From positions 1 through 28,679 of the IMG/VR virus record IMGVR_UViG_3300027963_000257: a stretch of DNA of 28,679 bases; one strand, 5' to 3'. This document shows, piece after piece, positions 1 through 28,679 of this stretch; position 1 is the stretch's first letter, and each line of letters begins with the position of its first letter. Under the pieces are notes generated by a model that saw only the letters and a list, made by a program, of their open reading frames with translations, did not search any database and was not told the origin of the DNA. The DNA is from a virus. The position numbers were made by a program, and so were the translations under genes.

Positions 1-693
1 ACTTCAGTCTCAGTTGTAGCTGTTGGAGCCGGTGGTGGCTCAGCAGGGGGAGGGTCAGGCGGTGGCGGCGGGTTAGGTTACAAAAATAATATTACTGTGA
101 TCCCCGCAAATTCTTATACCGTCATTGTTGGCGCTGGACTTCTCTCCAATCAAGGTAACGGCGGGTCCTCTAGTTTCTGTACAGTCTGTGTTGTTCGTGG
201 AGGCGGTGGCACGGGCGCTACCAGCGGCGCAGCTGGCGGTGCTGGCGGTACATATACTGGTGACGGTGGCGGTAACGGTGGGGCTGGCTCAAAAGCACAG
301 TGTACTTATGGCTCTGGCGGCGGTGCTGGTGGGTACTCAGGTACTGGGGGCGCTGGCGCATTTAACGGCTCTCCATATAGCGGCGGCGGCGTACTTGGTT
401 TAGCGGGTTCTGGCGGCGGTGGAGGCGGCGGTTCTTCAGGCACCGTCTGCTATTTTGATGGTGGCGGCGGCGGCGGTGTTGGTCTGTTTGGCCAAGGAGC
501 TAACGGCGCTGCTCGTGGCGGTGGTGGTTCTGGCGGTGCAAACGGACGTGCTTGTAATGGCGCGGGCGGTAATTTTGGTGGTGGCGCTGGCGGTTATGGC
601 GGAGCTAATAGGTCAAGCGGTAGTGGAGCAGTTCGTATTATCTGGCCCGGAAATGCCCGTAGTTTCCCATCAACGTGCGCAGGCACACCTTAA
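1..693 (+). CDS. Glycine-rich tail fibre / adhesin protein (5' partial)
   Basis: The reading frame is open from base 1 with no stop, so the start lies upstream; the GTG at 97 is internal. The visible 230 residues are dominated by Gly, Ala and Ser, with several runs of six or seven glycines. Four Cys clusters (CTVC, CTYG, GTVC, ACNG) are spaced through it. It ends in a conserved-looking tail, SGSGAVRIIWPG, followed by a short Pro/Ser stretch. Glycine-rich domains of this kind are known at the distal end of phage tail fibres; the gp38 adhesin of phage S16 folds as stacked polyglycine-II helices with variable loops that bind the receptor. By analogy this is a host-recognition tip, with the non-glycine stretches as loops. 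A fibre-associated gene follows 15 bases later. The N-terminal attachment domain is not in the window, so the assignment to a fibre is inference from composition and position. Confidence 0.7.
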   Translation, partial: TSVSVVAVGAGGGSAGGGSGGGGGLGYKNNITVIPANSYTVIVGAGLLSNQGNGGSSSFCTVCVVRGGGGTGATSGAAGGAGGTYTGDGGGNGGAGSKAQCTYGSGGGAGGYSGTGGAGAFNGSPYSGGGVLGLAGSGGGGGGGSSGTVCYFDGGGGGGVGLFGQGANGAARGGGGSGGANGRACNGAGGNFGGGAGGYGGANRSSGSGAVRIIWPGNARSFPSTCAGTP

Positions 694-708
694 TTTTTAG
701 GAGAGATT

Positions 709-1197
709 ATGAATTTGTATATTGAAACAGAAAACGGCGTAACAAAAAATCACCCTGCGTTTGAGGACAACCTCATTCAAGCATTTGGCGTAATCCCAGC
801 ACGTTGGGAGCCATTTACTCGTGTTGATCGCCCTACGCCCAACGTTTACCAAACAATGGACTCCGATGAACCTGTATATACAAAAGTAAATGGCGTGTGG
901 ACTGACGTATGGTCGGTGCGTGAAATGACTACGGAGGAGAAAACAGCTAAACAGCAAGCAACTCGCGATGCATTTAATACTCGCCCACAAGCTGAAAATT
1001 GGTCAGCTTGGACGCTAGATGAGGCTACTTGCACAATGGTTCCGCCAATCCCCCGCCCCGCCGTAGACGAGGCAAAAATTGCCGCCGGTATCATGACCGT
1101 CTGGTGCGGCGCGGATGCAAATTGGAAAGACACGCCAGCGCGTCCAGAAGGTGAATACAAGTTTGACTTTATCGCATGGGCTTGGATAGCCGCATGA
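709..1197 (+). CDS. Conserved phage protein, possibly tail-fibre associated
   Basis: 162 residues, beginning at an ATG with a good Shine-Dalgarno (AGGAGAG, 8-10 bases upstream). Two halves can be seen. Residues about 1-95 contain a module around NGVWTDVWSVREM followed by a charged helix (TTEEKTAKQQATRDAF). Residues about 96-162 form a Trp/Pro-rich module with WSAWTLDEATC, PPIPRP and a C-terminal FDFIAWAWIAA. Similar Trp-rich modules occur in small proteins encoded beside tail fibres in aquatic phages, where the function is not established. It sits directly after the glycine-rich fibre and overlaps the next gene by ATGA, so the two are probably translationally coupled. A role in fibre folding or as a fibre cap is inference; no catalytic motif is visible. 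Confidence 0.7.
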   Translation: MNLYIETENGVTKNHPAFEDNLIQAFGVIPARWEPFTRVDRPTPNVYQTMDSDEPVYTKVNGVWTDVWSVREMTTEEKTAKQQATRDAFNTRPQAENWSAWTLDEATCTMVPPIPRPAVDEAKIAAGIMTVWCGADANWKDTPARPEGEYKFDFIAWAWIAA

Positions 1198-1907
1198 GCA
1201 AAGTAACAAAAAAGCCAAAACAAAAAGTATGCAAAGCCGCTGAGTCAGTAGCCGAAGTTGTACTTCAAACGCAACTTCAAGTTGCACACCACTTTCCATG
1301 CCCAATCTATTTAATTGAACGCCCTGACTTTTTAGAAGCGGTTAAAACTGTCTCTGAAGAGGGTTTGGCTGAAGCCCGTAAGACGCAATCGCTTAACGAG
1401 ATCTACCCCCTCTACATGACGGGCAATTATTTTGGCGACCCACGCATGGCTAAGTTTTCCGAGTTTGTAGGCGCAACTGCTTGGAACATCTTAAATGAGC
1501 AGGGCTATGACATGCAAGACAAGGCCGTGCAGTTTACAGAAATGTGGACACAAGAGCATCACAAACATTCTGCAATGGACGCTCACGTTCATGGCTTTGG
1601 TTCACAGATCGTGGGCTTCTACTTCCTTGAAACCCCAGAAGACGGCTCTCGCGTAGTGTTTCACGACCCTCGCGCAGCCAAGGTGCAGATTGATTTACCT
1701 GAGCAAGACATGGGTATGGCGACCCCTGCCAGCAAGATGATTAACTTTACACCCAAGCCCGGCATGATGATCTTTGCCAATTCATGGTTGTCTCATTCAT
1801 TTACACGCCATGCAGCGGATAAGCCAATCAAGTTTGTACACTTTAACTTGACCGTGATTCACCAGCCACAAACTTGCGCGGTTCCGCCAGCGGCTGAGAT
1901 TGTATGA
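1194..1907 (+). CDS. 2OG-Fe(II) oxygenase-like protein
   Basis: 237 residues from the ATG at 1194, which overlaps the preceding stop as ATGA; an upstream ATG at 1176 would force a longer overlap and is less likely. The C-terminal half matches the layout of the 2OG-Fe(II) oxygenase group common in aquatic phages (PF13759-like). It has a His-rich metal segment (D129, H131, H133), a strand reading IVGFYFLETP, FHDPR at 156-160, and PKPGMMIFANSW leading to the distal His, H201. A basic stretch (KPIKFVHFNLTV) follows, where the 2OG carboxylate is normally held. Family members hydroxylate protein or small-molecule substrates using 2-oxoglutarate and oxygen. The substrate here is unknown. Residues 1-110 are less recognisable. 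The motif match is by eye, so the family call is likely but not proven. Confidence 0.7.
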   Translation: MSKVTKKPKQKVCKAAESVAEVVLQTQLQVAHHFPCPIYLIERPDFLEAVKTVSEEGLAEARKTQSLNEIYPLYMTGNYFGDPRMAKFSEFVGATAWNILNEQGYDMQDKAVQFTEMWTQEHHKHSAMDAHVHGFGSQIVGFYFLETPEDGSRVVFHDPRAAKVQIDLPEQDMGMATPASKMINFTPKPGMMIFANSWLSHSFTRHAADKPIKFVHFNLTVIHQPQTCAVPPAAEIV

Positions 1908-2152
1908 ACACATACCAGATTCGGTTCAACAAATCGAGAGGCCAAGCAGGGCGCGGTTCAATGGATCACGTCTGGCGCGTTTTTGAAAACGGCAAAGAGT
2001 TTCTGTTTAAGAACATTGACATTACGACCCCGATCAAAAGCGAGAAAGACGCTAACGGCGTGGACTACAACATTGTGTGTCAAGGTTTCTTGTCTATTGA
2101 CCGGGAGACTTCAACTGCTTGTATTACTGCGGATGTAATGGCAGAAGTCTAA
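1904..2152 (+). CDS. Conserved small protein of unknown function
   Basis: 82 residues. The start overlaps the previous stop as ATGA, and coupling probably drives its translation because no strong Shine-Dalgarno is visible. The N-terminus is basic (NTYQIRFNKSRGQAGRGS), followed by DHVWRVFENGKEFLFKN, then alternating strand-like segments ending in FLSIDRETSTACITADV. It looks like a small all-beta or alpha/beta soluble protein with no signal peptide, membrane segment or catalytic motif. It lies between the oxygenase-like gene and the lysis cassette. I do not recognise a family with a known function. Confidence 0.75.
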   Translation: MNTYQIRFNKSRGQAGRGSMDHVWRVFENGKEFLFKNIDITTPIKSEKDANGVDYNIVCQGFLSIDRETSTACITADVMAEV

Positions 2153-2153
2153 T

Positions 2154-2822
2154 GTGGACCCTCTCAGCATCCTCTTTGCAGCTAACGCTTGCGTTGCCGC
2201 CATTAAGCAGGGGTGCAAACTCTACAAAGACGCTAAAACGTCTTTCATGGAGATCAAGAAGACTGTTGATGAGGTGGCTTCAGATGTCAAGGCAGTCAGA
2301 GGATTCTGGGCAAAGCTCTTCGGAACAGCGCCCGCCTCAAGCCCCAAGCCTGTGGCGAAAAAGAAGGAAGCCTACGTTGCCGTTGACGAAACCCAAGTCA
2401 TGGCGGATATCGTTACTCAGCTTTCAGCGTTCTTTAAGCTACAAGAGCAGCTTGCCGAGCACATAAGGGAAGAGGAAGAGAAGAGTAAAACTGTCTACGA
2501 CCCCGACGCTAACCTGATGGAAGCCGCCCTGAAGCGGGTAATGGCTCAAGACCAGATGGCACTGTTGGAGACGGAGATCAGAGAGGCAATGGTGTATGGC
2601 GCACCTAAAGAAATGGGGGCTTTGTACTCAAAAGTGTTTGATATGCGGGATGTCATCAAGATAGAGCAGGACAGGGCAAGGAAGAAACGGGATGATGAGT
2701 CATGGCAACGCAAAGAGGAGGAGCGGCTCCTAAAAGAAAGGCAGGCATACCTGCTGGCGACTATCCTATTCCTCCTGTATATGTGGTTGCTCCTCGGCCT
2801 CTTGTACAGGATTGGGAGATAG
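2154..2822 (+). CDS. Membrane-anchored protein of unknown function at the head of the lysis cassette
   Basis: 222 residues from a GTG placed one base after the preceding TAA. No in-frame ATG gives the N-terminal hydrophobic helix, so GTG is preferred. Residues 5-20 are hydrophobic with Cys (LSILFAANACVAAIKQGC). The middle is a long charged helical region rich in Lys and Glu, with a likely coiled coil at about 100-120 and 175-195. A clear transmembrane segment lies at about 199-217 (LLATILFLLYMWLLLGLLY), leaving a short basic tail. It heads a run of small membrane-type genes ending in holin and endolysin. A lysis or membrane-remodelling role is inferred from position; the family has no established function that I know of. 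Confidence 0.65.
   Translation: MDPLSILFAANACVAAIKQGCKLYKDAKTSFMEIKKTVDEVASDVKAVRGFWAKLFGTAPASSPKPVAKKKEAYVAVDETQVMADIVTQLSAFFKLQEQLAEHIREEEEKSKTVYDPDANLMEAALKRVMAQDQMALLETEIREAMVYGAPKEMGALYSKVFDMRDVIKIEQDRARKKRDDESWQRKEEERLLKERQAYLLATILFLLYMWLLLGLLYRIGR
2814..2818 (+). promoter_or_regulatory. Shine-Dalgarno deciding the start at GTG 2825
   Basis: GGGAG lies six bases before the GTG at 2825. It supports that codon over the ATG at 2702, which would overlap the preceding gene by 121 bases. Confidence 0.5.
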
Positions 2823-2824
2823 TT

Positions 2825-2989
2825 GTGGGCTGGATTGCCGCTTGTTTGCTTGTAGTCATGCTGCTTCCGCTCCTTGGGATGTTGTACTTGGATGTGCTGG
2901 AAACAAAGCACGAGGCCAAACAGCAGATTGAAAAGATGGAGAAGCTCAGGCGGCAAGTTGAGCAAAAGGAACGTGAGGATAAGAAATGA
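2825..2989 (+). CDS. Small membrane protein with C-terminal coiled coil, Rz-like (possible i-spanin)
   Basis: 54 residues when started at GTG 2825, directly behind GGGAG. The ATG at 2702 in the same frame adds 41 residues that are Pro/Gly-rich and lie over the preceding gene, so they look like out-of-frame sequence. One transmembrane helix spans about residues 3-23 (WIAACLLVVMLLPLLGMLYL). It is followed by a strongly charged helix from E26 to the end (ETKHEAKQQIEKMEKLRRQV). Signal anchor plus coiled coil is the architecture of inner-membrane spanins such as lambda Rz, which bridge the envelope in Gram-negative lysis, although this one is short. It sits two genes before the holin, which fits. 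No clear lipoprotein o-spanin partner is visible. Confidence 0.55.
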   Translation: MGWIAACLLVVMLLPLLGMLYLDVLETKHEAKQQIEKMEKLRRQVEQKEREDKK

Positions 2990-3210
2990 TGATTTATATC
3001 CCCGTGCTGTATATTTGCATTGGACTGGATTGTGCATTTTTTCAGTCAGAGATTTACACGCTAAACGAGCAAAAGTGCGAGCAAGAAATTGCACAACAGA
3101 AAAGTGAACTTATTAAGCAAGGCAGAACGGTTGAAGCAATTTGTGTAGATGTAAAAATTAACTTGGAGAAAAAATCAGATGTTACCTATCGTAGCCTCCC
3201 TCCTCGGTAG
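2986..3210 (+). CDS. Small three-Cys protein with N-terminal hydrophobic helix, lysis region
   Basis: 74 residues. The start overlaps the previous stop as ATGA, with GAGGA six bases upstream. Residues 1-13 are hydrophobic (MMIYIPVLYICIG), followed by LDCAFFQSEIYT, then EQKCEQEIAQQKSELIKQ and AICVDVKI. Three cysteines after the hydrophobic segment (DC, KC, IC) suggest a small domain stabilised by disulfides outside the cytoplasm. Short proteins with this Cys spacing recur beside holins in aquatic phages, without a known function. The last 32 bases overlap the holin gene. It is not a convincing lipoprotein because no lipobox precedes a Cys. An envelope role in lysis or superinfection exclusion is possible. 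Confidence 0.55.
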   Translation: MMIYIPVLYICIGLDCAFFQSEIYTLNEQKCEQEIAQQKSELIKQGRTVEAICVDVKINLEKKSDVTYRSLPPR

Positions 3211-3691
3211 CCTAGCCCAAAACGGGCTTACGCTGCTATCTAGCGCAATCCAAGCCAAGGGCAAGGAAGTGGTAGAGAACACACTTGGCGTAAAGATTCC
3301 CGACAACCCAACCGCAGAAGACGTCAGCAACCTGCGCCAGCTTCAGTTTGAGCATGAAGAAAAGCTCCTTGAACTGGGTATTGAGAAAGCCAAGCTGGAG
3401 TTAGCTGAGCTAGAAATGTTTGCCAAAGCCGCACAGAACGAGGACGACAACGTCACAGATCGCTGGAAGTCTGACATGAACAGCGATTCTTGGCTGTCCA
3501 AGAACATTCGCCCCATGAGCCTAATTGCCATTTTTCTAGGCTACTTCTTGTTTGCGATGATGTCTGCCTATGGGTACAACGCCAACGAGTCCTATGTCAC
3601 CTTGCTGGGTAACTGGGGGATGCTGATAATGGGTGCATACTTTGGCGGCAGAACCATTGAGAAACTAGCAGACATGAAAGGCAAAAAATGA
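3179..3691 (+). CDS. Holin, 3TM gene-transfer-agent type (PF11351-like)
   Basis: 170 residues with GGAGAA about ten bases before the ATG. The N-terminus is a hydrophobic amphipathic stretch (LPIVASLLGSLAQNGLTLLS). A long acidic helix follows (residues about 45-90), then the family signature DRWKSDMNSDSWLSKNIRP. Two transmembrane helices lie at about 112-132 and 138-155, with a GGRTIEKL turn at the end. This layout matches the holin-of-three-TMs family first described for gene transfer agent release. Holins form membrane lesions that free the endolysin at a set time. The endolysin gene begins inside the last codon region (ATGA overlap), which strongly supports the call. Confidence 0.8.
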   Translation: MLPIVASLLGSLAQNGLTLLSSAIQAKGKEVVENTLGVKIPDNPTAEDVSNLRQLQFEHEEKLLELGIEKAKLELAELEMFAKAAQNEDDNVTDRWKSDMNSDSWLSKNIRPMSLIAIFLGYFLFAMMSAYGYNANESYVTLLGNWGMLIMGAYFGGRTIEKLADMKGKK

Positions 3692-4029
3692 GTTTAAGCA
3701 CCGAACAAGCTGCGTTTTTGCTGGACATGTGTAAACTAATCCAGTACGCTACAGACCAAGGATTCGTGGTGACTGGCGGGGAACTGGCTCGTACGCCCGA
3801 ACAGCAAGCCATTTATTTTAAGACGGGGCGTTCCAAGACTATGAATTCCATCCATCTGAAGCGCTGTGCCATAGATTTGAATTTTTTCAAGGATGGAAAA
3901 ATTATTTGGGACAAGGCAATCCTTGCCCCTTTAGGTGCGTATTGGGAGTCCCTGTATCACAAGAACCGTTGGGGTGGCAACTTCAAGTCTTTGGTAGATT
4001 GTCCCCACTTTGAACGCAACGTTGGTTAA
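3688..4029 (+). CDS. Endolysin, M15 family zinc peptidase (L-alanyl-D-glutamate or D,D-peptidase)
   Basis: 113 residues, overlapping the holin stop as ATGA. The M15/VanY zinc site is visible: S54-I-H56 and the RCAIDLNF segment with D63 supply two ligands. D104-C-P-H107 supplies the catalytic Asp and third ligand, with the same D-x-x-H spacing as the phage T5 endolysin. The N-terminal GGELARTPEQQAIY is also typical. Members cleave peptide stems of peptidoglycan. There is no signal peptide, so it should need the holin to reach the cell wall. The length is normal for single-domain phage M15 endolysins, and no cell-wall binding domain is present, consistent with a Gram-negative host. Confidence 0.88.
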   Translation: MSLSTEQAAFLLDMCKLIQYATDQGFVVTGGELARTPEQQAIYFKTGRSKTMNSIHLKRCAIDLNFFKDGKIIWDKAILAPLGAYWESLYHKNRWGGNFKSLVDCPHFERNVG

Positions 4030-4031
4030 AA

Positions 4032-6143
4032 ATGCCACTTTCCAAGATCCTATTTAAACCGGGTGTTAACAAAGAAAACACACGATACACCACCGAAGGG
4101 GGTTGGTACGAAGCCGACAAGGTGCGTTTTCGTCAAGGCAATCCTGAAGTTGTTGGCGGGTGGGAGCCTTACTCTGCGGCTACGTACCAAGGCGTATGTC
4201 GTTCATTGTGGAATTGGGTAACGCTTGGTGGCAATAATCTACTTGGCGTTGGCACAAACCTCAAGTTCTATATCAATCAAGGCGGTCTCTACTACGACAT
4301 CACGCCAATCCGTGCGTCTTCTACGATCAACAACAACCCGTTTGTAGCTACAAATGGCTCCACCACAATCACAGTAACAGATACAAATCATGGTGCGCTG
4401 ACAGGAGATTTTGTTACGTTTAGTGGCGCTGTTAGCCTTGGCGGGAATATTACGGCTACGGTATTAAATGCGCAGTATCAAGTCACAGTCCTCACTGCAA
4501 ACACATACACATTTACAGCAACAGCTACGGCAAATGCAACGGATGCTTCTGGTTCTCCCGGCGGCGGTGCTTCTGTTGTAGCTACATACCAAATCGGTGT
4601 TGGCCCTGCCATTCCTACCCCTCTTGTAGGTTGGGGCGCTGGTAGTTGGGGTCAGTCGGCTACAACATGGGGCAATGGCGGGACATCTACGTCAGCACTT
4701 CGTTTGTGGAACCAAATTAATTACGGACAAGACTTGGTCTACGGCCCCCGCACCGGCGGTATTTACTACTGGAGTGCAACTGGCACTGTAACTACCCGTG
4801 GTGTATTACTAAATACGCTTGGCGGCACAGTATCTTTTACAAATGCTTCTCCTACAGTTGTTACTGCAACTGTTCTTTATACCGAAGGTGCTGCGCTTCA
4901 ATTCTCTGGCGGCTCGTTGCCAACTGGCGTGTCTGCGGCAACTACGTACTATGTATTCCAAGTTAGTGGACTTACATTTAACTTAGTAGATGTTTCAGGT
5001 AACGTAATCAATACATCTAGTTCAGGCACAGGCACAGTATCTTTAATTGTGGATGTGCCTACAGTTCAGAACAACATTACGTCGTCTGACACCTCACGTT
5101 TTATAATTGCGTTTGGGTGTAATGACTACGGCTCAATCGTGCTAGACCCCATGTTAATTCGCTGGTCAGCGCAAGACGATATCTATAACTGGACACCGTC
5201 AATTACAAACCAAGCGGGTAGCATTCGTATATCTCATGGCTCAGAAATTGTAGGTATTGTGCAAACTCGTCAAGAGATTGTGGTGTTTACCGACTCGGCT
5301 ATATATTCACTTCAGTATCTTGGCCCTCCTTACGTTTGGGTTCCGCAGCTTCTTGGTGACAACATATCTATCATGAGCCCTAACGCGGCTGTGATTGCTT
5401 CGGGTGTTGTGTACTGGATGGGAGTAGATAAGTTTTACCAATACGATGGTCGGGTAAATACTTTATCTTGCGATCTACGCCGCCATGTGTTTGGTGACCT
5501 TAACCAAGAACAAGCACTACAAGTGTTTGCGGGAACAAGCGAAGGTTTCAATGAGGTCTGGTGGTTCTACTGTTCGGCTGGTAGTACTGCGGTGGACAGA
5601 TACGTTATCTTTAACTATGAAGAAAAAATTTGGTACTACGGCACTATGTCACGCACAGCTTGGCTTGACTCTGGGTTACAGGATGTTCCTATCGCGGCAA
5701 ATTACACCACGGCTACGCTCACGGGTAACTTGATTAACCATGAGACAGGTTTAAATGACAACACAACCGGCACTGCTGTTGCAATTGATGCTTACATTAG
5801 TTCGTCTGAGTTTGATATTGGTGACGGTCATAACTTTGGTTTTGTGTGGCGCGTCTTACCTGATTTAAGTTTTGATAATGCCACTAACAGTCCTGCCGCC
5901 GTTGCCCCACAGGTAACCATGACACTGTACGGCCTGACCAACTCGGGCTCTGGGGTTACAAACAGTGCTAACGGCACTGTTGTGAAGGGTAGTACATACG
6001 TCATTACCGAAGAGTTTACGGGGCAAATCTATACCCGTATGCGAGGTCGCCAGATGATCTTTAAGATTAGCTCAAACCAAGTTAATACAACATGGCAACT
6101 AGGCGCACCACGAATTGACATCCGTCCTGACGGCAGACGCTAA
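4032..6143 (+). CDS. Tail hub / DNA stabilisation-like protein (P22 gp10-like)
   Basis: 703 residues; the start lies two bases after the endolysin stop with only a weak Shine-Dalgarno. The N-terminus reads LSKILFKPGVNKENTRY and then GGWYEADKVRFRQGNPE, a signature of a widespread phage virion family. Later segments (GIVQTRQEIVVFTDSAIYSL, ASGVVYWMGVDKFYQYDGRV, and a C-terminal RGRQMIFKISSN before a final strand) follow the beta-propeller order of P22 gp10, a plug and hub protein between portal and tail needle. Two inserted modules (about residues 96-189 and 263-343) share a pattern of GD/GAxxxFSG, then YxV and T-Y/L-TF-x-L. They could be exposed beta-sandwich decorations. The gp10 relation is my inference from motif order; virion origin is well supported by position. 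Confidence 0.7.
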   Translation: MPLSKILFKPGVNKENTRYTTEGGWYEADKVRFRQGNPEVVGGWEPYSAATYQGVCRSLWNWVTLGGNNLLGVGTNLKFYINQGGLYYDITPIRASSTINNNPFVATNGSTTITVTDTNHGALTGDFVTFSGAVSLGGNITATVLNAQYQVTVLTANTYTFTATATANATDASGSPGGGASVVATYQIGVGPAIPTPLVGWGAGSWGQSATTWGNGGTSTSALRLWNQINYGQDLVYGPRTGGIYYWSATGTVTTRGVLLNTLGGTVSFTNASPTVVTATVLYTEGAALQFSGGSLPTGVSAATTYYVFQVSGLTFNLVDVSGNVINTSSSGTGTVSLIVDVPTVQNNITSSDTSRFIIAFGCNDYGSIVLDPMLIRWSAQDDIYNWTPSITNQAGSIRISHGSEIVGIVQTRQEIVVFTDSAIYSLQYLGPPYVWVPQLLGDNISIMSPNAAVIASGVVYWMGVDKFYQYDGRVNTLSCDLRRHVFGDLNQEQALQVFAGTSEGFNEVWWFYCSAGSTAVDRYVIFNYEEKIWYYGTMSRTAWLDSGLQDVPIAANYTTATLTGNLINHETGLNDNTTGTAVAIDAYISSSEFDIGDGHNFGFVWRVLPDLSFDNATNSPAAVAPQVTMTLYGLTNSGSGVTNSANGTVVKGSTYVITEEFTGQIYTRMRGRQMIFKISSNQVNTTWQLGAPRIDIRPDGRR

Positions 6144-6790
6144 TGTCTTCTAAGAACCGCGTCTTTATCCCAGCCCCACCCAGCTTACCATTGGCTACGG
6201 ATCAGTACGAACGCCGCTATCAAGACCAATTTACCAATATTTTGCGTTTGTACTTCAACCAACTACAGAATTCGCTTGGAGAATTGTTTGGCACTAGTGG
6301 GGGGAAATACATTGCTTTTCCTTATGGGGCGTTTTCTGACTTTACAGACCAAACAACCACAATTAACACGGCAACCCTGATGGGGCTGTCTGTGACGGAT
6401 TTCTCTAACGAAGTGTCGTTGCAAACAGGATCAAAGATAACGGTAGCTAACGCCGGTGTATACAACCTACAGTTCAGTGTACAGCTTCAAAACTTGGATA
6501 ACGCGCCTCAAGATGTTTTTATTTGGTTAAAACAAAACGGCACGGACATTACAGGCTCCACAGGTAAAGTTGGTTTGCCTGCTCGTAAAAACCCGGGCGA
6601 TCCGTTCCATGACATTAAAGGCTGGAACTACTTTTTATCTATGAACGCCAATGACTACGTTCAAATCTACTGGTCAACAACCGATGTGGATGTGACCATA
6701 CAAACCTACGCGGCTTCTGGCACGCCTACTAAACCATCAACCGCCTCTGTCGTAGCCACACTTTCATTTGTGTCTGCGCTCTCAGCATGA
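6143..6790 (+). CDS. C1q-like tail fibre / knob protein
   Basis: 215 residues. The ATG shares its A with the previous stop (TAATG), implying coupled translation. Residues 1-55 carry a short helical segment (QYERRYQDQFTNILRLYFNQ) that probably trimerises or docks the protein. From about residue 58 to the end there is a C1q/TNF-like jelly-roll pattern: FPYGAFSDFTDQTTTINTAT, SKITVANAGVYNLQFSVQLQ, DVFIWLKQNGTDITGSTG, GWNYFLSMNANDYVQIYWST and a final ASVVATLSFVS strand. C1q-like heads occur at the tips of phage fibres and spikes and form trimers that bind receptors. Coupling to the hub-like gene suggests a structural partnership. Receptor and exact position in the virion are unknown. Confidence 0.8.
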   Translation: MSSKNRVFIPAPPSLPLATDQYERRYQDQFTNILRLYFNQLQNSLGELFGTSGGKYIAFPYGAFSDFTDQTTTINTATLMGLSVTDFSNEVSLQTGSKITVANAGVYNLQFSVQLQNLDNAPQDVFIWLKQNGTDITGSTGKVGLPARKNPGDPFHDIKGWNYFLSMNANDYVQIYWSTTDVDVTIQTYAASGTPTKPSTASVVATLSFVSALSA

Positions 6791-6812
6791 TAATATTAAC
6801 CACCCCCCATCT

Positions 6813-6819
6813 AAAGAGG
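6813..6819 (+). promoter_or_regulatory. Shine-Dalgarno deciding the start at ATG 6825
   Basis: AAAGAGG sits five bases before ATG 6825, favouring it over the in-frame ATG at 6768, which lies inside the preceding gene. This is one of the few gaps between plus-strand genes (34 bases, AT-rich, containing TAATATTA). Confidence 0.55.
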
Positions 6820-6824
6820 CAAAA

Positions 6825-8798
6825 ATGAGCCTACAGCTTGCAGCCCAACACCTTTCATCGCAGGGTCGTGGTAACGATTCCACGCTTGTACACATGTCGC
6901 CCCGTGAAGTTAAAAGCCTTAATGACTTGGCAATGGCGCATGGCGGGCAACTATCTATTAATCCACAGACGGGTTTACCCGAAGCTGGCTTTCTTTCATC
7001 TATTTTGCCTATGGTGGCTGGGGCGGCTTTGACTGCTACAGGCGTTGGTGCTCCTATGGCTGCTTTGATGGTTGGTGGCGGCATGACGCTTATGACTGGC
7101 AGTTTGGAAAAAGGTTTGATGGCTGGCTTGGGCGCTTATGGTGGCGCTAATTTGGGTGCGGGGTTAGCGGAAACTGCGACTACGATGAATCCTGACGTGA
7201 TTGCTGCACAGAATGAAGTGGTTAAAAACGCAACACAAAATCTTTATGACCCTGCTGGCACTTTATCCCCAGAAGCTTATGCATCTACTAAGCAAGCCGC
7301 AAACAATACACTTGCCGAAAGTTTAAAAACGGCTAGAGCTACTGCCGCTGGCCCCGATACTTTCATGGGCAAGCTCCAAGCGATGGGTAAAGGAGTTGGT
7401 TACCTTGGTCAAGAAGGCGGCTTGAGTAGTCTTTATCAAAACCTTGGCGGCTCACCTATGAGCCTGCTTAAAAATATAGGCCCTGCCGTTGCGCCGCTTG
7501 CTGGCGAACTTATGAAGCCAGAAAAACAAGAAGAAGAAGAAAAAGCCGACGCAGACATGGGTCAACGGTACGGGTTTTCCATGAATCCAGCGGGCGGGCA
7601 GTCACGTTCTTTGGGGGGCGCTCAGCCACAAGTTCAGCCGGGGCAAGATCCGTTTGCTAACACGTCATCTCCCACCACTACACCGTTCCCGACTTCACAA
7701 TTTGATTCTAGCGAGAAGCGTTACTTTGCGCCTTCATACACAAAGCTTACACCTGAGCAAGCCAAATCAATATATGGGTATGCTGAGGGCGGCGCAGCAC
7801 AAGCTAATCCACAGCCTGTCGAGAAGCCATTCCCCATGCCTCAATATACAAACGCAGGGAAACAGCCTCCCCAAGAGATCGAAGGGACTCCGGCGTTGGA
7901 AATGTTTAGACAGATGCAGGCGCAGCGTGCAGTTCAATCACAAACTCCTCAATATGCGTCTACTCCCGCCACGGGAGGCCCACCTGCCACAAACGCCCCT
8001 ACCCCCACTACAGTTGAAGAGTTGTACGGTACGTATTTAGGTCGTACCCCTGAAAAAGGTGGTTTAGAATTTTGGAATAAGCATTTTGGTTCTGACGTCG
8101 ATGCTAGCGAGATTGCTCGTTTTGAACACGCGACACGCCCAGAACTAGCGGCAAACAAAAAACTAGCGGAAAGCACGGGCGGTGGTTTGGCGCATGAGTA
8201 TGGGCAATACCTAAGACAAACGCGGGGTGAGCCAAGCCAATTACAAGCGCCCACTACGCCACCGCCAACAACGACAGGGCTAGCCGATTCTGGCTATACC
8301 TTTAACCCCATTACGCGGCAATACTCGCAGATTGCGGGAACTGCGCCATCAACCGAAGCCGAACCAGCGGCGGATGCTTTTAACATTGAAAACCGTCCCG
8401 TAATTGGCTATGACAGAAATGGTCAAAAGATTTATGGCGAGAGAAGAGGAGTGGGTGGGTTTGGCCTGAGCGGCAACTTGGGTGTGGGTCGTGCAGCGGG
8501 TGGCAGTATTTCTCACCTTGGCGACTACTCAGACGGCGGCAGACTGCTCCGTGGCCCCGGTGACGGTGTGTCTGATTCCATCCCTGCAATGATTGGTAAG
8601 AAGCAGCCTGCACGTTTAGCCGACGGTGAGTTTGTTGTACCTGCACGTATCGTTTCTGAGTTGGGCAATGGCTCAACTGAAGCTGGCGCACGTAAGTTGT
8701 ACGCAATGATGGACAGGATTCAGAAGGCTCGTGGCAAGACTGTCGGCAAGGGCAAGGTGGCAAAGAATAGCCGCTCTGAGAAATATTTGCCAGCATGA
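6825..8798 (+). CDS. Virion protein with DUF4214-like segment
   Basis: 657 residues. Residues 1-45 hold a conserved-looking leader (RGNDSTLVHMSPREVKSL). Residues about 55-120 are a glycine/alanine-rich hydrophobic stretch (SILPMVAGAALTATGVGAPM) that could insert in membranes. The middle is a low-complexity Pro/Gln/Thr linker. Residues about 395-445 read VEELYGTYLGRTPEKGGLEF with a following helix, matching the DUF4214 type found in secreted and phage proteins. The C-terminus (about 577-632) has GPGDGVSDSIPAMIGKKQPA, then LADGEFVVPARIV and GNGSTEAGARKLYAMMDRI, a recurring end of aquatic-phage virion proteins. Function is unknown; the hydrophobic block and context suit an internal or ejected virion protein. 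Confidence 0.75.
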   Translation: MSLQLAAQHLSSQGRGNDSTLVHMSPREVKSLNDLAMAHGGQLSINPQTGLPEAGFLSSILPMVAGAALTATGVGAPMAALMVGGGMTLMTGSLEKGLMAGLGAYGGANLGAGLAETATTMNPDVIAAQNEVVKNATQNLYDPAGTLSPEAYASTKQAANNTLAESLKTARATAAGPDTFMGKLQAMGKGVGYLGQEGGLSSLYQNLGGSPMSLLKNIGPAVAPLAGELMKPEKQEEEEKADADMGQRYGFSMNPAGGQSRSLGGAQPQVQPGQDPFANTSSPTTTPFPTSQFDSSEKRYFAPSYTKLTPEQAKSIYGYAEGGAAQANPQPVEKPFPMPQYTNAGKQPPQEIEGTPALEMFRQMQAQRAVQSQTPQYASTPATGGPPATNAPTPTTVEELYGTYLGRTPEKGGLEFWNKHFGSDVDASEIARFEHATRPELAANKKLAESTGGGLAHEYGQYLRQTRGEPSQLQAPTTPPPTTTGLADSGYTFNPITRQYSQIAGTAPSTEAEPAADAFNIENRPVIGYDRNGQKIYGERRGVGGFGLSGNLGVGRAAGGSISHLGDYSDGGRLLRGPGDGVSDSIPAMIGKKQPARLADGEFVVPARIVSELGNGSTEAGARKLYAMMDRIQKARGKTVGKGKVAKNSRSEKYLPA

Positions 8799-9271
8799 AT
8801 GCAGTTACAAACATCGTATACGCAAATGAAGACCCGTCTACATTTATAGACGAGTTGCAGATTCTTCTGCCCGAACATTATGATGAATTGTGTGTAACTA
8901 AGGACTTCCCCCTTCAACCGGACTATGTGGCGTATGGGCGTTTGGCGGTAAATAATATGTTGCGGTGCATCACATGTAGGGCGGAGGGTAATCTGATTGG
9001 TTACATACTCTTTATTGTGCACCCCCATTTACACTACATGACATGTAAGACCGCATTTGAAGACATATATTTTGTCAAAAAAGAATTCCGTCAAGGCCGA
9101 GTTGGGATAAGACTATTCCAATATGCCGAAGATGTGCTTAAGCAAGATGGTGTCAACAGAATCATCATGCACACCAAAATTCACTTGGATAATTCTCGGT
9201 TGTTTGAATACCTCGGGTACAAACATACCGACAAAATCTACACGAAGATATTAAGCACGGAGCCAGTATGA
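8795..9271 (+). CDS. GNAT family N-acetyltransferase
   Basis: 158 residues, ATGA overlaps at both ends. The GNAT core is visible: GNLIGYILFIVHP (strands 2-3 region), AFEDIYFVKKEFR (strand 4), and the acetyl-CoA pyrophosphate loop R99-Q-G-R-V-G104 followed by an amphipathic helix (IRLFQYAEDVL). RIIMHTKIH forms strand 5, and NSRLFEYLGYKHTDKIYTK is the usual C-terminal GNAT ending. GNAT enzymes move acetyl from acetyl-CoA to amines on proteins or small molecules. Locked between two virion genes by overlaps, it should be made late. It might modify a virion protein or a host target, but the substrate cannot be read from sequence. Confidence 0.82.
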   Translation: MNAVTNIVYANEDPSTFIDELQILLPEHYDELCVTKDFPLQPDYVAYGRLAVNNMLRCITCRAEGNLIGYILFIVHPHLHYMTCKTAFEDIYFVKKEFRQGRVGIRLFQYAEDVLKQDGVNRIIMHTKIHLDNSRLFEYLGYKHTDKIYTKILSTEPV

Positions 9272-12219
9272 ATTACTCACGCAGACAACTTTACGCCCTT
9301 GGCGAACCTATTGGTGAATCAGCTACCCGTTTAAAACTTGGCGGTCGCATCTATGGCGGCGGCGGGGATAGCGGCGGAAGTGCAGCACCACCAGATAAAA
9401 CAACGCAAATAGCAGAGTTGCCTGAGTGGGCACGCCCGTATGCTAAAGACACACTTGCTAAAGGCGCGGCTCTTACCGACATCAATCAAAACCCTTACCA
9501 ACAATATACCGGACAACGTATTGCTGGGTTTAACCCAATGCAACAGCGGGCACAGCAGGCTGCTGATTATATGCGGCCTTCCGAACAATTGGGAACCGCC
9601 ACGGACTTAGCCACTGCCGCAGGTATTGGGGCTTTGGGCACTAGCTATCAGCCCGGACAATTCACAAATCAGTTTACCGCGCCAGATAAATACGCTAATA
9701 CCACTTTTGGTTACGAAAGAGTAAACCCGTTTACACAGGAAGGCGGATCAATGTCCGCCGCTCAGATGATGGGCCCTGCTGACGTATCTGGGTTTGGTGG
9801 CGGCACTAAAGCAGCATCTACAAAATCATTTACTGATAAAGGTACGGCGGCTAGCTACATGTCACCCTACATGCAAAATGTGGTGGATATTCAACAACGT
9901 GAAGCCCAGCGTCAAGCGGATATAGCAGGAACACAACGCGGCGCTCAAGCTGCACAGGCAGGCGCTTTTGGTGGATCTCGTCAGGCTATTATGAACGCCG
10001 AAGCGGCACGGAATCTTGCCCAACAAAAAGGCGACATTACTGCCAAAGGGCAGCAAGACGCTTACCAACAAGCCATGCAGCAATTTAACGCTGAGCAAGG
10101 CTACGGTCTTACCGCGCAACAAGCCAACTTGCAAGCAGGGTTACAGTCCGCTTTAGCCAATCAACAAACGGGATACAACGTAGGTGCTCAGAATCTAAGC
10201 GCTCAGCAGCAAGCCAATGTACAAAACTTAGCCGCTAAGTTACAGACGCAAGGATTAAACGCTCAACAAGCAATGCAAGCCGCGCTTGCAAATCAACAAA
10301 TGGGTATGACGGCCCAGCAAGCGTCAGAACAATCTAAACAATACGGCTACGGTCAGGAAATGAATGCCGCGCAACAACGTGCTCAATATGGTCAAGCGGC
10401 ACAGCAACTGGCTGAGCAATCTCGTCAGTATGGCGCTGGTCTTGGTATGCAAGGCCTTCAAACTGCTCTACAAGGCTCAGGTCAGCTTGGTCAGTTAGGT
10501 GGTCAGCAGTTCCAACAGGGCATGGACATCAATAAGTTGCAAAGCGCATACGGCGGGCAGATGCAACAACAAGCTCAACGTTATTTGGATCAGGATTACC
10601 AAGATTTCCAGAACCAGCAGAACTATCCGTACAAACAGTTGGGCTTCATGTCCGACATGATCCGTGGCTTACCACTGGGTCAGCAATCTACGAGCACTAT
10701 GTATTCACAAGGCCCCGGCACAGTTCAAACATTAGCGGGCTTGGGTGGCGCTGCTTATGGCTTTGGCAAGTCAGGGCTGTTTGGTAAAGAGGGTGGTCTG
10801 ATGACCTCCTACGCAGAGGGCGGCGGGGTAACAAGCCAAGCCAACAAAGACAGCATTGTTGAAGATATGTATAGCATGGAGGGCTTGAAAAAAGCTAAAG
10901 AAGCCGCGCTTGCTCGCCGTGATATTGATACAGCAGAGGCAATTGATGAACGTATTGCCGAACTAAACGCAATACAAGCGCAGTCGGCTTCTATTGACCG
11001 TGGTCTTGGTTCAGCGTTTGACCAAATCCCAGAAGAGCAACAAGAAACAATGATGGCTGCTAATGGCGGTATTGTTGCGTTTGCTGGTGGCGGCACGTAC
11101 GGCAAGCGATTTGAACAGAGTTTGACTGATTTAAAAGCAATGGCTAACAAAGCACCGGTAGAGCCGACTCCAGAACAAAGAGATGAAGCTATTTCTACCC
11201 GTATCCCGATGTTGGAAAAACGCTATGGCCCTGACATCACCCAACCATATTTAGAAGAAACCAAAGCCAAGCGAGCAAAATTGCCTGAGCAAATGGAGAA
11301 AGATCAAGGGCTTGCTTTTGCTATGGCAAGTTTGGGTTTGTTGGCACGTAGCAAGAAACCCGGTGAAAGCCAAAAGCAGCAGCTTCTTTCCGGACTGGGT
11401 GAAGCTGGGCAACAATTTGTTGGCGAAGTAGGAAAACTTAAGAAAGAAAACCGTGAGGTTGATGACAAATTACGTCAATCTGAAATTTTGTTGGCTACTG
11501 CGCAGCAATCTCGTAAGGAAGGCTTGATTAATAAGGCAGATGCTGAAGAGACTCGTGCACAAGATTTGAAGAGAGATGCGTTCAAAACAAACCTTGGCGT
11601 GCAAGAAAAGGTTGCTCAACTTGAAAGCGGTTTGGCTGGAACTGAAATGCAAGGCGAAAACGCATTAAGAGTTGCAGGTGTTAGCGCTGCAAGCCATCTT
11701 GCCGCTGCAAGAATCAACAAAGAAGCTGGTGCAACAGCGGACCGACAAATTGCCGCATTGGCCGCAGACTTGAAGGAAAAGAACCCAAATATGTCTCCTG
11801 CGGAGATCAACGCCCGCGCCACAAAAGAATTCTTGAATTTAAGTGGTCGTTATCCCGGCAACGTAAAAGAAGATATTGCTCGTGAAACTTTGGACATGAA
11901 GAAGCTTGAATCAGCGGGTAAAGATTGGAAGTCCGCCATGATGAATCCCAAAGATCCCATATTCAAACAGGTTAAACAGCTTAATGCCGCCGACCCAAGC
12001 GGTGCTGCTGCTGAGGACTACAAGAGACGCTGGATTGCTGAACGTGCAGGTGGAGCAGGATCAAGTACGCCCGCACCTACAGACCAACCCCTACCGGTTA
12101 ATACTGGTATGCCAAGCCGAAGTGGGCCACCACAAAAACTTTCACAGGCTCAATATAATGCAGCGCCATCGGGTACTAGGTTTATTGCCCCTGATGGTAC
12201 AACCCGTATTAAACCGTAA
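9268..12219 (+). CDS. Large Gln/Ala-rich virion protein
   Basis: 983 residues, overlapping the acetyltransferase stop as ATGA. The N-terminus has RRQLYALGEPIGESATR and a Gly motif, KLGGRIYGGGGDSGG. Residues about 200-445 are strongly helical and rich in Gln and Ala, with degenerate repeats such as QQANLQAGLQSALANQQTG, NVQNLAAKLQTQGLNAQQ and QYGQAAQQLAEQSRQYGAG. Short glycine motifs recur at about 509 (GGLMTSYAEGGG) and 600 (GGIVAFAGGG). The C-terminal third is charged helical sequence ending in a short beta tail (APSGTRFIAPDGTTRIKP). There is no enzyme motif. Position between fibre genes and the giant protein, and Gln-rich helical composition, suggest an internal or ejected protein analogous in role (not in sequence) to T7 gp15. 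That role is inference. Confidence 0.72.
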   Translation: MNYSRRQLYALGEPIGESATRLKLGGRIYGGGGDSGGSAAPPDKTTQIAELPEWARPYAKDTLAKGAALTDINQNPYQQYTGQRIAGFNPMQQRAQQAADYMRPSEQLGTATDLATAAGIGALGTSYQPGQFTNQFTAPDKYANTTFGYERVNPFTQEGGSMSAAQMMGPADVSGFGGGTKAASTKSFTDKGTAASYMSPYMQNVVDIQQREAQRQADIAGTQRGAQAAQAGAFGGSRQAIMNAEAARNLAQQKGDITAKGQQDAYQQAMQQFNAEQGYGLTAQQANLQAGLQSALANQQTGYNVGAQNLSAQQQANVQNLAAKLQTQGLNAQQAMQAALANQQMGMTAQQASEQSKQYGYGQEMNAAQQRAQYGQAAQQLAEQSRQYGAGLGMQGLQTALQGSGQLGQLGGQQFQQGMDINKLQSAYGGQMQQQAQRYLDQDYQDFQNQQNYPYKQLGFMSDMIRGLPLGQQSTSTMYSQGPGTVQTLAGLGGAAYGFGKSGLFGKEGGLMTSYAEGGGVTSQANKDSIVEDMYSMEGLKKAKEAALARRDIDTAEAIDERIAELNAIQAQSASIDRGLGSAFDQIPEEQQETMMAANGGIVAFAGGGTYGKRFEQSLTDLKAMANKAPVEPTPEQRDEAISTRIPMLEKRYGPDITQPYLEETKAKRAKLPEQMEKDQGLAFAMASLGLLARSKKPGESQKQQLLSGLGEAGQQFVGEVGKLKKENREVDDKLRQSEILLATAQQSRKEGLINKADAEETRAQDLKRDAFKTNLGVQEKVAQLESGLAGTEMQGENALRVAGVSAASHLAAARINKEAGATADRQIAALAADLKEKNPNMSPAEINARATKEFLNLSGRYPGNVKEDIARETLDMKKLESAGKDWKSAMMNPKDPIFKQVKQLNAADPSGAAAEDYKRRWIAERAGGAGSSTPAPTDQPLPVNTGMPSRSGPPQKLSQAQYNAAPSGTRFIAPDGTTRIKP

Positions 12220-12227
12220 GGCACATC

Positions 12228-15200
12228 ATGGCAAAAGAATGGTGGGAAGATGCGCCAGTAGCACAAGAAAAACCTGCTGAGTGGTGGAAGGATGCCCCAA
12301 TTGCCAAAGAAGAAACTAAGCCTGAAGCAAAAGCAGGAGAGTGGTGGCAAGCCGCACCGGTTTTAACACCTACAGAACAACCGCAAGGCACTACATCAAA
12401 TCCGCTTATTGGGGCGATTGGTCGCACAGCTTCTTTGACTGGCGCTTTTGTAGATTCCGTAGTAGAAGTTGCCGAGCGAGTCGGTGACAAATTGGAATTG
12501 GCTGTGCCTCTGTCGGGCATAAGTCCCGAAGACATTAAAAACAAGAAACAGCTTCAGCCTTTGTTTGATTGGGCTAAATCGCTAAAAGATTTTGATAAGG
12601 ACTTGGACTACCAGCCAAGCACGCAACTTAAAGATCTTGCCCGTAACCCGCTTAATGCTGTTCCGTTTATTGCCGAGCGGGTAATAACATCCGTGCCTGA
12701 TATGGTCGGTGCAGTAAGAGTACCTGTTGCTTACGCCATGGCGCGTACAAAAGAAATTTTGGACGAGCGCGTTAAGAACGACGAAAAAACGCTTGACGAC
12801 GCCACTGTTGCAGACGTGACCGCTGCGGCTACCGCCGCTGTCTTTGAGCTTACATTTGAACGCTTTGCCACCAAAAGTTTGTTTAAACCCACTACTGGTG
12901 CAACAAAAACTGGGCGTATAGCAAAAGAGACAGGTATTCAGGCGGGTACTGAGGTTGCTGAAGAAGAAGCAGCGTATCTTGGTGAAGCCGCAGGGACTAA
13001 AAAAGGTCTTAGCGCAGAAGAGGCTTTGACTCGCGGTGCAGAAGCCGCACTTGTTGGTGGTGGTTTAGGCGCTACTGTACAAGGCGTTAAAGAAGTATTT
13101 GCTCCCGAAGCCGAAGCTCAAACTCCCCCACCTCCACCGGTAGGTTCTGCTGTACAACAAGCTGCGGCTACTCCCGGCCCCGGTATGCCTGCTATTGACC
13201 CTGCACGGGTTGAACAACTTACGCAAACATTTATTGACCAAGGGCTTGACCCCAGTCGTGCGCAGTTCCGTGCAGTTGAAGTGGCTACCAGAGAGGCTGA
13301 AGATCAAGCAGACGAACAAACGTCAGCCGGTGAACAAGCGTCAGCCGGTGAACAAGGGTTTATTCCAAACTTTACTAACTGGACAGACGCAGGGTTAGCT
13401 TCTACGTTGGAATACCAACTGGCTAAACCTGAAAACGAACAAAACCAACCACTCATTGCAGCGGTACAAACGGAGATACAACAACGTGCGGCAACTCAAG
13501 GAGAACCAGATGTTGGACAAACTATTGCCAAGCCAAGTGGAGTTAGCGTTCCAATGGCTGGACAGCCCAATACAGATACCACCGCCAGAGGAACTGGAAT
13601 CGCTGAGCCAAGTAGAGTGGTTCCTACTGGACAAGATGTTGCAGGAGTTGCTACGGGAGAAACAGTACAGCCCACTACAGTAGGGGGGTTAAATTTATCT
13701 CCTATCCCTTATGAATTTCGATCGCAGGCTGGACAAGGTCAACCCGTTGTAACAAATACGGGCGAAAATAACATAATCGACTACAGCGGTAGAAGAATTG
13801 TATTAGTCGATATAAACGGCGTGCAAGTGCCGTTCTATTTAAGTACCGGTAGCGGCGGGAAGGTAGATGTTCCTGCTGGTAAATGGTATCCATTTTTTGG
13901 TATTGGCGCTGATGGGTGGATAAACAAAACCGGCGGCAAGGAAATGGCTGGATACTACGGCAGTGAAGTGTTGCGCAACACTGCTGCAATGTTGGATAGC
14001 ACAATCGGGGATATACGTAACGATACTAACGTACCCAAAGTAGGGGCGTATGGCGCTCATATTGAAGCAATCAACGCGGGGTTTGACCCCGCTGAAAATG
14101 GCGCGGCTAATACGCTAACCAAAGTGCGTAGCAATATTGACTCTTTATTAAACAGGCTAAACAGCGCAGAACAAGCCGCGCTCCAAGAAGCCGCCACCGA
14201 AGGCGAACTGACGACTGAAGATCAAGCCGCGTTACAAGAAGAACTTGCCGCAGAACAAGCCAAGACCGATGACCAGTACGCCGAAGAAGCTGAAATACCT
14301 GAAAGCGTTGCAAATGTTGTCGGCGACTTGACCACTCTGCCTGCTGAAGAAGAGGCACCCGTAATAGTTGCCAAAGGTAAAACTGGGCCAAAAGGCCCTC
14401 GGCAAACCCCCGAACAAAAAGCTGCTTCAGATGAGCGCCGCAAGCAACAGACAAAGAACTATAAGCAAAATGTAAAAGCAGTTGATGCCGCTGAAGCTGC
14501 GCTCAATAACACTTTGACCGACTTAAAACCTGAAAACTACGGCAGTGATGCAGAACTTCAAGAAGGCGTAGAAAGCCAACGCATTAAAAAAATACAAGCA
14601 ATTAAATCTTTGCTGCTGTTGAACCGCGCCCTTAAAGGAACTACGCTTGGTAAGCGTGTAGCCGAGTTACTCAAGAACCCCAACATCACTGCGCAGGAAC
14701 TTGAGAACGTCAAAAAGGGCATCGCCGCTCAAGTATCTAAAGCTAATACGCAAGTAAAAGTTGGCCGAGCCGACGGCAGATTCAGCGACATGACAAATGG
14801 TCAACAAGCACTGCGTCATATCATCAAGACCGGTAATGCGTTCCAAAAATTCTTGGCTCAGCGTTTGTTGCCTTTTGTAAAAGATGTCAACTTCAAAGTA
14901 ATTGAGGAAGATGATGCGCTCCCAAGCCAGATCACTGAGGGTGGAGCAGAAGCTGATTGGGATGCGTCACGCGGTTTGTTCCTGCGTGTCGTGGCTACTG
15001 GCGAACGGTTTGTGTTTGTGCGCGGTATATCTGGTGGCCCAAGCCAAGGTATCAATAACGTCACTGTGCTGCACGAGATGCTGCACGCCGCACTTAACAA
15101 AAAGTTGGACTTGGCGCTTGATGCAATTCAATCTGGGTTTGACCGTAAGTCCGATTTAGCAACGGCTTACAACGCCTTACTCGGCACAATGAACCTGACA

Positions 15201-18200
15201 GTGGATCGAGTTAACGAAATGCGTGAAGCAGGCACACTGCCTGAGTTTATGGAAGACTTGATTTCAGCCAACATCTTTGGCGACCCCCGAGAGTTCGTTG
15301 CTTACGCAATGTCTGACCCCCGTTTCCAAAAGTTGTTGATGGAGACTGAAGGGCGTATTAAACAGTCGTTGTTTAATCGGTTTATCAACAACATACGTCA
15401 GTTCTTTAACATGGACGCAAGCCACACCAGCGCCCTATTAGACATCGTAACTATCACCGACATCATGTTGACCGCACGCAAGACACCCTTGATGCGTATG
15501 AAGGAAGCTGAAGAAAAACTCAGCGGGAACATGGCGCAAGTTTCGTCGGCTATTAAAGCCAAAAAGCAAAGAGTAAACGCCTCACTTCTTAAGATTCAGC
15601 GCGGAGATTTTGCTGATGCTATGCGTGAGATACCTACGCTTGTAGGCTTGCGCGATCAACAGACATTTCTTGACGTATTGAATTCTTCTTGGGTAGGGTT
15701 TACTAACTTTAAGTTGCAGCAGCTTTTACCTGCTATGCAGACAGAGGCTTTGGTTCAGTGGGCAGACAGACTCGGCATCAAGGGTATAAAAGAATCTTGG
15801 CAATACCTTGGTGACATGGCAGCTATGCGTAATAGCCTTACCACAAAAATGGTGCCTATATCTGATGCGCTAACTAAGTTGGCGGCTAAAGCGCCCGAGC
15901 AATTCCAGCGTTTAGCAAGCGTGATGCACTACTCTACGTTGCTGTACCGCGACCCAACCAAACCGTTCTACTTAACAGCAGAAACTGGCGCAAAACGCGA
16001 ACACCATGCCTTTGCTACCAAAGCTGCAAGAGATGCATACATACAAGCAAACAATGCTCGCCTACAAACTTTAGGTAGCATGAAGACCGTTGAAGATACT
16101 GACTTAGAAAATCTGTGGAACGGTTTGACCGACGCAAACAAAAAGTTGTATGAGCAAGCAAGGGACTTCTACAAAGGCAACCACGAGCTTTATCACCAAC
16201 TTCTTGAAGAGCAAATTGCTAACTCAAAACTTGTTGGAGCCGCAGGTAACGCCAACTCACCCAAGGGTAAGCTGATTGCTCAGATTAAACAGATGTACGA
16301 AGATGGTAAAAATCTGTACCCGTACTTCCCTCTTATGCGCTATGGTCAATATTGGATACGTGTAGGTAAGGGTGTCGGTCGTGAGTTCTACATGTTTGAA
16401 AATGCGTTTGACCGCAATATGTTCTTGCGCCAGCGTTTCCGTCAACTGCAAGCGGCGGGTGAGACACGATCCTTAAAAGAAATGTTGGAAGCCGAAGCAA
16501 TTGACATGGGTAATGACTTGTCTAATGCGCGTAAGAAAATGGAAGCGGATGCCAGCGGGCTTGTAAAAGAAATGTTCAAAGCCATTGATGACGGAGCTAA
16601 GAACGGCACTTTGGATGCCAAGGCAATTGAGGAACTTAAAGACCAAATCTACCAAATGTATTTGCAGACTTTGCCTGATCGCAATTTCCGCAGACAGTTC
16701 ATGCACCGCCAAGGCACAACCGGTTTCACAGGCGACATTGGTCGTAACTTTGTAGAGACCGGCACAAACATGGCCAATCAGTTGGCTCGTATCAAGTTTG
16801 GCCCCAAAATCATGGGTGAAATTGAACGCGCCCAAGATTTACTTAAAGGTAACCCTGATAAGGCAAAACTTGGTGAGTTTGTTACTGAGATGCGTATGCG
16901 TGCCGAGCAGCAAGTACGCCCAGAGCCAGAAGACAGTTTCGGGTTCCAAGCATCTAACTTCCTTAACCAGTCGGCGTATTTGTGGTTGATGACTTCTGTA
17001 AAGACAGCCGCCGCGCAGATGACTGCAATGCCTATTTTTGTTGGGCCAGTGCTCACATCCAATCACGGGTTCAATCCGTTTAGGGTTGCTGCTTCACTGT
17101 CAAAGTCATTAGCTATATTTGGCACTACAGGTATCAAGCGCACGGCTGATGACGGCACAGTTAGTTACGAATTTCCATCTATGGCAAACAATCAGTTGGT
17201 CAAGTTAAGCGGGGATGAAAAGCTTGCTGCTCAATATATGTTAGATCGGGGTATTAGCGAATCTACACAAACCAATGACTTGATGAACCGCAAAAGCGTA
17301 TCGACTAAACAATCTACAAGCGTAGCGCGTAGAACAATGGGTGCCGCAGCTACAGTAATGACAGGCTTGTTTCATCATGCCGAGCGCATGGTGCGTGAAG
17401 TGACGTTTATGACCTCGTACCGTTTGTATCGTGATGATATAAATCCGGACACAAAGAAAAAGTACACCCACGAAGAAGCTTTACGTGCAGCCGAGGCTGA
17501 AACTCGTGAAGCTCTAGGTAACTACCACGCATCAAACCGCCCTCGTGGTTTGATTGCCAACGCCGAGCGCCAAGTTTTAATCAACGCTCACAAGCCAACA
17601 GGCCGAGCCATTCTTCAGTTCAAGATGTTCCCTGCGTTTGTGACTACGTTCTTTATGCGTAACGCCTACCGCATGTTTGCCGGGTTAGATGCCAAAGACC
17701 GCGCCAAAGCTATGACTCAGTTTGTCGGCACATTGACCATGTCCACTGCACTTGCTGGCTATGTCGGTATTCCCGGCGCAACAATGGCTATGGGTGCTAT
17801 CCAAGGCGCAATGAACGTTTACCGTGATTTATTCGGGGACGAAGATGAAGATGACCCATTAGAAAAACGTAACTTAGAATTATGGTTCCGTAACGTATGG
17901 CTACCACAGACTTTTGGCAATGTGAAAATTGGCGATGCTACTTTGGATGAAGTTTTAGACAGAGGGCTTATTTCTACCATGACTGGCTATGACATTTCTA
18001 GCAGCTTGTCTATGAATAATATGTGGTTCCCCGAGGTTAAAGAGTCGGCTACGGCTGCGGCGGAAATGCAAGAGTACCTTATGTCTTTGCTAGGGCCGGG
18101 CGCTTCTTTGTACTTCAAGCAAATACCGCAAGCAATTGACTACTTCAACAAAGGGGAAGTTATGCGGGGTGTTGAACAACTTGCCCCTGCGTTTGCTCGC

Positions 18201-18671
18201 GGCGCTTTTACCGCTGCCCGGTACGGAAAAGAAGGTGCTCTTACTTCAACAGGCTCAGCCATTAAGGAAGCCAAGGAGTTTACTGAAGGGCAATTGTGGG
18301 CACAGTCTATGGGCTTTGCTACTACAGGTTTGGTTGCTCAACGAGAAGCAATTTTTAAACTGCAAGGTGAGATCCTTAAAGTTAGACAAGAACGCACCAA
18401 ACTGTTAGACCGATTGGATTTGGAAATTAATAAAGGCGATGATGAAGATGTTGAAAAGGTGTTGGAGAAAATTCAAAAGTTCAACAGCCGAAACCCCTTT
18501 GCAATGATCGAGTACGAAAATATTGAGCAGTCTCTAGATAAACAAGCTAAGCGCCGGATGCAAGCCGACCGAGGTATGCCCATAGATGAAAGGTATTTCC
18601 CACAGGTTGCGCCAGTATTAGAAGCGCCCGGCAAGAAGTTGGAACGCGAAGCGGCCAAGGCTCGGGAATAA
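12228..18671 (+). CDS. Giant internal virion / large polyvalent protein with metallopeptidase-like motif
   Basis: 2147 residues, AAGG seven bases before the ATG. Residues 4-45 carry three EWW-x-(D/A)AP repeats. Residues about 190-290 include Ala-rich helices; about 330-520 is a Gln/Glu linker with an 18-bp tandem repeat. Residues 949-953 are HEMLH in the context VTVLHEMLHAALNK, with a downstream GDPREFVAYAMSDP (E1022), the HEXXH...E layout of gluzincin-type zinc peptidases. The C-terminal part (about 1650-2147) has a hydrophobic stretch (TLTMSTALAGYVGIPGA), an acidic DEDEDDPLEKRN and RYGKEGALTSTGSAIKEAK, resembling the LPD38 domain of large polyvalent proteins. Such proteins are carried in the capsid and delivered with DNA in podoviruses. 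Peptidase activity and ejection are inference. It is the last plus-strand gene. Confidence 0.78.
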   Translation: MAKEWWEDAPVAQEKPAEWWKDAPIAKEETKPEAKAGEWWQAAPVLTPTEQPQGTTSNPLIGAIGRTASLTGAFVDSVVEVAERVGDKLELAVPLSGISPEDIKNKKQLQPLFDWAKSLKDFDKDLDYQPSTQLKDLARNPLNAVPFIAERVITSVPDMVGAVRVPVAYAMARTKEILDERVKNDEKTLDDATVADVTAAATAAVFELTFERFATKSLFKPTTGATKTGRIAKETGIQAGTEVAEEEAAYLGEAAGTKKGLSAEEALTRGAEAALVGGGLGATVQGVKEVFAPEAEAQTPPPPPVGSAVQQAAATPGPGMPAIDPARVEQLTQTFIDQGLDPSRAQFRAVEVATREAEDQADEQTSAGEQASAGEQGFIPNFTNWTDAGLASTLEYQLAKPENEQNQPLIAAVQTEIQQRAATQGEPDVGQTIAKPSGVSVPMAGQPNTDTTARGTGIAEPSRVVPTGQDVAGVATGETVQPTTVGGLNLSPIPYEFRSQAGQGQPVVTNTGENNIIDYSGRRIVLVDINGVQVPFYLSTGSGGKVDVPAGKWYPFFGIGADGWINKTGGKEMAGYYGSEVLRNTAAMLDSTIGDIRNDTNVPKVGAYGAHIEAINAGFDPAENGAANTLTKVRSNIDSLLNRLNSAEQAALQEAATEGELTTEDQAALQEELAAEQAKTDDQYAEEAEIPESVANVVGDLTTLPAEEEAPVIVAKGKTGPKGPRQTPEQKAASDERRKQQTKNYKQNVKAVDAAEAALNNTLTDLKPENYGSDAELQEGVESQRIKKIQAIKSLLLLNRALKGTTLGKRVAELLKNPNITAQELENVKKGIAAQVSKANTQVKVGRADGRFSDMTNGQQALRHIIKTGNAFQKFLAQRLLPFVKDVNFKVIEEDDALPSQITEGGAEADWDASRGLFLRVVATGERFVFVRGISGGPSQGINNVTVLHEMLHAALNKKLDLALDAIQSGFDRKSDLATAYNALLGTMNLTVDRVNEMREAGTLPEFMEDLISANIFGDPREFVAYAMSDPRFQKLLMETEGRIKQSLFNRFINNIRQFFNMDASHTSALLDIVTITDIMLTARKTPLMRMKEAEEKLSGNMAQVSSAIKAKKQRVNASLLKIQRGDFADAMREIPTLVGLRDQQTFLDVLNSSWVGFTNFKLQQLLPAMQTEALVQWADRLGIKGIKESWQYLGDMAAMRNSLTTKMVPISDALTKLAAKAPEQFQRLASVMHYSTLLYRDPTKPFYLTAETGAKREHHAFATKAARDAYIQANNARLQTLGSMKTVEDTDLENLWNGLTDANKKLYEQARDFYKGNHELYHQLLEEQIANSKLVGAAGNANSPKGKLIAQIKQMYEDGKNLYPYFPLMRYGQYWIRVGKGVGREFYMFENAFDRNMFLRQRFRQLQAAGETRSLKEMLEAEAIDMGNDLSNARKKMEADASGLVKEMFKAIDDGAKNGTLDAKAIEELKDQIYQMYLQTLPDRNFRRQFMHRQGTTGFTGDIGRNFVETGTNMANQLARIKFGPKIMGEIERAQDLLKGNPDKAKLGEFVTEMRMRAEQQVRPEPEDSFGFQASNFLNQSAYLWLMTSVKTAAAQMTAMPIFVGPVLTSNHGFNPFRVAASLSKSLAIFGTTGIKRTADDGTVSYEFPSMANNQLVKLSGDEKLAAQYMLDRGISESTQTNDLMNRKSVSTKQSTSVARRTMGAAATVMTGLFHHAERMVREVTFMTSYRLYRDDINPDTKKKYTHEEALRAAEAETREALGNYHASNRPRGLIANAERQVLINAHKPTGRAILQFKMFPAFVTTFFMRNAYRMFAGLDAKDRAKAMTQFVGTLTMSTALAGYVGIPGATMAMGAIQGAMNVYRDLFGDEDEDDPLEKRNLELWFRNVWLPQTFGNVKIGDATLDEVLDRGLISTMTGYDISSSLSMNNMWFPEVKESATAAAEMQEYLMSLLGPGASLYFKQIPQAIDYFNKGEVMRGVEQLAPAFARGAFTAARYGKEGALTSTGSAIKEAKEFTEGQLWAQSMGFATTGLVAQREAIFKLQGEILKVRQERTKLLDRLDLEINKGDDEDVEKVLEKIQKFNSRNPFAMIEYENIEQSLDKQAKRRMQADRGMPIDERYFPQVAPVLEAPGKKLEREAAKARE
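12237..12362 (+). repeat. Three EWW-x-(D/A)AP coding repeats at the N-terminus of the giant protein
   Basis: Residues 4-11 EWWEDAPV, 18-25 EWWKDAPI and 38-45 EWWQAAPV, separated by Lys/Glu/Ala-rich linkers of 6 and 12 residues. The repeats diverge at the third base, so they are selected at protein level rather than recently duplicated. Confidence 0.8.
13314..13356 (+). repeat. 18-bp in-frame tandem repeat, 2.4 copies
   Basis: Two 18-bp units differing at one base (13314-13331 and 13332-13349) plus seven bases of a third encode EQTSAG, EQASAG and EQ inside the linker of the giant protein. The unit is a multiple of three, so copy changes keep frame. Confidence 0.8.
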
Positions 18672-18695
18672 AAAACCCCCGCACATAGGCGGGGG
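18670..18695 (-). terminator. Intrinsic terminator for the minus-strand operon
   Basis: A perfect 7-bp GC stem (CCCCCGC at 18676-18682 and GCGGGGG at 18689-18695) encloses a six-base loop. On the minus strand it is followed directly by six T (complement of 18670-18675); on the plus strand the 3' side is GAAGAGG, not T. It therefore terminates leftward transcription, just past the last replication gene. It begins at the stop codon of the giant plus-strand gene. Confidence 0.85.
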
Positions 18696-18762
18696 GAAGA
18701 GGAGGTTGGAAGGAGCTAACTTCCGGAGACATGGCAACTGCTTACCATTGGCATAGTCTACA

Positions 18763-18957
18763 TCAGACACGCCAAACTCGCAAACCTTTTATACCCTCCA
18801 CAATCACAACTTTTGTAACAATGGGTATCTTCAACCTTTTTGTAACAACGGCTACAGTTTCCCGTGCCGCTTTGTGATCTATGCAGGGTACAAAAAATGA
18901 ATGGCCGACTCGAAACTTTGACCAATCAATCTGATATGACACTGTCTCGATTTTCAT
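18763..18957 (-). CDS. Small conserved-type protein of unknown function, last gene of replication operon
   Basis: 64 residues, starting inside the 3' end of the prim-pol-helicase gene (32-bp overlap) with a weak Shine-Dalgarno, so re-initiation after the upstream stop is likely. The sequence KIETVSYQIDWSKFRVGHSF, FVPCIDHKAARETVAVVTKR and a basic, valine-rich C-terminus (TKVVIVEGIKGLRVWRV) looks like a compact alpha/beta protein. The pattern FxVGxSFFVPC, then a helix of the AARExV type, resembles small proteins in other aquatic phages; none has a function known to me. Its net positive charge and position suggest nucleic-acid binding, which is speculation. It lies upstream of the operon terminator by about 70 bases. 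Confidence 0.65.
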   Translation of the reverse strand: MKIETVSYQIDWSKFRVGHSFFVPCIDHKAARETVAVVTKRLKIPIVTKVVIVEGIKGLRVWRV

Positions 18958-21781
18958 TTAGACCCAACATCTCGTCCATGCGCAAAAACTCAGAATGAGA
19001 TGCGTCAAACTTCAACGTACGCACCGCAGGAGAAGCAATCTTCATACCTTTAGACATGCGCTTGTTAATTGCTTCAACAAAAATCTGTAAGTCGGTTAAT
19101 TCTTTGAGCAGCGTTTTGTAGTTGACCTGCTGTTTTATGCAGAACTCTTTGAACTGTTTGGCGGCTACATAGATGTGCTTGGTATCCGGCTCGTAACGTA
19201 CCAGCAACTGTAGCTTGGGTTCCTGTAAAGGTAACGCCGACATATTACTTCGGGCATCCACCTCTTCATTAACTACCAAAGTATTGACGGCATGGCTATC
19301 GAGGAATTCACCAAGGGTAGCAACGGGGGTTGACTGTGGGGGCTTCACATCGTGGCGCATTTCGCCCAGCATAATCTTTAGCCAGTCGTACACAGCGGTC
19401 ATATCAAAATCATGCAAGCCAAGGTGACGGGCAATCAAACCACCAGCAATATTACAAGCGGCGGTGGCCGACCAATAGCGTTCCCGTGAGGTGAACTGAA
19501 CTTCCTTATCCAGTCGGGCTTGCACTTTCTTTATCAAGTCCTTGGTGTACTCTAGGTTGTTTACTAACCATGTAAGGTATATCTCGCCTGCGTGACCATA
19601 GTTCTCATTAAGTTGGTGGTCAAACATCTCTTTGCCCTTGGCTACGCCGATCAAGTCGTTGGGTTCTATCTTGTACTCAAGTAGCCGTACTGATTCACCG
19701 TCCGGGCTGTTCTTCAACGCAGTCAACTTCTCGTAAAAGCTGGCGTTAGCCGAGCACAAGGTCATGTTTTGCCATGAGGCGTTGTTGGTGCGCAGTGCGT
19801 TCTCTGAACCCTTTTGGCGATTCTTACCTCGACCATGACTGATGCCGTATGCCAAGTCAGAGAAGTCCTTGGGGGTCATGTTGGTGATCTCGTCAATCGT
19901 GTTGGGGATATTGTTCATTACCCCTAGCTGTGTCATCTTGGCGTTGAGCGTATCCTTCTCAATCGACATAAGTTCGTAGGGCATACCGTACACACTGTTA
20001 CACATGCGCAGAATCGTTGATTTTCCTGATCCGGCATATTCGTAGATCACGTTAATGATTGAGCCCTTCAACCCAGTGAACTTCATTAGTGGAGCGCCAA
20101 ACGCGGTTAAGGCTCCAAAAGCGTGGGGCTCCATGCCCTTCAGTGCGTACAGGTTAAAGACTTCTTTCCACTTGTCTATGTCACCCTTCTCGTGAACCTT
20201 CTCGGCAAAGAACTCGGTTGTTGACGATGATGGACTGTAGAACGTACCGTCTTTGGTAATTTCTTTGTTGCCCATAATAAATTTGCTGTCTCCCTCTACC
20301 CATCCAAATTGTGTTCTCATAAGCTCTGCTTTCTTTGTGTATTGCAAATTTTTTACCGCCGTAACGACATACGTTGCAAGACTTTCATATTGCTTGTGAT
20401 GTGCCATTACGCCCTGCTGGGCAAGCTGTTTGCGTAGCTCGTCCTTTGATGAAATAGCCGCAGTGGTTATTGCAAACTCTTTCACCCCGTCATGAGGTAA
20501 GTGGAGTCTGAACAACGCCATTTCACCCAACTCTTTATCTCTCATACGTTTGAGTACGTACAAGTCATGCTCGTACACCATTGCTGGCGCTTCTTCGGAA
20601 TCCTTGGGCGGGCGCAGATATACGCCACCTTTTTTACCTCTGAAGAACGGGAATGGGTACTCAGGTATTTGGTGTGTCTCAACACCCTCTTCAGTTTCAA
20701 CTTCTATTTCGTTGTCGTCTTCGGTTGCTTCTGCTACCTCTGTACCCAACACAATAGGTGAAGTGATCTTGCCTTTGTGCAGACAGCCATCACAACCACC
20801 GGGGTTGCGCTCTTCAAATGTTGTGCAATGGTGTGGGCCACCACGCTTGCGGATATTCCTAAGCTTGTTGTTTACCTCGGCTGGGTCGTATTCAGGATGC
20901 TGGTCGGACATCTTGTGCGCCGCTTTGTCTCCATCTACGCAGAAAGCAGGAATCGACAACGCCGACATCCACAGTGGCTCATCAATCTCGGCTTGATTTT
21001 GAAATACGTAATTCAGTTGTGCACAGCCGTTCTCGGCCTTGAGCATGATGGTCTTAAACCGCTTGACCTTGTTACCCAACAACGCTTCCATCATTGGGCT
21101 CATGGAAGAGGGTATGAAGTCGGGCACTTCCTCTTCTTGTTTTGGTTCGGGTGCGCCCAGCAGTTCACGCAGTTTTTCAACCGACAGCCTCGGCGAAACC
21201 TCGTTCCAAACACTGACTGGCTTGGGCTCCAAACCTTTCTTCACGTTCATTGACTCAGGTACACGAAGAACCCGCGATGCTTCAAACACCTTGTCGTCAA
21301 CGATCAAGTCATGCTCTTTGCACAGTTGTTTTAGTCGCTTGGCTAATGGCTCCCACACAGTGCGGGGTAACATCTCTTCAAGCAACCAGTAGGCATGAAC
21401 ACCGTTACCGGAGTTCACCAAAATTGGTCTAGGTAAGCCGACTGTCTTGCAAAACTTCTTAAGCTCTTCCAGCCCTGTTTGCTGGTCGAGATAGCCCTCG
21501 ATCTTCCCTTTGGAATTCGGTACACCCTTGGTCGGGCCGCAATCAATATCTAGCCATAAGGCTTGAACAAAGGCTACGTTCTCGTGTGTCCTGTCGTCGG
21601 CTGGGCCAAACTTGGCGCAACCAAAATACACGTTGACTTGCTTGGTGTTGAACTCTTGGATTAGTGTCTCGGCTTCTTCCCTTGTGTTTGCAAAACGCTG
21701 ATCGACATATTTACCTATGCCAACTATGCAGTACCGCCCCTCCGTGGGTAAGACGGTATCAAGCAAATCAAATGTAGACAT
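18926..21781 (-). CDS. Primase-polymerase / DUF927 helicase fusion
   Basis: 951 residues. The N-terminal part is an archaeo-eukaryotic primase (prim-pol) domain with metal motif LWLDIDCG (D78, D80), the SGNGVHAYW motif (H129) and FEASRVLRVPES near residue 173. A zinc-binding segment follows (HHC319 with C330-D-G-C333-L-H335). The C-terminal half is a DUF927-type helicase with Walker A AGSGKST at 583-589, PNTIDEITNMTP as the acidic Walker B-like segment and TLCSANASFYEKL as sensor. Prim-pol plus ring helicase is the standard replisome core of many phages and plasmids lacking DnaG/DnaB-type proteins: it primes and unwinds DNA for the family A polymerase at the other end of the block. The length is typical for such fusions. 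Confidence 0.88.
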   Translation of the reverse strand: MSTFDLLDTVLPTEGRYCIVGIGKYVDQRFANTREEAETLIQEFNTKQVNVYFGCAKFGPADDRTHENVAFVQALWLDIDCGPTKGVPNSKGKIEGYLDQQTGLEELKKFCKTVGLPRPILVNSGNGVHAYWLLEEMLPRTVWEPLAKRLKQLCKEHDLIVDDKVFEASRVLRVPESMNVKKGLEPKPVSVWNEVSPRLSVEKLRELLGAPEPKQEEEVPDFIPSSMSPMMEALLGNKVKRFKTIMLKAENGCAQLNYVFQNQAEIDEPLWMSALSIPAFCVDGDKAAHKMSDQHPEYDPAEVNNKLRNIRKRGGPHHCTTFEERNPGGCDGCLHKGKITSPIVLGTEVAEATEDDNEIEVETEEGVETHQIPEYPFPFFRGKKGGVYLRPPKDSEEAPAMVYEHDLYVLKRMRDKELGEMALFRLHLPHDGVKEFAITTAAISSKDELRKQLAQQGVMAHHKQYESLATYVVTAVKNLQYTKKAELMRTQFGWVEGDSKFIMGNKEITKDGTFYSPSSSTTEFFAEKVHEKGDIDKWKEVFNLYALKGMEPHAFGALTAFGAPLMKFTGLKGSIINVIYEYAGSGKSTILRMCNSVYGMPYELMSIEKDTLNAKMTQLGVMNNIPNTIDEITNMTPKDFSDLAYGISHGRGKNRQKGSENALRTNNASWQNMTLCSANASFYEKLTALKNSPDGESVRLLEYKIEPNDLIGVAKGKEMFDHQLNENYGHAGEIYLTWLVNNLEYTKDLIKKVQARLDKEVQFTSRERYWSATAACNIAGGLIARHLGLHDFDMTAVYDWLKIMLGEMRHDVKPPQSTPVATLGEFLDSHAVNTLVVNEEVDARSNMSALPLQEPKLQLLVRYEPDTKHIYVAAKQFKEFCIKQQVNYKTLLKELTDLQIFVEAINKRMSKGMKIASPAVRTLKFDASHSEFLRMDEMLGLNENRDSVISD

Positions 21782-21784
21782 TAT

Positions 21785-22024
21785 TTATTTGCGCTTTTTA
21801 TGCCGTGCCATGAAACGCTCAATCTGTCCAGCGTAAGCAGGAGATGGGGTGAACTCACCCCAAAACCAGTTGTAAACCGTCATGCGGCTAACCCCTAGCT
21901 CTACTGCCACTTGCGTAGCAGTAATCTCCTTTGCTATACAGAAGCGACCCAAAGCTACGCCTAAAGAATCAGCGTCGGCCTTTTTGTTGGCGTCAACTAA
22001 TTTTTGGCTGTAACCATAGGTCAT
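21785..22024 (-). CDS. Cro/Xre-like helix-turn-helix DNA-binding protein
   Basis: 79 residues; GAGGAG lies upstream inside the end of the preceding gene. Residues about 33-56 form a helix-turn-helix: KEITATQVAVELGVSRMTVY followed by NWFWGEFTPSP. The C-terminus is very basic (MARHKKRK). Such small proteins are phage transcription regulators or act at origins. It is four bases from the prim-pol start and is carried by the transcription unit whose promoter at 23424-23451 has a palindrome over the -35, so self-repression is a natural hypothesis. Family detail beyond HTH is not certain. Confidence 0.8.
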   Translation of the reverse strand: MTYGYSQKLVDANKKADADSLGVALGRFCIAKEITATQVAVELGVSRMTVYNWFWGEFTPSPAYAGQIERFMARHKKRK

Positions 22025-22027
22025 GCG

Positions 22028-22960
22028 TTACTCCTCTTCCGTCCAAGCCGCTACCACAGAGTCCAAACTTTTCTTGGATGCGGGTGTGGCTTCAACAGCT
22101 TTCTTGGATTCACGCTTCTTAGGCTCGTCTACCGCGTCGGCTTCGGCTCGTATCTTAGCAAGTGATTTAGCGTCTTCTTCCTCAAAGGCTTTACCCAAAG
22201 GCTTAGGTGCTTCTAACTTTGGCGCACGACCTGACACATCAGCTTGATATGGGGTCATGGTGACCATCTTATGCACTTCGGGGAGCGCGGCTACTTTGCT
22301 CGTAACTGTGTGTTCGCCTTTGTTGATAAAACGCGCTGGCGTAAACAGAATAGACTGGTTGTCGTTGTCTTCATTAAAGCTCAACTGAGTAACAACGTAG
22401 TCCAAGCTCTTACCATTGTTAGACAAGTATTTGGTGTAGCTCTCAAAGGGATGAGTGTTGTCACCGACACTGTCACCAAACAAAGACTTGGAAGCCAAGT
22501 TCATCTGATACACAGAACCTTCAAGTGAAGTACCAAAGTCCTCTTCCAATACCACAGCGATGCGGCGTGAATAGCGACAGGCTTTAGAGTTACCCATACC
22601 CGAACCCTTGATGTTTTGCTCGCATGAATCACAACGGTCAGATTGTTTATTAGCGGAACCGGCATCAGGGGCAACGCCGTCATTGGAGAAACAGTCAGGT
22701 GCAGTTGGCTCAGCGTCGGCACTCCATTGCTTTGCGTAAAAGATACGCCCAACTTTGGGGGAAGCATTAACAACGACAACATTCAAGTCGCCTTTGACCT
22801 TACCCATTTCTTCACCGCCCACAACTTTGCGGAAGATTCCGTTTTTGGGGACGATTCGTTTAACGCCAGTGCGACCAGCGAGTTGCCTTGTAAGCTCACT
22901 GACTCCAGCGTTTTGCAGGAAGTCGGGGAGGTCTTGGTTTAACAAAGTGATGTTGCTCAT
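22028..22960 (-). CDS. Four-Cys protein with acidic tail, possible ssDNA-binding protein
   Basis: 310 residues, AAGGAAA about ten bases upstream of the ATG. The N-terminus (TLLNQDLPDFLQNAG) resembles the leader of a family found in replication modules of aquatic phages. The core is strand-rich (KNGIFRKVVGGEE, LNVVVVNASP). Four cysteines, C90, C110, C113 and C128, make a likely zinc site around RCDSCEQNIKGSG. RRIAVVLEEDF and VYQMNLASKSLFG follow. From about 245 on it is a disordered Lys/Glu/Ala linker ending in an acidic aromatic tip (VAAWTEEE). A folded core, flexible linker and acidic tip is the plan of phage single-stranded DNA-binding proteins such as T7 gp2.5, and no other SSB is visible here. 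The SSB role is inference. Confidence 0.6.
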   Translation of the reverse strand: MSNITLLNQDLPDFLQNAGVSELTRQLAGRTGVKRIVPKNGIFRKVVGGEEMGKVKGDLNVVVVNASPKVGRIFYAKQWSADAEPTAPDCFSNDGVAPDAGSANKQSDRCDSCEQNIKGSGMGNSKACRYSRRIAVVLEEDFGTSLEGSVYQMNLASKSLFGDSVGDNTHPFESYTKYLSNNGKSLDYVVTQLSFNEDNDNQSILFTPARFINKGEHTVTSKVAALPEVHKMVTMTPYQADVSGRAPKLEAPKPLGKAFEEEDAKSLAKIRAEADAVDEPKKRESKKAVEATPASKKSLDSVVAAWTEEE

Positions 22961-22963
22961 TTT

Positions 22964-23395
22964 TCAATTTTCCTTAGAACGTCTAACTACCACGGTATAT
23001 TGATTTTCGACATTCAAGCCTCTCGGCAGAAGGTCAGGATTCTCGAGAAGAAACTCTTTCATGTTTGTCTGATGAAGTCTCTTTTCTAGCAGGCCATATG
23101 CACCGGTCTCCTCAATGAAGTCGTACATAGAATCCCAATCATTCGTCCAGTACCGTGACTTTACGGAACGGATGATCGTGCCAGCTTTTGTGCGAATGCT
23201 GTCGGCATTCATGTTTTTGCAAACCTCAAGCATCTCCGATTCAAGCACCGCCATCTGCTCTTCGATGTCGGCGTATTCGGCTTTATACTTGGAAGTGAGG
23301 GTGTCTTTGGCATCGCGCATCTTGATATAGATAGCGGTCAGCTTATCGAGGGGGATAGGAGAAGTGGTGACTTCGTCCTGAACTGTAGCGTCCAT
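22964..23395 (-). CDS. Coiled-coil protein of unknown function (Gp157-like pattern)
   Basis: 143 residues from the ATG at 23395, which has AAGGAG six bases upstream and a promoter just before it; an upstream in-frame ATG at 23488 would lie within the helicase gene and has no such support. Residues about 15-65 form a long amphipathic helix (LDKLTAIYIKMRDAKDTLTS, ADIEEQMAVLESEMLEVC). Then come SIRTKAGTIIRSVKSRYWT, an aromatic helix (DWDSMYDFIEETGAY) and a basic end (YTVVVRRSKEN). This order is familiar from small replication-module proteins of phages (siphovirus Gp157-like), whose role is unclear. It is the first gene of the downstream transcription unit. Confidence 0.7.
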   Translation of the reverse strand: MDATVQDEVTTSPIPLDKLTAIYIKMRDAKDTLTSKYKAEYADIEEQMAVLESEMLEVCKNMNADSIRTKAGTIIRSVKSRYWTNDWDSMYDFIEETGAYGLLEKRLHQTNMKEFLLENPDLLPRGLNVENQYTVVVRRSKEN

Positions 23396-23401
23396 AGTTA
23401 G

Positions 23402-23407
23402 CTCCTT
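23402..23407 (-). promoter_or_regulatory. Shine-Dalgarno deciding the start at ATG 23395
   Basis: AAGGAG on the minus strand, six bases before the ATG. It fixes the coiled-coil protein start at 23395 rather than 23488. Confidence 0.75.
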
Positions 23408-23423
23408 TTTGTTTTGGGGGGTC

Positions 23424-23451
23424 AGTTTAGCATAGACCTTGACAATGTCAA
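23424..23451 (-). promoter_or_regulatory. Sigma70-like promoter with extended -10
   Basis: On the minus strand TTGACA (23446-23451) is a perfect -35, the spacer is 16 bases, and TAAACT (23424-23429) is a four-of-six -10 preceded by TG at the extended -10 position. Transcription should start near 23417, giving a leader of about 20 bases to the ATG at 23395. The -35 overlaps the 3' end of the helicase gene. Confidence 0.6.
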
Positions 23452-23452
23452 G
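23438..23452. promoter_or_regulatory. 15-bp palindrome over the -35, possible operator
   Basis: CTTGACA-A-TGTCAAG is a perfect inverted repeat with 7-bp arms and a one-base centre, covering the -35 hexamer. A dimeric repressor such as the HTH protein encoded at 21785-22024 could bind here and block RNA polymerase. The binding partner is a guess; the symmetry is directly visible. Confidence 0.5.
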
Positions 23453-24836
23453 TACTTTCCAAAATAATTTCTTGCCTATACAAATCAATTATTTTGGTGT
23501 GGTGCGCGATGTTTCCCCGCAAGTGGGCGTACATCTTTGTCTCTATTGGACTGCCTGTTATATGCACGACTGTCATTGGGTTGACCTGACCGGGTCGGTC
23601 GATTCGAGCATTGGCTTGTAAGTATGTTTCTACACTTGAACATGGAGCGTACCAAATAATTGTATCGGCGGCAGTTAGGGTAAGCCCGTGGGATGCCGCT
23701 TGCGGTTGTATGATGAGAACCTTGGGGTGTACGTCCTCTTGAAATTGTTTTACCAATTCAGAACGTCTATTGACACTCACACTTCCATTGATGATTTCGC
23801 ACTTTATATTGTGTTTTTTTAAGTGCTTTTCTAGAAGTTCAATAGTGTGGGTAAAGGGTACAAACACCAGCACTTTATTGCTAGTCTCGTCAATGACTTC
23901 CTGCACCACGTTTAATCTGCCAGATACATCAAACTCTAGGACTTCTCCAGTATCCGTATACACAGCGCCACCGGATATTTGAAGCAGCTTGTTAATTTGC
24001 ACGGCAGCATTGACCGCCGATATTTCTTCTCCGTCGGCTTCAATCAACATCTGCTTCTTGAGTACGTTGTAGTACTTGATCTGCTGGGGTGACAGTGGGG
24101 CATCACGGTCAACAAAAGTCACAGGGGGTAGGTCAAGGCATTGCTTCTTTTCAAATCGAATAGCTGGCTGAAGTATCTTATGAACAATGTGTTTAGACTC
24201 GGGGCGCGGTATCCAGCGATACTCGCTGACCTTAAGCATTACCTTATCTCTAAACTGCCCAAAGAACATGGGTATGCCAGTGGGGTTCACTAACTTTGCT
24301 AATCCGTAAGCATCCACAGGAGACTGCGCGGCGGGAGTTCCAGTCAACATCCACAACCCACGTATAACTTTTGTCAAGTCACGCAAGTCTTTCCACCGCT
24401 CGGTCTGAGCATTCTTATACGCTGACGCTTCATCTACCACAATCAAATCGAACCCGCCCTTGAGTAGTTCACTCTTAACAATTCCAACCCCATCAAAATT
24501 GATGACGACAAACTCTGATCCTGCACTGATGATTTCTTTGCGCTTCTTAGCTGAACCGTGTGCAATCGACACCGTGCGGTGAATTGCAAACTTAAACAAG
24601 TCCTGTTGCCATGCCGACTTCATGATTGACAACGGACAAATCACTAACACTCGTTTCACTAATCCTCGTTGCATCAAATAATCAACTGCCCAAATCACTG
24701 ATGCTGTCTTGCCTGTACCTTGCTCGTTAAAGCAAAACGCCTTGTTGTTGGTCGTTAGGAACTCGGCTGTAGTCTTCTGATGCTCAAATGGGGTGAACCC
24801 GTGGGGACGAGGCCACTCATACTCTGATAAGTTCAT
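23448..24836 (-). CDS. SNF2-type superfamily 2 DNA helicase / translocase
   Basis: 462 residues; the start overlaps the HNH stop as ATGA. Helicase motifs in order: Q-like FTPFEHQKTTAEF, Walker A N37-E-Q-G-T-G-K-T44, Ia VLVICPLSIMKSAW, Walker B D135-E-A-S138, III LWMLTGTPAAQSP, then the second RecA domain with VLVFVPFTHTIELL, motif V QAASHGLTLTAADTIIWY and VI A408-NARIDRPGQ417. This is a compact SNF2 helicase-like protein without accessory domains, as is common in phage replication modules. Such enzymes translocate on double-stranded DNA and can remodel forks or strip proteins. Close packing with nuclease genes on the same strand suggests a role in replication or recombination. Confidence 0.88.
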   Translation of the reverse strand: MNLSEYEWPRPHGFTPFEHQKTTAEFLTTNNKAFCFNEQGTGKTASVIWAVDYLMQRGLVKRVLVICPLSIMKSAWQQDLFKFAIHRTVSIAHGSAKKRKEIISAGSEFVVINFDGVGIVKSELLKGGFDLIVVDEASAYKNAQTERWKDLRDLTKVIRGLWMLTGTPAAQSPVDAYGLAKLVNPTGIPMFFGQFRDKVMLKVSEYRWIPRPESKHIVHKILQPAIRFEKKQCLDLPPVTFVDRDAPLSPQQIKYYNVLKKQMLIEADGEEISAVNAAVQINKLLQISGGAVYTDTGEVLEFDVSGRLNVVQEVIDETSNKVLVFVPFTHTIELLEKHLKKHNIKCEIINGSVSVNRRSELVKQFQEDVHPKVLIIQPQAASHGLTLTAADTIIWYAPCSSVETYLQANARIDRPGQVNPMTVVHITGSPIETKMYAHLRGNIAHHTKIIDLYRQEIILEST

Positions 24837-25111
24837 TTTTTCTTTGGTTTATTGGTTTTGACCGTATGGTCTGAATTGCGACTGAACGAACGATTGGCGC
24901 TTGGGGTCTTGAGCTTAAGATTTCCTGAAGCATTGCTCCCCCCTTTGGACAAGGGAACCACATGGTCGATGTCTTTTCCAGTACGGTCAACGCCCTTCTT
25001 GTCCATCTCACTTCTTGCTCGTTGGCGTTCAAGGCGGGTATCAGATTCGCCTCTTGTTTTTTGCTGTTCATATTCTTTCTTGTATGGTCTAGGTTTGTTT
25101 ACGTAGGGCAT
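24833..25111 (-). CDS. HNH endonuclease
   Basis: 92 residues behind a strong Shine-Dalgarno (AAGGAGG at 25116-25122). After a very basic N-terminal region (residues 5-46) comes the HNH core: D49-H50-V-V-P-L, GGSNASGNLKLKT with N64, and N73 in PSANRSF. The C-terminus is Lys-rich. The fold normally binds one metal and cuts DNA. The protein is small, with one short zinc-free HNH motif, so it could be a free-standing nuclease of the replication block or a remnant of a homing enzyme. There is no intron or interrupted gene next to it, which favours a resident function. It overlaps the helicase gene by four bases. Confidence 0.75.
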   Translation of the reverse strand: MPYVNKPRPYKKEYEQQKTRGESDTRLERQRARSEMDKKGVDRTGKDIDHVVPLSKGGSNASGNLKLKTPSANRSFSRNSDHTVKTNKPKKK

Positions 25112-25128
25112 GATGCCTCCTTAAAATT

Positions 25129-25443
25129 TTATTCAAGTGTTGCTTTGAGTTTCAAGGCGTGTAATAAGTCGGCTAAACCGCGCAGAATTTCACAGCCTTC
25201 CCACTCGCCCGTTATCTTTATGCGAACCGTATGTACATCTTCTAACGTCCTAACAGTTTCGTCTTTCGGGTTGTCACCTGTCAATAGCGTAACTTCCATC
25301 AATTGCGAAAAACCCGAGGGGGTTTCAAACTCCAATATAGTGATTTCACTGTTACCGTTCCCTTCTTCACCCACCACAGCACGTACAGCACCGTAGTAGG
25401 TGTTCCAATCATTAGGTTCGTAAGTGGTTGAATCAAATTTCAT
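25129..25443 (-). CDS. Small acidic protein of unknown function
   Basis: 104 residues; AGGAG lies about eight bases upstream, within the 3' end of the nuclease gene. Strand-rich N-terminal part (WNTYYGAVRAVVGEEG, SEITILEFETP), then EVTLLTGDNPKDETV and VHTVRIKITGEWEGCEIL, ending in a helix (RGLADLLHALKLKATLE). The composition is acidic with no membrane segment or catalytic motif. It sits between the Cas4-like nuclease and the HNH gene and is surely co-transcribed. I do not recognise a family. Confidence 0.65.
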   Translation of the reverse strand: MKFDSTTYEPNDWNTYYGAVRAVVGEEGNGNSEITILEFETPSGFSQLMEVTLLTGDNPKDETVRTLEDVHTVRIKITGEWEGCEILRGLADLLHALKLKATLE

Positions 25444-25445
25444 CT

Positions 25446-26108
25446 TTAACTCCTGTTGTACTCACATTGTTTGACTGCACAGAACTTGCACAGTGGCCCA
25501 CTAATAGGGTTCCACACCCCATTTTCCAATGCCGCCTCAATCCGTGCAACAACCATTGCTGGTTTTTCTAGGTACTTTTGCATCATTTCTCTATGGTGCT
25601 CAACCTTCAAAAATTCCTTGCACACCGTGAAGATCAACGCAGACTTAACTCTATTGATTTTGGGGAACTTGGCAAAGATACCCGCCGCCACAAGGTCAAG
25701 CTGTTTGGTATCTGCGTACCGCGTGTTCTTGCTGGTTTTGTAGTCGGCAGAATGCGCTAAGCCTTTTGCCTCGTTAAGCACGACCAAGTCGGCAATACCA
25801 TGCCACCATACGTTCGGAGCATGGAACTCGCAAGCTTCTAAATCTTTGGTCAACCCCAGCTTTACCTCGCACAGCTTCTCCCCCTCTAAATTTTTAAGGG
25901 CATCCAGTGTGTCTTGCATGTAGTCGAACGCTGGCGGGATAGGTTTATCGTCCCGAATGTATTCCTCTGCCACAGTATGAGCAGTCTTGCCGTACAGCGT
26001 TGCCGTTGTATCAGGCTCAACAATGTCCTTGGCTATCTTGGTGTGATAGTACTTCTTAGGGCATTGCTCAAATGTTTTCAAGCTACTGAACGACCACACA
26101 ATACTCAT
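25446..26108 (-). CDS. Cas4-like PD-(D/E)XK exonuclease with iron-sulfur Cys set
   Basis: 220 residues; the start overlaps the previous stop as ATGA. The N-terminus reads WSFSSLKTFEQCPKKYY, the classic RecB/AddB/Cas4-type opening with C16. Active-site pieces follow: GKTAH44, E81, G-I-A-D107, and D122-Y-K124-T-S. The C-terminus has C207-x2-C210-x4-C215, which with C16 forms the four-Cys [4Fe-4S] set of Cas4 and AddB. The family (PF12705-like) degrades DNA ends. No Cas1 or Cas2 and no CRISPR array are present, so this is a phage recombination or replication nuclease, not an adaptation enzyme. It lies two genes after the polymerase. Confidence 0.85.
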   Translation of the reverse strand: MSIVWSFSSLKTFEQCPKKYYHTKIAKDIVEPDTTATLYGKTAHTVAEEYIRDDKPIPPAFDYMQDTLDALKNLEGEKLCEVKLGLTKDLEACEFHAPNVWWHGIADLVVLNEAKGLAHSADYKTSKNTRYADTKQLDLVAAGIFAKFPKINRVKSALIFTVCKEFLKVEHHREMMQKYLEKPAMVVARIEAALENGVWNPISGPLCKFCAVKQCEYNRS

Positions 26109-27040
26109 GCTGTTTCCTCTACCAAGTAAGCTTCGCGTTTACGGGGTTCCCCGTTACCACGCACAAATGAATTCCACCAATAGATACCGCTCTTGCGTTG
26201 CTTGAAGTGGCCTCGCACGTAGTGGGCTGAAATATCTGAACGGCGACTTACGACACCCTCGGTGGTGGCGCTCTCAATCTCTTCTAAATGCAACAGTGTG
26301 TACGCACTAGCAGAGTATGCCTTTTGTTTTTTACCACCGAGTTTCATGCTTTTGAGAGGTGTCCGTGCAGGAACTTTAGTTCGACCTACTCCGCTTTTAC
26401 AGCTAAGCAAAAGATAAGAAGCAAACATAAGGCATGGGATTTCTGTGGCAGATTCCCTGATATGTTGTTGTGTTTCAGGCGATTCATATAGTTGTTTAAA
26501 ACGCTCGGGTGGAACTCCCGCTTTTTCTGCGGCTACGATGAACGATACGCACGGTATGATGTTGCAATCAACAGCATCGTCTCCGTTGACCCTAGAGCTA
26601 ATGGACACTTTAAGTGCGCCAACCGCATTCATACCAAATAAAAACATAAAAAAACTATGCTGAATGCGACCGTCAACAAACTCCCAATACGGCAAACAAG
26701 TGAACACGCCCTCGCTGATTTCTCGGATGTATGCGCCGATGCGTGTTATCTCAACGATGCCGTTGATAAGTCCGTTGTGACGTAGCTTGCGGATGTCCTC
26801 TGTTAGCGGGTATTCAATCACTGTATGCGGGTACGGCATACGCAATTCAACAAGGTTAGGCATCTTGAAAGATTTAGAACGCACAAGCATTTCGGCGCTC
26901 AACGCAACTTCGGGCGACAGAATAAATGTCTGCACATCCTTCTTCGGTACGTTGTGGTGGAACTCAATCGGCACCCCAAACTCATTGGACGTGGCACGGT
27001 CAAAAAATTTGTCGATCAGTGGTTTATTAACAATCCCCAT
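26105..27040 (-). CDS. Conserved-type protein of unknown function beside DNA polymerase
   Basis: 311 residues from the ATG at 27040, chosen because GGGAG sits five bases upstream; a GTG at 27064 would add eight residues. Most of the protein is mixed alpha/beta (FGVPIEFHHNVPKKDVQTF, LVELRMPYPHTVIEYP) with a Cys/hydrophobic middle (CNIIPCVSFIVAAEKAGVPP). The C-terminus carries a basic aromatic motif, HYVRGHFKQRKSGIYWW, then FVRGNGEPRKREAYLV. VRGHF-x(n)-SG-x(n)-W-x(n)-RG motifs occur at the ends of many phage and plasmid proteins of unknown function and may bind nucleic acid. It overlaps the polymerase by 14 bases and the nuclease by four, so it belongs to the replication operon. No enzyme motif is apparent. 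Confidence 0.7.
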   Translation of the reverse strand: MGIVNKPLIDKFFDRATSNEFGVPIEFHHNVPKKDVQTFILSPEVALSAEMLVRSKSFKMPNLVELRMPYPHTVIEYPLTEDIRKLRHNGLINGIVEITRIGAYIREISEGVFTCLPYWEFVDGRIQHSFFMFLFGMNAVGALKVSISSRVNGDDAVDCNIIPCVSFIVAAEKAGVPPERFKQLYESPETQQHIRESATEIPCLMFASYLLLSCKSGVGRTKVPARTPLKSMKLGGKKQKAYSASAYTLLHLEEIESATTEGVVSRRSDISAHYVRGHFKQRKSGIYWWNSFVRGNGEPRKREAYLVEETA

Positions 27041-28679
27041 AACTTCTCCCATACCCTGCTTCACAGTTCAGCGGTAACTCGGATGCCCACGACGGACGTA
27101 AGCGCATACACAATTCAACGTACTCCTTAGCTGTTTCAGCCTCAGCCTCCGGTGCAATGCAAGCCACGGCGTCATGAACGGTCATAACAACGCGGTACTT
27201 TTTCGCAATCATCAACATCTGCTCACCTATCACAATACGTGCAAGTGCTTGGCATACGTTCTCAATCACTTTACCGCCATAGATTCGGTTGAGAATGATA
27301 GCCTTGCCCTTCTTGGTGTCGTACACGTACTCGACATCGCCGTCATCGTCTAACTTTTTACGTAGGTTGGGGTACTTCAAGCGCAGTCCGTTGGGTAACA
27401 GGATGCCGTCTGACCCATCTACCTTGAGAATGCCGCCCCGACCAAAGGATGTGGTTTGTTCACCGATGATTGCGGGGAACACATTTGCCGCCTTTTTCCA
27501 CAACGCTGATATGTTTGGGTAGGTTCGGCGATATGTATCAATGATGCGTTTCGCCTCATCCTCCGATACCTCCACTCCAAAAGTTTTGAGTTGCGTTCTA
27601 AACTTAACCGCACCCATACCATACCCAGCCCCAAGAATCGTTGTTTTACCGACAAAACGCTCATCCTTAGTGATCGCCTCAACCTTCTTGCCATAGATAG
27701 CCGATGCCATGATTTTGTATACATCTTCGCCCCTTTCAAATGCTTCCACCAAATCGTCCTGCCCAGCCAGCCATGCCAACGTCCGTGCCTCAATCTGTGA
27801 TGAATCCGAGTCAATCACCACCATGCCAAACGGCGCAAGGATAGACTTCTTTAGCGGAGATGTGCGTTGTAGGTTTGTAAGTTTGATCTTGTCGTCACCG
27901 CCCCAGCGTCCAGTGTGTGCGGCGTAGTAGCGTAGGGGTACAGGCATTGGGCCTCGGTTAGCGATCCCAATGAACCGCTCGGTGCGGGTCTCTTCAATAG
28001 TTGACTTTGTTCCCAGCCGGGCCGCAACTACTGCTTGTACCCGAGTATCCTCATGCTCCAACAGGGCCTTGAATCCCTCATCCGTCTTAGAGAATGCGTA
28101 AGTCTGCATACCAGTAGCAGGACTTTTCTTCATGGGCGGCTCAACACCAAGAGACACAAGCAAGTCGGCAAACTGAGGGTTGCTCATCAAGGTGTCTTTG
28201 TTAAAGCTATCGAGTAACGTGACCTTCCGTGCTTGCTCTACATGCAAATGTTTTTGCAACATCTCTTTGTCCAACTGCAATACTGGCTCGGTGAACATAC
28301 GGATGGTCAAGTCAATCAGGCGTAGCTCAATCTTTGGAAAGCCTTGGCTCATCAAACCAAACAAGTCCCATGTCAGCTTCACATCATTCTTGCAGTAGTC
28401 GCCGTATCGTGCCAAATCTACCTTGAGGAAGTCTTTGCGAAACTTATTGATGGCGTTGACAACTTCATTACCCTTGACTCCAATTTCATAGTAGGTCGCT
28501 AAGACCCCTAGACTGCCGCCTACCTGAGTACCATGCAATGCTCTCGCCATGCTCAGCGTATCCAACCAACCCTTGGGTGTAATGCCGTACTGCCAATTCA
28601 GTATGGCTCCGTCAAACACTGCGTTGTGCGCCAGCGCAAGGGAATTCTTCCAGTCGTACTTTTGGAGGAACTGGTACAT
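27027..28679 (-). CDS. Family A DNA polymerase, T7-like, with 3'-5' exonuclease (5' partial)
   Basis: The frame is open to the window edge. The ATG at 28679 is probably internal, because the first exonuclease motif (DxE) is missing while Exo II (HNAVFDG, residues 18-24 here) and Exo III (YCKND) are present. Polymerase motif A is D290-SDSSQIEA with catalytic D292; motif B is K345-TTILGAGY353 (K-x7-Y); motif C is VH502-D503. These define a family A replicative polymerase of the T7/Pol I type. The proofreading domain appears intact apart from the missing upstream part. It leads the visible replication operon. Position 353 is Tyr, as in T7 polymerase, whereas many Pol I enzymes have Phe. Confidence 0.92.
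   Translation of the reverse strand: MYQFLQKYDWKNSLALAHNAVFDGAILNWQYGITPKGWLDTLSMARALHGTQVGGSLGVLATYYEIGVKGNEVVNAINKFRKDFLKVDLARYGDYCKNDVKLTWDLFGLMSQGFPKIELRLIDLTIRMFTEPVLQLDKEMLQKHLHVEQARKVTLLDSFNKDTLMSNPQFADLLVSLGVEPPMKKSPATGMQTYAFSKTDEGFKALLEHEDTRVQAVVAARLGTKSTIEETRTERFIGIANRGPMPVPLRYYAAHTGRWGGDDKIKLTNLQRTSPLKKSILAPFGMVVIDSDSSQIEARTLAWLAGQDDLVEAFERGEDVYKIMASAIYGKKVEAITKDERFVGKTTILGAGYGMGAVKFRTQLKTFGVEVSEDEAKRIIDTYRRTYPNISALWKKAANVFPAIIGEQTTSFGRGGILKVDGSDGILLPNGLRLKYPNLRKKLDDDGDVEYVYDTKKGKAIILNRIYGGKVIENVCQALARIVIGEQMLMIAKKYRVVMTVHDAVACIAPEAEAETAKEYVELCMRLRPSWASELPLNCEAGYGRSYGDC
27046..27050 (-). promoter_or_regulatory. Shine-Dalgarno deciding the start at ATG 27040
   Basis: GGGAG on the minus strand, five bases before ATG 27040, lies within the 3' end of the polymerase gene. 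Confidence 0.5.

Follow-up and report, generated by a model that had tools for sequence, protein, structure and literature searches.

Does an HEXXH motif deep inside a giant phage protein mark a working peptidase, and if so, of which family and to what end? The window analysed here (28,679 nucleotides, positions 1 to 28,679 of IMG/VR record IMGVR_UViG_3300027963_000257) encodes a protein of 2147 residues, in which the initial annotation had noticed HEMLH at residues 949–953 and a spaced glutamate, E1022; both lie where it placed them. The features on which the argument draws are as follows.

9268..12219, + strand: upstream ejection-protein gene, 983 aa (PHROG 4287 'DNA ejection protein', E = 2.5e-5), which adjoins the 2147-aa gene in relatives
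12228..18671, + strand: polyvalent-type ejection protein, 2147 aa, last gene of the structural operon; its C-terminal half matches PHROG 10089, 30335 and 11358 and Pfam LPD39
13683..14147, + strand: variable cassette, residues ~486–640, not found in the other relatives fetched
14823..15359, + strand: predicted zincin-like metallopeptidase (MPTase) domain, residues 866–1044, delimited by AlphaFold2, a PHROG 2206 match and family alignments
15072..15086, + strand: HEMLH, residues 949–953, two predicted zinc ligands and the general base; H, E and H invariant
15291..15293, + strand: E1022, predicted third zinc ligand, invariant, in a helix that follows the HEXXH helix
15795..16226, + strand: LPD39 (PF18858), residues 1190–1333 (Pfam E = 2.2e-8, 34.4 bits against a cut-off of 27)
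15891..18590, + strand: C-terminal region common to giant 'DarB-like'/PLxRFG podovirus proteins, residues 1222–2121

By sequence comparison, the giant protein is part of a podovirus-type ejection module. Upstream of its gene lie genes for a holin, an endolysin, a virion structural protein (PHROG 3287), a tail-type protein, a GNAT acetyltransferase and the ejection protein, while a primase/helicase, a helicase and a DNA polymerase follow downstream in convergent orientation. In relatives, too, the head gene is followed by the tail-type, ejection and giant-protein genes and then by the convergent primase, and N4 gp50 likewise closes the block of structural genes; from this we infer that the giant protein is packaged and ejected. 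Its status as a virion protein, taken for granted in the initial annotation, thus derives from relatives and gene order, and its ejection with the DNA is probable given this order and its homology to ejection proteins. Within the same operon, the tail-type gene (6768–8798) contains a stretch of ~95 residues that is 80–98% conserved in many relatives, with the remainder unmatched, a pattern like that of exchanged tail fibres or spikes. The GNAT-type acetyltransferase gene (PHROG 1249; 8795–9271), located between the tail-type and ejection genes, is present in few relatives.

The C-terminal ~900 residues of the protein are of the type found in giant 'DarB-like' podovirus proteins with LPD39, PHROG 10089 being the DarB-like family; LPD39 itself is potentially enzymatic in the view of Iyer et al. 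(PMC5512222). A comparison of this half with the C-terminal regions of the phiKMV and N4 proteins stayed below threshold, with only a 63-column hint for phiKMV (hhalign E = 0.055). No virion RNA polymerase (vRNAP) domain was detected with Pfam in the 2147-aa protein, whereas N4 gp50 shows four. Pfam likewise detected no SLT or lysozyme domain in it, PHROG 342 is not among the matches listed for it, and no SLT match was listed for ten relatives in IMG/VR, whose records are possibly fragments. The N-terminal half is more variable. The cassette at 13683–14147 was found only in near-identical records of the same virus, and relatives carry other sequence between the conserved 413–485 block and residue ~640; within the cassette, 38 residues resemble structural proteins of Cellulophaga phages (54%, E = 3e-3). 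An in-frame tandem repeat with an 18-base unit and 2.4 copies is located in a linker region at 13314–13356. One relative (L040:6502-13977) has an extra insert of ~740 residues between the MPTase and LPD39 domains, with matches to a GHKL ATPase (HATPase_c) and a YgjP-like metallopeptidase.

Is the motif more than a chance occurrence? For a protein with 17 histidines and 164 glutamates the expected number of HEXXH motifs is 0.01 (0.007 in shuffles), and two are observed. The second, HELYH at residue 1319, provides an internal control, because its histidine positions vary freely: among 47 relatives the first is histidine in 17 and isoleucine in 18, and we rejected this motif as a second active site. 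A first scan of IMG/VR yielded 8 relatives of the domain and a second scan, its alignment also containing phiKMV gp37, 73 loci. Across 38 non-redundant viral domain sequences, with 26–87% identity to that of the window, H949, E950, H953 and E1022 are invariant without exception, which is the outcome that the initial annotation had proposed as a check. The alignment has 247 columns, of which only 12 are invariant, and all four residues fall among these (p ~3e-6 for randomly drawn columns). They are also kept in 13 of 13 cultured-phage proteins examined, and in PhiM1, although in this alignment, which was fixed in length onto the family, the placement of the glutamate in N4, Pastis and LIMElight relies on the pattern E(F/L)(V/I/L/M)(A/S/T) rather than on overall similarity. 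Among close relatives the domain is under strong purifying selection, with dN/dS of ~0.06–0.11 (NG86).

Structure prediction from the family alignment with AlphaFold2 gives a confident domain for residues 866–1044 (pLDDT 91.0, pTM 0.85) and a similar result for the longer 845–1091 (pLDDT 86.6, pTM 0.83). The elements follow in the order helix, strand, two strands, long HEXXH helix, insert helices and short glutamate helix, with H949 near the start of the HEXXH helix and E1022 near the start of the short helix, and the flanking segments that had earlier been taken for helices are helical in the models. The core of the polyvalent MPTase domain is described with the same order in PMC5512222. The structure prediction and fold search suggested in the initial annotation thus gave a confidently predicted domain with the zincin order of elements, but the search of the PDB with the long and trimmed models returned no significant match to a solved zincin (best E = 0.66 and 0.11, respectively). 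The best rows for 866–1044 are anthrax lethal factor chains (E = 0.11–0.13, top probability 0.54), below significance; lethal factor is also the HHpred match that Iyer et al. give for this domain type (PMC5512222). Among viral models, Foldseek retrieved an internal core protein of the phiKMV type, a virion RNA polymerase from Schitoviridae and a number of 'large polyvalent protein' models with E values from 1e-12 to 1e-3, and weaker, non-significant rows included the names peptidase M34, SprT and IrrE.

To which family does the domain belong? It matches positions 1987–2263 of PHROG 2206, the N4-type virion RNA polymerase (E = 3.3e-12), and phiKMV gp37 matches the same region with E = 2.5e-17. 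A family profile built without phiKMV retrieves phiKMV gp37 (domain E = 1.5e-25) and a Cbunavirus vRNAP (1e-8) and reaches N4 vRNAP weakly, at TLIHELVHAST...EFMAWG; in these hits the catalytic residues are aligned. It was on this N4 region that Iyer et al. based their original definition of the MPTase domain in 2017 (PMC5512222), and a 2025 cryo-EM preprint notes an HExxH in the C1 domain of N4 vRNAP, residues 2124–2375 (PMC12633501). Because the match falls on the very region of that definition, the domain is, by homology, a member of the already described MPTase family and not new in kind; Iyer et al. present MPTase as the commonest domain type of the 'polyvalent proteins' (PMC5512222). The window protein combines what characterizes the N4 vRNAP clade of this family, namely HEXXH with a downstream glutamate, homology to the vRNAP region, the predicted order of elements, and a large multidomain protein with LPD39. 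Therefore zinc peptidase is the right reading, and conservation, predicted fold and homology together support a real domain over a chance motif, with the zincin, or gluzincin-type, layout first proposed for it. No curated Pfam peptidase model rose above its cut-off over the domain in the 2147-aa protein and its relatives, where only noise was seen, and no relative could be confirmed when the family alignment was run against bacterial and archaeal genomes.

What might such a domain do? We consider it likely that residues 866–1044 are a catalytically competent MPTase-clade zincin that cleaves peptide bonds early in infection. H949, H953 and E1022 would hold the zinc and E950 would activate water. 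In zincins, the HEXXH glutamate serves as general base without binding the zinc; E950 is nonetheless invariant, and from this we infer catalysis. The giant protein would be packaged whole, leave the virion with or before the DNA and refold in the envelope or cytoplasm, where the domain would then cleave one or more peptide bonds. One of two roles suggested at the outset, that virion proteins are processed ahead of packaging, is disfavoured in this family: N4 vRNAP goes into the virion unprocessed (PMC5512222), and PhiM1 TEP is modelled in the virion on both sides of the domain (PMC11440229). Action after ejection is the best reading, and the other suggested role, the cutting of a host protein at the start of infection, is possible. 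A host protein, in the envelope or cytoplasm, would be the likelier substrate, with self-release second, because phiKMV-type relatives keep the site without a recognised cargo enzyme. The literature consulted contains no report of proteolysis by any relative, and the N4 vRNAP preprint notes the motif only (PMC12633501).

Self-release deserves attention as an alternative in its own right. The domain has the variable N-terminal half on one side and the conserved C-terminal half on the other, and once it has entered it could cleave the chain that carries it, releasing modules such as the variable N-terminal cassette or the LPD39/DarB-like half. Such processing was proposed for polyvalent proteins, with an argument from P1 DdrB, but the same source describes N4 vRNAP, ArdC and TraC1 as transferred uncut (PMC5512222). 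Together with the cargo-less phiKMV and PhiM1 gp16-type proteins, in which the active site is kept, this makes self-processing somewhat doubtful. Improbable, in our assessment, is a purely structural role, in which the domain binds zinc or only maintains its fold as a rigid ejectosome part and performs no catalysis. The homologous PhiM1 domain is inserted in the ejectosome hub (PMC11440229) and the MPTase-containing region is needed for encapsidation of N4 vRNAP (PMC5512222), but a purely structural site would not need the E950 found in all relatives. The HExxH motif alone cannot separate a peptidase from an oxygenase of the alpha-ketoglutarate-HExxH type, and the N4 preprint mentions radical-SAM/HExxH proteins beside zincins (PMC12633501); however, the invariant distant helical glutamate and the helix/three-strand/helix order fit zincins, and make an oxygenase very unlikely.

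The last alternative comes from database annotation. phiKMV, phiNV3, LIMElight and PhiM1 carry the MPTase domain too, in their gp16-type ejection proteins, and phiKMV-type gp16 homologues are annotated 'internal virion protein with endolysin domain'. PHROG 342 has a corresponding name, and PhiM1 TEP Asp268–Asp528 is called 'endolysin/exotransglycosidase-like' in PMC11440229. If these labels were right, the domain in the window would be an endolysin or transglycosylase, which is scarcely credible as the sequences contradict it. T7 gp16 has an SLT domain at 15–127 and no match to the MPTase family, whereas Pfam finds no SLT or lysozyme domain in phiKMV gp37, PhiM1 TEP or the phiNV3 and LIMElight proteins. 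Moreover, the PHROG 342 matches of phiKMV gp37 and PhiM1 TEP start only at profile positions 168 and 192, respectively, past the SLT part, and the protein of Limnohabitans phage YIMV22061 carries both SLT (16–118) and MPTase (~600–740) domains as separate units. The phiKMV lysozyme is found in gp36. In PhiM1 TEP, which the family profile recovers with E = 1.9e-4 in a PDB-wide search and a wider profile with 5.6e-21 in a two-sequence search, the segment 268–528 contains HEAAH at 385 and a downstream HEF, and we read it as a metallopeptidase domain. The 'endolysin domain' annotation of phiKMV-type proteins thus looks wrong, and the label appears to be inherited from T7 gp16 (by loci L009, L092, L093, L098, L101 and other gp16-type genes, of which those scanned lack SLT and have the zincin-type domain instead). 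We found no paper on phiKMV-type metalloproteases in the open literature, most subscription journals being outside the scope of the search.

Returning to the peptidase reading, a broader proposal can be put forward only tentatively: short-tailed phages may commonly carry a zinc protease in the ejectosome that has gone unnoticed behind the label 'internal virion protein with endolysin domain'. In phiKMV-, PhiM1- and N4-type phages as well as this uncultured group, it would act in the envelope or cytoplasm while the genome enters, and cut a host protein. The MPTase domain type was known; what is added is its extension to culturable phages. The link to phiKMV gp37 and PhiM1 TEP, from phages that can be grown and have solved virion structures, makes the question of the substrate of a polyvalent peptidase testable, and an annotation carried by many phiKMV-type phage records is called into question.

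Among known systems, the giant DarB-like/PLxRFG proteins of Skulduggery, Pavtok and LASTA share with the window protein their homologous C-terminal 900 residues. The Skulduggery protein is larger, ~3700 aa, with methyltransferase and other domains; its open frame (SKUL_28, L099) has HEAFH at residue ~2503, before the shared LPD39/C-terminal part, in a region that gave no match to the MPTase family profile and may represent a different MPTase clade at the equivalent place. With the N4 vRNAP type of polyvalent-protein MPTase (PMC5512222), the window domain shares homology, HEXXH with a helical glutamate, the three-strand core, a giant and probably ejected protein, and a neighbouring LPD domain. 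As in the C1 domain of N4 vRNAP, the T-x-x-HExxH ... EF(V/M)A pair is aligned in place and followed by a large C-terminal region, but overall identity is very low, the downstream regions have no detectable relation, and the window protein has a C-terminal half of the LPD39/DarB-like type and no matched RNA polymerase module. phiKMV gp37 and PhiM1 TEP (PDB 9sfn_G, 8vb2_A) differ from the 2147-aa protein in their length of 1263–1337 aa and their endolysin-containing label, yet they have the same domain with all four residues, in an ejectosome protein encoded beside a gp15-type gene.
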